From positions 248,001-312,000 of the forward strand of contig MWSW01000012.1 of the NCBI GenBank assembly GCA_002050165.1: a stretch of 64,000 nt of DNA, given 5' to 3'. Made by a program: the position numbers and the translations under genes. The stretch comes from Candidatus Tepidiaquacellales bacterium OLB4/UTCHB1 (GTDB lineage Bacteria; Bacteroidota; Ignavibacteria; Tepidaquicellales; Tepidaquicellaceae). The notes below the pieces were generated by a model. That model was given only the letters and a program-made list of their open reading frames with translations, had not been told where the DNA came from and searched no databases. Of the stretch, positions 1 through 64,000 are shown in pieces; position 1 is the stretch's first letter; every line of letters begins with the position of its first letter.

Positions 1-2088
1 ACCAGCTTCATAAAATTCCTTTCTCGCCGAGTTAATATTCACAAACCCTACGTAGGATTTATCGAATACATTATACAATCCGCCGTTAAACATCAGATTA
101 AAGTTTCCCTTCACAATGTCTAAACCAACGATAGTGTTGACCAAAAAATACCCGTCAGTCTTTGCTGTATTCTGGTCATCAACCCACAATCCCGATACGC
201 CGTTAACACCGCCTTTCAGGAATATAGTAATACCTTCAGAAACCGGGTAATCATAGGAAAGCGACGCGGCAAAATTGTGTTCCGGAACGCTTGGCGCAAA
301 GTTGCCTGCAAAATCCCTGTCAATAAATACCAGATTGCTGTTTGAATCGTATTCAATCGTACGGGCTATGTATTCATCGTAAACAAAGTGTGAGTATGTA
401 TAAGCGCTTTTGAACCTTAAACCGTTATAAATTTCCGTACCAAGCCCGAGTTCGAAACCCAAACGGTTAGTCTTCGCTGCATTTCTAAAGTAAACCTCTC
501 CGAGCACTTCAAACGGAACTATCTCATCATCAATAACACTTTTAAAGAATGTAGCTTCAAAAAGCAAGTTGTTGAAGAATTTTGTACCTCTGTAAACGAG
601 ATTACCTTTTATACCTAATTCGAAATTCTTAGAGCTTTGACTTTTGAGGTCAGGGTTCAACAAACCGACCGGATCAGAACTCAGCGGATAATTATCCATT
701 TCGTTACCTGCCGGGGCATCGAAACTAAATCCATAAGAAGTATATGCAGCGATATACGGCGTGAATTTGTAGTTCAATGCAAATTTCGGAGTGAATGCAT
801 CGAAAACTCTTTGCCTGCTTTGAACTTCAAGCAACATATTTTTCTGGTCGAACAAAACCCTGTCGTATCTACCCGTAGCGAGAAAGTCAAGTTTTCCCGG
901 AATCAAATTGAAATAATTCTGATAATAAAAGCCGGTGTTCCCAATTGTTTCATCGGTTAAATACAATAAATTATCGCTCCTTTTTCCGTTCAGGTTCTGA
1001 TAATTCTCAATCGGTCCGGACTGATAAAAGTAATCTCCGCCAATTGAAAATTCATTATCCTGACCGAACAGAACGGATTTATTTATCCATCTTCCGGTTG
1101 CACCTAAACCGTAACGGTTCATAATCCTGTAGGTGGCTGCTGTTCGCTCAAAATATTTAATGGTTCCGTAGGCGGTAAATTCAATTTCGTTTTTTTCGTC
1201 TTCATCAAGGTATTTATTGAATCTCAGAGCTACACGACCTTTTCTTGAAATTCGCTTTGCATCTCTTGATACATCGCGTGGATTCGGCTGCAACGGATTC
1301 TGATCGAATTGTTCCTTAGTCAGCGAACCCGGAAGACGAATAAGTCCGTCGGCGAAATAACCAAGTAACGTGAGCCGTGAATTATCGCCGGGATTTGATT
1401 CTAGCACCATATTTAGTACATGCCAGAAATCTTCGCTGTGTTCCCTGTAGCCTTTGAAGTGGTGGTACTTATACGTCCCGAGGAACGCATATTTATCGCT
1501 ACGGATACCCGCTTTAAGACCGTTTTCACGCAGGTCAAATGACCCGAAATAATTGAAAGTACTCAGGAAAGTTCTCGGGAAGGTGATGTCGTTTATGAAA
1601 TTGATTACACCACCGGGCGCGTTAGTGTACAGCGACGAAGAGTTTCCTTTTACAACCTCAATGGAACCGATTGAGTAAAAGTCAATTGCTTCAATCCTCG
1701 TTTGACCGTCCGGTTCAGATTCCGGAATACCATCGAGCAGAATCCTGACCCCTCTGATGCCTGTATTTGAACGACTACCGAAACCGCGAATTGAAATTCT
1801 CGTATCGTGATTTCCGTATCTTGACTGAAGAAATAACCCCGGAACGGACCCCAATACATCCTGTACGGCTGACCGCCTGTCAAATTTGTATTGTGACTGA
1901 TCAATTCTGACTACCGAATAAGGAATGTCAATAATACGTTTGTAAGTCCTTGTACCAGTAATCACGACTTCATCGGTTTCGTAAATAACCGAATCTCCGG
2001 GAGGGACGGATTCATCGTCAGTTTGAGAAAAAAGTGCGGGGGAAAATAAAAATGAAGAAATCAGGAAAGCCAATAAAGTTCTTTTCAT
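1..2088 (-). CDS. TonB-dependent outer-membrane receptor (C-terminus cut by window edge)
   Basis: The minus-strand frame is open for 696 codons from the ATG at 2088 down to base 1 and leaves the window without a stop. The N-terminus MKRTLLAFLISSFLFSPALF is a signal peptide. A TonB-box/plug entry follows (DEVVITGTRTYK), then plug motifs SIRGFGSRSNTG, LDGIPESEPDGQTR and VEVVKGNSSSLYTNAPGGVI. The rest is aromatic-rich, alternating sequence typical of a 22-strand barrel. There is no N-terminal carboxypeptidase-like domain, so it is the iron/siderophore or vitamin type of receptor and not SusC. It should sit in the outer membrane and import a chelate using TonB-ExbBD energy. The substrate cannot be told from sequence. 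It is divergent from the ABC exporter at 2263. Confidence 0.9.
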   Translation of the reverse strand, partial: MKRTLLAFLISSFLFSPALFSQTDDESVPPGDSVIYETDEVVITGTRTYKRIIDIPYSVVRIDQSQYKFDRRSAVQDVLGSVPGLFLQSRYGNHDTRISIRGFGSRSNTGIRGVRILLDGIPESEPDGQTRIEAIDFYSIGSIEVVKGNSSSLYTNAPGGVINFINDITFPRTFLSTFNYFGSFDLRENGLKAGIRSDKYAFLGTYKYHHFKGYREHSEDFWHVLNMVLESNPGDNSRLTLLGYFADGLIRLPGSLTKEQFDQNPLQPNPRDVSRDAKRISRKGRVALRFNKYLDEDEKNEIEFTAYGTIKYFERTAATYRIMNRYGLGATGRWINKSVLFGQDNEFSIGGDYFYQSGPIENYQNLNGKRSDNLLYLTDETIGNTGFYYQNYFNLIPGKLDFLATGRYDRVLFDQKNMLLEVQSRQRVFDAFTPKFALNYKFTPYIAAYTSYGFSFDAPAGNEMDNYPLSSDPVGLLNPDLKSQSSKNFELGIKGNLVYRGTKFFNNLLFEATFFKSVIDDEIVPFEVLGEVYFRNAAKTNRLGFELGLGTEIYNGLRFKSAYTYSHFVYDEYIARTIEYDSNSNLVFIDRDFAGNFAPSVPEHNFAASLSYDYPVSEGITIFLKGGVNGVSGLWVDDQNTAKTDGYFLVNTIVGLDIVKGNFNLMFNGGLYNVFDKSYVGFVNINSARKEFYEAG

Positions 2089-2262
2089 TGATGTGAATTT
2101 TAGATAATAAAAAATGAGTACAATAAAATATTTGATTTGTAGTATAACATCAAGTCTTACTTAATTTGAAGGATTGTAAAACTTTTTGAACTTTAAATCC
2201 GTAAATTTGATTTTAGTTTTATTCACGGGCAAAAACAAAACAAGGTACATTTTTCTAATTTT

Positions 2263-4014
2263 ATGAATTCACTCCTTGCGCTTAAACCTTACCTGTCAAA
2301 ATACCGGAATCGGTTATTCTTAGGTTACATCATAATAGTTTTACACATTACCGCAATGGCGTACCAGCCTTTGGTAATCGGTGATGCGATAGACGCAATC
2401 TCAAACGGCGCGGAGACTTCTGTGATTTTAAACTATGCTTTAATTGCGGTCGGTCTGGTGTTAGTAGGTGGGACTTTCCTTTTCCTAACGCGACAGAATA
2501 TTATCGTCGTTTCAAGAGAAATTGAAAACGACCTCAGATACGATTTCTTTTCGCACCTGCAACGATTACCGAAAAGTTTCTATAATTCCAGAACAACTGG
2601 AGACCTGATGAATCATGCAATCAGCGACATTAATAACATCCGGAATTTTCTCGGTCCGGGGATAATGTATTCCATGCAAACTTTCACCCGGCTCATTATC
2701 ACATTATATATCCTGTTTAATATAAACGTAAAAGTAACCATAATTGCACTAGCGCCGTTGCCGGTCATTTCGCTTGCGGTTTATTTAATCGGCCGCCTTA
2801 CTTATAACCGGTCGCTTAAAGTGCAGGAATCTTTATCCGACCTTACTACAAAAGCCCAGGAGACCTTCTCGGGAATCAGGGTAATTAAATCGTTCATGCG
2901 CGAGCAATATGAAAACCTTGAGTTCGATAAAAAATCGCGCGACTTCTTCCATAAAAGTTTAAAACTTGCAAAGGTTCAGGCGTTCTCATTTCCGATGATG
3001 TTTCTTTTAACCGGGTTGTCTATTATCCTCGTACTTTATTTTGGTGGTGTTCAGGTAATGGAAGGCAACATGACAATCGGGAACATTGGCGAATACATAA
3101 TATATCTCGGGCAACTCACATGGCCAATGATTGCATTCGGTTGGATTATTAACCTCATTCAAAGAGCTGCACCTTCAATGAAAAGGTTTAAAGATATTAC
3201 TGATATTGAACCGGAAATTGCCGACGGGAAACATACCAATCACAACATTAAAGAACGCGATATCGAAGGTGAGATTTTATTTAAGAATGTTTCGTTCAAG
3301 TACCCAGGGTCTGAAAACTTCGTACTGAAGAATGTTAATCTGAAAATTCATAAAGGAACGGTGCTTGGTATAATCGGTGCAACCGGAAGCGGAAAAACCA
3401 CGCTGGTTAACCTTTTACCGCGGGTATTCGATCCGACAAGCGGACAAATTACCCTCGACGGATATCCGCTGAATATTATTCCGATTAATGTGCTTAGAAA
3501 TTCAATTGGCATTGTTCCGCAGGAATCATTTCTGTTCTCAACTTCAATCGGTAAAAATATTGCATATTCATCGGACGTAATTGACGATTTGCTTATGATT
3601 GAAAGTTCAAAGCAAGCGGGACTTTACAAAGATGTTGCAGAATTTCCGAGACAATTTGATACAATTCTTGGCGAAAGGGGTATTACGCTATCGGGTGGAC
3701 AAAAACAACGTACTTCAATTGCCAGGGCAATATACAAACAACCGAAAATCCTGATTCTCGATGATTCACTTTCCGCTGTGGATACCAACACTGAAGAGGA
3801 AATCCTCTCCGCATTAAAATCTATAATGAAGGACAGGACAAGTATTATAATTTCACACCGTATTTCTACAATCAAAAATGCAAACAATATTATAGTACTT
3901 AGAAAAGGTATGATTGCCGAAGAAGGAACGCACAATGAGCTTCTCGCAATGAAAGGTATCTATTTCGATATATATCAAAAGCAACTTTTAGAGGAACAAA
4001 TTAGCAAACTGTAA
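2263..4014 (+). CDS. ABC exporter half-transporter with degenerate ATPase site (first of a pair)
   Basis: A 583-residue half-transporter with an N-terminal six-helix exporter domain (about residues 1-310) and a C-terminal nucleotide-binding domain. Walker A is GATGSGKTT, the signature is LSGGQKQR and Walker B is ILILDDSLSAVD. Asp replaces the catalytic Glu after Walker B, as in the degenerate subunit of heterodimeric exporters such as BmrC or TM287. The next gene starts 2 bp downstream and supplies the complementary partner. The pair probably forms an inner-membrane heterodimer exporting drugs or lipids; the substrate is unknown. The ATG at 2263 gives a cytoplasmic lead (MNSLLALKPYLSKYRNRL) before the first helix. 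Confidence 0.88.
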   Translation: MNSLLALKPYLSKYRNRLFLGYIIIVLHITAMAYQPLVIGDAIDAISNGAETSVILNYALIAVGLVLVGGTFLFLTRQNIIVVSREIENDLRYDFFSHLQRLPKSFYNSRTTGDLMNHAISDINNIRNFLGPGIMYSMQTFTRLIITLYILFNINVKVTIIALAPLPVISLAVYLIGRLTYNRSLKVQESLSDLTTKAQETFSGIRVIKSFMREQYENLEFDKKSRDFFHKSLKLAKVQAFSFPMMFLLTGLSIILVLYFGGVQVMEGNMTIGNIGEYIIYLGQLTWPMIAFGWIINLIQRAAPSMKRFKDITDIEPEIADGKHTNHNIKERDIEGEILFKNVSFKYPGSENFVLKNVNLKIHKGTVLGIIGATGSGKTTLVNLLPRVFDPTSGQITLDGYPLNIIPINVLRNSIGIVPQESFLFSTSIGKNIAYSSDVIDDLLMIESSKQAGLYKDVAEFPRQFDTILGERGITLSGGQKQRTSIARAIYKQPKILILDDSLSAVDTNTEEEILSALKSIMKDRTSIIISHRISTIKNANNIIVLRKGMIAEEGTHNELLAMKGIYFDIYQKQLLEEQISKL

Positions 4015-4016
4015 TT

Positions 4017-5795
4017 ATGACCAGAACAGAAGACGAAGCTTTAAATAAACCAATTGACAAACGACTGATGCGGCGGTTGTTAACTTACTTCAAGCCATAT
4101 GCAAAATATATTCTGCTAGCAACTTTTCTTACGATTACCATTTCGGCGCTCGCAGCATTCAGACCGAGCCTCACTCCAATTGCGATTGATGAAAAAATTG
4201 CCAACGGTGATATACCGGGTCTGCAGTTAATTATTGTAATTCTACTCGGTACTCTTGTAGTGCAGGGGTTAGTGCAATACGCAATGACATATCTAACAAG
4301 CTGGATAGGACAGTATATCATTTTTGATTTAAGGAAAAATATATTCGATCACATTAATTCCCTCAATTTAAAATTCTTCGACAATTCTCCGATTGGCAGA
4401 CTTGTAACGCGGGTAACTTCGGACGTTGAAGTGCTATTCGAGGTTTTCTCTTCCGGTATTGTAACAGCATTCGGTGACATTTTTACAATCGTATGGATTA
4501 TGACTTTTATGTTTATGCTTGATGTTGAACTGACGCTTGTGACACTTTCCGTTTTGCCGATTCTGATTTATGCAACGATAATATTCCGGAGGAAAGTCCG
4601 CGAGTCTTACCGTAGAATAAGAATTTTGGTTTCAAAACTTAATGCATACATACAGGAACACATCGTCGGAATATCAATTGTTCAGTATTTTAACAAGGAA
4701 AATCGGACCATCAAAGAGTTCGAGGAAATTAACAGGTCACATACGGAGCAAAATAAGAAGAGCATATTTTACTACGCAATTTTCTTTCCCACTGTTGAAC
4801 TTATCGGCGCAATATCAACCGGGCTGATAATCTGGTACGGTGGTGGTCAGGCAATTCAGGAAGTGATTTCAGTCGGCGTACTCATAGCGTTCATTCAGTA
4901 TTCTGAGATGTTCTTCAGACCGATCCGCGACCTTTCTGAGAAATATAATATTCTCCAACAGGCGATGGCTTCAAGTGAAAGAATCTTTGAAGTACTTGAT
5001 ACTAAGTCACCGATAAAAGATCCCGAACATCCGATAACACTCCATAACGTAAAAGGTAAGATCGAGTTCAACGATGTCTGGTTTTCTTATAACGACAATG
5101 AAGACGTATTAAAAAATATCAACTTCAAAATTAATCCGGGTGAGAAGGTAGCGTTTGTCGGGGCGACCGGCGCAGGTAAATCAACCGTAATAAACCTGCT
5201 TGAAAGATTTTATGACGTAAATAAGGGTGAAATACTTCTCGATGGTATAGATATCCGGAACCTGACTCGTGAGAATTTACGCGACCATACAGCAATCGTG
5301 CTTCAGGATGTATTCCTCTTTTCCGGTACAATCAGATCTAACATTACCCTCGGAAATGAAAAAATTACCGACAACCAAATCTGGGAGGCAATCAGGAATT
5401 CCGGGCTAGAGGAATTTATAAATTCACTCCCCGATAAACTTAACCACAAGGTAAATGAGCGCGGATCTTCGCTTTCGGTGGGTCAGCGCCAATTAATTTC
5501 TTTTGCCCGCGCACTCGTATATAACCCTAAAATTCTTATACTTGATGAAGCAACTTCAAGCGTTGATACACACACGGAAATTTTAATTCAACATGCAATC
5601 GAAGAACTCATCAAAGGAAGAACATCCATTATTATTGCACATCGTTTATCCACAATTCAGAAGTGCGATAAAATAATCGTGATGCACAAGGGTGAAGTTA
5701 AGGAAATTGGGACACATCAGGAATTACTTTCAAACAACGGGCTTTACTACAAGCTGTATGAACTGCAATATAAAGAGCAGCCACTGAACGAATGA
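4017..5795 (+). CDS. ABC exporter half-transporter, catalytic partner
   Basis: A 592-residue half-transporter with an exporter-type membrane domain (about residues 20-330) and a nucleotide-binding domain containing Walker A GATGAGKST and Walker B ILILDEATSSVD with the catalytic Glu intact. The signature motif is altered (LSVGQRQL instead of LSGGQ). In heterodimeric exporters, the degenerate site is built from the Walker motifs of one half and the altered signature of the other, and that is the pattern these two genes show together. Its start lies 2 bp after the stop of the preceding gene, so the two are co-translated. It resembles the BmrD/TM288 side of such pairs. The exported substrate is not predictable. 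Confidence 0.88.
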   Translation: MTRTEDEALNKPIDKRLMRRLLTYFKPYAKYILLATFLTITISALAAFRPSLTPIAIDEKIANGDIPGLQLIIVILLGTLVVQGLVQYAMTYLTSWIGQYIIFDLRKNIFDHINSLNLKFFDNSPIGRLVTRVTSDVEVLFEVFSSGIVTAFGDIFTIVWIMTFMFMLDVELTLVTLSVLPILIYATIIFRRKVRESYRRIRILVSKLNAYIQEHIVGISIVQYFNKENRTIKEFEEINRSHTEQNKKSIFYYAIFFPTVELIGAISTGLIIWYGGGQAIQEVISVGVLIAFIQYSEMFFRPIRDLSEKYNILQQAMASSERIFEVLDTKSPIKDPEHPITLHNVKGKIEFNDVWFSYNDNEDVLKNINFKINPGEKVAFVGATGAGKSTVINLLERFYDVNKGEILLDGIDIRNLTRENLRDHTAIVLQDVFLFSGTIRSNITLGNEKITDNQIWEAIRNSGLEEFINSLPDKLNHKVNERGSSLSVGQRQLISFARALVYNPKILILDEATSSVDTHTEILIQHAIEELIKGRTSIIIAHRLSTIQKCDKIIVMHKGEVKEIGTHQELLSNNGLYYKLYELQYKEQPLNE

Positions 5796-5842
5796 ATTCC
5801 GCTGCATACCGAACATTTGTTTTAACAAAATATCTATGAACT

Positions 5843-6430
5843 TTGAAAGTCCTTATTGCATCGTCTAATTCACATAAAATAAGGGAGATTAAATCACTCC
5901 TGAAAAAATTTAACGCGGAAGTTTTTTCGCTTTCAGATTTCCCATCAATATCCGAAATACCCGAAACAGGTTCAACACTCGAAGAGAACGCTTTGTTAAA
6001 AGCAAAAGCGTACCATCTTTCTACGGGTATGACTGTTATTGCCGATGATACCGGATTATTTGTTGATGCGCTGAACGGTAATCCAGGAGTTTACTCGGCA
6101 AGGTTTGCCGGCAAAAACGCAACGTATGAAATCAACTGTGATAAATTAATCGCTGAACTTAAACTCCGAAATCTGGATTTTTCGAATGCATATTTTAAAA
6201 CTGTAATCTGTTACCTTGAGAACGAGAACAATTACAAATTCTTCGAAGGAATGATTGAGGGTAAAGTCATCACACAGAAACTTGGCTATGGAGGATTCGG
6301 TTACGATCCGGTATTTGTGCCTAAAGGTTTTGTCAAAACCTTTGCAGAATTAACTGAAAACGAAAAAAATGAAATTTCTCACAGAGGGCAGGCAATCAAA
6401 AAGTTTATGAGCTACCTTGAATCTCTTTGA
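5843..6430 (+). CDS. rdgB: XTP/dITP pyrophosphatase (RdgB/HAM1 family)
   Basis: This 195-residue protein matches the HAM1/RdgB family over its full length. These enzymes hydrolyse ITP, dITP and XTP to monophosphates, keeping deaminated purines out of nucleic acids. Diagnostic segments are the N-terminal SSNSHKIREI, ETGSTLEENALLKAKAY, IADDTGLFVDALNGNPGVYSA, YGGFGYDPVF and the C-terminal SHRGQAIKKF. The start is a TTG at 5843; the ATG at 5836 is out of frame. It follows the ABC exporter by 47 bp and may be transcribed with it, although no functional link is evident. Confidence 0.93.
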   Translation: MKVLIASSNSHKIREIKSLLKKFNAEVFSLSDFPSISEIPETGSTLEENALLKAKAYHLSTGMTVIADDTGLFVDALNGNPGVYSARFAGKNATYEINCDKLIAELKLRNLDFSNAYFKTVICYLENENNYKFFEGMIEGKVITQKLGYGGFGYDPVFVPKGFVKTFAELTENEKNEISHRGQAIKKFMSYLESL

Positions 6431-6806
6431 CTATTCCCGGTTTCGCGGGTGGAAGTTTAATCGGTAACTCGAAAAGCTTAAATTCAATCACATTGCCGTT
6501 TTCAGTGAATACCCTATTTAATTAAATCATCACCTGAAATACTTTTGTTTATACGGCTGTCAGATATTTCACAAGATAATTTCCGGATAAATTTTATAAA
6601 TCCGCTGACCGGTGCAATGCCTCTCCGGATTTTCCAACGTTCAATTTCATTGATAATTCATCCGGCTAATTTCAGGTTTAGAAATGGACAATTTGCACTT
6701 GATTAACTTCAGTTGACCGCACAATCATTAGTAATTATTTTAAAAACTTATAAAAATTATATTGGATGCAAACTTTACTTAATTTTAAAAAAAATTGTTC
6801 AAAAAA
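6431..6806. other. Intergenic region, no convincing gene
   Basis: About 376 bp between rdgB and the SET-domain gene. No ORF of useful length, strong terminator or RNA gene was seen. The minus strand from about 6525 to 6413 has a short open stretch reading like a protein tail (ELPIKLPPAKPGIVKEIQ), but it has no start and is closed upstream by a stop, so it is at best a remnant. Confidence 0.5.
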
Positions 6807-7238
6807 ATGAATTCACTTGAAATAAAAAAATCACAGTTAACCAATGCCGGAAAGGGGTTATTCACGAAGAAGGATATTAAGAAAGGGATGAAGGTTGCCG
6901 AATATAAAGGTGAGAAAATAACCTGGAAGGAAGCAAAAAAACGAGCACAGTATAATAAAGACGGTTATGTATTTTTTATTTCAAATAAACTTTGCATTGA
7001 CGCATACAGGGCTGTCAGGAATTACGGACGATACGCCAATGATGCCAAGGGACTTTCCCGGATAAAGGGATTAAAGAACAACTCAGTTTACAACATTGAA
7101 AAGGATAAGGTCTTTATAGTTGCAACGAAAAACATACCTGCCGGATCGGAAATATTTGTTGATTATGGTGCAGAATATTGGGAGGCTGTTTATTACAACT
7201 TGAAAATTGAATTTGAAAACAAACGAAAGAAAAAATGA
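6807..7238 (+). CDS. Small SET-domain protein (putative lysine methyltransferase)
   Basis: A 143-residue protein that consists almost entirely of a SET domain. It has the N-terminal AGKGLFTKKDIKKGMKV, the central NYGRYANDAKG (equivalent to the RxxNHS-type AdoMet-binding segment) and the C-terminal GSEIFVDYGAEYW (the GEEIxxDYG motif). Compact stand-alone SET proteins occur in Bacteroidota and Chlamydiae and methylate lysines on proteins; the target here is unknown. A TTG at 6795 in the same frame would add four residues, but the ATG at 6807 is preferred. The protein is lysine-rich at both ends. Nothing around it suggests a partner. Confidence 0.8.
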   Translation: MNSLEIKKSQLTNAGKGLFTKKDIKKGMKVAEYKGEKITWKEAKKRAQYNKDGYVFFISNKLCIDAYRAVRNYGRYANDAKGLSRIKGLKNNSVYNIEKDKVFIVATKNIPAGSEIFVDYGAEYWEAVYYNLKIEFENKRKKK

Positions 7239-7327
7239 GGTCCAATGACAGGATAATCACAATAGCATTTTAATCAGCCGAAGTAATGAAATAATTCTCA
7301 AAATCTATTATTAATTTTATCATGAAA

Positions 7328-8569
7328 TCATTTCACAAGCACAATCCGGCGGATAATTTGTTCTGAGGAATTCCGCACTCTGAGGAAATAATTACCCGAT
7401 GAGAGTTCATTGCCGTCAAAATAGTATTTGTAATTTCCGGGGGTCAGATACTGTTTGCCAATCTGTGCTACTTCCCTGCCGTTTACATCATAAATTGAAA
7501 TGTAATATTCATCCACAACTGAAACGTTCAGGCTGAAATTCACACGGTAATTGAATGGATTCGGATAAACCGAAGTAAGTTTAAAATCTGAAATAAATGA
7601 AGTTCCGCTATTTGAAATGCTCACTGAACTTACCATCACGTATTTGGAAATTACCGGTAAATGGTCAGATGCGTAATGTAGCGCGTCTGCAATTGAATCG
7701 GGTACAGCAGTAACAGGTCTCTCATTAATGGAATCATTGTAATGATTTCCGTCATTTCCAATCGGAACCGACGAACCCTGAACATACGTCATCCCGCCCT
7801 CGTTAACGACAGCCGGCGAGAACAAGAAAAAATCGAACCTGTCGTCACATCCGCCTGTGGCACCTCCTCCAAATGAACGGGTTCTCGTTGACTGCGAATG
7901 ATGAAACCGGTACTCGTAATTGCTCCAGGTTCCGGATAAATTTAAATGGTCTTTAAAATTCCCGATGTCGCTGCCGTTATTCAATAAAAGCGTCTGATAT
8001 GCAGGTTCGAAGTCTCCGTAAAAATTGAAATCACCGCAAACAATGTAATTAAAATTAACCGGATATTGATTAGTGTACGCCCTCAATTGCAACGCTTCGT
8101 TATTTCGGTCGTTCATGTTTGCGGAAGAATTCCCGGCTTTCAGATGTAAACCGAAAACATCGAATACCTGTCCTGACTTTAAATGCAGTAATCTGTATTT
8201 CATGATATCACGCGGATAAGTTGGAATCGCGACGACATTCAATAAATCGAACAATGCAGGTTTATAAAACATTGCAACATTCAGATTGCTCGTGTTATAA
8301 AATTGTGCTGAAGTATATAATCCTGGAGTGTAATAATTCAAAACATTCGTGAGAAAATTATCCACATTCGCCTGTGAACCGATCTCCTGAACTACCAGCA
8401 CATCGGGTTGAATATAAAGAATCGTTTTCCGGAAGTTCGTATCCCTGCTTTGCGGGATTTCATCGTAGAATAATAGATTATAGGTTACAACCGAAATCGT
8501 ATCGTTTGCAAACGATGCGGTTGCAACCAACATCACGAATAGAATGAGAAATGTGAGTGGTTTTTTTAT
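7328..8569 (-). CDS. Secreted endonuclease/exonuclease/phosphatase-fold protein with T9SS sorting tail
   Basis: About 400 residues. The catalytic fold shows VVTYNLLFYDE near the start, DVLVVQEIG (metal-binding Glu), VCGDFNFYGD and SDHLPV, the usual EEP-family motifs for metal-dependent phosphodiester or phosphomonoester cleavage. The last about 80 residues are a T9SS type A sorting domain (SVYPNPFNYRVNFSL through SGNYFLRVRNSS). Conventional starts are GTG 8536 or ATG 8533, but these leave a signal peptide without its basic end. Reading up to the ATA at 8569 gives IKKPLTFLILFVMLVATASFA, a complete signal peptide, with no ATG, GTG or TTG before the upstream stop. The substrate could be extracellular DNA or another phosphodiester. 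Confidence 0.82.
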   Translation of the reverse strand: MKKPLTFLILFVMLVATASFANDTISVVTYNLLFYDEIPQSRDTNFRKTILYIQPDVLVVQEIGSQANVDNFLTNVLNYYTPGLYTSAQFYNTSNLNVAMFYKPALFDLLNVVAIPTYPRDIMKYRLLHLKSGQVFDVFGLHLKAGNSSANMNDRNNEALQLRAYTNQYPVNFNYIVCGDFNFYGDFEPAYQTLLLNNGSDIGNFKDHLNLSGTWSNYEYRFHHSQSTRTRSFGGGATGGCDDRFDFFLFSPAVVNEGGMTYVQGSSVPIGNDGNHYNDSINERPVTAVPDSIADALHYASDHLPVISKYVMVSSVSISNSGTSFISDFKLTSVYPNPFNYRVNFSLNVSVVDEYYISIYDVNGREVAQIGKQYLTPGNYKYYFDGNELSSGNYFLRVRNSSEQIIRRIVLVK

Positions 8570-9085
8570 TGTAATATCTCCCCAGATATAGGTGCAAAGT
8601 TAAACCAAAAGTAGCTTTCATACAATCCAGTTCCATTTTCCATGATTTTTGAGATCATAGAAATTGAAGTCGGCTCAAATACTAAACGTCAATTCAGTTC
8701 AGAAAGGTATCCATGATGTAGTAATTCGTCCGGGCTTGTCAGATTGAACAAGAGTTATCAAAGTTATTGGTGTCTTTTGAGATATTTCAGGAAAAGTACA
8801 TACCGATTTTTTTTAAGTTGATAGCTTTGATAATCCTTGTATGTAACCAATTTTTCATTTAATTTTCATTCATCAATTCAGAAAATTCAATCGAAAGCAA
8901 AGAGCTCAATTATCACCTGGGGGAGGAACAATGCAACTATTTCAATCCAACGGGAGGAGCGGTTTCAACCATATTTTATTTACCACTTTTTTCCCGCTGA
9001 ATTAAAAATCTTAATTAAGTAAAATCTGTTAACCCGATAATCAATTTTTAAAACTGTTCAAAACTAATATTACCAAAAAACAAAA
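8570..9085. other. Intergenic region between divergent secreted-protein genes
   Basis: About 516 bp, AT-rich, separating the minus-strand EEP gene from the plus-strand propeller gene, so it must contain both promoters. No clear terminator, RNA gene or long ORF. A GGGGGAGG stretch at about 8919-8926 lies ahead of an ATG at 8931 that opens only 24 codons; it is not called as a gene. Confidence 0.5.
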
Positions 9086-11230
9086 ATGAAAATCCTAAAA
9101 TCTTTTTTACTTGCATTTACAATTTCTTTAGTATTTTCCGGCATTGGATTTGCAGACGGATTCAATTCAATTTATTCAACTGATGGCTCTTCCGTTTGGG
9201 CTGTAGGTAATGACGGTCTCATTTTTTATTCCAATACCGGTGGCGCTACCTGGGGAATGCGTTCACAGGGGACAGAAGATTTAAATTCCGTTTTCATACT
9301 AAACCAGTCAATCTGGATAGTAGGCGACAATGGTAGTTATTTCTTCAGTTTAAATTCCGGCATGGACTGGAACAATGCTAATCTCGGCTCGCAAGATCTG
9401 AACGAAATTTACTTTATAGATGAGAATAATGGTTGGATTGTCGGCGAAAGTGGAAGAATTCTTCAATCAACCGACGGCGGAGCAAACTGGGTACCGTATA
9501 ATTCAAATTTGAATAACGATCTGAACTCGATTAAAATGACAAGCACTACCAGCGGTGTAATATGTGGTTCAGACGGGAAAGTATTAATTTACAACGGTAC
9601 GGATTGGAACGAAATTACAACTCCAACTACCGTTGACCTTTTATCAGTTGATAAAAAATCCAATACAATCATCTGTACTGCAGAAGATGGATTCATTATT
9701 AAGTCAACCGACAATGGTGCAAGCTGGACGACGATTGATTACAGGTCGCTTTCAAAATCAGAAGTGTATTCGGTACAAATGTTTGATGAAAATACCTTCT
9801 ATTCCTGCGGTGGTGGTGGATTCATCAGAAAATCAGACGATGGCGGAGCCTCATTTACATTTCAGGCTAACCCCATGATGGCAAATCTCGTTGATATACA
9901 TTTCTCCGATGCAAATAACGGCTGGGCTGTAAGCTCACTTAATAATGCAATTCTGAGAACAACTGACGGTGGCGTAAACTGGAAGTTCCCAACAGGTACT
10001 ACCATTAGTTATACGTGGTCTCAAAAGCAGTCGGCATCGGGAAATATAGGTAACGGATTCTGTTATCATCCGTTCAATAAAAACGGGCTGTTCATTGCAA
10101 TGGGGAAAAAAGTATTCCGAAGTTTCGATAAAGGAAATACCTGGCAACAAGTTTCTACTATTTCATACGGAAGCAGAGCACATACATTCTTCGTATCGCC
10201 TGCAGATTCAAATTACTGGATTGCTTCAATGGATGAAAGTAGTGGTCGGGTGGTGAGAAGTACAAATTATGGACAGACATGGACTGTTACCTGGGGTCCA
10301 GGAGCTCTGACGAACTACGGTATGCCCATGATGTTAGATTGGAACGATCCGGACAGGGTTTACCTTAATCCTGATAACAGCAAACTTTTGAAATCAACAG
10401 ATTTTGGTTTGACATGGGAATCGATCGGAACTAAAGTTTTCAGAAGTCCGGACAACATTACTATTCCGTACAATAATCCAGATATAATATTCAGTGGTGA
10501 CGGAGTTACAGGAAATCCGCCGGGAGAGCTATTCAAAACTACAAACGGAGGTTTGAACTGGACTCTTGAAAATTCTGTTTCAGGGTCTGAAATTCCCTTC
10601 ACTGTCGTGTCCAATATTGATACAACACTTTCATTCCACACCTGCTGGAGTTCGGGTGGTATCTGGAGAACTAATGATTTATGGGAAAATAAAACACAGG
10701 TTGCAACAACAACCGGCGCCTGGGCGGCAGATATTGCTAAAGACGACCCGACAGCATTCGCTTACGGTGTTTATGGCTCAAGCGTTTATATAAGTACTGA
10801 TAGAGGTGAAACTTTCAAGCAGACGTCCGTTGGCAGTTCACCTGAAGCCGGTATGTACTTCTTTGATAAAGCTAATTTACTTAGCCAAAAAGGCGGCGGT
10901 GTTTATAAACTGAATATTACTTATTCGGTTATTACTAATTCATCAGTAATATCCACAAGCGTCCCGGAAGATTTTTCTGTTTCACAGAATTATCCGAACC
11001 CGTTCAATCCGGTTACGAAATTTAAAGTCTCACTTCCCGCCAATTCGAACTTGAAAGTTATCGTATTCGATGTTCTTGGCAGACAACTTGAAGTTTTAGT
11101 TGATAAACTTATGCCGGCAGGTACCCATGAAATTACGTTTGACGGCGGTTCATATCAATCAGGTGTCTATTTTTGCAAATTCATCACAGATGGCTTTTCT
11201 GAAACACGTAAAATGATGTTATTAAAATGA
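9086..11230 (+). CDS. Secreted BNR/Ycf48-like beta-propeller protein with T9SS sorting tail
   Basis: A 714-residue protein with a clear signal peptide (MKILKSFLLAFTISLVF then SGIGFA). Repeats of the form STDGGANW, SDDGGASF, TTDGGVNW and STNYGQTW with intervening GWAV/GWIVG strands identify a BNR/sortilin-like or Ycf48-like beta-propeller over about residues 25-620. The final about 85 residues (SQNYPNPFNPVTKFKVSLP to the end) are a T9SS sorting domain, so it is predicted to be exported and attached to the surface or released. Such proteins are abundant in Ignavibacteria-like genomes and usually have no assigned function; a role in surface binding is inference. The last four bases overlap the next gene (ATGA), so the two are translationally coupled. 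Confidence 0.85.
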   Translation: MKILKSFLLAFTISLVFSGIGFADGFNSIYSTDGSSVWAVGNDGLIFYSNTGGATWGMRSQGTEDLNSVFILNQSIWIVGDNGSYFFSLNSGMDWNNANLGSQDLNEIYFIDENNGWIVGESGRILQSTDGGANWVPYNSNLNNDLNSIKMTSTTSGVICGSDGKVLIYNGTDWNEITTPTTVDLLSVDKKSNTIICTAEDGFIIKSTDNGASWTTIDYRSLSKSEVYSVQMFDENTFYSCGGGGFIRKSDDGGASFTFQANPMMANLVDIHFSDANNGWAVSSLNNAILRTTDGGVNWKFPTGTTISYTWSQKQSASGNIGNGFCYHPFNKNGLFIAMGKKVFRSFDKGNTWQQVSTISYGSRAHTFFVSPADSNYWIASMDESSGRVVRSTNYGQTWTVTWGPGALTNYGMPMMLDWNDPDRVYLNPDNSKLLKSTDFGLTWESIGTKVFRSPDNITIPYNNPDIIFSGDGVTGNPPGELFKTTNGGLNWTLENSVSGSEIPFTVVSNIDTTLSFHTCWSSGGIWRTNDLWENKTQVATTTGAWAADIAKDDPTAFAYGVYGSSVYISTDRGETFKQTSVGSSPEAGMYFFDKANLLSQKGGGVYKLNITYSVITNSSVISTSVPEDFSVSQNYPNPFNPVTKFKVSLPANSNLKVIVFDVLGRQLEVLVDKLMPAGTHEITFDGGSYQSGVYFCKFITDGFSETRKMMLLK

Positions 11231-13728
11231 ACACGAAGTTCATCAAAAATTTTGTTAGTGCAAAAACTATCGTTAACTCTATAATTGCTGTACTATGTTT
11301 CGGAACATTCTCCTATGCACAAAGTATCGGTGATATAGTTTTCGTATCGAGAAATATGACGACCGGCGGTAGTCAACACTATCAACAAATGACCTTGCTT
11401 CCCGGAGTCGGACCTTATGCACGATTCGCAGTTGTAGGTGGCAAACTAATTGTGCGCCAATCCAACGGAAATCTTTTAACGCTTGTTGACAGCACTATTA
11501 ATTTTAACGGGACGCGGTTAATTGATGTCTCCGATCCTACCGTAAGCTGGGATGGGACAAAAATAGTTTTCGCAGGAATTGAGCACAGGGATAGTTGCTG
11601 GAGGATATATGAAATTAATTCCGATGGTACTAACTTCAGACAAATTACATTTACGGACAGAACTATATCCCTGTCGCAATTCGGCGCCGCTGCAGTAAAA
11701 TTTACAAAGTATCACGATATTGATCCGTGTTATCTACCGGACGGCAGAATTTGCTTTGCAAGCACGAGGTCGCCTTCGCTTTCATTTTACGGAACACCGA
11801 CGACCAATTTATACGTGATTAATTCAGACGGGACCTATCTGCACAGGATTACGACTGAGAGGAATGGCGCGGAACAACCTTCAATAGATCCCCAAACCGG
11901 GAAAATAATTTTTTCCAGATGGTGGTTAAATATTGATCTTCCCTCAAATCAAACATGGAACGGAATTACAAGAGATCCCAATCTTGCGCTCTCTCAGGAT
12001 AAAGGTGATATGTGGACAGCGGCAACGATTAATCCAGATGGTACCCGTATGGGGTTATACGCAGGTTATCCTTTCAGCCGAATCGGAATGCACAACTACA
12101 AACCGGTGGCTTCAAAAGAACGATTGTTCGGTGTATTTTTCCCGGCTACCTCAATGAGCACAACCTCCGGAAGTCCGGGAATCAGGTGGTTCAACAAAGG
12201 CGCAAGTGATCAAACTTACATTGCTGGCGTGAATATGGATAATATGCAGAGCTATAACGGCTTTCCTGAAGAATGGGGTATAATGAATCCGCCCTTCGCA
12301 ACTGATCCATATATACTGCCGGATGATCGAGTTCTGTTCTCTGCAGCTAATCAGGTTGAATTTCAGGATTATGGTATCTACGTTATTGAACAGGATGGCA
12401 GCAATATGCAATCCGTCTTCAACATTCCAGGGATGATGGATCTAAATGCTTCGTTACTTCAGGCGAGGCCGGTTCCACCCATTATCCCGGACGTTTTCAC
12501 CGAGATAATTGACGAGCTGCCACCAACTATTGAGCCTTCAAGTTACTTTAAGAACGGGGCTGTAAGATTTGATTGCGAAAATATCTTTTTCAATGGTCCG
12601 GTTGATTTCCCGATACCGGATGCGCCACAAATTACAAGAAATGCGCGTATTAAACTGTTTTTAAATTTCCAACGCACTGACCCCGATGGCAAAGATACTG
12701 CAATACTTTATCTTAATGAACCAGTGCAGTACAGCGGTGGTTTCTGGATACCTGAAATTCCGGGTGATGTCCCGGCGTTCGACCAAGTAGTAGATGAAGA
12801 TGGAAATATTATAGGTTCCCCAAACGGACACTATACTCAACTCATGGGATTAAATTACGGTAGATCCGGTACAGGTACTCAGTGTGTCGGATGCCACGTC
12901 GGACACTCTTTGATAAAGGTTCCAAATAATAGTTACAGTGCACAGTTTTTCAATATCTCTACTTCCGCAACCGTGGAACAAAGTTCATTTAAAGTAATCA
13001 ATGATTCCACCCAATTCCCCGGCTCAAAGGTTAAAGACAGAAAAGCAAGAAATGAAGATCCGACAGTAAACTGGATTGCCAACGGCTCAAACAACGAATG
13101 GGTTAAACTGAAATGGGATATTCCGATTGATGTTGAAAAATTTGTTCTGTACAATATTATACCCAACGCATCAGCCGGGACTAACATTCAGGTTACCGAC
13201 TGCGATGTATTCATGTTTTACAATGGACAACAAGTCGGACACATTCCGTCAATCGGACCATTAAGCACTGAAGGGACTGAGATTGAACTCGACTCGTTAG
13301 TAAAAGTTGATGAAGTTAAGGTCGTAGTTAATAACTTCACCGGACAAATCATGGGTCAGAGTGTAGCAGGCTTGGCAGAAGTTGAGACAATCGCAAAAAT
13401 ATCTTTTTACGAAATAGTTAGTGTAAAAAATATTTCCGAAATTGCGGAAGGTTATTCGCTATCGCAGAATTACCCGAACCCGTTTAATCCAAAAACCAAT
13501 TTTGAATTCTCAATCCCGAAGAGCGGTCACGTAAATCTTAGCGTGTACGATTTGCTCGGCCGCGAAGTATCCGTTGTTGTTAATCAATCCATGATTCCGG
13601 GTACATATAAAATAGAATTTGATGGAAGCAGGTTCGCAAGCGGGATTTACTTCTACCGCTTAACCGTTTCAGATCAAGGTTCAGCACCAATTTTCAACTC
13701 AACCAAGAGGATGGTATTGATCAAGTAA
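11227..13728 (+). CDS. Secreted TolB-like propeller protein with a c-type heme motif and T9SS tail
   Basis: An 833-residue protein. After a signal region (about residues 15-31), residues 35-400 contain TolB/WD40-like strands (DPTVSWDGTKIVFAG, EINSDGTNFRQIT, PCYLPDGRICFASTR, VINSDGTYLHRIT). Near residue 553 there is a single CXXCH heme-binding motif (CVGCHVGH), followed by a discoidin-like jelly-roll stretch, then a T9SS sorting domain (SQNYPNPFNPKTNFEFSIP). One heme motif in a long surface protein suggests electron transfer or a sensory role, although a CXXCH can also be structural. Its start overlaps the upstream gene by 4 bp, and a strong terminator follows. It resembles the hydrazine-synthase-alpha-like family of propeller proteins with a heme motif; that is a loose impression only. 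Confidence 0.78.
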   Translation: MNTKFIKNFVSAKTIVNSIIAVLCFGTFSYAQSIGDIVFVSRNMTTGGSQHYQQMTLLPGVGPYARFAVVGGKLIVRQSNGNLLTLVDSTINFNGTRLIDVSDPTVSWDGTKIVFAGIEHRDSCWRIYEINSDGTNFRQITFTDRTISLSQFGAAAVKFTKYHDIDPCYLPDGRICFASTRSPSLSFYGTPTTNLYVINSDGTYLHRITTERNGAEQPSIDPQTGKIIFSRWWLNIDLPSNQTWNGITRDPNLALSQDKGDMWTAATINPDGTRMGLYAGYPFSRIGMHNYKPVASKERLFGVFFPATSMSTTSGSPGIRWFNKGASDQTYIAGVNMDNMQSYNGFPEEWGIMNPPFATDPYILPDDRVLFSAANQVEFQDYGIYVIEQDGSNMQSVFNIPGMMDLNASLLQARPVPPIIPDVFTEIIDELPPTIEPSSYFKNGAVRFDCENIFFNGPVDFPIPDAPQITRNARIKLFLNFQRTDPDGKDTAILYLNEPVQYSGGFWIPEIPGDVPAFDQVVDEDGNIIGSPNGHYTQLMGLNYGRSGTGTQCVGCHVGHSLIKVPNNSYSAQFFNISTSATVEQSSFKVINDSTQFPGSKVKDRKARNEDPTVNWIANGSNNEWVKLKWDIPIDVEKFVLYNIIPNASAGTNIQVTDCDVFMFYNGQQVGHIPSIGPLSTEGTEIELDSLVKVDEVKVVVNNFTGQIMGQSVAGLAEVETIAKISFYEIVSVKNISEIAEGYSLSQNYPNPFNPKTNFEFSIPKSGHVNLSVYDLLGREVSVVVNQSMIPGTYKIEFDGSRFASGIYFYRLTVSDQGSAPIFNSTKRMVLIK

Positions 13729-13750
13729 ATTTAAATAAGAAAGTGAATTA

Positions 13751-13782
13751 AAAAGGAGTGTTTCTCAAAACACTCCTTTTTT
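13751..13782 (+). terminator. Rho-independent terminator
   Basis: A perfect 13-bp inverted repeat, AAAAGGAGTGTTT and its complement, around a 4-base loop (13764-13767), ending in a T-run to 13782. It lies 22 bp after the stop of the heme-propeller gene and closes that two-gene operon. Confidence 0.9.
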
Positions 13783-13857
13783 CGTAACAGAAAACAAATC
13801 ATATCCACCCTTATCTCTCCGGCAGTTAATTTTTCTAAACACTTATAAGAGCTTTTC

Positions 13858-14337
13858 TCAAGAAAGATTATTTTCATTTAAGAAAAGCTGAACACTGCCG
13901 CTTCGGATTTCCGGATGTCTGATTTCACCTCCGGTATTACCTGCAACCCAACCCATATATAATACAACGAACGAAAACAAAATCACTATAAGCGCAATAA
14001 TATTAGCGAATGTTTTTTGTTTTTTTGAAGCCCAAAATCCAATTAAGGAAATTGCTCCGAGGATATAAGAAAATATTGCAAATCTCTTTGCTGCGTCTTC
14101 ATGTTCCTCTACAAATGTATGCTCAATTTCGGGAATTTTTTCAACTTCGTCTTCGGCATTTTCACCGCTTATTTTTGCAGGTAAAGTTAAGATCGCTCCT
14201 GCAATGAATAGCGCAAGGGCAGTTTGTTTCACAACTTCAGATTTAAAGATAAATCCTGAAATTAAAATTGCCAAACCGATTACAGGAATTAGCAATGAGA
14301 AATGATTAACGAGCAGGTGTACATGTGTCGGGTTCAT
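13858..14337 (-). CDS. Small integral membrane protein of unknown function
   Basis: A 159-residue protein with four probable transmembrane helices: residues about 10-30, 36-55, 85-105 and 112-132. The N-terminus is histidine-rich (THVHLLVNHFSLL), and a conserved-looking GEIRHPEI lies near the C-terminus. An acidic stretch (ENAEDEVEKIPEIEHTFVEEHED) separates helix pairs. The His residues at the helix ends could bind heme or metal, but this is inference. It lies 13 bp downstream of the lipoprotein gene at 14351-15163 and is probably co-transcribed with it. No family name is asserted. Confidence 0.6.
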   Translation of the reverse strand: MNPTHVHLLVNHFSLLIPVIGLAILISGFIFKSEVVKQTALALFIAGAILTLPAKISGENAEDEVEKIPEIEHTFVEEHEDAAKRFAIFSYILGAISLIGFWASKKQKTFANIIALIVILFSFVVLYMGWVAGNTGGEIRHPEIRSGSVQLFLNENNLS

Positions 14338-14350
14338 TTTAATTGAAAAT

Positions 14351-15163
14351 TTAATTAATATTGAATGTGAATTTTGGTGGAGGAGTTTTTGTTAATGTCA
14401 AACCGTTATAACTAATAGAATCTGTTATCTGCCACAACCCGGTTTTATCGAGATTAATTCTTCCGAGATATTTTGCCCCACCGGTGCTCACCGGGTTTAA
14501 GTTGTTCACCGAACCTGCCCCCGAAGAGTGTTTAGGTTCAATGAACATCTCCGCGTTATTAACTTCTTCATAAGACATCATATCGTCAGTTGAGTGAAGC
14601 ATAAGCTCAAAATCGTGTTGACCTTTACCTGGCGAAAGCGGCGACAATAATGTCAGAACGTACGTTTTTTCCGTCACAAAATTATCCCATACCTTTATCT
14701 GCGACCTCTCATTAAAACCAATCTGAAAAACAACCGAATCAATGAAAAAAGAATTATTGTAATTGTAATCCACTGCGAAGAATGCAGTTGTATCGTACAT
14801 CAGAAATACTACATAGCCATGAAATAAACCTGTTTCATTGTTGTATAAAAATTTATCTCTAACCGGCATCGCATGGCTCGGACCACCTATCCCATGGTAC
14901 ATGATCGGGTTGAATATTACGTATCCGTTTTTTTGTTCTACCCCGTTATTGAATACCTTGAACCCGATTTCGTTATAACCATATTTGAGTTCATTTGCTG
15001 TAGCGCTCCATACCTCAAATTTCAATGCACCGTTTTCAACATTAAAGATTAAGTTGAATGGTGATCCCGGCTCCTCAGGTTCTGTTGGCGTATCGGAAGA
15101 ACAACTTACGAATATGCAAGAGAGCAATGTGAAAAATACTTTCAATGTAATGTTGTATCTCAA
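14351..15163 (-). CDS. Lipoprotein with YtkA-like repeats (putative)
   Basis: A 270-residue protein with a lipoprotein signal: a hydrophobic N-terminus ending in IFVSC, followed by a low-complexity SSDTPTEPEEPGS linker. Two similar halves contain the pattern of a beta-sandwich strand pair ending in a His/Met-containing element (MYHGIGGPSHAMP in the first half, LMLHSTDDMMSYEEV in the second). This is reminiscent of YtkA/FixH-like domains found with copper or cytochrome maturation genes. The His/Met content suggests copper handling, but that is only inference. It is upstream of, and probably co-transcribed with, the four-helix membrane protein gene at 13858-14337. Confidence 0.55.
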   Translation of the reverse strand: MRYNITLKVFFTLLSCIFVSCSSDTPTEPEEPGSPFNLIFNVENGALKFEVWSATANELKYGYNEIGFKVFNNGVEQKNGYVIFNPIMYHGIGGPSHAMPVRDKFLYNNETGLFHGYVVFLMYDTTAFFAVDYNYNNSFFIDSVVFQIGFNERSQIKVWDNFVTEKTYVLTLLSPLSPGKGQHDFELMLHSTDDMMSYEEVNNAEMFIEPKHSSGAGSVNNLNPVSTGGAKYLGRINLDKTGLWQITDSISYNGLTLTKTPPPKFTFNIN

Positions 15164-15366
15164 GTTCTTCTTTTACTGACAAAGTTAGTACTTTCCATGA
15201 ACAACAAAAATGACTTAACGCAATCAATGTTGTAAAAAAATTAATCCTCAAAAAAATGCACTCATGAATATATTATCATTAAATTATTATTTGTGTACTT
15301 CTGCAACATAAGTCATTGCAAATGTATTGACGGACTAATTATATTATACAAATTAAACAATTCACA

Positions 15367-15861
15367 ATGACAGGAATTATAAGTATTGTCTTATCTTTCG
15401 CCCTCGCCGGAATTCATCTCGCAATCAGTTCGCAACCCCGAACAAGGGGCAGAGTGATAGAAATAATTTTAGTCTATGCATTGGTTTTCCAGGTCGGTGT
15501 TATCGGCTTTATATTTGGATTTATACCACACGTATTCTTTGCTGATACTACAGCGCAGAGCATCGGATGGGCAACGGGCAGTCCCTTTCAGTTTGAAGTA
15601 GGTATCCACGATGGTGCCTGGGGAGTGCTTGGCTTTTTATCAATCTGGTTTAAGAAGGGATTTCGCATTGCAACCGGTATCGGGTGGGCACTGTTCATGC
15701 TCGGCGCTGCCGCAGGGCATGTATATCATTCAGTAGCTTTTGATAACTTTGCAGAGTACAATTTTCTTATGATCTTCGTTGACGGGTTTGTTGCATTTGA
15801 ATTACCGATTTTACTGTGGCTAAATCATAAATGGAATAATTATACGGAGAGCGTCAACTGA
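15367..15861 (+). CDS. Membrane protein, DUF6790-like
   Basis: A 164-residue protein with four or five membrane helices. Segments include GIISIVLSFALAGIHLAI, IILVYALVFQVGVIGFIFGFIPHVF, GVLGFLSIWF and GIGWALFMLGAAAGHVYH. The polar motif GWATGSPFQFEVGIHDGAWG and the His at GHVYH match what is remembered of the DUF6790 family. The function is unknown. It is monocistronic, with its own upstream region. Confidence 0.6.
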   Translation: MTGIISIVLSFALAGIHLAISSQPRTRGRVIEIILVYALVFQVGVIGFIFGFIPHVFFADTTAQSIGWATGSPFQFEVGIHDGAWGVLGFLSIWFKKGFRIATGIGWALFMLGAAAGHVYHSVAFDNFAEYNFLMIFVDGFVAFELPILLWLNHKWNNYTESVN

Positions 15862-16386
15862 GTTGTCACTCTTTATGAAAGAGAAAATTTATCCGGACAG
15901 ATTTTTTATCTGTAGTGAAATTATCTTTTACAGAATTCTTTTAATCACATCTAAACATTTACAGTTAACATATAAAAGAAATTAGTCGCAACCGCAAAAT
16001 AATTTCAGTGCACACTACTTTCCAAGCTTCATTTTTAAACTGTAAAACAAATCCCCTATTCATTTTTTCACGACGTGATATAAAATTCTTCTGAGCATTT
16101 TTAAATTTGTTTTAAACCTTTCACCCTACTCGTATTGTCATAGGATTTGAAATGACATTTCAAACATCATGAAAAAGTATCAATACAATGTGAAGCCAAA
16201 ATTTTCGTTGAAATGCAAACTTAGAAGAATTTGGTTTTATTGTTTCGGCAGATAGAAATTTTTCTTTAACTAATCTTTAGTATAGCCTGATTGTACTGAT
16301 ACCAACATTGATTTTTAAAATACCTGAGCATTGCTTACAAACTGATAATTAGCAAACAAATTTTTTAAAAACAAAAATCAATTAAA
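15862..16386. other. Intergenic region with one inverted repeat
   Basis: About 525 bp, AT-rich, upstream of the secreted YncE-like gene. It holds an inverted repeat TGTCAT-N10-ATGACA at 16136-16157, which could be an operator. No ORF or RNA gene is visible. Confidence 0.5.
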
Positions 16387-18669
16387 ATGAAAAGAACAAT
16401 TTTAGTTTCGTTTATTATTGCGTGTTTCAGTTTGCCGGTATCTTCACAAACAGGTTACTTCATGAAAGATTCTGCAAACTTTAAGCAAACTCTTTTAAAC
16501 AAACCGTTTCTAAATACTCTGAAAATGTACGGTGTTGCCGTTGATACAGCCAGAAGGGTAGCGTATATTAACAGCCTGCAGACTGACAATATCAGTGTTA
16601 TCAATCTTGATCTACGAAAGGAAATTGGCGGTGTAACCAACCCTTTCGGATATACTCTCGTCAATCTTGAGGTTAATCCTGCAAATGGATTTCTGCTCGT
16701 ATTAGATTCAAAAGATGAAATTACAACAAAGGCATATCTTGTAAACCCGTTGACAAATACAACAACCGGTTATTACAATTATAGTTCGGCGGGTGTAGGA
16801 GGTATAGATTTTAATGTATCATCAAATTTGATTTATTCTGTGGACGGTACTAAAATAAAAATTTTTGATGGTAATAACCTCAATCTGATTGATTCGATTC
16901 CTACCGGCATTCCCCTTGGTGGAGTGAAATATATTCCAACATCGAACAAGTTAATAGTTTGTTCGCGAAATCTGATGTCGGGAAGTGTAGTTATAAAGGT
17001 AATTAACGTTGCCACGAAAACTGTTGAAAGTACGCACAGCATTTCATCATCCGAACCCTTGGGTTACCTTGAAATTGACATCCCAAGAAACAGTTTATAT
17101 TTGATGGGAAAAACCAGAATTGTTAAAGCTAATCTTACCACAAAAGAAATTATTGATACTTATAATTCGACACTTGAAATGAAGAAGATTCTCCTGAACC
17201 ACAACAACGAAGATCTGATTATTCTCTCCAATGTATATTATGACAGTAATGGTGAACACGGCGATTGGGGGAGATTGTACAAGTATTCCTTCGGCTTTCA
17301 TACTCTCGATTCGGCAAAGATTGGTTTAACCCCGAACAATATGGCGATTGATCTCAAGGGTAACAAACTTGTTATTCCGAATATGGCATCAGGGTACGTT
17401 GATATTATGAACCTGAGTGCGTTCCCAATGCGTGATCCGGTTGATGTTGCCGTGTCGCTTGATTTCATTGCCCTTTCACCGGACAAAAGTCACATTTACT
17501 TCGTGCAAAGGCTAGGAGGAAGTAATTTAATCAAATACAACAGAGAAACTAAAACGGCTACCGAATTTACTGCGGGTTCGTGGCCAAGTGTAGTACTTGT
17601 TGACTCCGCAATCAACCGTATGTACGTTCTTAACCACTTTGAAAGCAGTATTTCCGTCTTTAATGCTACAACCTGTGATTTATTAGGCACGCTTACTTTC
17701 GCAATTGATGAAGCCAGAACTGACGCAATTAGTGTAATGACATACGATAAACTTTCGCATAAAATTTATGCAGCATTTCCGGAATACGGAAAAATTATCG
17801 TCGGTGATGGTCTGGCGCTAACTTCAGATGCAGTTATCTCAATTCCCGGGTATGTATATTCGGGGGGTAAAGCTATCGGTGTTTTACAAATTGCGGTTTC
17901 ACCAGTTGATAACCGTCTGATTGTAGCTCAGAACGATTCTACTAACCGTGTTCACATCTACAACACAATTACGAACGCACACTTAGCCACGTTCACTGTA
18001 AACCCCTGGCCAAATTCCGGCACAAACCTGCAACACGATATGTTAAAATACGACGAAGTATTGAATAAATTCTGGTTAGGAAACGTACAAATAAACCCGA
18101 CTGCTCCATATACCCGGACAACCATTCCGTACGATGACCTATCATTAATTGGGTATAAAAATGATCTTTCAGTTTTATATTGCCTGAAATACAATTTAAA
18201 TACCGTAAAAGTTTTGAAACTAATGAATAATCCGCCGGCTTATACGTATATTGATGAAACATTTCTTTTCGAAACCAAAACAACTGCGCTACCGGTATCA
18301 TACTACGATATGACAACGAATGAGCTTTTTCTGACTGAATTCAATTACGGATATTTCAGAAATTATGACCTCGATAGTGTGTCAACGGTGGGGATTAGTT
18401 CGCCGGTTTATACAGTACCGCCACAGATTAAGTATTTCCCCTCTATGACTTCAGGTAAGTTTAACGTCGAACTCGATAAAGTAAATAATGGTCTCTCCGT
18501 ACAGGTTTACAATACGCTTGGTCAACTTGTAATGCAGCAAAATGTGGGAAAACTTGAAAAATTTACTGTTGATTTAAATAATTTGTCTAACGGAATTTAT
18601 TTTATAAAACTTATAGACGGCAATGAATCTTTGAATTCATTCAAAATACTCAAGGGATTTTTCCATTAA
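16387..18669 (+). CDS. Secreted YncE/YVTN-type beta-propeller protein with T9SS-like tail
   Basis: A 760-residue protein with signal peptide MKRTILVSFIIACFSLPVSS. Repeated strands such as AYINSLQTDNISVINLD, LIYSVDGTKIKIFDGNNL, RMYVLNHFESSISVFNATT and RLIVAQNDSTNRVHIYNT identify a YncE/YVTN-like seven- or more-bladed propeller. The C-terminal about 80 residues (IKYFPSMTSGKFNVELDK through LSNGIYFIKLIDGNESLNSFKI) are a T9SS type A sorting domain that lacks the canonical YPNPF motif. It is predicted to be a surface-exposed or released protein. Its ligand or partner is unknown. Confidence 0.8.
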   Translation: MKRTILVSFIIACFSLPVSSQTGYFMKDSANFKQTLLNKPFLNTLKMYGVAVDTARRVAYINSLQTDNISVINLDLRKEIGGVTNPFGYTLVNLEVNPANGFLLVLDSKDEITTKAYLVNPLTNTTTGYYNYSSAGVGGIDFNVSSNLIYSVDGTKIKIFDGNNLNLIDSIPTGIPLGGVKYIPTSNKLIVCSRNLMSGSVVIKVINVATKTVESTHSISSSEPLGYLEIDIPRNSLYLMGKTRIVKANLTTKEIIDTYNSTLEMKKILLNHNNEDLIILSNVYYDSNGEHGDWGRLYKYSFGFHTLDSAKIGLTPNNMAIDLKGNKLVIPNMASGYVDIMNLSAFPMRDPVDVAVSLDFIALSPDKSHIYFVQRLGGSNLIKYNRETKTATEFTAGSWPSVVLVDSAINRMYVLNHFESSISVFNATTCDLLGTLTFAIDEARTDAISVMTYDKLSHKIYAAFPEYGKIIVGDGLALTSDAVISIPGYVYSGGKAIGVLQIAVSPVDNRLIVAQNDSTNRVHIYNTITNAHLATFTVNPWPNSGTNLQHDMLKYDEVLNKFWLGNVQINPTAPYTRTTIPYDDLSLIGYKNDLSVLYCLKYNLNTVKVLKLMNNPPAYTYIDETFLFETKTTALPVSYYDMTTNELFLTEFNYGYFRNYDLDSVSTVGISSPVYTVPPQIKYFPSMTSGKFNVELDKVNNGLSVQVYNTLGQLVMQQNVGKLEKFTVDLNNLSNGIYFIKLIDGNESLNSFKILKGFFH

Positions 18670-18697
18670 CATAAATTTTCTCCGGACTTTTACTTCA

Positions 18698-18713
18698 TAT
18701 GATTTATGTCATT
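18698..18713. promoter_or_regulatory. Crp/Fnr-like palindrome upstream of the radical-SAM operon (weak)
   Basis: TATGA-N6-TCATT, one mismatch from a perfect palindrome, 70-85 bp upstream of the start at 18783. It has the same TRTGA-N6-TCAT layout as sites at 30931 and 50252. By itself a motif this short is weak evidence. Confidence 0.35.
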
Positions 18714-18745
18714 TCAATCGTTTGTTAGTATTTTCATTTTCACCC

Positions 18746-18774
18746 GTCGAAAGGTAATATAAAAACCTTTCGAC
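18746..18774 (+). promoter_or_regulatory. Perfect 10-bp inverted repeat just before a start codon
   Basis: GTCGAAAGGT and its exact complement ACCTTTCGAC flank a 9-base AT loop. The repeat ends 8 bp before the ATG at 18783. As RNA it would form a stable hairpin over the ribosome-entry region; as DNA it would suit a dimeric repressor. There is no T-run, so it is not a standard terminator. Confidence 0.75.
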
Positions 18775-18782
18775 AGGTATAT

Positions 18783-19427
18783 ATGTTAAAAGAAAATTAT
18801 TTCAACAGAGATAACTCGATAGAAAAAATCAAACTCTGGCAAACAGAATTTTCAGGTTTTTCCAAAAAGTTTAAAAAATTTTCTGTCATAGATTCAGCGC
18901 TGATCGTAATTGATATGCAAAACTTTTTTCTCGATGAAAAATCACACGCGTTTGTCCCCTCTTCAGAGATTATCGTCAACCATATTAATCGGCTCATTTC
19001 GTTTTACGATAAAAAGAATTTACCTGTAATTTTCACTTACTTCGCAGTTGCACCCGGTGATGATGATCCTATACTGCGCCGGTGGGGTAATAGTGTCAGC
19101 GAGAATTCGTACAACAGCATAATTCCCGAATCAGTCCTTCGAAATTCAAATCATAAAGTCATCCGGAAAAATACATACGATTCATTTTACCGAACCAATC
19201 TTGAAGAAGCGCTCAATGCTTTGAACGTAAAACAATTGGTAATTACCGGTGTGCTGACAAATCTATGCTGTGAAACAACTGCTCGTTCCGCATTTGTCCG
19301 CAATTTCGATGTATTCATTGGGATTGACTGTACTGCTGCATTCAATGAGGAAATGCACGTTGCCAGTTTGAGAAATCTGATGTATGGGTTTGCGTCACCT
19401 GTAACTATAAACGAAATCACCACATGA
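18783..19427 (+). CDS. Isochorismatase-family cysteine hydrolase
   Basis: A 214-residue cysteine hydrolase. The catalytic triad is visible as Asp in ALIVIDMQNFF, Lys in HKVIRKNTYDSF and Cys in GVLTNLCCETTARSA. The family hydrolyses amides or vinyl ethers of small molecules (nicotinamide, isochorismate, N-carbamoyl compounds, ureidoacrylate), with DxN metal binding in some members. An extension of about 35 residues precedes the core. It is the first gene of a three-gene operon; its last 4 bases overlap the flavoprotein-radical SAM fusion gene. The substrate is unknown, and the neighbours point to a small-molecule modification or detoxification pathway and not to siderophore synthesis. Confidence 0.85.
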   Translation: MLKENYFNRDNSIEKIKLWQTEFSGFSKKFKKFSVIDSALIVIDMQNFFLDEKSHAFVPSSEIIVNHINRLISFYDKKNLPVIFTYFAVAPGDDDPILRRWGNSVSENSYNSIIPESVLRNSNHKVIRKNTYDSFYRTNLEEALNALNVKQLVITGVLTNLCCETTARSAFVRNFDVFIGIDCTAAFNEEMHVASLRNLMYGFASPVTINEITT

Positions 19428-21169
19428 TATATGACTGTATAATAATCGGCGCAGGTCCGGCAGGGTTAATTGCATCAGTTCAACTGAAGCGGGATAACTT
19501 TAATGTCATGTTGATTGAAAAAAACGCAATTGGCGGATTGTTAAAGAACTCTAACCTGGTTGAAAACTATCTGGGTTTTCCGAACGGAATTACCGGGACT
19601 GAACTTGTCAAAGTTTTTAAAAACCAACTCCGGTCATCCGGCTTGAATCCGATACATGCTGAAGTAAAAAAAATTTCCAGCACCGGAAATATTTACTCCG
19701 TTGTTACTGAAGTTAAATCTTATAAATCGTATGCAGTATTGATTGCTTCCGGAACTATGCCTAAAATGTTATCGGTAAAAGGAGAAGCGGAACTTATCGG
19801 TAAAAAAGTGTTCTACGAAATTGCATCTTTGCCGGAAACTTTAAACTGTACATCGGTTTTAGTTATCGGCGGAGGTGATGTAGCATTTGACTATGCACTG
19901 AATTTAAAATCAAGAGGTTACAATCCATTCATTGTAATGAGGCATCAACCGAAGTGCCTCGGAGTTTTGCAGAAGCGGGCAGCAGCAGAGAGTATTCCAT
20001 ACTTGATAAATCAAAATATAATTGAAATCACAGAATCAGGGGATGCTGTCTTTACTATCTGCGAAGGTATTACATTTAAATCTGAATTAATTTTGGTTGC
20101 TGTCGGAAGAGACCCGGTTCTCCCTGAAATAAATGAAGCATCAAGTAAAGGTATTTTCTATGCCGGTGATGTAATAAATGCCGATTACCGGCAGGTACAT
20201 ATTGCAACCGGAGATGGTTTAAAAGCTGCAATGAAGATTTCAAAATTTTTAAATCAAAAAATGAAAATCGTAAAAGAAATAGGAAACGAAAAACTCGCAA
20301 AAGTTTTCATCGGTAACATTCGAGGCAGAAATGTCGAATTTGCTGAATCAATCCAACCTCCACTGCCAAGGAACGAGAAATGGGTAATTACTATATCCTG
20401 CTTGTTCGGCTGTCCGGTCAAGTGCCTGATGTGTGACGCTGGTCAGGAATATTGCGGGAAGCTTGATTTGGACGATATGCTTGAACAAATTGACCATGCA
20501 GTAATGAGGTTTTATCCCGACAGAAATATTCAGGTTAAGAAGTTTAAAATCCAATTTGCCCGGATGGGTGAACCTGCTTTCAATCCCGCGGTACTTGACG
20601 TGCTGGAAGAATTGCCCAAACGTTACGTTGCACCCGGATTGATACCCTCAGTTTCAACTATCGGTCCGAAAGTGTCATCTGATTTTTTTGAAAAATTATT
20701 GGACATAAAAAATCGTTTGTATGCGAACGGAAAATTTCAAATGCAATTCTCGATTCACACTTCAGATGTTCAAAAGCGTGACACATTAATGCCGATTAAG
20801 AAAATGAGCTTTCCCGAAATTGCTGAGTTCGGGGAGAGATTCTTTAATCCCGGCGACAGAAAAATTACCCTCAATTTCATTGTCATGAAAGGTTACCCGA
20901 TTGAACCCGCAATCCTGCGAAGCATATTTCAACCTGAAGTTTTTATAATAAAGCTCACACCGTTGAATCCAACAATTAACGCTCGGAATAATTCTCTTGA
21001 AACCGAACTTGATCCGGATAATAAATCCACAGTCTCGTCGCTCGTTGATAAATTCAGATTTTTCGGGTTCGATACGCTCGTCAGCATCGGCGATACCGGT
21101 GAAAATGAGATAGGTAGCAATTGCGGACAATATGTGTCAGTATTGAAAAGTACTCAATATCAAAATTGA
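19424..21169 (+). CDS. Fusion of a TrxR-like flavoprotein and an RlmN/Cfr-like radical SAM domain
   Basis: A 581-residue two-domain protein. Residues 1-280 are a thioredoxin-reductase-type flavoprotein: FAD motif IIGAGPAGLIAS, NAD(P) motif VLVIGGGDVAFDYAL and the closing GIFYAGDVINADYRQVHIA. The redox-active CxxC is absent; the expected place reads FYEIASLPE, so it resembles ferredoxin/flavodoxin reductases of this fold. Residues 320-581 are a radical SAM domain with C330-x3-C334-x2-C337, RMGEPAFNP, SVSTIGP, FSIHTSDVQKRDTLMPIKK and a C-terminal SNCGQY. These match RlmN/Cfr landmarks, including the methyl-carrying Cys (C567 here). The RlmN N-terminal RNA-binding domain is missing. The flavin domain probably feeds electrons to the cluster. 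The substrate is unknown. Confidence 0.85.
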   Translation: MIYDCIIIGAGPAGLIASVQLKRDNFNVMLIEKNAIGGLLKNSNLVENYLGFPNGITGTELVKVFKNQLRSSGLNPIHAEVKKISSTGNIYSVVTEVKSYKSYAVLIASGTMPKMLSVKGEAELIGKKVFYEIASLPETLNCTSVLVIGGGDVAFDYALNLKSRGYNPFIVMRHQPKCLGVLQKRAAAESIPYLINQNIIEITESGDAVFTICEGITFKSELILVAVGRDPVLPEINEASSKGIFYAGDVINADYRQVHIATGDGLKAAMKISKFLNQKMKIVKEIGNEKLAKVFIGNIRGRNVEFAESIQPPLPRNEKWVITISCLFGCPVKCLMCDAGQEYCGKLDLDDMLEQIDHAVMRFYPDRNIQVKKFKIQFARMGEPAFNPAVLDVLEELPKRYVAPGLIPSVSTIGPKVSSDFFEKLLDIKNRLYANGKFQMQFSIHTSDVQKRDTLMPIKKMSFPEIAEFGERFFNPGDRKITLNFIVMKGYPIEPAILRSIFQPEVFIIKLTPLNPTINARNNSLETELDPDNKSTVSSLVDKFRFFGFDTLVSIGDTGENEIGSNCGQYVSVLKSTQYQN

Positions 21170-21177
21170 ATAAAAAT

Positions 21178-21570
21178 ATGAACAACTTACAATTCGAAAT
21201 AATACTTTATGTTTCTGACCAAAGTCGGAGCGCAAAATTTTACTCTGCTATTTTAAGAAAAGGACCATCCCTTGATGTCCCCGGGATGACGGAATTCATG
21301 CTAACCGATAAGGTGCGATTAGGTTTAATGCCTAATTCGGGAATTGTTAAGATTCTAAAAGATAAAACACCGCATCCTGCAAAGGGAAATGGAATTCCCA
21401 GATGTGAACTTTACGTAATCTCAGACAACCCGCACGATGATTTGATGAATGCGGTCAATAATGGCGCAATTGTTGTAAGTGAAGTTGGCTACCGCGATTG
21501 GGGTGACTACGTTGGGTACGTTGCCGACCCGGATGGTCACATTATTGCATTTGCAAAATCCGCAACCTGA
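21178..21570 (+). CDS. VOC-superfamily (glyoxalase/bleomycin-resistance-like) protein
   Basis: A 130-residue single-module VOC protein. Paired beta-alpha-beta-beta-beta units are seen in FEIILYVSDQSRSAKFYSAIL and GYVADPDGHIIAFAKSA, with the C-terminal PDGH...AF motif typical of metal-dependent glyoxalases and antibiotic-binding proteins. An in-frame start at 21121 lies inside the upstream gene; the ATG at 21178, 8 bp after the upstream stop, is preferred. As the third gene of the cysteine hydrolase-radical SAM operon it may bind or isomerise the small molecule on which that operon acts. The specific reaction is not predictable. Confidence 0.78.
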   Translation: MNNLQFEIILYVSDQSRSAKFYSAILRKGPSLDVPGMTEFMLTDKVRLGLMPNSGIVKILKDKTPHPAKGNGIPRCELYVISDNPHDDLMNAVNNGAIVVSEVGYRDWGDYVGYVADPDGHIIAFAKSAT

Positions 21571-21991
21571 AAATACAATCAGGTTTATTTTAAAATATTT
21601 TCATTGATCAAAAACATTCCTAACCTGTCCCCCAACCGATATTTCATCAAATGGAATTAAAAATTTAGATTATTTGTTTTTCTGATATCCGATACTTTTT
21701 TGAAGAGTATTTTTTTAATTGCCGTAGCAATTAAGGAATGCCAGTCAATTGAAATCGGCGTTCCTTGTTGTTATTACCTAAATGTACTATTTTGGCTCAT
21801 TCAACCGAAATGATCAGGCATCTGTGGATGTACAAATTCCCTGAATTTTGCACCTGTGAACTTGATATATTTGTGAAATTAAAAATTCAATGTGAGTTTT
21901 TATAATTTCCCAAGTAAATCCTGAGACAACAAAGAAACCGGTTGAATTTAGTACATCGTTAATTTTGAAGTTTTAAAGGTTTCGTATTTTT
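21571..21991. other. Intergenic region upstream of the molybdoenzyme operon
   Basis: About 421 bp containing two adjacent hairpins (21715-21766, listed separately) and AT-rich sequence. It must contain the promoter for the operon starting at 21992. No ORF of note. Confidence 0.5.
21715..21766 (+). promoter_or_regulatory. Two adjacent, partly overlapping hairpins (possible structured leader)
   Basis: First hairpin: TTAATTGC-CGTA-GCAATTAA, a perfect 8-bp stem at 21715-21734. Second: AAGGAATGCC paired with GGCGTTCCTT (one G-T wobble) around a 14-base loop at 21733-21766. They share two bases, so full formation is mutually exclusive. They lie about 225 bp before the b-type membrane subunit gene at 21992. 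The arrangement could be an attenuator or a structured leader, or simply the end of the preceding transcript; no T-run follows. Confidence 0.5.
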
Positions 21992-23047
21992 ATGTACCGG
22001 TTAGTAAAAACACTCAACAGGCAAGCATTAGTAAATGCAACTGTATCAATTTTTGTTGTTATTGCCATTGTAATTGCGGGTTCGCGGAATCTTCAGAACT
22101 TCGATGCCGCGCTCGTAGCTTACCTATTCGGAACAGTCTTCGCGGTTTTTGGAATTGCTTATCGCTATTCAGTCTGGTTACAACGTCCGCCAACCCGGTT
22201 ATATTGGTATAGAAGTTGGCAATTCCTGTTTAGTAAAAATTTCATCCCTTACGCACTCCGGTCTTTAAAATTATTTTTGCGAAATATTTTACTTCAACGT
22301 TTTATTTATCCCAGAGGGAAGCTCAGGTGGTTTGGTCACCTCATGCTTGCTGTTGGTTGTGTTTTAGCATTTGCAATTACGATTCCTCTCACTTTCGGAT
22401 GGATTCATTTCACACTCGATCCGAATTCAATCTCAACCTATAACGCTCACTTTTTTGGTTTTGTCGTTACAAGTTTTGAGCTCGGTACACCGATTGCAGT
22501 AATAACCTTTCACGCATTGGTCTGGTGCTCTGTCATTGTTACAATAGGTGCTGTCATCATGCTGAGAAGAAGACTTACAGATGGTGGCCTGATTGCAACC
22601 CAAACTTTTGAAGGTGATTGGTTACCGTTGTTTTTGCTAATAGCAATTTCAGTTACAGGAATCGGAATTACTTACGACTATACTTTCCTGCAAGGTAGAA
22701 CGCACCAATTCATGTCTGTAACACATGCAATAACTGTAATACTGTTCCTTATTTGGTTACCTTTTGGAAAATTCTTTCACATTTTTCAACGATTGGCACA
22801 ACTTGGCGCAAATATTTACAAAGTCGAAGGCATGAAACGGGGAATGGCTGTATGTCCTCATACAAAAGAGGAATTTGCGTCAATTACTCACATTGAAGAT
22901 TTAAAAAACGTATCGAAAAAGCTCGGTTTCGATTTTTCCTTAAAAAACGGTGGAAGTCATCTTGACCTATCACCTGAGGGAAAGAGGTCTGCTCTTGCCA
23001 AAGCGCATTACAAGGCAAGAAAAGAATCGGGCAAATTTTTCGGTTAA
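21992..23047 (+). CDS. b-type cytochrome-like membrane subunit (NarI/HdrE-like)
   Basis: A 351-residue protein with six or seven predicted helices. Histidines lie at helix ends that could ligate heme: [64 protein letters not shown]. The THQ...H...FHI arrangement resembles the nitrate-reductase gamma/heterodisulfide-reductase E group that oxidises quinol. A soluble tail of about 80 residues (from [14 protein letters not shown]) is predicted on the cytoplasmic side. It opens the operon for the adjacent molybdoenzyme, ferredoxin and Rieske genes and is probably their membrane quinone-interacting subunit. Heme binding is inferred only from His placement. Confidence 0.65.
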
Positions 23048-23063
23048 TTTAATTAATTTTTTA

Positions 23064-25280
23064 ATGGCAAAATTACCTGTATCTGTAGATAAAATAATTG
23101 AACAATTCGGACCGCACAAATCGTACACACCAAAAGAGGGATTTGAGGGTAATTTTGAACCGGATAAAATTGTTAAAACGCACTGCTGCTTTTGCGGAAT
23201 GCAATGTGGCATTCAGCTAAAAGTTAAGGATAATAAAGTTACAGGTTTTGAACCGTGGATGGAATTTCCATTTAACGAAGGTCGCCTCTGCCCGAAGGGT
23301 GTACAGAGATATTTACAGAATAATCACCCCGACCGACTATTGAATCCCTTGAAGCGTGTTGAGGGAGTTGGATTTCTTCCCATTGAATGGGACGATGCAA
23401 TGGAAAAAACTGTAAGCGAAATCAAGAGAATACAGAACGAATACGGTAATAATGCATTCGGTATGTTGTCAGGTGTTTCACTTACCAATGAGAAGAGTTA
23501 CATGATTGGAAAGTTTGCCCGAGTTGCATTAAAAACTGCCAATCTCGATTACAACGGCAGGCTTTGCATGGTAAGCGCAGGCGCAGGTAACAAGAAAGCA
23601 TTTGGTATAGACAGAATTTCAAACAGTTGGAGCGACCTTGAACACGCTGAAGTAATTTTAATCGCAGGATCAAATGTGAGCGAAACATTCCCTACACTTA
23701 CTCATTACATTTGGCAGGCGCGGGATAACGGTGCGCGGCTTATAATTGTAGACCCGAGGATAACACCGATTGCCCGCACGGCTGATCTTCACTTGCCCGT
23801 ATTACCCGGTACTGATTCAGCGCTCTTCGGAGCTATCCTGAAAATCCTTGTTGACAATAATTGGCTGGATAAAGAATTCATACAAAATCACACCAGCGGC
23901 TTTAACGAAGCTGTAAATGCCGTAAAGGATTACACTCTGGACTGGGCTGAAAAGGTTACAGGCGTAAAAGCGGAGAAAATTCAGAAAGCTGCCGAATGGT
24001 GGGGAAAAGCAAAAACCAGTTTCCTGCTCCATGCGAGGGGAATTGAGCATCACACAAAAGGAGTTGATAATGTCCTGAGTTGCATTAATATCGTGCTGGC
24101 TACCGGCAGGATTGGAAAACCATATTGCGGATATGGAACAATAACGGGGCAAGGTAACGGGCAGGGGGGAAGGGAGCACGGACATAAATGTGACCAATTA
24201 CCCGGGAACCGTGACATTACAAATCCGGAACACAGGAAATTCATTTCAGAAATTTGGGGAATAGATGAAAAGGATTTACCCGGAAAAGGACTGACAGCTT
24301 ATGAACTTATAGAAGCAATTCACCGCGGTGAGGTTAAAGGTCTCATCTCAATATGCTTTAATCCGTTAATTTCGCTACCGAATAACAGCTTCGTTCGAGA
24401 AGCATTAGAGAAACTTGAGTTCTACGTTTCAATTGATTTCTTCCTGAACGAAACAGCCAGACATGCGGATATAATACTTGCGGGTTCACTTCACGAAGAG
24501 GAAGAAGGGACTGTAACAACTGCCGAAGGCAGAGTCGTTAAGATAAACGAAGCTGTTACTCCGCCGGGGAATGCCAGAAGAGATAAAGATATAATAATGG
24601 AACTCGCACGACGACTTGGTGCAGGGGATAAATTTAATTATGAAAATAGTGAAGCAATTTTTAATGAATTGAGGATAGCATCGAAAGGTGGTACGGCGGA
24701 TTACTTTGGAATTACTTACCAGCGAATTGAAGAAAACATGGGTGTCTTCTGGCCATGTCCTTCGCTTGATCATCCCGGGACACCACGTTTGTGGGAAGAT
24801 AAAAAATTTGCTACCAATGACGGGAAAGCACACTTTAATCCTGTACCGTTCAGAGAACCATCTGAAGTAACTGACAATGAATATCCAGTTGTGCTCACTA
24901 CCGGAAGAGTTGTATCACAATATCTAAGCGGATCACAAACGAGGAGAATAGGTAAATTAGTTGATCAATATCCGCAACCATTACTCGAGATTCACCCTGA
25001 ACTTGCATCTAAGTACGGAATTAAAGACGGTGATCTGATCACAGTGGCAACCCGTCGTGGAGAGGCAAACTTTCCTGCACAACTTGTTGAAACTATCAGA
25101 AAGGATACGGTTTTTATTCCTTACCATTGGGGTGGAAAACAATCTGCAAATCAACTTACTATCGGGACTTTGGATCCTGTTTCCAAAATCCCTGAATTTA
25201 AAGTCTGCGCTTGCCGGCTCGTTCATACGGGTATTAAGGCATCAGACAAATTGAAAGAAACAGCTTATCAAAGTTATTAA
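23064..25280 (+). CDS. Nas/Nap-like molybdopterin oxidoreductase (bis-MGD), putative nitrate reductase
   Basis: A 738-residue DMSO-reductase-family catalytic subunit. An N-terminal [4Fe-4S] site is C41-x2-C44-x3-C48...C76 ([16 protein letters not shown]). The segment [20 protein letters not shown] places a Cys as likely Mo ligand, as in assimilatory (NasA/NarB) and periplasmic (NapA) nitrate reductases and some formate dehydrogenases. The C-terminal MGD-binding domain includes [19 protein letters not shown] and [15 protein letters not shown]. No Tat signal is present, so it is probably cytoplasmic. A longer in-frame start (22950) overlaps the membrane gene and is rejected in favour of ATG 23064. 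No nitrite reductase is in the window, so assimilation is unproven; other substrates remain possible. Confidence 0.85.
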
Positions 25281-25295
25281 TTTTGAATAAAGAAT

Positions 25296-25865
25296 ATGGC
25301 AGTTAGTGAATACAATCAGGAGATGGAATTTTTCGTTGACATGCAGCGGTGCATTGGATGTCACGCATGTGAAATGGCTTGCGCCGAATGTGAAACAAAC
25401 GGGCAGGAAAGTATGATTCACGTTCATTACATTGACAGGGCAGTTTCAGTTCAGACAACGGTTCAGGTCTGCATGCATTGCGACGAACCCGCATGTGCAA
25501 CAGTTTGTCCGGCAGATGCTATAACCAAGGATAACTTCGGTGTCGTTCATTCTGCAAATACTTCACGTTGTATCGGTTGTTCAAATTGTGTGCTGGCGTG
25601 TCCGTTCGGTGTACCGATTAAATTTGAAGAGAGTGAACTAATGATGAAGTGCAATATGTGTTACGACCGGACAAGTGCCGGTAAAAAACCAATGTGTGCA
25701 ACCGTTTGTCCTAGTCAGGCGCTATATTACGGTACCCGTGAAGAAATAAGAAAGCGAAGACCCGAGAGCGTACCGGTAAACACATTTAAGTTCGGTGAAC
25801 TTGAAGTAAAGACTAAGGTAAAAATCATGATGCCAAAAGGCGCTACAAAAATAATCGTGGATTAA
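25296..25865 (+). CDS. Four-cluster ferredoxin subunit (DmsB/NrfC-like)
   Basis: A 189-residue iron-sulfur protein with four cysteine groups: [45 protein letters not shown] and CNMC...CATVCP. This is the layout of electron-transfer subunits of DMSO-reductase-family complexes, carrying four [4Fe-4S] clusters. It has no signal peptide. It lies 15 bp after the molybdoenzyme and 5 bp before the Rieske gene, and should transfer electrons between the membrane subunit and the molybdoenzyme. Confidence 0.88.
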
Positions 25866-25870
25866 AACGA

Positions 25871-26386
25871 ATGAAAGAAAAAAATCAGGAAATATTTTCA
25901 GAAACGTGGAAGGATGACTTCCCTATTCAACAGCAGGAGGCAGTTCATGTTTCAAGGCGGGAATTTGCAAAATTTCTCGGCCTGCTTTCAGGTACACTCG
26001 CATTGGGGAACGCCGGAATAATCATTAAGTCAATCCTATTTCCCTCACAAAAACTGAAAGGTGAACATTTCGTTTGTAATCAAAACGAGGTTCCGGCTGG
26101 CGGCATGAAACAATTTGAACTTCAATTGGATAAAACAATTCCTTATATTCTAATTCATCTCAAAGATGGTCAATGGCGGGCTTTTGAACAAAAATGTACG
26201 CACTTATCCTGTGCCGTTAGATACGTCCCTGAAATGGATAAAATACAATGCCCTTGTCACAATGGATATTTCGATGCCCGTTCAGGTGTAGTTTTGCAAG
26301 GACCACCGCCCAGACCACTGCCGAGACTCGATGTAATTCTTAAAGATGGAAAAGTGTTTGTCGCTGAAATGAAAAATAAAACTTAA
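25871..26386 (+). CDS. Tat-exported Rieske [2Fe-2S] protein
   Basis: A 171-residue protein. Residues 28-36 carry a twin-arginine motif (SRREFAKFL) followed by a hydrophobic segment, so the protein should be Tat-exported and anchored with its Rieske domain outside. The cluster-binding boxes are CTHLSC (about residue 109) and CPCHNGYFD, with the downstream GPPPRPLPRLDV typical of Rieske domains. A Rieske protein in a Nas-like molybdoenzyme operon is unusual; it may form a quinol-oxidising unit with the b-type membrane subunit. The membrane-outside location contrasts with the signal-less molybdoenzyme and ferredoxin, implying that electrons cross the membrane through the b-type subunit, if these form one complex. 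Confidence 0.88.
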   Translation: MKEKNQEIFSETWKDDFPIQQQEAVHVSRREFAKFLGLLSGTLALGNAGIIIKSILFPSQKLKGEHFVCNQNEVPAGGMKQFELQLDKTIPYILIHLKDGQWRAFEQKCTHLSCAVRYVPEMDKIQCPCHNGYFDARSGVVLQGPPPRPLPRLDVILKDGKVFVAEMKNKT

Positions 26387-26397
26387 GCATATTAATC

Positions 26398-26655
26398 GTG
26401 AGCGATTTCAGAGAATCTCAGAATAAAGCACATCCGAATAAAACGAACACGTTAATGACGGGTATTATCCTGTTACTGATATTTATCATAAGTATTCAGA
26501 TTTGGTTTTTGTATAGTGCATTGAACAATGCTTTGGAGAGAAACCTTGATATTGCAATCGCTACATTTCTTGGTTCATTTGTACTGGCATTAGTATCCTT
26601 CTGGTTAATAAGGTATCTGCCTGATCCGCGGGAAGGTAAAATTAAACGAAAGTAA
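26398..26655 (+). CDS. Small two-helix membrane protein (DUF6755-like)
   Basis: An 85-residue protein starting with GTG. Two transmembrane helices are predicted (TGIILLLIFIISIQIWFLYS and IATFLGSFVLALVSFWLI), followed by a basic tail (DPREGKIKRK). It fits what is remembered of DUF6755, but this was not verified. It lies 11 bp after the Rieske gene and directly abuts moaA, so it is probably a small accessory subunit of the same complex. Confidence 0.6.
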   Translation: MSDFRESQNKAHPNKTNTLMTGIILLLIFIISIQIWFLYSALNNALERNLDIAIATFLGSFVLALVSFWLIRYLPDPREGKIKRK

Positions 26656-27636
26656 ATGATCCTCGACAAATTTGAAAGAGTTCACAATTATCTGAGAATA
26701 TCTTTAACCGACAGCTGCAATTTCCGGTGTAGCTACTGTATGCCGGATGAACAAATTGTAAGCATGAGTTCAGCACAGCTAATGAGCCCGGATGAAATTG
26801 AAAAAATTTCACAGATTTTCATTAACCTCGGTGTGAACAAAATCAGGCTTACTGGTGGCGAGCCGCTTGTCAGAAAAGATTTCGCTGAAATTTCAACCCG
26901 CCTCTCAAAATTAAATACCGATCTGACTATTACAACAAACGGATTTCTTGTGGATAAATATCTGAACATTTTCAAAAGCTCAGGCATACATTCGGTTAAT
27001 GTCAGTCTCGATTCACTTCGCCCTGAAGTTTTCAAAAAGCTAACTAAGCGCGACCACTTTCATAACGTCTGGAATAATATCGCCCTGTTACTTGAAAATG
27101 ATTTCAGAGTAAAAATTAATGTTGTCGCATTGAACGGTATTATCGAGGATGAAATAATTGACTTTATTGCAGAGACAAAATCCAGACCGTTGCACATCAG
27201 GTTCATCGAGTTCATGCCGTTCACCGGCAATAAATGGGAATCGGGGAAAGTGGTAACCGCAGATCAGATGTTGAAAATGGTTACTCCGATTTTTGATGTA
27301 ATTAAGCTGGAAGATGAACCAAACGCCACAGCGAAAAAATATAAAGTACCCGGTTTTGAAGGAACTTTTGCATTTATAACAACCATGAGTAATTTATTTT
27401 GCGGGGATTGCAACCGGCTTAGGTTAACTGCTGACGGGAAGTTAAAAAACTGTCTGTTCGGTAAGGATGAAATTGATCTCTTAGGTGCGTTTCGAAATGG
27501 TGAAGATATTATTCCACTTATACATAAATCAGCATCTATGAAACATCGCGAAGCAGGTGGACAGTTTCCGAAAAGTTTCCACGATACAGAAGCAGATAAA
27601 ATAATTAACCGTAGTATGATAGGTATCGGTGGTTAA
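26656..27636 (+). CDS. moaA: GTP 3',8-cyclase MoaA
   Basis: A 326-residue radical SAM enzyme for the first step of molybdenum-cofactor synthesis, conversion of GTP to 3',8-cH2GTP. The N-terminal SAM cluster motif is CNFRCSYCMP. The C-terminal second cluster shows as FCGDCNRLRLTADGKLKNCLF, and the protein ends in the required Gly-Gly (GIGG). The position of the ATG directly after the preceding stop indicates operon membership. With moaC, D, E and B downstream, the set is complete. Confidence 0.97.
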   Translation: MILDKFERVHNYLRISLTDSCNFRCSYCMPDEQIVSMSSAQLMSPDEIEKISQIFINLGVNKIRLTGGEPLVRKDFAEISTRLSKLNTDLTITTNGFLVDKYLNIFKSSGIHSVNVSLDSLRPEVFKKLTKRDHFHNVWNNIALLLENDFRVKINVVALNGIIEDEIIDFIAETKSRPLHIRFIEFMPFTGNKWESGKVVTADQMLKMVTPIFDVIKLEDEPNATAKKYKVPGFEGTFAFITTMSNLFCGDCNRLRLTADGKLKNCLFGKDEIDLLGAFRNGEDIIPLIHKSASMKHREAGGQFPKSFHDTEADKIINRSMIGIGG

Positions 27637-27646
27637 ATCTAAATTG

Positions 27647-28822
27647 ATGATCTCCGTTAATCACGCCAAAAAATTAATTTCAGAGAGAACATCACAATCG
27701 CAACCGGTGGATATTCCGATACAAAACGCTACCGGATTTATTACTGCCCGTGATGTAACATCTCCGATCGACGTTCCCCCTTTTGATAATTCCGCCATGG
27801 ATGGTTATGCAATTAAACTGAACAAGGATAATTACGTTTATCGAATTACACATATTGTACAGGCAGGTGAAACCAGGCATCTTAAGATAGGTGACGGAGA
27901 AGCTGCGAGAGTTTTTACCGGCGCGCCAATCCCAGACGGGGCAGATACAGTCGTGCAGCAGGAACTCTCTGAACGCAATGATGATTTCGTGAAACTGAAC
28001 TTGAGCGAAATAGATAAAGGTGAACACATCAGGTTACGGGGCGCACAATCAAAGTCCGGAACAACTATACTTCAAAAAGGTACATTAATTTCCCCGGGTA
28101 CTGTGGGCTTGTTGGCTTCAGTAGGAATACAGGCTGTATCAGTTTATTCCTCACCTGTGGTTTCTGTCGTTATAACCGGCAATGAACTTACCCCACCAGG
28201 GTCAGAGTTAGATCACGGATTAATTTATGAATCAAACTCCCCCGCCCTCGTTTCATATCTGAAATATCTGGGAGTTCATAACATAAATGTATTTCATGCA
28301 CCGGATGAAAAGGAATGGCTTAAGAAAAAAATTTCTGAATGCCTGGATAACTCCGATATTTTATTACTAACCGGTGGTGTTTCCGTTGGGGATTACGATT
28401 TCGTTCATGAAATACTAAATGAAATCGGTATTGAAAGGCTTTTTCACAAAGTAAAACAACGCCCCGGAAAACCTCTTTATGTCGGAAAGTTAAATTCTAA
28501 ATGGGTATTCGGACTACCCGGAAATCCTGCCTCAGTTATCAGTTGTTTTAATCAATACGTGAAACCCTGCATTAAAGCAAATATGGGGTTCACCCGTGTT
28601 TGGGAACCGGATGCACGTTTACCTCTCGAAAACAGATATACAAAAAAACCTGGACTCACATTTTTCCTCAAAGCAAGCACAGTAAACGATAAGATTGTCG
28701 TTCCGGATGGGCAACAATCATTTAATATGTTACCATTCGGGGCAGCCAACGGGCTTGCTGAAATTCCGGAAGAGATTGAAATGGTAGAACCAGGGTCGAT
28801 TGTAAATTTTTATAAATGGTAA
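27647..28822 (+). CDS. moeA: Molybdopterin molybdenumtransferase MoeA
   Basis: A 391-residue protein with the full MoeA layout: N-terminal MISVNHAKKLI, SAMDGYAI, DTVVQQE, the substrate domain ending in YESNSPALVSYL, LLTGGVSVGDYDFV and PGNPASVISCF. It inserts molybdate into adenylylated molybdopterin. An upstream GTG at 27629 in the same frame overlaps moaA by 8 bp; the ATG at 27647 is preferred because MoeA proteins usually begin at the MISV-type segment. Located between moaA and the TSUP permease gene. Confidence 0.95.
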   Translation: MISVNHAKKLISERTSQSQPVDIPIQNATGFITARDVTSPIDVPPFDNSAMDGYAIKLNKDNYVYRITHIVQAGETRHLKIGDGEAARVFTGAPIPDGADTVVQQELSERNDDFVKLNLSEIDKGEHIRLRGAQSKSGTTILQKGTLISPGTVGLLASVGIQAVSVYSSPVVSVVITGNELTPPGSELDHGLIYESNSPALVSYLKYLGVHNINVFHAPDEKEWLKKKISECLDNSDILLLTGGVSVGDYDFVHEILNEIGIERLFHKVKQRPGKPLYVGKLNSKWVFGLPGNPASVISCFNQYVKPCIKANMGFTRVWEPDARLPLENRYTKKPGLTFFLKASTVNDKIVVPDGQQSFNMLPFGAANGLAEIPEEIEMVEPGSIVNFYKW

Positions 28823-28825
28823 AAG

Positions 28826-29563
28826 TTGATTGAATACGCTTTCTATATCCTCTTATTTCTGATGCCGGTGGCTGCATTCTTTTATGCCTCTGTTGGTCAT
28901 GGCGGAGCAAGCAGTTACCTGATGCTGCTCACACTTTTTAATTTCGCCCCTGAACAGATACGACCAACTGCTTTGATGTTAAATATTGTGGTTTCATTCA
29001 TTGCATTCGCATCCTACCGGCGGACATGTGAATTCAAAAAAGATATTTTTATTCCTCTTGTTATATTTTCAATTCCTGCTGCATACATTGGCGGGACAAT
29101 CCTCGTAGATGCATATCTATACAAAAAAATTTTAGGAGTACTATTAATTTTCCCTGCGCTGAGATTTCTTAATGTATTTCCCGTGGCTGAAGAAACAGTT
29201 TTAAATAGGAAGTGGTGGATGATTTCAATTATCGGACTTAGCATTGGTTTCGTTTCGGGTTTAATCGGTATCGGGGGCGGTATTATTCTGTCTCCGATAT
29301 TACTTATGGCAGGTTGGGCAAACGTAAAGGAAACAGCCGCATTGAGCGCATTATTCATCTTCCTGAATTCAATCTCAGGATTTATCGGTTCCAATGCAAT
29401 TGATGTAACTATTGACCCTCAACTTTGGATGTTGATGCCATTAACAATAGGTGGCGGCGCTTTAGGTGCATATTTCGGCGCTAATAAATTTAACCCGAAA
29501 GTATTGAAACAATTGTTGGCTGCCGTTCTTATTATTGCTTCAGTAAAATTTCTCATAGGTTGA
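28826..29563 (+). CDS. TSUP (TauE/SafE) family permease
   Basis: A 245-residue polytopic protein, about eight helices, of the TSUP family. The two duplicated motifs are visible as FFYASVGHGGASSYLMLL and GFVSGLIGIGGGIILSPILLMAGW. TSUP members move sulfite, sulfonates, sulfolactate or other small anions. The TTG start at 28826 follows the moeA stop by 3 bp, and the end overlaps mobA by 4 bp, so the gene is embedded in the Moco operon. That setting suggests transport of an anion such as molybdate or nitrite, or of sulfur for the dithiolene, but the sequence does not decide this. No ModABC genes are in the window. Confidence 0.85.
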   Translation: MIEYAFYILLFLMPVAAFFYASVGHGGASSYLMLLTLFNFAPEQIRPTALMLNIVVSFIAFASYRRTCEFKKDIFIPLVIFSIPAAYIGGTILVDAYLYKKILGVLLIFPALRFLNVFPVAEETVLNRKWWMISIIGLSIGFVSGLIGIGGGIILSPILLMAGWANVKETAALSALFIFLNSISGFIGSNAIDVTIDPQLWMLMPLTIGGGALGAYFGANKFNPKVLKQLLAAVLIIASVKFLIG

Positions 29564-30150
29564 TTAAAACATCTGATATAGAAACGTTCATTTTAGCAGG
29601 AGGTAAGAGTAGCCGGATGGGTGACGATAAAGGTATGCTCAGAGTAAACGGAAAACATTTAATAGAGTTTACGATTGAACCTCTCAAAAAATCCGGTTTA
29701 AACCCTAAAATAATTGCAAACAATGAAAGCTATAAAATCTTCGGATTGGAAGTCTTCCCGGATGAAGTGAAAGGTAAAGGTCCGATCGGTGGATTGCTTA
29801 CCTCAATGGTGAATTGTAAGAGAGATCACTTATTACTGATTAGTTGCGATATGCCATTTATTTCAGAAGATTCAGTTGCTTACCTTTTAGCTGAATCAGA
29901 AGATGGGAAAATTTGCGTTTCTTCAGATGGAGAAAAAATAAACCCTCTCTTTGCAATCTATCCGGTTACAATTCTCGGTTTTGTAAACTCACGAATCAAT
30001 GAAAACAAATTAAAAATGACAGAACTGATTTTATCGTCGGATCACAGAGTGATTAATATGTCGGCAATGTTAAAAAATAATCCGTATTTATTTTTGAATA
30101 TTAATACAAGATCAGATTTTGAAAATTTGAGACATTCCCTGAATAAATAA
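29560..30150 (+). CDS. mobA: Molybdenum cofactor guanylyltransferase MobA
   Basis: A 196-residue nucleotidyltransferase. The N-terminal LAGGKSSRMGDDKGML is the GTP-binding motif, and LLISCDMPFISED carries the metal-binding Asp. It converts Mo-MPT to (bis-)MGD, the cofactor of NarG and the Nas-like enzyme in this window. TTG start; 4-bp overlap with the permease gene. The window also holds a MocA-type homologue at 49590-50186, so the two branches of cofactor maturation are separate. Confidence 0.93.
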   Translation: MIKTSDIETFILAGGKSSRMGDDKGMLRVNGKHLIEFTIEPLKKSGLNPKIIANNESYKIFGLEVFPDEVKGKGPIGGLLTSMVNCKRDHLLLISCDMPFISEDSVAYLLAESEDGKICVSSDGEKINPLFAIYPVTILGFVNSRINENKLKMTELILSSDHRVINMSAMLKNNPYLFLNINTRSDFENLRHSLNK

Positions 30151-30156
30151 AAAATA

Positions 30157-30867
30157 TTGGCAGAGAATCAGGAAAGTCGGGATTGTTTTCAGTGTTTAAC
30201 CAGAGCCAACACTTTGTTCAGCTCTCTCAATTTTGAAGAGGTAGCACTGTTAAAAAGAGAGCGCCTTTGTTTGGATTTTAAACCGGGTGAAGATTTATAC
30301 CATGAGGGCGCTGAGACTACCGGTATTTTTATTATCAGAAACGGAAATGCAAAGATTACAAAAGAGAGTTCAGACGGCAGGGAACAGATTTTACGCTTTA
30401 CAAACGAAGGCGATGTATTAGGTTACAGAGCAATTTTAAGCGGTGAAAAATATACTTCATCTGCAACCGCTATGAACAACGTCTCAGCCTGTCTTATACC
30501 GAAGGAAGTCTTACATTCATTTATTAAAAAGAACCAGTACATTGGAATGGGCTTCATGCGGTTGCTTGCCGAGGAAGTCAAAAACACAAATAAACAAATT
30601 ATCAGAATATCTCAAAAACCCGTAAGGGAAAGACTTGCTGAAGCAATTTTATTGTTAAAGGAAACTTACGGATACGAAAATGATTTTGCCACGATAAACG
30701 TAACCCTGAGCCGGGAAGAAATTGCCTGTATAGCAGGAACCGTTCGTGAAACTGCCACCAGAATGTTGTATGAATTTAAATCAATGGATATAATTCAGTT
30801 ATCCGGGAAGAAAATAGCAATAAAAGATATCAACAAACTTATTATCCTCGCCAATCTCATCGAGTAA
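30157..30867 (+). CDS. Crp/Fnr-family transcription regulator with possible Fe-S cysteines
   Basis: A 236-residue regulator, cyclic-nucleotide-binding fold at about residues 20-140 (FKPGEDLYHEGAETTGIFIIRNGNAK) and a C-terminal helix-turn-helix (TLSREEIACIAGTVRETATRML). Four cysteines, C10, C13, C38 and C112, are placed similarly to the four [4Fe-4S] ligands of E. coli FNR (three N-terminal plus one mid-domain), so oxygen sensing is plausible, although the spacing differs. Start is TTG at 30157, 6 bp after mobA. It lies directly before the nar operon and is the obvious candidate regulator for the TGTGA-N6-TCATA site at 30931. Confidence 0.88.
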   Translation: MAENQESRDCFQCLTRANTLFSSLNFEEVALLKRERLCLDFKPGEDLYHEGAETTGIFIIRNGNAKITKESSDGREQILRFTNEGDVLGYRAILSGEKYTSSATAMNNVSACLIPKEVLHSFIKKNQYIGMGFMRLLAEEVKNTNKQIIRISQKPVRERLAEAILLLKETYGYENDFATINVTLSREEIACIAGTVRETATRMLYEFKSMDIIQLSGKKIAIKDINKLIILANLIE

Positions 30868-30930
30868 AAAACTTCTCAGTCAAAATCCTCAAATCAGCAT
30901 CAAAAATTAATTTTTAGACCTTTTCCGAAA

Positions 30931-30964
30931 TGTGACTAAAGTCATAAACCATGATGAGTATAAT
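30931..30964 (+). promoter_or_regulatory. Putative Crp/Fnr operator and -10 element of the nar operon
   Basis: TGTGA-CTAAAG-TCATA at 30931-30946 is close to the classic TGTGA-N6-TCACA Crp-type palindrome. A TATAAT hexamer follows at 30959-30964. The site lies 64 bp after the Crp/Fnr-family gene and about 100 bp before the cytochrome c start at 31043. Binding by that regulator is inference. Confidence 0.5.
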
Positions 30965-31042
30965 CATTGAAGAAAGCTACTTTTAGACGGATTTTTGTTA
31001 CCAGTTAGTTCTCACAAAATTACAAATCCACATTTCCAAATT

Positions 31043-31537
31043 ATGATAAATAAAACTTTGCACGGCATCCGCAAAATCTTTGCTATAGGTTCAATTGTAG
31101 TATGTTTTGCAGTTTTAGTTTATGCACAGGGAGATAGCAAAGAAGGAGAAACAATATTTTCATCAAAGTGTACAGCATGTCACACAATCGGTGGAGGAAA
31201 GCTAATCGGACCTGATCTCTCAGGTGTTACCGAAAAGCGGGAGGAAGCATGGTTGAAGAGGCAAATTAAAGAGCCGGATAAATTACTTGCCGAAGGAGAT
31301 CCGATTGCGAATGGATTATTAAAAGAATTCGGCGTACCGATGGCACCTCTTGGCCTTAACGATGCAGAAGTTGAAAACGTAATCGCATTTCTCAAGGGTT
31401 CCGGCGAAGGTGGTGAAACTCAGGTACAAACTTCTTCTTACTTTTTGCCGACTTTGTTAATCAGTTTTCTTATAATTATATTATTTACAATCATCGGTCT
31501 GAAATCAGGCCGTAAGAATTCATCCGTAACGATATAA
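31043..31537 (+). CDS. Membrane-anchored c-type cytochrome of the nar operon
   Basis: A 164-residue protein. The ATG at 31043 gives a typical signal peptide (IRKIFAIGSIVVCFAVLVYA); an earlier in-frame start at 30995 is not preferred. The heme motif is CTACH, in KCTACHTIGGGKLIGPDLSG, and a later Met in VPMAPLG is a probable axial ligand. A C-terminal hydrophobic helix (FLPTLLISFLIIILFTIIGL) anchors it. It is the first gene of the nar operon, 13 bp before narG. A cytochrome c at this position recalls NarC of Thermus and some other nar operons, where it carries electrons between quinol and other acceptors. Confidence 0.87.
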   Translation: MINKTLHGIRKIFAIGSIVVCFAVLVYAQGDSKEGETIFSSKCTACHTIGGGKLIGPDLSGVTEKREEAWLKRQIKEPDKLLAEGDPIANGLLKEFGVPMAPLGLNDAEVENVIAFLKGSGEGGETQVQTSSYFLPTLLISFLIIILFTIIGLKSGRKNSSVTI

Positions 31538-31550
31538 CCAATCATCAATT

Positions 31551-34500
31551 ATGAAAAGTAAATGGTTTAAAATCACCGACAATTCCAGATCCTGGGAAGA
31601 ATTTTACAGAAAGAGGTGGAATTACGACTATTCTGTCAGATCAACACACGGTGTAAACTGCTCAATGGCTTGTAGCTGGGAAGTCTTCGTAAAAGACGGT
31701 CTGATTTGTTGGGAACTGCAAAAAACGGATTACCCACAGATTGATCCTGACATTCCAAATGTTGAACCCCGAGGTTGCCAGCGCGGCGCAACATCGTCAT
31801 GGTACCCGTATAGTCCGCTTCGACCAAAATTTCCGTACATCAGAAAAGTACTGTGGGAATATTATCTTGAGGAAAGGAATAGCGGAAAGGATCCAGTTGA
31901 AGCTTACGGGTCAATTGTAGAAGATCCGGAAAAGAGCGTTGCATATAAATCTGCACGCGGTAAAGGTGGATGGAGCAGGATTACATGGGATAAAGCTACT
32001 GAGCTGGTTGCAGCATCACAAATTTACACGATAAAAAAATACGGACCGGATCACATCGCAAACTTCTCACCGATTCCTGCTATGAGCTTACTAAGTTTCA
32101 TTTCAGGTCATAGGTACAACAATCTTCTCGGTGGAATATATTGCAGTTACTACGAATGGTACCACGATTTACCACACGTATCCCCTTCAATGTTCGGTGA
32201 GCAAACTGAAAATTGTGAAAGCTCCGATTGGTATTTAAGTACATATTGGGTCGTTGCCGGAACTAATATAAATATGACGAGAACTGCAGATGCCCATTTC
32301 CTTTCAGAGGCAAAATACAGAGGTTCGAAAATCGTTGTAGTCTCCCCGAATTATTCTGATGTGACCAAACACACTGATCTTTGGGTACCGTTGATACCTG
32401 GTAGCGACGGCGCATATTTTATGGCATGCATTCACGTCATTTTAAAGGAATTCTATGCAGAAAAAGAAACTCCGTACTTCAACGATTACATAAAAAAATA
32501 CACTGACTTCCCCTTCCTTGTACTGCTTGAAAATGATGGTAATAAATATCAAATGGGCAGATTCCTTCGCGCTGCGGATTTATCTGAATATGCCAATGAA
32601 GAAAATCCTGACTGGAAGCTAATTATGACCGATGGTAAAAGGAAACTTCATCTGCCTACCGGTTCAGTCGGATTCAGATGGGAGAAAGAGCCGACAGGTA
32701 ACTGGAACCTTCAATTGAAAAATGCAGTCACTAAAGAAGAATTTGATCCGCTGGTAACATTAATTGACAATCACGACGAAAAAGCGATGGTATCATTCAG
32801 CGACTTTACCGATACGTACAGCCATACAGTCGGTAAGACTAACGGCAAAGGCGAGAAAGCAGTTGAAATCTTAAGAGAAGTACCAGCTCAAAAAATAAAA
32901 TCAAAAGACGGATCCGAGTTACTTGTTACAACTGTGTTTGATTTACTTATGGCACAAGCCGGTGTTTCAAGGGGACTCGGCGGAGATTACCCGAAAGATT
33001 ACGACGATCCGAAACCATATACTCCAGCCTGGCAGGAAAAACTAACGGGTGTTAGTCGTAAACTTGCAATACAGGTCGGTCGTGAGTTTGCGGAAAACGC
33101 AGTTAAAACTAAAGGGAAATCTACCATTATTTCAGGCCCCGGTGTCCAGCACTTTTACCACGGGGGATCAATTTATCAACGAAACCAAGCCGTTATGCTC
33201 GCTCTGTGCGGCTGTAACGGTGTAAACGGTGGTAACTTTAACCACTACGTAGGGACTCAACACACCCGTCTTAATGCGCCTTTCGTCAATCTCGGCAGCG
33301 CTCTCGACTGGGTAAAACCCCCAAGATTAATGAATACTACCTCATTGTGGTATTTCCATACCGGACAATGGAGGTATGATGGCATGCCGTTAGATACCCA
33401 GTGGGCTACAGGAGCAAAAAAGCTTCCTGGATACAATCATGCTGCTGACATGAACGCGCTCGCCGTAAGACTGGGTTGGCTGCCATTTTTCCCGCAAGTT
33501 GACAAGAAAAATCCACTTAATATTTACAAAGAGGCTGTTGCAGCTGGCTGTAAGACCGATGATGAAGTTAAAGAATGGGTGTTAAATCAATTCAAAGAAA
33601 ACAAGCTCAACTTCGCTATCCACGATGTTGACGCACATGAAAACAGGCTTAAAGTCTTAACTGTTTACAGGGGTAATCTCATCGGAACAAGTATGAGAGG
33701 ACACGAGCTAACGCTTAAACATTTCCTGGGTACGCACAATAACGTTCTTTGGGATGAGGAACCTGCCAAAGGTTTGGTAAAGGAAATCAATTGGATTGAA
33801 CCTTCTCCATTGGGTAAACTTGACCTGCTCGTCAATCTCAACTTCAGAATGGATTCAAACGCTAATTACTCCGACATAGTACTTCCGGCAGCTTTTTGGT
33901 ACGAAAAGTATGATATCACATTCGGAGATATGCATACATTCATTCACCCACTTACTCCTGCAACTGATCCACCATGGGAAAGCAAACCGGATTGGGAAGC
34001 GTTTGTAATAATCGCGGCAAAATTCTCAGAACTTGCCAAAAAACATTTACCTGAACCCGTAAAAGACGTCGTCTTCAAAGCTTTATGGATGGATTCTCCG
34101 GATATGTTAGCGCAAAAGAACGGAGAAATCAAGGACTGGAGAAATGGAGATATTGAACCAATTCCGGGTAAAACCTTCCCTGACATTGCAATAGTTGAAA
34201 GGGATTACACTAAAATTTACGATAAAATGGTCTCTTTGGGACCTCTCGTTTGTAAGCCTCACGGTTACGGGTCTAAAGGTCAATATACTGACCTTACCCC
34301 AATCGTAGAAGAAGAATTAAAGTTCAATAAAAAATTCAATATCAGAAATGATCGTGTTTATTTCGAACGTTCTGAGCAGGTTTGTGAACTCATTTGTCAG
34401 ATAGCTCCGGAATTGAACGGAAGATTAGCGTGGATGTTCTTCAAAGAGATGGAGAAGAAAGTAGGTCTTCCTCTCGCTGATTTAGTCGAACCGGTAAAAC

Positions 34501-35309
34501 AAAAGCGGGTTGCTTACAGAGATTTAATTATTCAGCCGCGAAGGATTCACACGACACCGCAATGGAGTTCAATACTTTTCGATCCGAAAACCGGTAAACA
34601 ACGTACCTTCGCGCCATTTACCATGAACGTCGAAAGACTGAAACCATGGCATACATTATCGGGAAGACAGGAAATTTATTACGATCATCAGGGAATTAGA
34701 GAACTTGGTGAAGCATTGCCAACTAATAAGCCTCCGCTTGATCCGGTTGCTATCGGTGATGTTAATCTTGACAAAGCTGTCGGTAAATCAAAAGTATTCA
34801 GGTTCATTACACCTCACGGGAAATGGCAGATACACAGTACATTCAGAGATCACTGGCCAATGTTACAACTTTCCAGAGGGGGTCCGACGGTTTGGTTAAA
34901 TCCTGAAGATGCAGATGAAATTGAAGTTACTGATAACGACTGGGTGGAAATGTATTGTGAAAACGGCATCGAAGTTGTGAGAGCTGTTGTCAGTCCACAG
35001 GTGCCACGAAACATGGCGATAACATACCATCAGGTCGAGCGACACGTTAACGTTCCATTTTCACCGTTAGCGAAAAAATTCAAACGATCTGATCTGAGAG
35101 GTGGAAACAATAACGCCACAACACGGATAATGATGAATCCACACACCATGATCGGTGGCTACGCACAATTTACTTATTATAATAATTTCTGGGGCACAAG
35201 CCCGTCAGAGCGGGATCATGGAATATTAATCAGGAAAATGCCTTTACAATCAGGAGAGAAAAAGGTCATTTACCAGGAAAAAGATTTGGATCAACTCATA
35301 AATATATAA
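31551..35309 (+). CDS. narG: Respiratory nitrate reductase alpha subunit NarG
   Basis: A 1252-residue molybdoenzyme, about the length of E. coli NarG. The FS0 cluster ligands are H33, C37, C41 and C76 (HGVNCSMAC, PRGCQRGA), with the same spacing as H49, C53, C57 and C92 in E. coli. The Mo-ligand Asp region reads YYEWYHDLPHVSPSMFGEQT, and the bis-MGD segments TRTADAHFLSEAKYRGSK and PNYSDVTKHTDLWVP are conserved. No Tat signal occurs at the N-terminus, so the active site is probably cytoplasmic. It reduces nitrate to nitrite. The genes narH, narJ and narI follow in order. NxrA-type nitrite oxidation is considered less likely because narJ and a canonical narI are present. Confidence 0.96.
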   Translation: MKSKWFKITDNSRSWEEFYRKRWNYDYSVRSTHGVNCSMACSWEVFVKDGLICWELQKTDYPQIDPDIPNVEPRGCQRGATSSWYPYSPLRPKFPYIRKVLWEYYLEERNSGKDPVEAYGSIVEDPEKSVAYKSARGKGGWSRITWDKATELVAASQIYTIKKYGPDHIANFSPIPAMSLLSFISGHRYNNLLGGIYCSYYEWYHDLPHVSPSMFGEQTENCESSDWYLSTYWVVAGTNINMTRTADAHFLSEAKYRGSKIVVVSPNYSDVTKHTDLWVPLIPGSDGAYFMACIHVILKEFYAEKETPYFNDYIKKYTDFPFLVLLENDGNKYQMGRFLRAADLSEYANEENPDWKLIMTDGKRKLHLPTGSVGFRWEKEPTGNWNLQLKNAVTKEEFDPLVTLIDNHDEKAMVSFSDFTDTYSHTVGKTNGKGEKAVEILREVPAQKIKSKDGSELLVTTVFDLLMAQAGVSRGLGGDYPKDYDDPKPYTPAWQEKLTGVSRKLAIQVGREFAENAVKTKGKSTIISGPGVQHFYHGGSIYQRNQAVMLALCGCNGVNGGNFNHYVGTQHTRLNAPFVNLGSALDWVKPPRLMNTTSLWYFHTGQWRYDGMPLDTQWATGAKKLPGYNHAADMNALAVRLGWLPFFPQVDKKNPLNIYKEAVAAGCKTDDEVKEWVLNQFKENKLNFAIHDVDAHENRLKVLTVYRGNLIGTSMRGHELTLKHFLGTHNNVLWDEEPAKGLVKEINWIEPSPLGKLDLLVNLNFRMDSNANYSDIVLPAAFWYEKYDITFGDMHTFIHPLTPATDPPWESKPDWEAFVIIAAKFSELAKKHLPEPVKDVVFKALWMDSPDMLAQKNGEIKDWRNGDIEPIPGKTFPDIAIVERDYTKIYDKMVSLGPLVCKPHGYGSKGQYTDLTPIVEEELKFNKKFNIRNDRVYFERSEQVCELICQIAPELNGRLAWMFFKEMEKKVGLPLADLVEPVKQKRVAYRDLIIQPRRIHTTPQWSSILFDPKTGKQRTFAPFTMNVERLKPWHTLSGRQEIYYDHQGIRELGEALPTNKPPLDPVAIGDVNLDKAVGKSKVFRFITPHGKWQIHSTFRDHWPMLQLSRGGPTVWLNPEDADEIEVTDNDWVEMYCENGIEVVRAVVSPQVPRNMAITYHQVERHVNVPFSPLAKKFKRSDLRGGNNNATTRIMMNPHTMIGGYAQFTYYNNFWGTSPSERDHGILIRKMPLQSGEKKVIYQEKDLDQLINI

Positions 35310-35313
35310 AAAA

Positions 35314-36882
35314 ATGAAAGTCAAAGCACAAATGAGCATGGTGTTCAACCTTGAGAAATGTATCGGTTGTAACACTTGTACAGTAACATGTAAAAATGTC
35401 TGGACTAACCGCGAAGGAGCGGAATACATGTGGTGGAACAATGTTGAAACAAAGCCCGGCATCGGATATCCCAAGCAATGGGAGAATCAGGATGTCTGGA
35501 AAGGAGGTTGGGTAAAGAAAGATGGTAGCATACAGTTAAGATATGGTTCCAGAGTATATATGTTGCTGAATATATTTTACAACCCGCATGTTCCGGAAAT
35601 GAAAGATTACTACGGGGATGATGTTTATACTTTTGGCTTTGACAATCTTCATACAACGCAGGAGATGACACAACAACCCATGGCAGCACCGAAATCCATG
35701 GTATCTGGAAAGGAAGAGATCGATATTAACTGGAATGTTAACTGGGAAGATAACGCAGGTGGTTCACATATTACAGGACAATTGGATACGAATTTCGAAG
35801 GAATGACAAAAGAAGAAAAAGATGCTTACCTGAAATTTAAGCAGGTCTTTTATTTTTACCTGCCACGAATTTGCAATCACTGCATTAACGCTGCTTGCGT
35901 AGGTGCCTGTCCGTCAGGCGCTGCCTACAAACGGGAGGAAGATGGAATTGTACTGATTGACCAGAACAGATGCAGGGCATGGAGATATTGCGTTTCTGCG
36001 TGTCCGTATAAAAAAACTTATTACAACTGGCGATCGGGGAAAATGGAGAAATGTATCCTTTGCTATCCCAGAGTTGAATCAGGATTGCCACCGGTTTGTT
36101 TCCATTCGTGCGTTGGAAAAATCAGATCCTTCGGTGTAATATTTTACGATATGGATAAAGTTGAGGAAACTCTGAAAGTTGAAGACGATGAACTTATCAA
36201 AAAGCACAGGGAATTAATACTCGATCCGTTCGATGAAAAAGTAATTGAAGCTGCAAAAGAATCCGGTTACAGCGATGACTGGATAGATGCTGCACAAAGA
36301 TCGCCGGTTTACAAGCTATTTAAGAAATGGGAACTCGCACTTCCACTTCATCCCGAGTTCAGGACTTTACCTTCATTGTTCTACATTCCCCCGCAAAGTC
36401 CCGTTACAACCAGCGCAGGGAAATCTTCACCGGATGAAAGTGACGTTTTCGATATGACCGAATCTTCAGACGGTGGTCCGTTAATTCATCCTGATGAGTT
36501 GAGCAAGTTCAGAGTACCGCTAAAATATTTAGCTAATATGTTTTCAGTGGGCAATACTTATGAAATAGAAAAATCACTCAGACGCCAACTTGCTGTAAGG
36601 CATTACAACAGAAGTTTGAGAGTAGATCAGGAACCTAATCTGGAGATACTCGAAAAAGAAGGTTTAACAAAAGAAGACGCTGATGGTATTACACGAGCCG
36701 TGTCTCTGGCAATTTATGAAGAGAGGTTTGTAATTCCAAACACTAGGCGTGAAGATGCGGAAATTAGTCCATATACCGAAAGAGGATTTGCCGGGTTTGA
36801 TCAAATGACCCCCTGGTCTCCTATGAAGAGGAGGAAAAGCTTATATACATCACATCACACACCTGAAAAATCTTTTGAATAA
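35314..36882 (+). CDS. narH: Nitrate reductase beta subunit NarH
   Basis: A 522-residue iron-sulfur subunit with four cysteine clusters: CIGCNTCTVTCKNVW, CNHCINAACVGACPSG, CRAWRYCVSACPYKK and CILCYPRVESGLPPVCFHSC. In the third group a Trp takes one Cys position (CRAW), the hallmark of the [3Fe-4S] cluster in NarH. It has no signal peptide and transfers electrons from NarI to NarG. It lies 4 bp after narG and 1 bp before narJ. Confidence 0.96.
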   Translation: MKVKAQMSMVFNLEKCIGCNTCTVTCKNVWTNREGAEYMWWNNVETKPGIGYPKQWENQDVWKGGWVKKDGSIQLRYGSRVYMLLNIFYNPHVPEMKDYYGDDVYTFGFDNLHTTQEMTQQPMAAPKSMVSGKEEIDINWNVNWEDNAGGSHITGQLDTNFEGMTKEEKDAYLKFKQVFYFYLPRICNHCINAACVGACPSGAAYKREEDGIVLIDQNRCRAWRYCVSACPYKKTYYNWRSGKMEKCILCYPRVESGLPPVCFHSCVGKIRSFGVIFYDMDKVEETLKVEDDELIKKHRELILDPFDEKVIEAAKESGYSDDWIDAAQRSPVYKLFKKWELALPLHPEFRTLPSLFYIPPQSPVTTSAGKSSPDESDVFDMTESSDGGPLIHPDELSKFRVPLKYLANMFSVGNTYEIEKSLRRQLAVRHYNRSLRVDQEPNLEILEKEGLTKEDADGITRAVSLAIYEERFVIPNTRREDAEISPYTERGFAGFDQMTPWSPMKRRKSLYTSHHTPEKSFE

Positions 36883-36883
36883 A

Positions 36884-37468
36884 ATGAAAGACACAAAAGC
36901 AATAGCAAATACATATAAAATTATCGCAGACCTATGGTGTAATCCGATTGATATAAACATGGAAGACGTTCTGCGTGAATCTGCCTTGGTAATCAACACA
37001 CTGAGAGAAAACCATTTCGACACTGCAGAGGAACTTTCAAAATTCATTCAACATCCTGCAGTTACACAAGAAACATACATTGACCTGTTTGAACTAAACC
37101 CGCAGTGTGCGCTTTACCTTGGGAGCCATACTTACGAGGAATCCAGCTCATGTGCAGACGCAGCGAAATCGGACAGGAATACATACATGATTGAGCTAGT
37201 TAATTTATATAAACACTTCGGACTCGCGATCGACAAGAATGAATTGCCGGATTATTTACCGATCATGGTTGAGTTTCTGGCGCTTACAATTCATTCAAAT
37301 ATTGACCCTGTTAGGATAAAGTTCATCAATGAATACATGCTCCCCTTTTTGCAACCTCTCCGGGAAAAATTAGAGGAGATGAAATCACATTATAAGCATT
37401 TATGCGATGCTCTTATAAAGAACTTACATGACGATTTAAAATTAACGGAAAATTTACAACCGGCGTAA
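36884..37468 (+). CDS. narJ: Nitrate reductase assembly chaperone NarJ
   Basis: A 194-residue, mostly helical protein in the narJ position. It has TorD/NarJ-like features such as LFELNPQCALYLGSHTYEE and a short helical C-terminus. NarJ chaperones help insert the Mo cofactor into NarG before membrane docking. The ATG at 36884 is one base after the narH stop; an in-frame TTG at 36875 is less likely. Identification rests mainly on position and length. Confidence 0.85.
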   Translation: MKDTKAIANTYKIIADLWCNPIDINMEDVLRESALVINTLRENHFDTAEELSKFIQHPAVTQETYIDLFELNPQCALYLGSHTYEESSSCADAAKSDRNTYMIELVNLYKHFGLAIDKNELPDYLPIMVEFLALTIHSNIDPVRIKFINEYMLPFLQPLREKLEEMKSHYKHLCDALIKNLHDDLKLTENLQPA

Positions 37469-37501
37469 TACCGGATTAACAGAAAACCTAAACCTGAAAA
37501 A

Positions 37502-38179
37502 ATGTTTGAGAATTTCTTTTTCGTTGCATTACCCTACATTGCAATTCTGCTGCTTGTTGGCGGAACAATTGTGCGCGCTTTTAAAAATCATTGGGTTTGG
37601 AGCGCAAGAGGTGATTATTTATGGACTACACGGACTACCGGGTTTTTCGGTCGTCAAACTATCGGTCCGGCAGCTTTGTGCATTCATTGGGGATTAATTA
37701 CATTATTTATTACTCACCTGATTGGCTTCATCGGTGGCGGATACAATTTATCTTCATGGGTTGAGGTTTTCAGATGGGTAGGTATGATTGGCGGGTTAAT
37801 GCTTCTTTACGGTTTGTTGTGGGCACTGTACAGGAGAATATTTAATCTGCAGGTAAAAGCTATGAGTCAGGCAGACGATTACATCACTCTTTCTTTTTTG
37901 ATAATAATTGTTTCATTCGCATTGTGGCAATCGTTGGTCGAACAATTGTTTGGAATTTCATACGCAGCCGGTCCCTGGGTCGGAAGCATATTCACATTTC
38001 AACCCGATGCTTCTTTGATATCAGGCGCCCCGTTGGTTAATCAGTTGCACATAATATTTGCTTTACTATTTTTTTGTTATTTTCCATTCAGTAAATTGGT
38101 GCATGCTGCAAGCTACCCGTTCTCTTATTTTACAAGACCTCGCATTTCGATGCGAACATACTGGGGTCTTAAAAAATAA
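37502..38179 (+). CDS. narI: Nitrate reductase gamma subunit NarI (cytochrome b)
   Basis: A 225-residue protein with five membrane helices. Candidate heme-b ligands are the paired histidines in CIHWGL and THLIGF on one side and in QLHIIFALL and LVHAASYP on the other, as in E. coli NarI. The C-terminal SYFTRPRISMRT matches the family. It oxidises quinol at the periplasmic side and passes electrons to NarH. It is followed 29 bp later by a hemerythrin gene. Confidence 0.93.
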   Translation: MFENFFFVALPYIAILLLVGGTIVRAFKNHWVWSARGDYLWTTRTTGFFGRQTIGPAALCIHWGLITLFITHLIGFIGGGYNLSSWVEVFRWVGMIGGLMLLYGLLWALYRRIFNLQVKAMSQADDYITLSFLIIIVSFALWQSLVEQLFGISYAAGPWVGSIFTFQPDASLISGAPLVNQLHIIFALLFFCYFPFSKLVHAASYPFSYFTRPRISMRTYWGLKK

Positions 38180-38208
38180 CGGGCTTTTTAAAAATTAAAT
38201 TTGTACTC

Positions 38209-38769
38209 ATGACAGATGCACCAAAAAATTCCGGAAACGGTACCGATGAATCCGTTGAAGAAAAAATTCACCCCTACATTCAACAATTAATGAACGAACA
38301 TCAGGCAGCGATGCAAAAAATTGTTCAGTTTGAAGTCGTCATTAACGAAATTCGGGAAAAGGGGGTTGACCAGGATAAAGCAAATATTGTTAATGATTTT
38401 TTTCAGTTCTTCAATAATAACCTTCTGGTACACAATGAACGGGAGGAAAAATTTCTGTTTCCTGTATTAAATCAGAAAATTCTTCAAAATGAGGGTGAGG
38501 AATTATACAGGGAAAAACCAACTGCAGTTGAACTTCTTCAAAGTGACCACGTTGGGGCAATTCAACTTGGAGCTGTTATCTTTAACCTGTTCGGACTTGC
38601 TTTCAGATTGCCTGATCCGAATTCAAGGCTCCTTACAATAGACCTTGCGACAGAACAAGCGCTTGAATTGGTTGACTTGCTTAAACTTCATATCGAACGA
38701 GAAGATAACATTGTATTTCCATTGGCACAAAAATATATTGACGAGGCTGACCTGAATAAAATGGGATAA
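38209..38769 (+). CDS. Hemerythrin HHE-domain protein
   Basis: A 186-residue protein with a four-helix HHE domain. Iron ligands are suggested by MNEHQAAMQ, HNEREEKFLFPVL, QSDHVGAI and LKLHIEREDNIVFPL. Such proteins bind O2 or protect from nitric oxide by holding a di-iron centre. As the last gene before the terminator in the nar operon, it may protect the complex from NO or oxygen formed during nitrate respiration. Unlike the hemerythrin at 43729 it lies on the plus strand in the nar operon. Confidence 0.82.
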   Translation: MTDAPKNSGNGTDESVEEKIHPYIQQLMNEHQAAMQKIVQFEVVINEIREKGVDQDKANIVNDFFQFFNNNLLVHNEREEKFLFPVLNQKILQNEGEELYREKPTAVELLQSDHVGAIQLGAVIFNLFGLAFRLPDPNSRLLTIDLATEQALELVDLLKLHIEREDNIVFPLAQKYIDEADLNKMG

Positions 38770-38794
38770 AAATTGTAGCATTAAGCACATTTTC

Positions 38795-38823
38795 AAAAGC
38801 AGGGATCTTTCTCTGCTTTTTTT
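38795..38823 (+). terminator. Rho-independent terminator after the nar operon
   Basis: AAAAGCAG pairs with CTGCTTTT around a 10-base loop, followed by three more T. It lies 25 bp after the hemerythrin stop and separates the nar operon from the moaD operon. Confidence 0.85.
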
Positions 38824-38842
38824 ATGGGTGAAGCTTAGCTTC

Positions 38843-38867
38843 TTTGTCATTATTATTATCAGACAAA
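38843..38867. promoter_or_regulatory. Inverted repeat upstream of the moaD operon
   Basis: TTTGTC-N13-GACAAA, 6-bp arms, about 42-66 bp before the moaD start at 38909. It may be an operator for the moaD-moeB-moaE-moaCB operon. It is short and could occur by chance. Confidence 0.3.
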
Positions 38868-38908
38868 TGTTTTATTTTTAAATATTCAAACCTTTTCTAA
38901 TTCAAGAA

Positions 38909-39139
38909 ATGATTACCGTAAAAGTATTTGGAAGGCTCACTGATTATACAATTAAGAATGAATTCAATTTAACTGGTGTCAAGGATACTGATCAACTTTT
39001 GAAAACTTTATTTAATAAGTATCCGATGCTGGAAGGGTTAAAGTTTAAAGTATCTGTTGATCGCAAAATCATAAACGAAAATACTGCACTCCATAACGGA
39101 AGTGAAGTTGCAATTCTACCGCCATTTTCAGGAGGATAA
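38909..39139 (+). CDS. moaD: Molybdopterin synthase small subunit MoaD
   Basis: A 76-residue ubiquitin-fold protein ending in the C-terminal Gly-Gly (PPFSGG) that is thiocarboxylated to carry sulfur for the dithiolene. The pattern VKVFGRLTDY at the start and NGSEVAILPP at the end is characteristic of MoaD/ThiS. The last codons also contain AGGAGG, which can serve as the ribosome-binding site of the directly following moeB gene. Confidence 0.93.
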   Translation: MITVKVFGRLTDYTIKNEFNLTGVKDTDQLLKTLFNKYPMLEGLKFKVSVDRKIINENTALHNGSEVAILPPFSGG

Positions 39140-40258
39140 ATGAATAGATTTGAACGTCAGATAAAGTTGTCGGGTTTTGGAAAAGCAAGTCAGCAGAAAT
39201 TAAAAGAAGCTAAAGTTTTAGTAGTTGGAGCAGGTGGATTAGGTTGCCCGGCATTAATTTACCTTGCTTCGTGCGGAGTCGGCGAAATTGGAATTGCAGA
39301 TGGCGATGTTGTTTCAGTTTCCAATCTGAACAGACAAATTCTGTTCGGAGAAAGCGACATCGGTAAATTAAAGCCCGAAGCCGCTAAAGAACACCTTCTC
39401 TCTAAGTACAGTAACCTGAAAATTACATCTATAAATGAATATATTACGCAGAAAAATGCAATAGAAATAATTTCCGGATATGATATTGTACTGGATGGTT
39501 CAGATAATTTTCCTGTCAGATATCTTGTAAACGATACTTGTGTGTTATTAAACAGACCTCTCGTCTTCGGAGCGATTTATCAATACGAGGGACAACTTGC
39601 GGTTTTTAATGTCCCGGACGAAAGTAAAGTTAAAACTAATTACCGCGATTTGTTTCCTGAACCGCCTGAACAGTTTGAAGTACCGGATTGTAATCAAACA
39701 GGAGTAATCGGGGTGCTTCCGGGGGTTATTGGAACTTTACAAGCTGCTGAAGTTATCAAACTCATAACCGGTATCGGTCGCCCTCATATTAATCGTGTGC
39801 TCATTTACGATTTGAGGAATAGTCAATTTTACGAAACGACCTTACGACCAGATATGAAAACGAATTCCAAAATTCCCAAAACGGTAGAACAGCTTAAGGA
39901 AACCGATTACAGCCTCGCTTGCAATTCAATTCACAGCATCACCTGGAGCGAAGTTGAGAAATATCTTGGCAATTTTTCGGGCAAAGCTATACTTGTTGAC
40001 GTGAGGGAGCATTTCGAAGTCCCCAGGTTTACACATTACACTAACGTTCGCATACCACTATCAGAACTTGAAACCGATCAGGAATACTTTCAAAACTATG
40101 AAGTAATAATTCTGTTTTGTCAGGCGGGAATACGGAGTCTCAAAGCAGCCAACATAATTTCAACCAGATTTAAAGACAAGGAGGTTTATTCGGTTTACGG
40201 TGGACTCGATAATCCGGAATCTCCCGTTAAAACTTTGGAATATGCAGGGAAAATTTAA
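39140..40258 (+). CDS. moeB: MoeB adenylyltransferase fused to a rhodanese domain
   Basis: A 372-residue protein. Residues 1-240 form the ThiF/MoeB domain (RFERQIKLSGFG, VVGAGGLGCPALIYLASCGVG, SNLNRQILF, TGVIGVLPGVIGTLQAAEV), which adenylates the MoaD C-terminus. Residues about 280-372 form a rhodanese domain (ILVDVREHFEVPRFTH, ILFCQAGIRSLKAAN) with the active Cys in FCQAG, which can supply sulfur as persulfide. The zinc-binding CxxC pairs of E. coli MoeB are not present (YRDLFPEPPEQ occupies the site). It directly follows moaD and overlaps moaE by 17 bp. Confidence 0.92.
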   Translation: MNRFERQIKLSGFGKASQQKLKEAKVLVVGAGGLGCPALIYLASCGVGEIGIADGDVVSVSNLNRQILFGESDIGKLKPEAAKEHLLSKYSNLKITSINEYITQKNAIEIISGYDIVLDGSDNFPVRYLVNDTCVLLNRPLVFGAIYQYEGQLAVFNVPDESKVKTNYRDLFPEPPEQFEVPDCNQTGVIGVLPGVIGTLQAAEVIKLITGIGRPHINRVLIYDLRNSQFYETTLRPDMKTNSKIPKTVEQLKETDYSLACNSIHSITWSEVEKYLGNFSGKAILVDVREHFEVPRFTHYTNVRIPLSELETDQEYFQNYEVIILFCQAGIRSLKAANIISTRFKDKEVYSVYGGLDNPESPVKTLEYAGKI

Positions 40259-40709
40259 AAACATTTTCATACAAGGACCTATTACACATGGCTTCATTGC
40301 GGAATCAATTGAGAATCACTGCCATAAAAAAAATATCGGTGGACATTCAATTTTCCTTGGTCAGGTACGAGCCGATGAAAAGGATGAGGGAAATGTAACA
40401 GCAATTGAATACACTGCCTATGAACAAATGGCTCTCGAAAAGGCACATGAAATAAGGGAAGATATTTTTCAAAAATATCCGTTAATCTGCGCTCATATTT
40501 ATCATAGTTTGGGGGTAGTTAAGTCGGGACAAATATCATTATTTGTATTTACTTCTTCCGAACATCGCAAAGCTGCATTTGATGCATGTGAAGAACTCGT
40601 TGAGCGTATAAAAGCCGAATTACCTGTTTGGGGGAAAGAACTTATCGAAGGTGAAAAATTTGCTTGGAAAGAAAACATATCCAATTTTAATGATAAATAT
40701 AACAAATAA
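40242..40709 (+). CDS. moaE: Molybdopterin synthase large subunit MoaE
   Basis: A 156-residue protein with the MoaE features GGHSIFLGQVRADEK, AIEYTAYEQMA, CAHIYHSLGVVKSGQ, SSEHRKAAFDACEELVERIKAELPVWGKE and the C-terminal catalytic Lys region EGEKFAWKEN. It converts cPMP to molybdopterin together with MoaD. The ATG at 40242 is preferred over an earlier in-frame start at 40200. Its end overlaps the moaC-moaB fusion gene by 20 bp. Confidence 0.94.
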   Translation: MQGKFKNIFIQGPITHGFIAESIENHCHKKNIGGHSIFLGQVRADEKDEGNVTAIEYTAYEQMALEKAHEIREDIFQKYPLICAHIYHSLGVVKSGQISLFVFTSSEHRKAAFDACEELVERIKAELPVWGKELIEGEKFAWKENISNFNDKYNK

Positions 40710-41601
40710 AAGCAATACTCTCAGAACAGCTATTGCCACAGCAATCGTCAAAGTCAGTTTACCGGAAACAATCAAAGCAATTATTGACAGGCAGGTGCCT
40801 AAAGGTGATGTTTTTGAAATGTCAAAAGCGGCAGGTTTGCTTGCAGTTAAAAAGACAAGCAATATGATACCTGATTGTCATCCTATACCAATAGAATATG
40901 CTTCAATTACTTTTAATATAAGCGAACTCGAAATCCACATTAACGTTGAAGTACACACTATATATAAAACCGGAGTTGAAGTCGAGGCCATCCATGCTGC
41001 TACTGTCGTAGCGGTTACAATTTATGATATGTTGAAACCTATTGACAAGAACATAACAATTGAAAAGGTCAAACTCCTCGAAAAAACCGGTGGCATGAGT
41101 CAGTTCCGCAAAAAAGAGCCTAAAGGTATCACAGCCGCAGTAATTGTTTGTTCAGATTCTGTCTCGGTAGGGAACAAAGAAGATAAAGCTGGAAAACAAA
41201 TAATTGAAAGGCTTAAAACACACGGCGTTAATATAAAATCCTACGAGATTATCCCGGATGACAAGAATATTATCACTGATAAGGTTAATTATTACAGTTC
41301 GGAAAGCATCCAATTGCTTATATTCACCGGTGGAACAGGACTTTCACCACGGGATGTAACCCCGGAAGTTTTAGAACCATTACTTGACTTTCGAATCCCC
41401 GGGATTGAGGAGGCAATGCGGTCATATGGTCAACAGCGTACACCATACGCTATGCTATCAAGAAGCCTTGCGGGTATCGTTGGAAAGACACTTGTGCTTG
41501 CATTACCCGGATCCACACGAGGAGCCTCGGAATCAGTCGATGCGATTTTTCCCTCTGTGTTGCACATCTACCGTGTAATGAAAGGAGTTCGACACGATTA
41601 A
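40690..41601 (+). CDS. moaCB: MoaC-MoaB/MogA fusion (cPMP synthase and molybdopterin adenylyltransferase)
   Basis: A 304-residue bifunctional protein. Residues 1-150 are MoaC (LRTAIATAIVKV, KGDVFEMSKAAGLLAVKKTS, DCHPIPIEYASI, GVEVEAIHAATV, LLEKTGGMSQF), which forms cPMP. Residues 155-304 are MogA/MoaB (VIVCSDSVSVGNKEDKAGKQ, LLIFTGGTGLSPRDVTPEVL, SRSLAGIVGKTLVLALPGST), which adenylates molybdopterin. The ATG at 40690 gives the expected MoaC N-terminus; the longer start lies within moaE. The gene ends the operon. MoaCB fusions are known in other bacteria. Confidence 0.94.
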   Translation: MINITNKSNTLRTAIATAIVKVSLPETIKAIIDRQVPKGDVFEMSKAAGLLAVKKTSNMIPDCHPIPIEYASITFNISELEIHINVEVHTIYKTGVEVEAIHAATVVAVTIYDMLKPIDKNITIEKVKLLEKTGGMSQFRKKEPKGITAAVIVCSDSVSVGNKEDKAGKQIIERLKTHGVNIKSYEIIPDDKNIITDKVNYYSSESIQLLIFTGGTGLSPRDVTPEVLEPLLDFRIPGIEEAMRSYGQQRTPYAMLSRSLAGIVGKTLVLALPGSTRGASESVDAIFPSVLHIYRVMKGVRHD

Positions 41602-41640
41602 ATATCCCCCGAATTACAAATACTATCATTTTTTATTGAT

Positions 41641-43692
41641 ATGATAAATAGTGCATTACAAAACCCGGCTTCTATTGCCGTAATAGGAGCTTCTGAGAAT
41701 ACCGGCAAACCGGGCGGGAAAGTGCTTTTGAACTTAATCAAAGGAAATTTCAAAGGTAATATTTTTGCTGTGAACCCGAAACCGGTAAATATCAGGGGTG
41801 CTATTCATGTACCGGATATAAGCGGTCTTCCTCACACAGATTTAGCAATTATATCAATTCCGGCGAAAAGTTGCATTGAAGCAGTTGAAAAACTTTCTGA
41901 ACGCGGTACGAAAGCATTCATTATTTTTTCGGCAGGCTTTTCTGAAGCCGGTAACGAGGGAAGGGAACTCGAGATAAAGCTTAGGGAAATAATCGATAGT
42001 TATAATTCATGCCTGATAGGTCCAAATTGTATTGGTATGGTAAACCAAAATTTCAAAGGTGTATTTACAACTCCCCTGCATGAATACGATCCTATGGGTT
42101 GTGAACTGATATCGAGTTCAGGCGCAACTGCTGTATTCATAATAGAAGCAGCGCAATCCACCGGTTTGAAATTTTCAAATATCTACTCAATTGGCAATGC
42201 AGTGCAAACCGGCGCTGAAGACATTCTCGAATTTATGGATGAAACTTACGAACATGGAAAAAGTCCACGAGTGAAACTCCTCTATCTCGAGCAAATAAAG
42301 CATCCGGTAAAATTTATAAAACATACATCTTCATTAATACGAAAAGGTTGTTACATTGCAGCAATCAAATCAGGTTATTCTGAATCAGGCAGCCGGGCAG
42401 CATCCTCTCATACCGGTGCGATGGCAACTTCTGATTCACTAATTCGTGCTTTATTTAAGAAAGCAGGGATAGTTTACTGTAGTAGTCGCGAAGAGCTTAT
42501 AAGCGTTGCATGCATTTGGCAAAACAAAGAACTAAAGGGAAATAATATAGCAATAATTACTCATGCCGGCGGTTCCGCTGTCATGCTGACAGACACACTC
42601 ACTTCGCTAGGTATGAATGTTCCGCAAATTCCGACTGATAGTGGTCGGGAATTATTACCCCTATTACATCCGGGATCTTCAGTTAACAACCCGATTGATT
42701 TTCTCGCAACAGGAACAGCAGAGCAACTTGGAATTATCATTGACTTCTGCGAGAAGCTGAAATTGATAGATGGTATGGTTGTTGTTTTTGGTAGTGCGGG
42801 TTTGTTCAACGTCCAAAGCGCTTATGATAAACTGGATGAGAAAATGAAAACTTGCGAAAAACCAATATACACTGTACTTCCTTCATTAGTAAATGCAAGA
42901 GAAGAGATAGATAATTTCATTAGTAAAGGACATATAAATTTTTCAGATGAAGTTGTTCTCGGTAAAGCGCTCGCACATAGTTACCTTAAGCCTAAACCTA
43001 CTTATGGTTTAACCGAAATTGCCGATATGGATATTACAACAATCAGGGAAGTGATTTCAGAAGCGGATACAGGATACTTGTCAACTTCACAAGTGCGGCA
43101 AATCCTGCAGTCTGCAGGGCTGGATGTAGTTAATCAGCGTGAATGTTTTTCTTTAAATGATTTGACTGAAACGGCAAAATCTATGTCTTTCCCGCTCGCT
43201 CTGAAAGTCATAGGCCCTATACATAAAACCGACGTCGGTGGTGTATCATTGAATATTAATTCAGATGAAATCTTGCAAAGCGAGTTTGAACGAATGATGA
43301 AAATAAAGGGAGTAAAAGGTGTGCTTGTTCAGGAAACAATTTACGGTAAAGAACTTTATTGTGGAGCAATGAAAGAAAATAAATACGGACATCTCATATT
43401 GTGCGGACTAGGCGGAATTTTTGTAGAAGTCATTAATGATATAGCTTACGGACTTGCACCACTCAACAAGGATGAAACATCAACGATGATAAAATCACTA
43501 AAGGGCTACCCTATTATAAAAGGTTTCAGGAACAGGAATGGTGTCAATGAAGACAAATTTATTGATGCGGTTGTCAGGATCTCTTCCCTCGTTTATGTTG
43601 CACCGGAAATTACTGAACTGGATGTGAACCCGTTCATCGGAAACCCAGATAGGGTTGTATCGGTTGACGCAAGAATAAAACTCGCGAAATAA
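41641..43692 (+). CDS. ADP-forming acyl-CoA synthetase (fused alpha-beta)
   Basis: A 683-residue single-chain NDP-forming acyl-CoA synthetase. The N-terminal CoA-binding domain (PASIAVIGASENTGKPGGKVLLNLI, NCIGMVN) is followed by succinyl-CoA-ligase-like domains including SSHTGAMATSDSLI, with the His likely to be phosphorylated, and a C-terminal ATP-grasp domain (FPLALKVIGPIHKTDVGGV, ELDVNPFIG). These enzymes make ATP from an acyl-CoA or activate an acid with ATP. Here, between the Moco operon and the aromatic genes, it could harvest energy from acetyl-CoA at the end of benzoyl-CoA degradation or activate an aromatic acid. The sequence does not resolve which. Confidence 0.88.
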   Translation: MINSALQNPASIAVIGASENTGKPGGKVLLNLIKGNFKGNIFAVNPKPVNIRGAIHVPDISGLPHTDLAIISIPAKSCIEAVEKLSERGTKAFIIFSAGFSEAGNEGRELEIKLREIIDSYNSCLIGPNCIGMVNQNFKGVFTTPLHEYDPMGCELISSSGATAVFIIEAAQSTGLKFSNIYSIGNAVQTGAEDILEFMDETYEHGKSPRVKLLYLEQIKHPVKFIKHTSSLIRKGCYIAAIKSGYSESGSRAASSHTGAMATSDSLIRALFKKAGIVYCSSREELISVACIWQNKELKGNNIAIITHAGGSAVMLTDTLTSLGMNVPQIPTDSGRELLPLLHPGSSVNNPIDFLATGTAEQLGIIIDFCEKLKLIDGMVVVFGSAGLFNVQSAYDKLDEKMKTCEKPIYTVLPSLVNAREEIDNFISKGHINFSDEVVLGKALAHSYLKPKPTYGLTEIADMDITTIREVISEADTGYLSTSQVRQILQSAGLDVVNQRECFSLNDLTETAKSMSFPLALKVIGPIHKTDVGGVSLNINSDEILQSEFERMMKIKGVKGVLVQETIYGKELYCGAMKENKYGHLILCGLGGIFVEVINDIAYGLAPLNKDETSTMIKSLKGYPIIKGFRNRNGVNEDKFIDAVVRISSLVYVAPEITELDVNPFIGNPDRVVSVDARIKLAK

Positions 43693-43728
43693 TCATTCCC
43701 AAGTTTCCTGAAATTTACCCGAACCGTG

Positions 43729-44238
43729 CTACTTTATCCACTCCTCCATATCAGATTTCTCTTTATCACCAAGCTCACGATCGTTATCCAAAAATCTGAA
43801 ATATATATTATCCATTTCATCATCTGACATTAACGATTCTGCCATTTGAAATACTTCATCATCTTCAACCGCAATATGGTCTTTCAATGCTTCCGAGTAT
43901 TCATTAAAGAGTTTATATGCACTATCCACATTGTTATTATCAATTTCTGATTCTATGTTTCGCATCATTTCCCTGAAGTCTTCATGATTTTCAAACATCT
44001 CTTTAATTACACCATCTTCAAGCAATTCATTTCTTTTCGACATTTCCGGGAATAAAATCTCTTCCTCCTTCTGATGGTGATACTTATCTGTATAGTTCCG
44101 AAAAAATTCAATAAATTTTTTCATTCCGGAAATGTCAGAATCACCGCTTATTACTGAATTAAACAGCGCATCAGCTTTCTCTATTGCAGTTAAAATAAAT
44201 TTGTGTTCTTTGTCGAGAAGTTCAATAGCTTGGTTCAT
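43729..44238 (-). CDS. Hemerythrin HHE-domain protein
   Basis: A 169-residue four-helix HHE protein. Possible iron ligands are LDKEHKFILTAI, YHHQKEEEILFPEM, FENHEDFREM and LKDHIAVEDDEVFQM. It is the last gene of the minus-strand hcr operon and lies 9 bp after hcrB. A di-iron O2- or NO-binding role could protect the oxygen-sensitive reductases nearby; that is inference. It is convergent with the ADP-forming synthetase gene. Confidence 0.83.
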   Translation of the reverse strand: MNQAIELLDKEHKFILTAIEKADALFNSVISGDSDISGMKKFIEFFRNYTDKYHHQKEEEILFPEMSKRNELLEDGVIKEMFENHEDFREMMRNIESEIDNNNVDSAYKLFNEYSEALKDHIAVEDDEVFQMAESLMSDDEMDNIYFRFLDNDRELGDKEKSDMEEWIK

Positions 44239-44247
44239 TTTTCAAAT

Positions 44248-45174
44248 TTAGATTTTAAGAAGATTATTTAAACTTGTTGAAACGAAATGTTCAATCATTT
44301 GTTTTCGGTAACGACGAGGGTAATAATCATTATCAATTACCCTCGGTTTTTTCACAGCATTTTGAATTAAAAAATCAAGATTATCATTAACACTACCGGT
44401 AATCAGAATAGGCATCGGATCAACCCCGCCGAGCGCAATTCTTATAATCCCATTTGAATCAATAGTTACAACTGAAGTGAGTGAAGTAAAATCAAGAGAT
44501 CTTCTCGGTCTCAATTTCCTGAACTCTGACCTGAAGTTTTTATCAGTTGGAAGGATAATATTTTTTATAATTGATTCTTTTTCTTTTCTGAACGGGTTAA
44601 TACCATCACCGGTGTATAAATCAATCAACGGAATAATTTTTTCACCTGCACTTTGCACAATAGTTATTTCCGCATTGTATCCTATCATAGCAACTGCTGT
44701 ATCGCTAATAAATTTCGAGAAACACCTCCTGTTTCCACCTGTAACTATACAGATATCGCCATTACATTTGAGGCAATACCCGACTGCTTCGCGCCACCAT
44801 TCGCTTTGGTTATAAAAGTTACACCGATTTTCACAAAGTATATTTCCACCGACTGTTGCTGTTTCTCTGATAACAGGGGTTGCGACGGAAATTGCAGCTT
44901 CTCTTAATGCGGGGAATAATTCCGCTATTCTGTTATCCCTCGAAATATCCCCGAGCGTTATACCAGTTCCGATTTCCAGATAGTTTTCTCTAACGGTAAA
45001 TTGTTTTAACTCTTCAATACCGTTAATATCTATCATAACATCAGCTACAGCATTTCCCTGCTTACTGTTAACAATTACATCTGTACCGCCGGCAATGAAA
45101 ATAAAATCTTTTTCGGAATTGGTCAGATCAAGCGCTTCGGAAATTGTTGCCGGTTGATAAACCTTATTCTTCAT
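44248..45174 (-). CDS. hcrB: 4-hydroxybenzoyl-CoA reductase beta (FAD/[4Fe-4S]) subunit
   Basis: A 308-residue FAD-binding subunit of the xanthine oxidase family (FIAGGTDVIVNSKQ, ATPVIRETATVGGN). It contains the extra segment that marks 4-hydroxybenzoyl-CoA reductase: C118, C134, C142 and C151 have the spacing (16, 8, 9) of the four residues known to ligate an additional [4Fe-4S] cluster in Thauera HcrB. Local motifs are ENRCNFYNQS, GYCLKCNGDICIV and NRRCFSKF. Electrons enter through this cluster from ferredoxin. The start overlaps the preceding hcr gene by 4 bp. Confidence 0.85.
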   Translation of the reverse strand: MKNKVYQPATISEALDLTNSEKDFIFIAGGTDVIVNSKQGNAVADVMIDINGIEELKQFTVRENYLEIGTGITLGDISRDNRIAELFPALREAAISVATPVIRETATVGGNILCENRCNFYNQSEWWREAVGYCLKCNGDICIVTGGNRRCFSKFISDTAVAMIGYNAEITIVQSAGEKIIPLIDLYTGDGINPFRKEKESIIKNIILPTDKNFRSEFRKLRPRRSLDFTSLTSVVTIDSNGIIRIALGGVDPMPILITGSVNDNLDFLIQNAVKKPRVIDNDYYPRRYRKQMIEHFVSTSLNNLLKI

Positions 45175-47960
45175 GCATATACACTTTCTTCTTTTGCGGC
45201 ATTCTGAATTTTCTCAAGTACATCTTCCGCTTTGATTGGCAGTTTTGTTATTCGTGCGCCGGTTGCATTATAGATAGCATTCGCAACAGCAGGGATTACC
45301 GGATGTAATGCACCTTCACCACATTCTTTCGCTCCAAACGGTCCTTCAGGATCGGATGATTCAATAATATTTGTATCGAACTCGGGAGTATCAAGTGAGG
45401 TCGGAATTTTATAATCGATGAAATTATTATTCAGCATCAACCCATTGTAATATTTCATTTCTTCGCTAATTGCCTGACCAATCCCCATGTGCCACGACCC
45501 CTCAAGTTGACCCTCGACTGCAAGCGGATTTATTGCTTTCCCGCAATCGTGTGCCCCCCATACATTAATTATTCTCACCTGCCCTGTATTTTTATCAACT
45601 TCAACTTCCGCAATACACGCACCGAAACTGTATGACGGACTCAGCCCTGCGCCTGCTCCTTTGAAGTTACCGCCAAGTTTTGGCGAGATGTAATTACCGC
45701 TGACAGTAATTGCACCGCGGTGTGCTGTTACAATATCCACTGCTTCGAGCCACTCGAGATTTACCTTTCTGTCATTACTGTAAACTTTTCCTTCTGAAAT
45801 ATTTAATTCAGAAATATTGCATCCGGTCTTTTTAGATACAGCGGTAAGAATTTCCAAACGTAAATTTTCCGCCGCTGATTTAGCTGCATTACCGCACATG
45901 AAAGTTACCCGACTTGAGTAACTCCCCAAATCAACCGGAGTCAGCAATGTATCAGCAGCCAATACGTAAATCTTTTGCATATCAATACCAAGAGTTTCAG
46001 CAACTACCATTGAAAGCATCGTATCACTTCCCTGTCCAATATCACTCGCACCGGATGAGACAAGAACACGACCGTCAAAATCTAATTTTAGGTGGACTAC
46101 AGTTTGGGGATATTCGTTCCAGATTATCGGCAATGCGCTACCGCTGATAAAGAACCCGCATCCGACACCAACGCCTCTGCCAGACGGTAAGTGACCGAAC
46201 TTTTCCCTCCATCCGGATTTCTCCATAACAGTTTCAATTGCTTCTCTACTGCCATTAGATGTTATCCTGAACTCGCCTACGGTTAGAATATTTTCGTTGT
46301 AAAAATTTTTCAACCTTAACTCACACGGGTCAATATTAAGTTTGTATGCGAGGTCATCAATCAGAGATTCAATAGCAAATCTCGAATTCACTGCACCATG
46401 CCCGCGCATAGCGCCGCTTTGTGGTTTATTCGTATAAACTCGGTAAGTCTTAAAACCTATATTTCTGATATCGTAAGGAGCCTGAAGTAAAACACCATTG
46501 TAGTATGATGTAACAACTCCAAAACTTCCGTAAGCTCCGCCATCAATCGCTATATCAGCGTCAAGAACTTCAAACTTCCCTTCTTTGGACGCTCCTAGTG
46601 CCATTGTCATTTCTGATGGGTGCCGGCCATGGTTTGTAATAAAAACTTCCTCCCTCGACATCGTGGTTTTAACTGTCCTCCCGGTTTTCCTTGCAATATA
46701 AGATATAATAATCTCGTGAGGAAATGGATCACTTTTCCCACCAAATCCACCTCCGACGTAAGGTTTTATCACCCTTACCCTGCTTAACGGAACTTTAAGT
46801 ACTTTCGATAAAGCCCGATGAACGTAGTGTGGAACCTGCGTTGCAGTAATTAATGTAAGCCCGTTTTCGTCCCAGAACGCTGCAACGGAATGTGGTTCAG
46901 TAAATGCGTGATTGACCCCTTCAAATTCAAAATTCATTTGTGAAACTATATCAGCATTTTTTAATCCTTCCTTCTGATCGCCGAAACGGAGTTCTGCTTT
47001 CTTGTGAACGTTATTATTAAACTTACAATGCTCATGAATTTTTTCCGCATCACCAATATCATTCAGGGAACTTTCAATTGTGAAGAATGGCTTAATCGGA
47101 GTGTATTGGACATCAATCAACTTACATGCAGCTTCGGCAATCTCGTTGCTTTCTGCCGCTACCGCTGCAACTATTTCCCCGACATAGCGCGTCTTCTCAA
47201 TTGCCATTGCAGTTTCATCCTGTGAAACAGTTAATACTCCGAATTTTTCCGGTATCTCGGAACCAGTTGCAATATAAACGACACCTTCAATATCTAATGC
47301 TTTAGAAACATCAATACCATCAATTTTAGCGTGAGGATGAATGCTCCTGAGAAATTTACAGTAAAGTGGGTTCTTAAACCTAATATCATCTGCATATTCG
47401 GCATTACCGCGTACTTTCTTTTCAGCTTCTATGAATGGTACAGAGGAACCTATAATTTTTCCGTTTAATTCCTCAACTGGTATGGACTCAACTCCGTTAC
47501 TACTTAACTCAACATATTCACAAACCGCATCTATAATTTTTTTGTAACCTGTACACCTGCAAAGGTTACCTGAAAGCGCCTCTTTAATATCCTCCCTGCC
47601 GGCATTGGGATTCTTCTTGACGTAATTAAGAGCAGTAATTATCATTCCCGGGGTACAAAATCCACATTGCAGCGCTCCTCGTTTAACAAATAAATCCTGC
47701 AGCAGATGAAGGTTTCCATTAGCTTCAATTCCTTCTATAGTTGTAATTTCTTTTCCTACAGCTCTAATAACCGGGGTGATACAACTAAGGACAGGTTTAT
47801 TGTCAACCATTACCGTGCAAGCGCCACAACTCCCCTGATTACAGCCGACTTTCGTACCAGTAAGCCCTGTCTTTTCCCTGATTATATTTGCAAGCATTTC
47901 AGAGTTATCCGCCAGAACATCGTAACTTTTCCCGTTAATTTTAAGAGATATGTGTCTCAT
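45171..47960 (-). CDS. hcrCA: 4-hydroxybenzoyl-CoA reductase, fused gamma ([2Fe-2S]) and alpha (Mo) subunits
   Basis: A 929-residue protein. Residues 1-155 match the gamma subunit with two [2Fe-2S] clusters (GCNQGSCGACTVMVDN...SC, ALQCGFCTPGMI, GNLCRCTGYKKI). Residues about 175-920 match the alpha subunit with the molybdenum-cytosine-dinucleotide cofactor (KVRGNAEYADDI, YVGGGFGGKSDPF, SGASDIGQGSDTM) and the catalytic Glu motif GAKECGEGALHP. In Thauera these are separate genes hcrC and hcrA; here they are fused. It reductively removes the para-hydroxyl of 4-hydroxybenzoyl-CoA to give benzoyl-CoA. The alternatives, an aldehyde or xanthine dehydrogenase, are less likely given the partner beta subunit. 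Confidence 0.84.
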   Translation of the reverse strand: MRHISLKINGKSYDVLADNSEMLANIIREKTGLTGTKVGCNQGSCGACTVMVDNKPVLSCITPVIRAVGKEITTIEGIEANGNLHLLQDLFVKRGALQCGFCTPGMIITALNYVKKNPNAGREDIKEALSGNLCRCTGYKKIIDAVCEYVELSSNGVESIPVEELNGKIIGSSVPFIEAEKKVRGNAEYADDIRFKNPLYCKFLRSIHPHAKIDGIDVSKALDIEGVVYIATGSEIPEKFGVLTVSQDETAMAIEKTRYVGEIVAAVAAESNEIAEAACKLIDVQYTPIKPFFTIESSLNDIGDAEKIHEHCKFNNNVHKKAELRFGDQKEGLKNADIVSQMNFEFEGVNHAFTEPHSVAAFWDENGLTLITATQVPHYVHRALSKVLKVPLSRVRVIKPYVGGGFGGKSDPFPHEIIISYIARKTGRTVKTTMSREEVFITNHGRHPSEMTMALGASKEGKFEVLDADIAIDGGAYGSFGVVTSYYNGVLLQAPYDIRNIGFKTYRVYTNKPQSGAMRGHGAVNSRFAIESLIDDLAYKLNIDPCELRLKNFYNENILTVGEFRITSNGSREAIETVMEKSGWREKFGHLPSGRGVGVGCGFFISGSALPIIWNEYPQTVVHLKLDFDGRVLVSSGASDIGQGSDTMLSMVVAETLGIDMQKIYVLAADTLLTPVDLGSYSSRVTFMCGNAAKSAAENLRLEILTAVSKKTGCNISELNISEGKVYSNDRKVNLEWLEAVDIVTAHRGAITVSGNYISPKLGGNFKGAGAGLSPSYSFGACIAEVEVDKNTGQVRIINVWGAHDCGKAINPLAVEGQLEGSWHMGIGQAISEEMKYYNGLMLNNNFIDYKIPTSLDTPEFDTNIIESSDPEGPFGAKECGEGALHPVIPAVANAIYNATGARITKLPIKAEDVLEKIQNAAKEESVYA

Positions 47961-48038
47961 TAAATTAAATTGAATGAATTTTGAAGTCCGTTTTTAAAAT
48001 AATAAATAATTGTCTAAGGTCAAATGATTTGTAAAGTG

Positions 48039-48770
48039 TCATAAACCTGCGCCTATACTTTTCCCACCATCAATATATATTGTCTGACCTGTAATGAAAT
48101 TTGTCCCCGGTGATAGAAGGAATGACACAGCATTTGCAACATCCTCAGGCTTCCCCATGGAACGAGTTGGTTGTGATTGAATTAACTTTGTCAACACTTC
48201 TTTATCAAGTTGTCTGGTTAATGGTGTATCAATTAGTCCAGGTGCAACAGCATTGACAAGAACATTGTATTTACCAAGTTCAAGTGCCAATACGCGTGTA
48301 AGCCCTATAACACCGGCTTTCGATGCGGAATAGTTACTCTGACCTATATTTCCAAGCCAAGCTCTTGAGGCTATATTGACAATCCTCCCGTAGTTCTGTG
48401 ATTTCATGACTATTGAGGCTTCACGGCATAGCATCCATGTACCTCTGAGATTAATACTTAAAACTGTATCAAACTCAATAAGTGACATTTTCCATATCAA
48501 ATTATCGCGAATAATACCTGCATTGTTCACAAGTCCGTAGAGGTCGGAATATTTATCATTAAATTTTTCGAAGAAATTCCTTATGTCAGTTTCGATACCA
48601 ATATCTATATTGTAATAATCCAGTTTTCCATAGAATTCTTTTTGCAAGGCACTGCCCCCCTCCTGATCTTTATCAAATGCGATAACATGGTAAGATTCAT
48701 TTATAAGTCGTTCGGCAATTGCCCTGCCAATTCCTTTCGCTGCTCCGGTAACAATTACATTACGGTTCAT
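48039..48770 (-). CDS. SDR-family oxidoreductase (FabG-like)
   Basis: A 243-residue short-chain dehydrogenase with the TGAAKGIG cofactor motif, NNAG, the catalytic Ser region (VNIASRAW), YSASK and the C-terminal DGG. It resembles 3-oxoacyl-ACP or 3-hydroxyacyl-CoA dehydrogenases. In the minus-strand operon with hcr genes it could catalyse an alcohol/ketone step in the degradation of ring-opened acyl-CoAs, but the substrate is unresolved. It lies 78 bp upstream of hcrCA and 7 bp downstream of xdhC. Confidence 0.87.
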   Translation of the reverse strand: MNRNVIVTGAAKGIGRAIAERLINESYHVIAFDKDQEGGSALQKEFYGKLDYYNIDIGIETDIRNFFEKFNDKYSDLYGLVNNAGIIRDNLIWKMSLIEFDTVLSINLRGTWMLCREASIVMKSQNYGRIVNIASRAWLGNIGQSNYSASKAGVIGLTRVLALELGKYNVLVNAVAPGLIDTPLTRQLDKEVLTKLIQSQPTRSMGKPEDVANAVSFLLSPGTNFITGQTIYIDGGKSIGAGL

Positions 48771-48777
48771 ATATTTC

Positions 48778-49593
48778 TCATGCAGATTTTGGTTTTACTT
48801 CAGGATAATCCCCGCTAGATGCAGAACTTATTCTTCCGGTCTGATTTCTTAACCGGATTATTTTAGCCATAATACTCAACGCTATTTCTGTCGGTGTTTC
48901 CGCACCAATATCTAATCCCATAGGCATATCAATCTTGTTTATTAAATCTTCAGAGTGTCCCGTTTCACGGAGCATTTTTTTTGTGATTTCAACCTTCCGT
49001 TTGCTGCCTATCATACCCAGATAAGCATGGCTTTTTCTTATGCAAGCAAAAAGTAAATCTCGATCGGTCTGATGGCTATATGTCATGATTACAATAAATG
49101 TGTTTTGATTGAAAGGCAGGAAATTTATACACTCGCTGAATGGAACATTCATTTTATTAATCTTTTCATTTGAAATTTCATCCAGATATTCTTTTCTATC
49201 GTCAATTACAACTGTATCGAAATTTAACATCACGGAAAATTCAGCCAGAGCCTTTCCGGTGTGGCCGGCGCCGAAAATGTATATTCTGTTTTTTTGTAAA
49301 ATCGGTTCAATGTAAATTTGCACACTCCCACCGCAACACATTTGATGTTGATGAAGTAAATCGTGCCGGAACAGTTTTGGCTCATTGAGTTCAAGCACCT
49401 TTAGAGCATCTTTTATCACTTGTCGTTCGAGGTTACCTCCGCCGATAGTACCTTTAATTGAGCCATCTGATTTCACTATCATTTTTGCACCTTGCCGTCG
49501 CGGTACTGAACCCTGAACTGAAACAACAACACACAAAGCAGCGGGAAGTTCATTTTCACCGATATTATCCAGTATTTCCGTTAACGAGTTCAT
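48778..49593 (-). CDS. xdhC: XdhC/CoxF-family molybdoenzyme maturation factor
   Basis: A 271-residue protein with the XdhC features: N-terminal GSVPRRQGAKMIVKSDGSIKG then GTIGGGNLE, the Rossmann-like central domain (RIYIFGAGHTGKALAEFSVM), YLGMIGSKRK and the C-terminal GLDIGAETPTEIALSI. XdhC proteins bind the molybdenum cofactor, help sulfurate it and hand it to xanthine-oxidase-family enzymes. Its place beside mocA and hcr fits maturation of the 4-hydroxybenzoyl-CoA reductase. It overlaps the mocA stop by 4 bp. Confidence 0.92.
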   Translation of the reverse strand: MNSLTEILDNIGENELPAALCVVVSVQGSVPRRQGAKMIVKSDGSIKGTIGGGNLERQVIKDALKVLELNEPKLFRHDLLHQHQMCCGGSVQIYIEPILQKNRIYIFGAGHTGKALAEFSVMLNFDTVVIDDRKEYLDEISNEKINKMNVPFSECINFLPFNQNTFIVIMTYSHQTDRDLLFACIRKSHAYLGMIGSKRKVEITKKMLRETGHSEDLINKIDMPMGLDIGAETPTEIALSIMAKIIRLRNQTGRISSASSGDYPEVKPKSA

Positions 49594-50186
49594 ACCCGAT
49601 CAATTGAACTTTTATATTTTTCCCAATCCAATGGCGTATTTAAATTTATAATCAAGTTTTCGTTATCTGATTTAAAGTAAACTCTGTTGAACCCTCTCAA
49701 TTCATCCCTAAGGTTCCAATCCAAACCTCGCTTTGATGCCAGATGCTTTAAAATACTTTCTCCAATTAAAACAGGATGACCGTTAATGCCATTTACGAAT
49801 GGAACAATATAATCATTAGCATTTCTTAGTAGTTTTGACATTTCAACAATCGCATTCCCTGACGGAGCTGGGTTATCGATATTTTGGAAAAAGCAACCTT
49901 CCTGCGAAAGAGAATTTTCCGCAGCCAATTTTATGGAATACGTCCTTCCTTTTTCCGGAAAAGAATTTACAATTACATCAACGTTAAATTTCCCGGTTGT
50001 AAAAGAAAACTCTGAATCTTTAAACAAACTCTCATTGGCAATAACTTTAATGTTACTTATACAGGCAGACCGGTAATTTGCGATACAGGTTTCAATTAAT
50101 GAGATTCCTTTAACTTGGAGCAATGGTTTAGGTTTACCCATCCGGGATGAATTACCGGCACAAAATATTATGGCTGCGTGCTTTAT
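49590..50186 (-). CDS. mocA: MocA-type molybdenum cofactor cytidylyltransferase
   Basis: Probably about 198 residues. The canonical start at 50141 would begin inside the nucleotide-binding motif. Extending the frame restores IFCAGNSSRMGKPKPLL, the expected LAAGxSSRMGxPK signature, and the natural start is then the ATA at 50186 (or ATT at 50207), as no ATG, GTG or TTG exists upstream before a stop. The protein also shows FFQNIDNPAPSGNAIVEM in the metal/base region and NGINGHPVLIGESIL near the C-terminus. It makes MCD, the cofactor form used by xanthine-oxidase-family enzymes. First gene of the minus-strand hcr operon. Confidence 0.82.
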   Translation of the reverse strand: MKHAAIIFCAGNSSRMGKPKPLLQVKGISLIETCIANYRSACISNIKVIANESLFKDSEFSFTTGKFNVDVIVNSFPEKGRTYSIKLAAENSLSQEGCFFQNIDNPAPSGNAIVEMSKLLRNANDYIVPFVNGINGHPVLIGESILKHLASKRGLDWNLRDELRGFNRVYFKSDNENLIINLNTPLDWEKYKSSIDRV

Positions 50187-50251
50187 ATCGGTTAATTTAT
50201 TACCAATTAAATATAAGAATTTAACATGAAATTATTCTGAAAAAAAAATTT

Positions 50252-50275
50252 AAACTATGATAGTTGTCATAGTTT
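50252..50275. promoter_or_regulatory. Perfect 9-bp inverted repeat in the divergent hcr/bcr promoter region
   Basis: AAACTATGA and its exact complement TCATAGTTT flank a 6-base spacer. The core is TATGA-N6-TCATA, a Crp/Fnr-like palindrome, similar to the site in front of the nar operon. It lies between divergent operons, 66 bp upstream of mocA and 69 bp upstream of bcrC, so it could control both. Confidence 0.7.
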
Positions 50276-50344
50276 TTATATCGTGATACGGTTAGTATTG
50301 ACATCATTGATGAATTTTACTGTTCTAAACCGAAATAAATTTCA

Positions 50345-51511
50345 ATGCAAAACCTCGAAAATATAATAAATTTATGTGAGGAGAAGGCGTTTGACCTTCA
50401 CTTCAGTCATGCAAAGAAATGGAAAGCTGAAGATGCTTCCAGAGTAATAGTCGGATATCTGCCGATATATTTTCCGCGCGAGATTGTACATGCTGCAAAC
50501 GGAATGGCAGTGGGAATAATGGGCGCCGGCGACAGGAAACAGATTATAAAGGGTGATGCCTATTATCAGTCTTACATCTGTCACTTACCGAGAGGTGTAA
50601 TTGAAATGGCGCTTGACGATAATCTTGATGATTTCGATGGGTTTATTTTCCCTGCAATTTGTGATTGCATCAGAAACCTTTCCGGAATGTTCAGGATCAG
50701 TAAAAAAGGTAAATTCAGCAGATACTTCGATTACCCCCAAAACTTTAAACGCGATATCGGTGGTAATTTCTACCTCGAGGAACTGTTGAAAATTTTGGAC
50801 GATATTAAAGCAATTAACAACGTTAAGCCTTCAAAAGAAGATTTGAACAGATCAATCAAACTTTACAATAAAAATCGAAGGCTCATCGAAAGGCTCTACG
50901 ATGTAAGACAGGAATACCCATGGAGGTTATCAGCTGTTGAGACTTACTACATCCTCCGCGCCGGGCTTTCTATTACCGTTGAAGAACACAATAAGATTCT
51001 TGAAGATGTGCTTGAACACATTGAGAACAATGAGCGCGGAGAACAGATGGATAACATCAGAGTTGTTGTCAGTGGATCGTTTTGCGAACAACCACCGATT
51101 GGATTAATCAAATCTATTGAACTTGCAGGATGCTATATTATTGACGATGATTTTATGCTTGGTTCAAGGTGGATAATCGGCGACGTTGATGAGGATACCG
51201 AGCATCCGGTTGATGCGCTTGTTCGGGCTTATATTGAGAGAAGTACTTTTTCGTCTGCTGTTTATGACGTCGGTAACCCAAAAGGGAAACGACTTGTTGA
51301 CCTTGTAAAACGAAGAGATGCCGACGGTGTAATATTTTCTGCTGCAAGTTTCTGCGACCCTGCATTGTTGGACAGACCGGAATTACAAAAATCGTGCGAC
51401 AATGCCGGGATTCCTCACATTAATTTCCAATACCATGAAAATACCGGACAATTTAAAGTTATTAAAGAACAAGCCGGTACTTTCTCAGATAGTATTAAAC
51501 TTTGGGCATAA
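50345..51511 (+). CDS. bcrC: Benzoyl-CoA reductase subunit C (2-hydroxyacyl-CoA dehydratase D-type)
   Basis: A 388-residue protein of the HgdB/BcrC family that binds a [4Fe-4S] cluster and, with BcrB, forms the aromatic-ring reducing site. It has the early segment VGYLPIYFPREIVHAANGM, candidate cluster cysteines in YYQSYICHLPRG, FPAICDCIRNLSG and SAASFCDPALLDRPEL, and the conserved SGSFCEQPP. It is the first gene of the plus-strand operon, in the order C-B-A-D known from Thauera. It is 13 bp upstream of bcrB. Confidence 0.9.
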   Translation: MQNLENIINLCEEKAFDLHFSHAKKWKAEDASRVIVGYLPIYFPREIVHAANGMAVGIMGAGDRKQIIKGDAYYQSYICHLPRGVIEMALDDNLDDFDGFIFPAICDCIRNLSGMFRISKKGKFSRYFDYPQNFKRDIGGNFYLEELLKILDDIKAINNVKPSKEDLNRSIKLYNKNRRLIERLYDVRQEYPWRLSAVETYYILRAGLSITVEEHNKILEDVLEHIENNERGEQMDNIRVVVSGSFCEQPPIGLIKSIELAGCYIIDDDFMLGSRWIIGDVDEDTEHPVDALVRAYIERSTFSSAVYDVGNPKGKRLVDLVKRRDADGVIFSAASFCDPALLDRPELQKSCDNAGIPHINFQYHENTGQFKVIKEQAGTFSDSIKLWA

Positions 51512-51524
51512 TAAAAAAAATATC

Positions 51525-52817
51525 ATGAGCAACACAACCGAAGCAGTAAAAGAACGAAGCATGATTCTCCAAAAGGAGATGCTGGCTAAACAGTTCAAGG
51601 AACTGTCAATGGCAAAGGAATTAGGGAAAAAAGTAGTTTACACATTTGTACCGGGTAACCTTACTGAACTAATACTATCATTTGACATGTTACCCGTCTA
51701 TCCCGAGATAAACGCTTTGCAATCCGGAATGAGAAAAAAATCCCATGCGTACATCAGGGAAGCGGAAAAAATCGGATTCTCGGAAGATGTTTGCACCTAT
51801 GTAAAATGTGATATCGGAATGATGTTGAACGGAAACATCGGACCAACCGGCGAAAAATTACCTGACCCCGACTTGTTATTGCTGAGTTATACCGGTTGTT
51901 ATACTTTTATGAAATGGTTCGAAAATCTTGAGAGATTATATCCAGGCGTACCTGTTGCAATGCTACATACACCATATCAGGAGGATGGGAGAATTGCTGA
52001 CGAGCAAGTCGAGTACATGGTGAAACAACTCAAAGAGGAGGTAATTCCCAAAATGGAGCAAGTATCCGGAAAAAAATTCGATATGGACAGGCTTGCAAAG
52101 ATGATGGAAAATTCAGCGAAATCCGAAGACCTGCTCGTTAAAGTTCTTCAAAGTGCGAAACGGATTCCTACACCAATTGATGCCTACTTTGCCGGTGTTT
52201 ATTATATCGGACCGATTTTTACAGCATTCAGGGGAACCGAAGAAGCAGTGGAATATTACAATGAATTGTGGAATGAGGTTCAGGACAGGATAGAAGCAGG
52301 TTTAGGACCGATAACACCCGAGGGAGAGCTCGCTGAAGAAAGATTCAGGCTTGTAATTGAAGGTCCGCCAAACTGGACAAACTTCCGCGAATTCTGGAAA
52401 ATATTTTATGATATGGGTGCGGTTATTGTAACATCAACTTACACAAAGGTCGGTGGCACTTATGACCTCGGTTTCAGGCACGATTCCTCCAATCCGCTCG
52501 AAAGTCTTTCGAAATATTGTATGGGATGCTATACAAATCTTAGCCTCCCGCAAAGAGTTGACCTGATTGAACAATATGTAAAAGAATATAGTGCCGACGG
52601 TTTCCTCATTAATTCCATCAAAAGTTGTAATTCATTTTCTGCAGGTCAGTTAATGATTATGAGAGAAATAGAGAGACGAACCGGCGTACCCGTAGGATTC
52701 ATCGAGTCTGATCTTGTTGACCCGCGTTACTTCTCATACGCAAATATTAAGAATAGACTTGAATCATATTTCCAAATGCTTGATCAAAGGAAAATAATTC
52801 TCTCTAAACAAAATTAA
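51525..52817 (+). CDS. bcrB: Benzoyl-CoA reductase subunit B (2-hydroxyacyl-CoA dehydratase D-type)
   Basis: A 430-residue protein and second catalytic subunit. It shows KVVYTFVPGNLTELILSFDMLPVYPE, with cysteines in EDVCTYVKCDIGMM, SYTGCYTFMKWF and SIKSCNSFSAGQLMIMREIE available for the [4Fe-4S] cluster. An upstream in-frame start at 51402 overlaps bcrC; ATG 51525 is preferred. It pairs with BcrC to bind benzoyl-CoA, receiving low-potential electrons from the BcrA-BcrD ATPases. Confidence 0.9.
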   Translation: MSNTTEAVKERSMILQKEMLAKQFKELSMAKELGKKVVYTFVPGNLTELILSFDMLPVYPEINALQSGMRKKSHAYIREAEKIGFSEDVCTYVKCDIGMMLNGNIGPTGEKLPDPDLLLLSYTGCYTFMKWFENLERLYPGVPVAMLHTPYQEDGRIADEQVEYMVKQLKEEVIPKMEQVSGKKFDMDRLAKMMENSAKSEDLLVKVLQSAKRIPTPIDAYFAGVYYIGPIFTAFRGTEEAVEYYNELWNEVQDRIEAGLGPITPEGELAEERFRLVIEGPPNWTNFREFWKIFYDMGAVIVTSTYTKVGGTYDLGFRHDSSNPLESLSKYCMGCYTNLSLPQRVDLIEQYVKEYSADGFLINSIKSCNSFSAGQLMIMREIERRTGVPVGFIESDLVDPRYFSYANIKNRLESYFQMLDQRKIILSKQN

Positions 52818-52854
52818 TCTGAAATTCTCAAAGGTAAATTACTAAATAAGCTTT

Positions 52855-54279
52855 ATGAACAAATATTATCTCGGAGTTGACCTCGGCTCGACAACATCAA
52901 AAGCAGTAATCATTAATGATAACGATGAAATAATCGGTCGCGGAATAACCAATACCCGCGCAAATTATTCAGTAGCTGCCGATATTACAAAAGATGAAGC
53001 CATTTACAATGCCCGATTCTCTGTACTTAAAAAAAATCTTGAAAAGCAGATGGAGGTAAAACCTGAATTCAAACAATATATTACAGACCTCGAAAGCGTT
53101 TTCCAATATGAACAATTCAAAATCAGGCTCGATAAACTTGGCGATGAACTTGTAAAAACCTGCAGAAATTATTCTCCGGACAAAGAGAAGCAGGAAGAAA
53201 TGATTGCTCATCTGATTGACATCCGACGCGCATTTAAACCAAAGATCAAGCATGAATACCTCTACAATAACCTTGGTGCGAAGAATCAATTTTTCAGAGA
53301 TATTGTATCAGAGAAATATAATGAAGAAGTCAACAAACTTGATTTATCCCTATTTGAGCCAATGATGACTATTTGGGATAAAAGTATAAGTCCTGCTGAA
53401 AACGAAAAAGTAAAATTTGATTTCCGGGAACTCGTTTATAAGGCAATGGATGAACTGAAAAAGAAATATCAGGAACTACCCGACACTGCTTCCGAAAATA
53501 CGAGCGTAAACTTTGATGTTGAAATGAATCTACTCAAGGGTAAGTTTGAAAATGCCGAAGATACACTACGCCAGCACATTGACGAAATTTCCGCATTGGA
53601 GTTCAATATAGCTAACATGACCGGAACGGGTTATGGCAGAGCTTTACTGCCCTTCCCTCAGGAGTGCATCAGATCCGAAATCTTGTGCCACGCCTTCGGT
53701 GCACACGCAATTTTCCCCGATACCAGAACCGTGCTGGATATTGGCGGTCAGGATACGAAAGCTATTCAGGTTGACCAGTACGGGCTTGTTACAAGTTTCC
53801 AGATGAACGACAGGTGTGCAGCAGGATGCGGAAGATATCTCGGCTATATTGCTGATGAGATGAGCATTTCACTCAACGAATTGGGACCGATGGCAATGAA
53901 GGCTGAACGGGAAGTCAATATCTGCTCAACGTGTACGGTATTTGCCGGGGCTGAATTACGTGAGCTGACAAATCTCGGAGAGAAGCGCGAAGATATCCTT
54001 GGCGGTTTACACAAGGCGATTATCATGCGGGCTATGTCCTTGATAGCAAGATCAGGTGGTGCTTTCAATGAATTTACATTCACCGGCGGTGTAGCAAGAA
54101 ATCCGGCAATTGTTAAATATCTCACTGAACTTGTAAGAGAAAATTACGGTAACGATATAAAAATCAATATTGATACTGATAGTATTTTCATGGGAGCGCT
54201 GGGAGGAGCGTTATTTGCAAAAACAAATGTAAGCGCTGATCTTCCAACTAAGAAGAAAAAGCAGGAAGTACACGCTTAA
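52855..54279 (+). CDS. bcrA: Benzoyl-CoA reductase subunit A (ATPase/activator type)
   Basis: A 474-residue ATPase of the BadF/BcrA family with the ASKHA fold: DLGSTTSKAVII, a long insertion at about residues 45-245 containing acidic/coiled stretches, IGGQDTKAIQVD, and the C-terminal FTGGVARNPAIVKYL. C321 (NDRCAAGCG) and C360 (CSTCTVF) are 39 residues apart, like the cluster-bridging cysteines of HgdC-type activators. ATP hydrolysis drives electrons to the BcrBC cluster. The long insertion is typical of the BcrA/BadG subunit as opposed to the short BcrD. It is followed 3 bp later by the saccharopine-dehydrogenase-like gene. Confidence 0.9.
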   Translation: MNKYYLGVDLGSTTSKAVIINDNDEIIGRGITNTRANYSVAADITKDEAIYNARFSVLKKNLEKQMEVKPEFKQYITDLESVFQYEQFKIRLDKLGDELVKTCRNYSPDKEKQEEMIAHLIDIRRAFKPKIKHEYLYNNLGAKNQFFRDIVSEKYNEEVNKLDLSLFEPMMTIWDKSISPAENEKVKFDFRELVYKAMDELKKKYQELPDTASENTSVNFDVEMNLLKGKFENAEDTLRQHIDEISALEFNIANMTGTGYGRALLPFPQECIRSEILCHAFGAHAIFPDTRTVLDIGGQDTKAIQVDQYGLVTSFQMNDRCAAGCGRYLGYIADEMSISLNELGPMAMKAEREVNICSTCTVFAGAELRELTNLGEKREDILGGLHKAIIMRAMSLIARSGGAFNEFTFTGGVARNPAIVKYLTELVRENYGNDIKINIDTDSIFMGALGGALFAKTNVSADLPTKKKKQEVHA

Positions 54280-54282
54280 AGC

Positions 54283-55422
54283 ATGAGCCTTGGTAACGTT
54301 CTCATACTTGGAGCCGGGTTAATCGGTAAAACACTTGCAAAAGATCTGTCTGACGATTTCAGTGTAACAAGTGCAGATATTAATCAGGTGGAACTCGATA
54401 AGTTAAAATCACAGGCGGAAGTTGAAGTGCTTAGGACAGATCTGAGCGATAGTAAAATATTAACGGAACTTTGCACCGATTTTGACTTGGTAGTTGGAGC
54501 AGTTCCGGGTTTTATGGGTTTTAAAGTATTGGAAACGGTTATTCAGGCGGGAAAGAATATAGTTGATATATCATTTTTCCCGGAAGATCCATTCAGACTC
54601 GATGAGCTTGCAAAATCGAAAAATGTTACTGCAATTGTAGATTGCGGTGTTGCTCCGGGCTTGTGTAATTTAATCGCGGGATTTCATTACAGACAAATGA
54701 AGATTGAGAGCTACGAATGTCTTGTTGGCGGGTTACCAGTTAAACGCGAACTTCCATTTGAATATAAATCGCTATTCTCCCCGGTTGATGTAATTGAAGA
54801 ATATGTTCGCGATGTAAGAATTATTGATAATGGTGAATATGTTACAAAAGACGCGTTGTCTGATTGTCAGTTAGTTGAATTCCCTGAAACCGGACTACTT
54901 GAATCTTTTAACACTGACGGGCTTAGAACGCTATTAAAGACAATGAACGGCGTTCCGAATATGAGAGAGAAAACTTTACGCTACCCCGGACATGCGAAAC
55001 TTATGAAAGCATTCAGGGAAACTGGATTGTTCAGAAAAGATGAAATTTCGATTGATGGGTGTAAAATTACTCCTCTAAGTGTGACCTCATCCCTTTTATT
55101 CCCGATGTGGAAGCTGAATGAAGGTGATGATGATTTTACAATAATGCGAATTACCATAAGTGGAAATGAAAAAGGACAAATTGTTAACTACGAATATACA
55201 TTGTTCGATAAAAGTATTCCGGAATTGAAACTTTCATCAATGGCACGAACCACGGGATATACTTGCACCGCAACAGTACGTGCATTGGCAACCAGTAAGA
55301 TTAATCAAAAAGGAATCTCACCTCCGGAATATCTGGGGTTCAACAAGGAAACATTTGATTTCATAATCGGAGAGTTACAAGCCAGAGGGATTAAGTTTGA
55401 TTTAAAAAAGTTAATAAATTAA
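54283..55422 (+). CDS. Saccharopine/lysine-dehydrogenase-like protein inside the bcr operon
   Basis: A 379-residue protein of the saccharopine-dehydrogenase superfamily: NAD(P) motif VLILGAGLIGKTLAKDL, DLVVGAVPGFMGFKVLETVI and AIVDCGVAPGLCNLIAGF. The length and layout resemble lysine 6-dehydrogenase. Classical bcr clusters, such as that of Thauera, have no gene here; it splits bcrA from bcrD, with gaps of 3 and 27 bp, so it should be co-expressed. An alicyclic or amino-acid dehydrogenase role, or generation of reducing equivalents, are possibilities. The true substrate is unknown. Confidence 0.78.
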   Translation: MSLGNVLILGAGLIGKTLAKDLSDDFSVTSADINQVELDKLKSQAEVEVLRTDLSDSKILTELCTDFDLVVGAVPGFMGFKVLETVIQAGKNIVDISFFPEDPFRLDELAKSKNVTAIVDCGVAPGLCNLIAGFHYRQMKIESYECLVGGLPVKRELPFEYKSLFSPVDVIEEYVRDVRIIDNGEYVTKDALSDCQLVEFPETGLLESFNTDGLRTLLKTMNGVPNMREKTLRYPGHAKLMKAFRETGLFRKDEISIDGCKITPLSVTSSLLFPMWKLNEGDDDFTIMRITISGNEKGQIVNYEYTLFDKSIPELKLSSMARTTGYTCTATVRALATSKINQKGISPPEYLGFNKETFDFIIGELQARGIKFDLKKLIN

Positions 55423-55449
55423 ATTTTAGCAATATAAAATTTTATAAAA

Positions 55450-56292
55450 ATGGACAATAAAGTATTTACAGCAGGTATTGACATTGGGAGTAATTTCATC
55501 AAATTAATACTCATGGATTACACAGTTGATAATCCGATTGTAATTGACAAAATGACGGAGAAAATCCGGAAAAGAGATCCATCTCAGGTAGCTGATGAGA
55601 TGCTTCAAGTCATATACAGACGTCACGGAATCCAGTATGAGGATATCGGTTACCTGGCATCAACCGGTGAGGGAGACCTGATTAAGCGAAAGAAAGGTCA
55701 CTTTTACGGGATGACTACTCATGCACGCGGCGGAAAGTTTATGTACAATGATGCAGTAACAGTTGTTGATATGGGTGCTCTTTACGTAAGAGCAATTAAA
55801 ATTTCAGAAGATGCAAGGGTACTCGATTACAAAATGACCGGTCAGTGTGCGTCAGGGTCGGGACAGTTTGTTGAAAATATTTCCCGATATCTCGGACTTT
55901 CGCTTGAAGAGGTCGGAAGCATTTCGTTACAAGCTGATGAGCCGGAGGTTTCTTCAGGTATTTGCGCGGTATTAGCAGAAACTGATGTGATTAATATGGT
56001 TTCAAGGGGAATTTCAACTCCAAATATTATCAAGGGTATTCACTTATCAATCGCCTCACGTATTATTAAATTGTTAAGTTCATTGAAAGCTGAATCTCCG
56101 ATAATGTTAACCGGTGGAATGGCTTTGAATGAGGGGATGATGCAAGCTCTTGAGGAACAACTTGCTGAAACCGGGAAAAAGTTTGAGTTGAAAACTCATC
56201 CCGATGCAATATATGCAGGCGCAATGGGTGCAGCATTGTGGGGTGGATACAGGTATTACAAATTAAAGGAAAAAGAACTGGAAGCTGTTTAA
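55450..56292 (+). CDS. bcrD: Benzoyl-CoA reductase subunit D (ATPase/activator type)
   Basis: A 280-residue BadF-family ATPase, the short form as in BcrD/BadF. Motifs are GIDIGSNFIKLILMD, VVDMGALYVRAIKI, C133 in GQCASGSGQFVENI and C172 in SGICAVLAETDVIN, 39 residues apart, and the C-terminal MLTGGMALNEGMMQAL. With BcrA it forms the electron-activating heterodimer that bridges one [4Fe-4S] cluster and hydrolyses ATP. It is separated from bcrA by the saccharopine-dehydrogenase-like gene. Confidence 0.88.
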   Translation: MDNKVFTAGIDIGSNFIKLILMDYTVDNPIVIDKMTEKIRKRDPSQVADEMLQVIYRRHGIQYEDIGYLASTGEGDLIKRKKGHFYGMTTHARGGKFMYNDAVTVVDMGALYVRAIKISEDARVLDYKMTGQCASGSGQFVENISRYLGLSLEEVGSISLQADEPEVSSGICAVLAETDVINMVSRGISTPNIIKGIHLSIASRIIKLLSSLKAESPIMLTGGMALNEGMMQALEEQLAETGKKFELKTHPDAIYAGAMGAALWGGYRYYKLKEKELEAV

Positions 56293-56307
56293 ATTTTAAA
56301 TTTAAAG

Positions 56308-58041
56308 TTGGACGCACAATATTTAAAATCTGATATTCCGCTTGGTAGTTATCTTCCGAATATTTCGGTAATGCTTCGCCAGAATTACGACCGTATGCCG
56401 GAACATACGGTATATAGAGAAAAAATCGGTGATTCATTCCGTTCCATTAGCTGGTCTGAATTATACCGGAATATTAAACTGATTACCGCAAACCTTGCCG
56501 GGCGCGGATTTCAAAAGGGTGATAAATTGTTGATATATTCCCCTAACCGTCTTGAAATGTTAGAATTGCAATTAGCGGTCATGTCAATGGGTGGAATATC
56601 AGTCCCCGTTTTTGCATTCTTTAAACAAGAGGCAGCTGAAGTTCTCATCCGTCACTCCGATGCAAAATTCGCAGCGGTCGGTGGTGCTTTACAATTGAAC
56701 AGATTATCCGAAGATCTCCCACTGGAAAATATTTTTGTATTTGACGATATCAACGATAGCAGATTTAAGAATCTCCACAATTTTAAAGTCCTCCTTGAAG
56801 GTGAAAGTGAAGAAAACTTTCTTGATGATAACCTCCAACCCGATGATATTTGCCTCAATATGTACACATCCGGAACAATGGGAACACCAAAATGTGTACA
56901 GTTGACGCATGGAAACATTTTATCTCAACAGGCAGCGTTGAAAAAATTGTGGGATCTTGATGAACGGGATCGGTTCCTTTCTTATCTTCCGTGGCATCAT
57001 AGTTTCGGAGGTATATTCGAAAAATTCTCCGCACTCTCAAATGGTGCAACTATGACATTGGAACCGTCATACGGGAAATCAGCTGAAAGCATATTATCGC
57101 TTTGGGGCAATGTCAAACCAACAGTATTTTTCAGTGTACCGAAAGTTTACAGTTCACTATTCGAATTAATCAAAAATGATCCAGATGCGGAACGTATATT
57201 CTTTCATCCGGAATTAAAATTTATATTTACCGCTGCGGCTGCTCTGCCACAGCGTTTATCGGATGAATTCGAGAAACGCGGAATTCCGGTACTTGAAGGG
57301 TGGGGACTGACTGAAACTTCTCCATGCTGTTCATTAACCAATCCGGAACTCAAACGTGAGCCGGGACTTGTTGGTATGCCCATCCCGGGTGTTGAAATCA
57401 GAATTGCGGATGATGATGAGATTCAGGTGAAAGGACCAAACGTAATGGTGTCTTATTATAAGAATGATCAGGCAAACAAAGATATTTTTACCGAAGATGG
57501 TTGGTACAAGACGGGCGACGTAGGGGAAATTACACCTAACGGTTTAAAGCTCATTACACGAAAAGACAGAATATTTAAGTTATCCAATGGTGAAAAAGTC
57601 ATTCCGACAGAACTTGAAAAGGCAATCGAACTTAAGTGTCATTATGTACAATATGCAGTTGTAACCGGAAATGGTGAAGATCATCCTGTAGCATTAATTT
57701 TCCCAAATAAAAAGCTGCTTGAAAACCCGGATTATGAACTTACGCCTGAAGAGGGATGTTTTTGTCCCCGCAATTTAAATGAACTTGGCAGGTGTCTGCG
57801 CGGTTGTCTGGCTAACGTTAATGATAGCATCGGGCAAAAATTTGCAAAAGCAAAATCAGCAGCTATAATACTCGATGAACTCTCACTTGACAATAACACT
57901 TTGACACCGTCAATGAAAGTCGCACCGAACAATGTGCTTGAAAAATACAAGTCTCATCTGCAAAATCTTTACGGTAACAATGTTCCTGTTGAAGAAGAAG
58001 TTTATGTAGTAAAACTTGATACAAAAAAGCAACTAAACTGA
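56308..58041 (+). CDS. AMP-forming acyl/aryl-CoA ligase
   Basis: A 577-residue acyl-adenylate enzyme. Motifs are YTSGTMGTPKCVQLTHGN (P-loop), GWGLTETSPCC, DGWYKTGDVGE, KDRIFKLSNGEKV and the C-terminal SMKVAPNNVLEKY with the catalytic Lys. Its extended C-terminus resembles long-chain (FAA1/FadD15-type) ligases and is longer than typical benzoate-CoA ligases (about 510-530 residues). TTG start at 56308. In this operon it may activate an aromatic or phenyl-alkanoic acid such as 4-hydroxybenzoate, benzoate or phenyllactate. The substrate is not decided by sequence. It is co-directional with the following dehydratase-type gene, with a 1-bp overlap. Confidence 0.82.
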   Translation: MDAQYLKSDIPLGSYLPNISVMLRQNYDRMPEHTVYREKIGDSFRSISWSELYRNIKLITANLAGRGFQKGDKLLIYSPNRLEMLELQLAVMSMGGISVPVFAFFKQEAAEVLIRHSDAKFAAVGGALQLNRLSEDLPLENIFVFDDINDSRFKNLHNFKVLLEGESEENFLDDNLQPDDICLNMYTSGTMGTPKCVQLTHGNILSQQAALKKLWDLDERDRFLSYLPWHHSFGGIFEKFSALSNGATMTLEPSYGKSAESILSLWGNVKPTVFFSVPKVYSSLFELIKNDPDAERIFFHPELKFIFTAAAALPQRLSDEFEKRGIPVLEGWGLTETSPCCSLTNPELKREPGLVGMPIPGVEIRIADDDEIQVKGPNVMVSYYKNDQANKDIFTEDGWYKTGDVGEITPNGLKLITRKDRIFKLSNGEKVIPTELEKAIELKCHYVQYAVVTGNGEDHPVALIFPNKKLLENPDYELTPEEGCFCPRNLNELGRCLRGCLANVNDSIGQKFAKAKSAAIILDELSLDNNTLTPSMKVAPNNVLEKYKSHLQNLYGNNVPVEEEVYVVKLDTKKQLN

Positions 58042-59258
58042 TGTATAAAATTCAGTCAACTGAAAAAATGAAAAGGATAATGGGAGAATATTTTCTCTCA
58101 TTGGAATCCGGCGAGAAAAAAGTTGCATGGTGTACGAGTGTTGGCCCGGCGGAACTGTTGCGATCTTTCGGATTTGAAGTCTATTTTCCGGAAAATCACG
58201 GTGCATTGCTAGGTGCTACACGTACAGCCATGGATTATATCCCGGAAGCTATCAAATGCGGATATTCGGGACATGTCTGTTCATATACTACTTCGGATAT
58301 CGGGTCTTATCTCAAAGGCGATACACCGTTGAAAACTCATTACGGCTTGCAGGGACATCCCAAACCTGATATTATTGCTTATAATACAAATCAGTGCAGG
58401 GAGGTTGAAGATTGGTTTACTTTTTTTGCAAACGAATTCAAATGCCCCATAGTTGGAATTCATCCGCCCCGACATTTGGACGAAATAACACAGGATGAGA
58501 TTGATCTGGTTGTAAAACAATTCAAGAAAATAATTCCGGTTTGTGAAGAAGTCAGCGGGAATAAATTTAATGAAGACAAGTTTAAAGAAGTTGTTAAACG
58601 AAGTAAAGACGCTACCCTGCTTTGGCAAAAAGTGTTAAGAACGTCATCAGCTGATACACCACCAATCAGTTTCTTTGACGGAACAATTCACATGGGACCA
58701 ATTGTTGTACTTCGGGGAACGGAAACTGCAATTGATTATTACTCAACTTTGTTAAACGAGCTCGAAGAAAATATTGCGAACGGTCAAGGTTTCATTAAGA
58801 ATCCCAGAACTCGGATTTTTTGGGAAGGAATGCCTATCTGGGGAAAGATAAGAATGATGAGCGACCTATTCACTTCAAACGGCGCTGCCGTTGTTGCTTC
58901 AACTTATTGCAGTAGCTGGATATTCGATAAGTTCGATGAAAACGATCCCTGGGAATCAACAGCAAGAGCTTATACTGAAATATTCATTAACCGGAGCGAA
59001 AAAGCTAAAATGAAAATGCTTTCGGATTGGTTCAAAGAATATAATATAGACGGGATTGTTTATCACGATACGAAAACCTGTTTCAATAACTCTAACGCAA
59101 AGTTTGGAATGCCACAACGATTGAAAGAATCTTCCGGAATTCCCGCATTAGTAATTGAAGGTGACCTCTGTGATCTGAGATTTTTTAGCGAAGGACAAAG
59201 CATTACAAAAATTGAAACATTTTTAGAGCAAATTGAAGAAAGTAAAGTTTACAATTGA
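58041..59258 (+). CDS. Lone 2-hydroxyacyl-CoA dehydratase/BCR-type subunit (second system)
   Basis: A 405-residue HgdB/BcrB-family protein, separate from bcrB and bcrC. Cysteines lie at C31 (AWCTSVGPAE), C80 (SGHVCSYTTSDIG), C119 (NTNQCREVEDW) and about C347 (DTKTCFNNSNAKFG), consistent with a [4Fe-4S]-binding catalytic subunit. Members usually work as heterodimers, but no second subunit is present next to it; it may act as a homodimer or borrow BcrC. It overlaps the CoA ligase before it and the dehydrogenase-ATPase fusion after it by one base each. It is inferred to be a dehydratase or reductase for a substrate other than benzoyl-CoA. Confidence 0.8.
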   Translation: MYKIQSTEKMKRIMGEYFLSLESGEKKVAWCTSVGPAELLRSFGFEVYFPENHGALLGATRTAMDYIPEAIKCGYSGHVCSYTTSDIGSYLKGDTPLKTHYGLQGHPKPDIIAYNTNQCREVEDWFTFFANEFKCPIVGIHPPRHLDEITQDEIDLVVKQFKKIIPVCEEVSGNKFNEDKFKEVVKRSKDATLLWQKVLRTSSADTPPISFFDGTIHMGPIVVLRGTETAIDYYSTLLNELEENIANGQGFIKNPRTRIFWEGMPIWGKIRMMSDLFTSNGAAVVASTYCSSWIFDKFDENDPWESTARAYTEIFINRSEKAKMKMLSDWFKEYNIDGIVYHDTKTCFNNSNAKFGMPQRLKESSGIPALVIEGDLCDLRFFSEGQSITKIETFLEQIEESKVYN

Positions 59259-61120
59259 TGGATAACGGAAAAATAAAAGTTGGTATAATTGGTTTGGGAC
59301 CTGTGGGGATGATACTCGCAACTAAACTGAAAGAGGCAGGTTGCGAAGTTGCATTGTGTGTCCGAAACGAAGTCAAAAGAAATAAAATTAAATCAGAAGG
59401 TATTATTCTTGAAAATGTAATCGAGTCAGTTACGCATTTTGACAAGGTATATCCGACAATTGAAGAAATGGCAGACCTGAATCTTGATTACCTCGTACTT
59501 GCGTTAAAGACCTATCACGTTAAGGATGTTCTAAAATCAGTACAGGAACTGGATTCGGACAAGCTCTCCATTATTTTAGCACAAAACGGGATTGATGTAG
59601 AGGAGAATGTTACCAAAGTTTTCAGTGAATCAAAATTGATACGGATGGTTGTAAACTACGCGGGTAATATGGTTACACCTAACACTGTTAAGGTGACATT
59701 TTTTATCCCACCGAATTACATCGGATCAATTCACGATACCCGACCGGATGAATCAAAATTGATAGCTGACCTTCTTAGCAAGGTAAACCTAGAAACCGTA
59801 CATGTAGATTCGTTTGAATTAATCAAACGCGTTTGGGAGAAAACGATATTAAATTCATCACTCAGCGCTTTGTGCGGAGTTGGAAGGATGACAATGGCTG
59901 AAGCAATGAACGACCCGGATACAGTCGAACTGATTGAAAGAATTATTAGTGAAGCCGTAGAAGTCGCAGAGACCGAAAAAATCAGGTATCCCGACGATTT
60001 CATCAGGCAATGTATGCGATATCTGAAAAAAGGTGGAGACCATTTCCCTTCCCTTGCACTGGATTTAATCAATGGTCGTGAAACAGAGATTGATTACTTC
60101 AACGGTAAAATTGTTGAATACGGACGAAAGCATTATATCAGAACATCACTCAATTTATCGTTTGCAAATATGGTAAGGGCAATGACTAATAAGAATATAA
60201 TCTCGCGTGTACCGGGTGCTGCCGGCGATGTTATAAGGCGTATTCTGGATAAAGGAATAGTCAATAAGATATCTTCGCCGTCAGCTTACAAGAATGTGGA
60301 ATGTTTTCTCGGGATTGACCTTGGTTCTTCATTCTCCAAGTTTACAGTAATAGACTCAAATGGGATACCGCTGTTCAGATACTTCCTGCCGACATTATCA
60401 AATGACAAACAATCGTTTAAAAATGTAATGCAGACAATTGCAACTAATTTCAAAATAAAATACAGTTGCGCAACCGGATACGGCAGGAAGCACTTTACCG
60501 ATACGGACATGGTAAAAACTGAAATCAATTGTGGCGCTACCGGTGTTTCTTTTAACCATCCCGGCGAAAAAAATATTATTGATATGGGTGGTGAAGACAT
60601 TAAAATTATCAGGTGCGATAAAGATAATAACGTAGTTAACTTTTATATGAACGATAAATGCGCCGCTGGAACAGGCTCTTTTCTCGTTGAAATCGCTGAC
60701 AGGGCGAATATAAATATATTGGAAATGAATCAACTTGCTTCACTTTCAACTCACGATAAAGAACTAAACAGTTTCTGTACAGTTTTCGCTAAGACAGAAA
60801 TAATGAACTGGATGTTCGATGGAATGTCACTTGAAGATATTTCACGGGGTATCTATATCTCAATTGCGAACAAAATAGCGAAAATGAGGCTTGATCCGGG
60901 CATACCTACATACATGATCGGTGGAGTCATTACTCACCATCCGTATTTAAAAAATATTCTAAACGATAAATTCAACAAAGATATTAAGATTATTGATAGT
61001 CCTCAGTATGTTGTATCTTTCGGTGCAGCAATTATCGCCATGAATACTTACAAGCGAGAATTAAAGCGATCAGAAAAATCTTCTGAGGAAGTTGATAAAA
61101 TCCTCTCTGCTCAGGATTAA
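59258..61120 (+). CDS. Fusion of a ketopantoate-reductase-like dehydrogenase and a BadF/HgdC-type ATPase
   Basis: A 620-residue protein with two domains. Residues 1-310 match the PanE/ApbA dehydrogenase: GIIGLGPVGMILATKL, LAQNGIDVEENV (Asn110), RVWEKTILNSSLSALCG (the catalytic-type Lys195) and NGRETEIDYFNGKI. Residues 350-600 are a BadF/HgdC-type activating ATPase: FLGIDLGSSFSKF, IIDMGGEDIKII, C468 (NDKCAAGTG) and C507 (SFCTVFAKTEI) 39 residues apart, and YMIGGVITHHPYL. The ATG at 59258 is preferred over an in-frame TTG at 59255. Both catalytic centres look intact. The fusion is not known to me from any characterised system. It follows the lone dehydratase-type subunit. Confidence 0.88.
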   Translation: MDNGKIKVGIIGLGPVGMILATKLKEAGCEVALCVRNEVKRNKIKSEGIILENVIESVTHFDKVYPTIEEMADLNLDYLVLALKTYHVKDVLKSVQELDSDKLSIILAQNGIDVEENVTKVFSESKLIRMVVNYAGNMVTPNTVKVTFFIPPNYIGSIHDTRPDESKLIADLLSKVNLETVHVDSFELIKRVWEKTILNSSLSALCGVGRMTMAEAMNDPDTVELIERIISEAVEVAETEKIRYPDDFIRQCMRYLKKGGDHFPSLALDLINGRETEIDYFNGKIVEYGRKHYIRTSLNLSFANMVRAMTNKNIISRVPGAAGDVIRRILDKGIVNKISSPSAYKNVECFLGIDLGSSFSKFTVIDSNGIPLFRYFLPTLSNDKQSFKNVMQTIATNFKIKYSCATGYGRKHFTDTDMVKTEINCGATGVSFNHPGEKNIIDMGGEDIKIIRCDKDNNVVNFYMNDKCAAGTGSFLVEIADRANINILEMNQLASLSTHDKELNSFCTVFAKTEIMNWMFDGMSLEDISRGIYISIANKIAKMRLDPGIPTYMIGGVITHHPYLKNILNDKFNKDIKIIDSPQYVVSFGAAIIAMNTYKRELKRSEKSSEEVDKILSAQD

Positions 61121-61173
61121 AAGCCTGACTCTTTTTTTAAAGCATTACAACTTTATAAAAATATTTTTCAAAA

Positions 61174-62235
61174 TTGAAAAAGATATTCCAATATCAGATG
61201 ACGGGTTTGAACACAGATTTCAAATTAGTTGAATCTGAAATCCCTGCTATCAGTGAACATGAAGTGCTCGTCAAAATTGCGGGTTGCGGTGTGTGTCATA
61301 CCGACATTAGTTTCTGGCACCATGGTGTCAGGACAAAAAAAGAAATGCCTATTACTCTCGGTCATGAAATAAGCGGAACTGTCGTAGAGGGGAATAGTAA
61401 ACTGCTTGACAAAGATGTGATAATTCCGGCAGTGCTTCCATGTGGCGAATGTGAATTATGCCAAAAAGGTCGGAGTAATATTTGCCAAAATCAATTAATG
61501 CCCGGGAATGACTTCCATGGTGGATTTGCCTCTCACATTGTTGTGCCGCATAAGTACCTTTGTCCTGTACCCGAAATCGCGCTTACGAAATATTCGCTTG
61601 AACAACTCTCCGTCATCGCCGATGCGATTTCAACACCGTATCAGGTAATAAAGAAATCCGAACTTGATCCAGGTGATTTTGCAATTGTAATCGGAGTCGG
61701 AGGTGTCGGAATCTATGGCGCTTTAATAGCAAAAATACTCGGCGCAAAAGTGCTTGCGATCGACGTGGATGATACGAAACTTGAGCTTGCTAAAAGCAAT
61801 GGTATCGATGCAACACTTAACACTACCGGCATGGATATAAAGGAGGTCAAATCCAAAGTAAAAGAGATCTCAAAGGATCTTGGTGTTTCAAAAACCAGCT
61901 GGAAGATTTTTGAAATATCAGGTACAACATCCGGTCAGGAACTTGCTTTTAACCTCATTACATTTGCCTCTACTCTGAGCATAGTTGGGTTCACCATGAA
62001 TAAACTTGAAGTACGGTTAAGTAACCTAATGGCTTTTGATGCTAAGTTGATTGGTACTTGGGGATGCAAACCAGAACTTTACCTTGAGGTTATTGACCTT
62101 ATATCAACCGGCAAACTCGAGATTAGCCAATTTGTAGAAACATTCCCAATGTCAAAAATCAATGAGGTTTTCAGAGATACTCTTGATCATAAGTTTACTA
62201 AACGCTCCGTGCTAGTGCCGGATTTTGATGAATAA
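61174..62235 (+). CDS. had: 6-hydroxycyclohex-1-ene-1-carbonyl-CoA dehydrogenase
   Basis: A 353-residue zinc-type alcohol dehydrogenase with the catalytic zinc site GCGVCHTDISFWH and LGHEISG, a structural zinc loop (CGECELCQKGRSNIC) and the NAD-binding VIGVGGVGIYGALIA. Its neighbours, oah and dch, fix the role: oxidation of 6-hydroxycyclohex-1-ene-1-carbonyl-CoA to the ketone with NAD. It resembles Thauera Had, about 15 residues longer. The start is a TTG at 61174. Confidence 0.87.
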   Translation: MKKIFQYQMTGLNTDFKLVESEIPAISEHEVLVKIAGCGVCHTDISFWHHGVRTKKEMPITLGHEISGTVVEGNSKLLDKDVIIPAVLPCGECELCQKGRSNICQNQLMPGNDFHGGFASHIVVPHKYLCPVPEIALTKYSLEQLSVIADAISTPYQVIKKSELDPGDFAIVIGVGGVGIYGALIAKILGAKVLAIDVDDTKLELAKSNGIDATLNTTGMDIKEVKSKVKEISKDLGVSKTSWKIFEISGTTSGQELAFNLITFASTLSIVGFTMNKLEVRLSNLMAFDAKLIGTWGCKPELYLEVIDLISTGKLEISQFVETFPMSKINEVFRDTLDHKFTKRSVLVPDFDE

Positions 62236-62250
62236 AATAAATCTAAATTA

Positions 62251-63345
62251 ATGGAATTAAAAAATCACAACCTGACAAATACGAAATACACTGAAATTAT
62301 TTTTGAAAAACGACCTTGTCTCGACCATGATGGATCTAAAATTGAAGGTTTATTTAATGCATGGATCTGGTTAAATAATCCCCCTCAGTTCAATTCTTAT
62401 ACTACGGCGGCGGTGAAAGAAATTATTCTTGCTTTTGGCGAAGCCTCAAACGATAGAAGTGTGGTTGCGGTGATTTTTACAGGGGTTGGCGATAAAGCTT
62501 TTTGTACCGGTGGTAACACAAAAGAGTACGCAGAATATTACGCAGGGAATCCTCAGGAATATTCGCAATATATGCGTCTGTTCAATGATATGGTAAGCGC
62601 CATACTTAAATGTGAGAAACCCGTAATCTGTAGAGTAAACGGGATGCGGATTGGCGGTGGTCAGGAAATCGGTATGGCATGCGACTTCAGTATATCGAGC
62701 GATATGGCGAGGTTCGGACAAGCCGGACCAAAGCACGGAAGCGCTCCTATCGGAGGTGCTACAGATTTCTTGCCGCTCTTCATAGGAATCGAACGAGCTA
62801 TGAGTTCATTAACATTGTGTGAACCGTTTTCTGCACATCAGGCATATTATTACGGAATCATAAACGAAATTGTCCCCGTTCTTAAGGTTAACGGCAAATA
62901 TATTCCTAACCCGCTCGTCGTAACTGATAAAGTTACTGATAGCTTTGGAAAAGTAGTCTTTGGCTCATCAAAAACAGGAGATGATTTAAAATCGGGGAAA
63001 GAATTATTGGCATCAGCAGAAGTGGATCTAAGCTTACTTGACCGTTCAGTAAATATGCTTGCAGCTAAATTGCTCCACACATTTCCTAATTGTACCACAA
63101 AAACTATTTCAGAGGTGAGAAAGTTTAAACTCGAACACTGGGATAAAAATAAAGAGAGCAGTAGAGAATGGCTCGCGTTAAACATGATGACGGAAGCTAA
63201 AGCAGGTTTCAGGGCGTTCAATTTTGGGACAAAAGATAACCGCGAAGTAGATTTTATCAAACTCCGACAATTGCTTGCAGAAGGTGCTGAATGGAACGAT
63301 CAACTGCACGAAATTATTTCACCTCAGTTTAAAAAAGAAAATTAG
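62251..63345 (+). CDS. oah: 6-oxocyclohex-1-ene-1-carbonyl-CoA hydrolase
   Basis: A 364-residue member of the crotonase superfamily, longer than typical enoyl-CoA hydratases as expected of Oah. Motifs are TGVGDKAFCTGGNTKEYAEYY, VICRVNGMRIGGGQEIGMACD and FGQAGPKHGSAPIGGATDFLP. Oah adds water twice and opens the six-carbon ring to give 3-hydroxypimelyl-CoA. It lies 15 bp after had and 4 bp before dch. Confidence 0.92.
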   Translation: MELKNHNLTNTKYTEIIFEKRPCLDHDGSKIEGLFNAWIWLNNPPQFNSYTTAAVKEIILAFGEASNDRSVVAVIFTGVGDKAFCTGGNTKEYAEYYAGNPQEYSQYMRLFNDMVSAILKCEKPVICRVNGMRIGGGQEIGMACDFSISSDMARFGQAGPKHGSAPIGGATDFLPLFIGIERAMSSLTLCEPFSAHQAYYYGIINEIVPVLKVNGKYIPNPLVVTDKVTDSFGKVVFGSSKTGDDLKSGKELLASAEVDLSLLDRSVNMLAAKLLHTFPNCTTKTISEVRKFKLEHWDKNKESSREWLALNMMTEAKAGFRAFNFGTKDNREVDFIKLRQLLAEGAEWNDQLHEIISPQFKKEN

Positions 63346-63349
63346 TCAA

Positions 63350-64000
63350 ATGAAAAAAGTAAAATTAAATTATAGCCATAAGAATTCAATCGCAACATTA
63401 ACCCTTGACGACGGCAAAGGAAATATTCTTGATAATGTAATGATGAACGAAATACTGGAATGTTTCGCTGAATTCAGAGAAAAGAAAAACTTAAAGATGA
63501 TCATCATTGAAGGCGCTGGCAAACACTTCTCATTTGGTGCAAGTGTTGAAGAACACACTAAAGCATTGGCCAGCTCCATGTTGAAAACTTTTCATAGTAT
63601 TTTCAGAACTATCAGTGAAATTAAAATCCCGACACTTGCAAAAGTTTCCGGACAGTGCCTGGGGGGAGGTATGGAACTGGCATTAATGTGTAATTTGATT
63701 TTCGCTGATAAGACCGCAAAATTCGCCCAACCTGAGATCACACTTGGTGTATTCCCCCCGCCAGCTTCATTGTTGCTTGAGTTGAAAATTGGGTACGCTA
63801 AAGCAGAAGAAATTTTATTAACCGGCAGAACATATAACGCTGAAGAAGCCCTTGGACTCGGCTTTATTAACAAGGTGTTTGACGATAAGGAGGAATTGAA
63901 CAAAGGAACGTTAAAATGGCTGACCGAATATATTCTCCCAAAGAGTGCTTCCTCTCTAAGAATTGCAGTCTCTGCTATGCGCTTTAAATTCAATCATATC
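63350..64000 (+). CDS. dch: Cyclohexa-1,5-dienecarbonyl-CoA hydratase (cut by right window edge)
   Basis: The frame from ATG 63350 stays open for 217 codons to the window end, so the C-terminus is missing. It is a crotonase-fold hydratase with HFSFGASVEEHTKALA, KVSGQCLGGGMELALMCNLIFA and FAQPEITLGVFPPPASLLL. The SFGASVEEH segment is characteristic of dienoyl-CoA hydratases. It hydrates the product of benzoyl-CoA reductase to 6-hydroxycyclohex-1-ene-1-carbonyl-CoA, the substrate of Had. Confidence 0.9.
   Translation, partial: MKKVKLNYSHKNSIATLTLDDGKGNILDNVMMNEILECFAEFREKKNLKMIIIEGAGKHFSFGASVEEHTKALASSMLKTFHSIFRTISEIKIPTLAKVSGQCLGGGMELALMCNLIFADKTAKFAQPEITLGVFPPPASLLLELKIGYAKAEEILLTGRTYNAEEALGLGFINKVFDDKEELNKGTLKWLTEYILPKSASSLRIAVSAMRFKFNHI

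Follow-up and report, generated by a model that had tools for sequence, protein, structure and literature searches.

An isochorismatase-superfamily cysteine hydrolase (ISO), a thioredoxin reductase (TrxR)-type flavoprotein (FLAV) and an RlmN-like radical SAM protein (rSAM) form an uncharacterised three-gene cassette that occurs across many bacterial and archaeal phyla, and searches of the literature and of protein families found no curated family or paper describing it. In the window, as we call the whole 64,000-nucleotide stretch of DNA analysed here, FLAV and rSAM are joined in one gene. We read the cassette as a dedicated three-enzyme system that would apply RlmN-type methyl-cysteine chemistry to a substrate other than rRNA, with FLAV as the likely electron source, a reading of inferred chemistry that we place just short of an even call. 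The features of the window are as follows.

18783..19427, + strand: ISO, a 214-aa cysteine hydrolase of the isochorismatase superfamily, opening the cassette (PF00857, E=5e-39)
18912..19268, + strand: ISO triad codons D44 (18912-18914), K129 (19167-19169) and C162 (19266-19268)
19424..21169, + strand: fused FLAV-rSAM gene, 581 aa
19424..20260, + strand: FLAV (residues 1-279), TrxR-fold FAD/NAD(P)H flavoprotein lacking CxxC
19448..19465, + strand: FAD-binding GAGPAG, residues 9-14 (G9, G11, P12 and G14 invariant)
19868..19891, + strand: NAD(P)H-binding GGGDVAFD, residues 149-156 (G149, G151 and D156 invariant)
20255..20264, + strand: FLAV/rSAM junction CAAAAAATGA, with a six-A run at 20256-20261
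20261..21169, + strand: rSAM (residues 280-581), RlmN-like radical SAM domain that lacks the N-terminal helical part
20336..20338, + strand: E305, on the E. coli RlmN E105 column (invariant in the alignment)
20411..20434, + strand: [4Fe-4S] motif C330-x3-C334-x2-C337 (invariant)
20564..20575, + strand: MGEP motif, residues 381-384 (G382 and P384 invariant, M381 nearly so)
21122..21130, + strand: C567-G-Q, equivalent of the RlmN methyl-carrying Cys355 (C567 invariant; aligned with RlmN CGQ)

Linkage was assessed over 116 loci with distinct rSAM sequences, a phylogenetically uneven sample; since its members were picked for resemblance to rSAM and not for the cassette, gene linkage was not built into it. 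ISO, FLAV and rSAM lay close together on one strand at 89 of the 116 loci (82, plus 6 near a contig edge and the fused window gene), and FLAV was adjacent to or fused with rSAM at 106, five of the ten loci with no adjacent FLAV being at contig edges. The FLAV–rSAM border was an ATGA overlap in 59/116 loci and a TAATG overlap in 5/116. Pairwise distances of the three proteins were correlated over 88 loci (Mantel r 0.75–0.82; permutation maximum 0.11), as expected of a unit inherited together, with shared genome history contributing. Even in a Syntrophaceae genome where ISO–FLAV and rSAM fell on separate contigs, both were present.

A scan found at least 528 encoding stretches in named species genomes, with CPR Peribacteria, Fermentibacteria/Aegiribacteria, Thermoplasmatota, Anaerolineae and many others among the matches listed, and the cassette was found in CPR, Chloroflexota, Fermentibacteria, Thermoplasmatota and other groups, patchily within phyla. 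rSAM occurred in 5/297 genomes of the window's phylum, the window genome included; three of the other four encode separate, abutting FLAV and rSAM beside ISO, and in the fourth (G272) rSAM lies beside an acyl-CoA ligase gene. Under search thresholds that differ between the figures, prevalence was 4/251 genomes in the phylum of an Anaerolineales genome (G305), 40/243 in that of a Thermoplasmata MAG (G302), 5/74 in one CPR order and 17/44 in the window's order. A plasmid search returned TrxR-like matches only.

A first, sequence-only reading of this DNA had recognized FLAV and rSAM as a unit and had missed the third partner, ISO, whose stop overlaps the start of the fused gene (ATGA at 19424-19427). 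ISO belongs to PF00857 (134.6 bits against a gathering score of 27), and its D44, K129 and C162, which correspond to the catalytic triad of the superfamily, are invariant in 33 family members. It shares the PF00857 fold with EntB, PhzD, RutB and BiuH, its profile matching EntB along its length and RutB and BiuH around the catalytic cysteine. The D-K-C triad is accompanied by a vicinal CC, the nicotinamidase-type metal motif is absent, and ISO scores under every NCBIfam cut-off. At one locus (L316, 10861-11223; G900), a HIT-family protein gene overlaps the start of ISO.

The fused open reading frame (19424-21169) begins with ATG and is uninterrupted by stops, and profile and structure matches bore out its proposed make-up of a TrxR-type flavoprotein and a radical SAM domain. 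In profile searches FLAV matched TIGR01292 TrxR (E=8e-45) and Pyr_redox_2 (E=2e-22), and the top match of its predicted structure was TrxR in the FR conformation (TM 0.80). FLAV shares the two-Rossmann FAD/NAD(P)H fold and binding motifs with low-molecular-weight thioredoxin reductase and with TrxR-type ferredoxin-NADP reductases; its sequence is nearer TrxR, yet like the TrxR-type FNRs it has no redox CxxC. Judged as a thioredoxin reductase (TIGR01292), FLAV combines a TrxR fold with the motifs for binding FAD and NAD(P)H and lacks the redox-active CxxC, an absence already remarked on in the window protein that extends to the whole family (CxxC in 0/34 aligned members). An AF2 model of the whole fused protein reached a pTM of 0.68, leaving the arrangement of the FLAV and rSAM domains uncertain.

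The rSAM half matched the Radical_SAM Pfam weakly (5e-4) and Cfr/RlmN models at 2e-7 to 9e-7, far under the model cut-offs, and its PDB sequence matches were Cfr and RlmN. Its predicted structure (pLDDT 90, pTM 0.88) retrieved RlmN at E~1e-11 in a fold search, with the next fold at 4e-4. The roles of E105, C118 and C355 in RlmN have been described, C355 being the methyl-carrying cysteine (PMC9692996). When the family was aligned with eleven RlmN sequences, E305 fell on the E105 column and C567 on the C355 column, and the family's only invariant cysteines were the three cluster ligands and C567. The landmarks named beforehand (C330, C334, C337, MGEP, MPI and C567 in CGQ) were all correctly placed. 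So was the remark that C118 has no exact counterpart: in this alignment, no rSAM family member has a cysteine at the C118 column, and C326, which lies off that column, is a cysteine in 20% of rows and is not a family feature. The RNA-binding domain is missing as supposed, rSAM starting with the beta strands that precede the cluster motif. That the reductase had replaced the RNA-recognition region by fusion did not hold up, since rSAM normally stands alone as a protein of some 300-330 aa, with FLAV encoded by its own gene directly beside it in nearly all loci.

Class A radical methylases, the RlmN/Cfr class, have two conserved cysteines and RNA adenosines as substrates (PMC5943407), and their chemistry normally requires C118 (PMC9692996). 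rSAM and RlmN/Cfr have in common the fold, CxxxCxxC, MGEP, the E105-column glutamate, the C-terminal CGQ cysteine and the order of these motifs, whereas rSAM shows only 15-18% identity to them in structural alignments, lacks the N-terminal helical domain and a C118 equivalent, and is partnered with FLAV and ISO. Held against the class definition, rSAM therefore has the radical SAM fold with CxxxCxxC, RlmN as its nearest fold, and the C355-type cysteine, but neither the second essential cysteine (C118/C105) nor the N-terminal helical RNA-binding domain; for want of C118 it falls outside class A as that class is defined. Against the RlmN model TIGR00048, whose curated cut-off is 290 bits, the family scores 20-60 bits and the window rSAM 29. 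A separate RlmN is encoded in 11 of the 13 bacterial genomes checked that carry rSAM, ten of them over the cut-off and that of the window genome just under it (282.7 bits), indicating that the job of rSAM is not that of RlmN; for the window rSAM, an RlmN function was rejected on this ground. Among the rSAM carriers checked, no separate RlmN was found in G304, the CPR genome G297 or three archaeal genomes. rSAM probably works like a class A methylase in the first half-reaction and its chemistry is probably akin to that of RlmN but directed at a target other than ribosomal RNA.

In a tree, the rSAM family (support 85/85), its phage sister family phrog_24834 (100/99) and RlmN (100/100) formed three separate groups, although the program warned of possible long-branch attraction between the phage and RlmN branches. 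Peribacteria sit beside a group made up of the window, L004 and the Ignavibacteriae record L038. phrog_24834, the sister clade of rSAM (support 100), conserves the C-terminal cysteine (in the C567 column in 94% of phage relatives) and differs from rSAM in having CGN in place of CGQ, an N-terminal extension and no FLAV; one weak ISO-like match was found nearby in 80 loci. By eye, phage members at the near-identical loci L119 and L157 and at L192 lie near nicotinate phosphoribosyltransferase-like and NAD synthetase-like genes, with a nicotinamidase-like gene also near at L119/L157.

The fusion itself is rare and was rejected as the key feature of the system. FLAV and rSAM are fused at 2 of the 116 distinct loci: the window and L056, a Thermoplasmatota contig with its own linker of about 28 residues. 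At five further loci (L004, L005, L092, L094 and L095), a single TAA separates FLAV from rSAM in one frame; in the whole-protein alignment, rows of unfused genes were read through such a single in-frame stop where the two share a frame. In the window junction CAAAAAATGA, the rSAM ATG (20261-20263) overlaps an out-of-frame TGA (20262-20264), so the ATGA motif of 59 relatives is retained one base out of frame with FLAV at the six-A run. Because the fused frame hangs on that run, a recent mutation or an assembly error is possible, and the fusion may be old, recent or an artefact of assembly. That it is such an error or a very recent single event, the cell making, or until recently having made, two proteins like its relatives, is a serious possibility that we lean only mildly against: the genes are separate in the nearest relatives, and the linker-bearing fusion at L056 speaks on the other side. 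This account concerns the fusion only and is compatible with the other explanations considered here.

In the preferred reading, FLAV would take a hydride from NAD(P)H onto its FAD and, having no dithiol, supply the [4Fe-4S] cluster in rSAM, its partner, with electrons one at a time. A methyl group from a first SAM would be moved to C567, with E305 activating the thiol; cleavage of a second SAM would then yield a Cys-CH2 radical that adds to an electrophilic sp2 carbon of the substrate. No RNA-binding domain would hold this substrate, which would most likely be a small heteroaromatic or cofactor-like molecule, and the adduct would have to be resolved without a C118 thiol, by another base or with the help of FLAV. 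To judge from its fold, ISO might act before or after the rSAM step by hydrolysing a bond of the amide, ureido or enol-ether type. On sequence grounds, FLAV is plausible as the dedicated reductase of rSAM, given that the two genes stay adjacent and were fused independently, with a linker, at L056; a small-molecule or protein substrate is a possibility. We hold with more doubt the fuller proposal of a widespread, undescribed system in which an RlmN-related methyl-cysteine enzyme without the resolving cysteine or RNA-binding domain is powered by a dedicated NAD(P)H flavoprotein and acts on a small molecule that the hydrolase also processes. If true, it would add a class to the radical SAM methylases or C1-inserting enzymes and would imply an undescribed metabolite in bacteria and archaea. 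In the reviews consulted, the class A radical methylases are RlmN and Cfr only, whose targets are adenosines in RNA; with a relative conserved in many phyla, small-genome CPR included, and tied at most of its loci to a flavoprotein and a hydrolase, methyl-cysteine radical chemistry would gain a new use. It would raise the question of how the crosslink resolves without C118, and it points to a new metabolite or modification that can be searched for directly.

FLAV could instead be a biosynthetic oxidoreductase that transfers hydride to a pathway intermediate and is not the donor to rSAM, the three enzymes then catalysing successive steps on one small molecule. We consider this unlikely, though loss of the dithiol from FLAV would suit it, as would the linkage of ISO, which is about as tight as that of FLAV. 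It also draws on genus g3 of the window's order, where rSAM was matched in 13/13 sampled genomes and its partners were examined in ten. Cassette-type FLAV and ISO are present in G881 and G883; the other eight (G272, G880, G882, G884, G887, G888, G889 and G890), 94-100% complete, gave no ISO match and only TrxR-grade FLAV matches (at most 194 bits, against at least 295 bits for cassette FLAV in the same search). Since rSAM is kept without a cassette-type FLAV in these eight genomes, the reductase is not indispensable there, a point against the preferred reading. In most of them an acyl-CoA ligase gene directly precedes rSAM, and the order ligase-ISO-FLAV-rSAM in G881 suggests an earlier layout of this kind from which ISO and FLAV have since disappeared; the role of rSAM without its partners has possibly changed. 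Against the oxidoreductase role, FLAV and rSAM are specifically the pair that is fused (twice) and most often overlapping, and rSAM enzymes need a reductant anyway. At ten loci of one genus (L195, L303, L304, L306, L308, L310-L313 and L315), where rSAM follows an acyl-CoA ligase and most have lost ISO and FLAV, 4-hydroxyphenylpyruvate dioxygenase and homogentisate-dioxygenase-like genes also lie near rSAM.

RNA modification, in which the target would be a base in tRNA or rRNA and FLAV or ISO would provide the RNA contact of the missing domain, is improbable: a known RNA-binding domain is absent from all three proteins, and isochorismatase-family hydrolases are not known to act as RNA enzymes. 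The RlmN ancestry and the conserved glutamate column speak for it. By eye, some Thermoplasmatota loci adjoin translation or RNA-modification genes (for example a Trm9-like methyltransferase and KsgA) and the surroundings of some phage relatives include RtcB-, Thg1- and RNA-ligase-like genes, but translation genes are common neighbours in archaea.

No conserved fourth neighbour naming a substrate was found across the 116 loci. Minority neighbours comprised CooC-like ATPases (8 loci), a DUF3786-type protein (5), MetF-/methyltransferase-like proteins (4), and dihydropteroate-synthase-like and PurN-like proteins (3 each); they point, not decisively, to C1/folate or Wood-Ljungdahl metabolism in a subset. 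The DUF3786-type protein adjoins the cassette at L063, L081, L083, L095 and L108, upstream of ISO in four of the five, often with CooC-like ATPases downstream. At L064, L084 and L100, in archaeal MAGs, a PurN-like formyltransferase lies near or directly behind rSAM, with corrinoid-protein-activator-like and methyltransferase-like genes also near. A literature search on 2-methyladenine for cobamides as a substrate idea gave no relevant result, and a defence system was rejected, PADLOC returning nothing of note. Directly downstream of the fused gene, the window encodes a small glyoxalase-fold protein (21178-21570) that is not conserved with the cassette elsewhere. Farther downstream and outside the cassette (21992-30150), inspection by eye identified molybdopterin oxidoreductase-, ferredoxin- and Rieske-type-like genes together with MoaA-, MoeA- and MobA-like genes.
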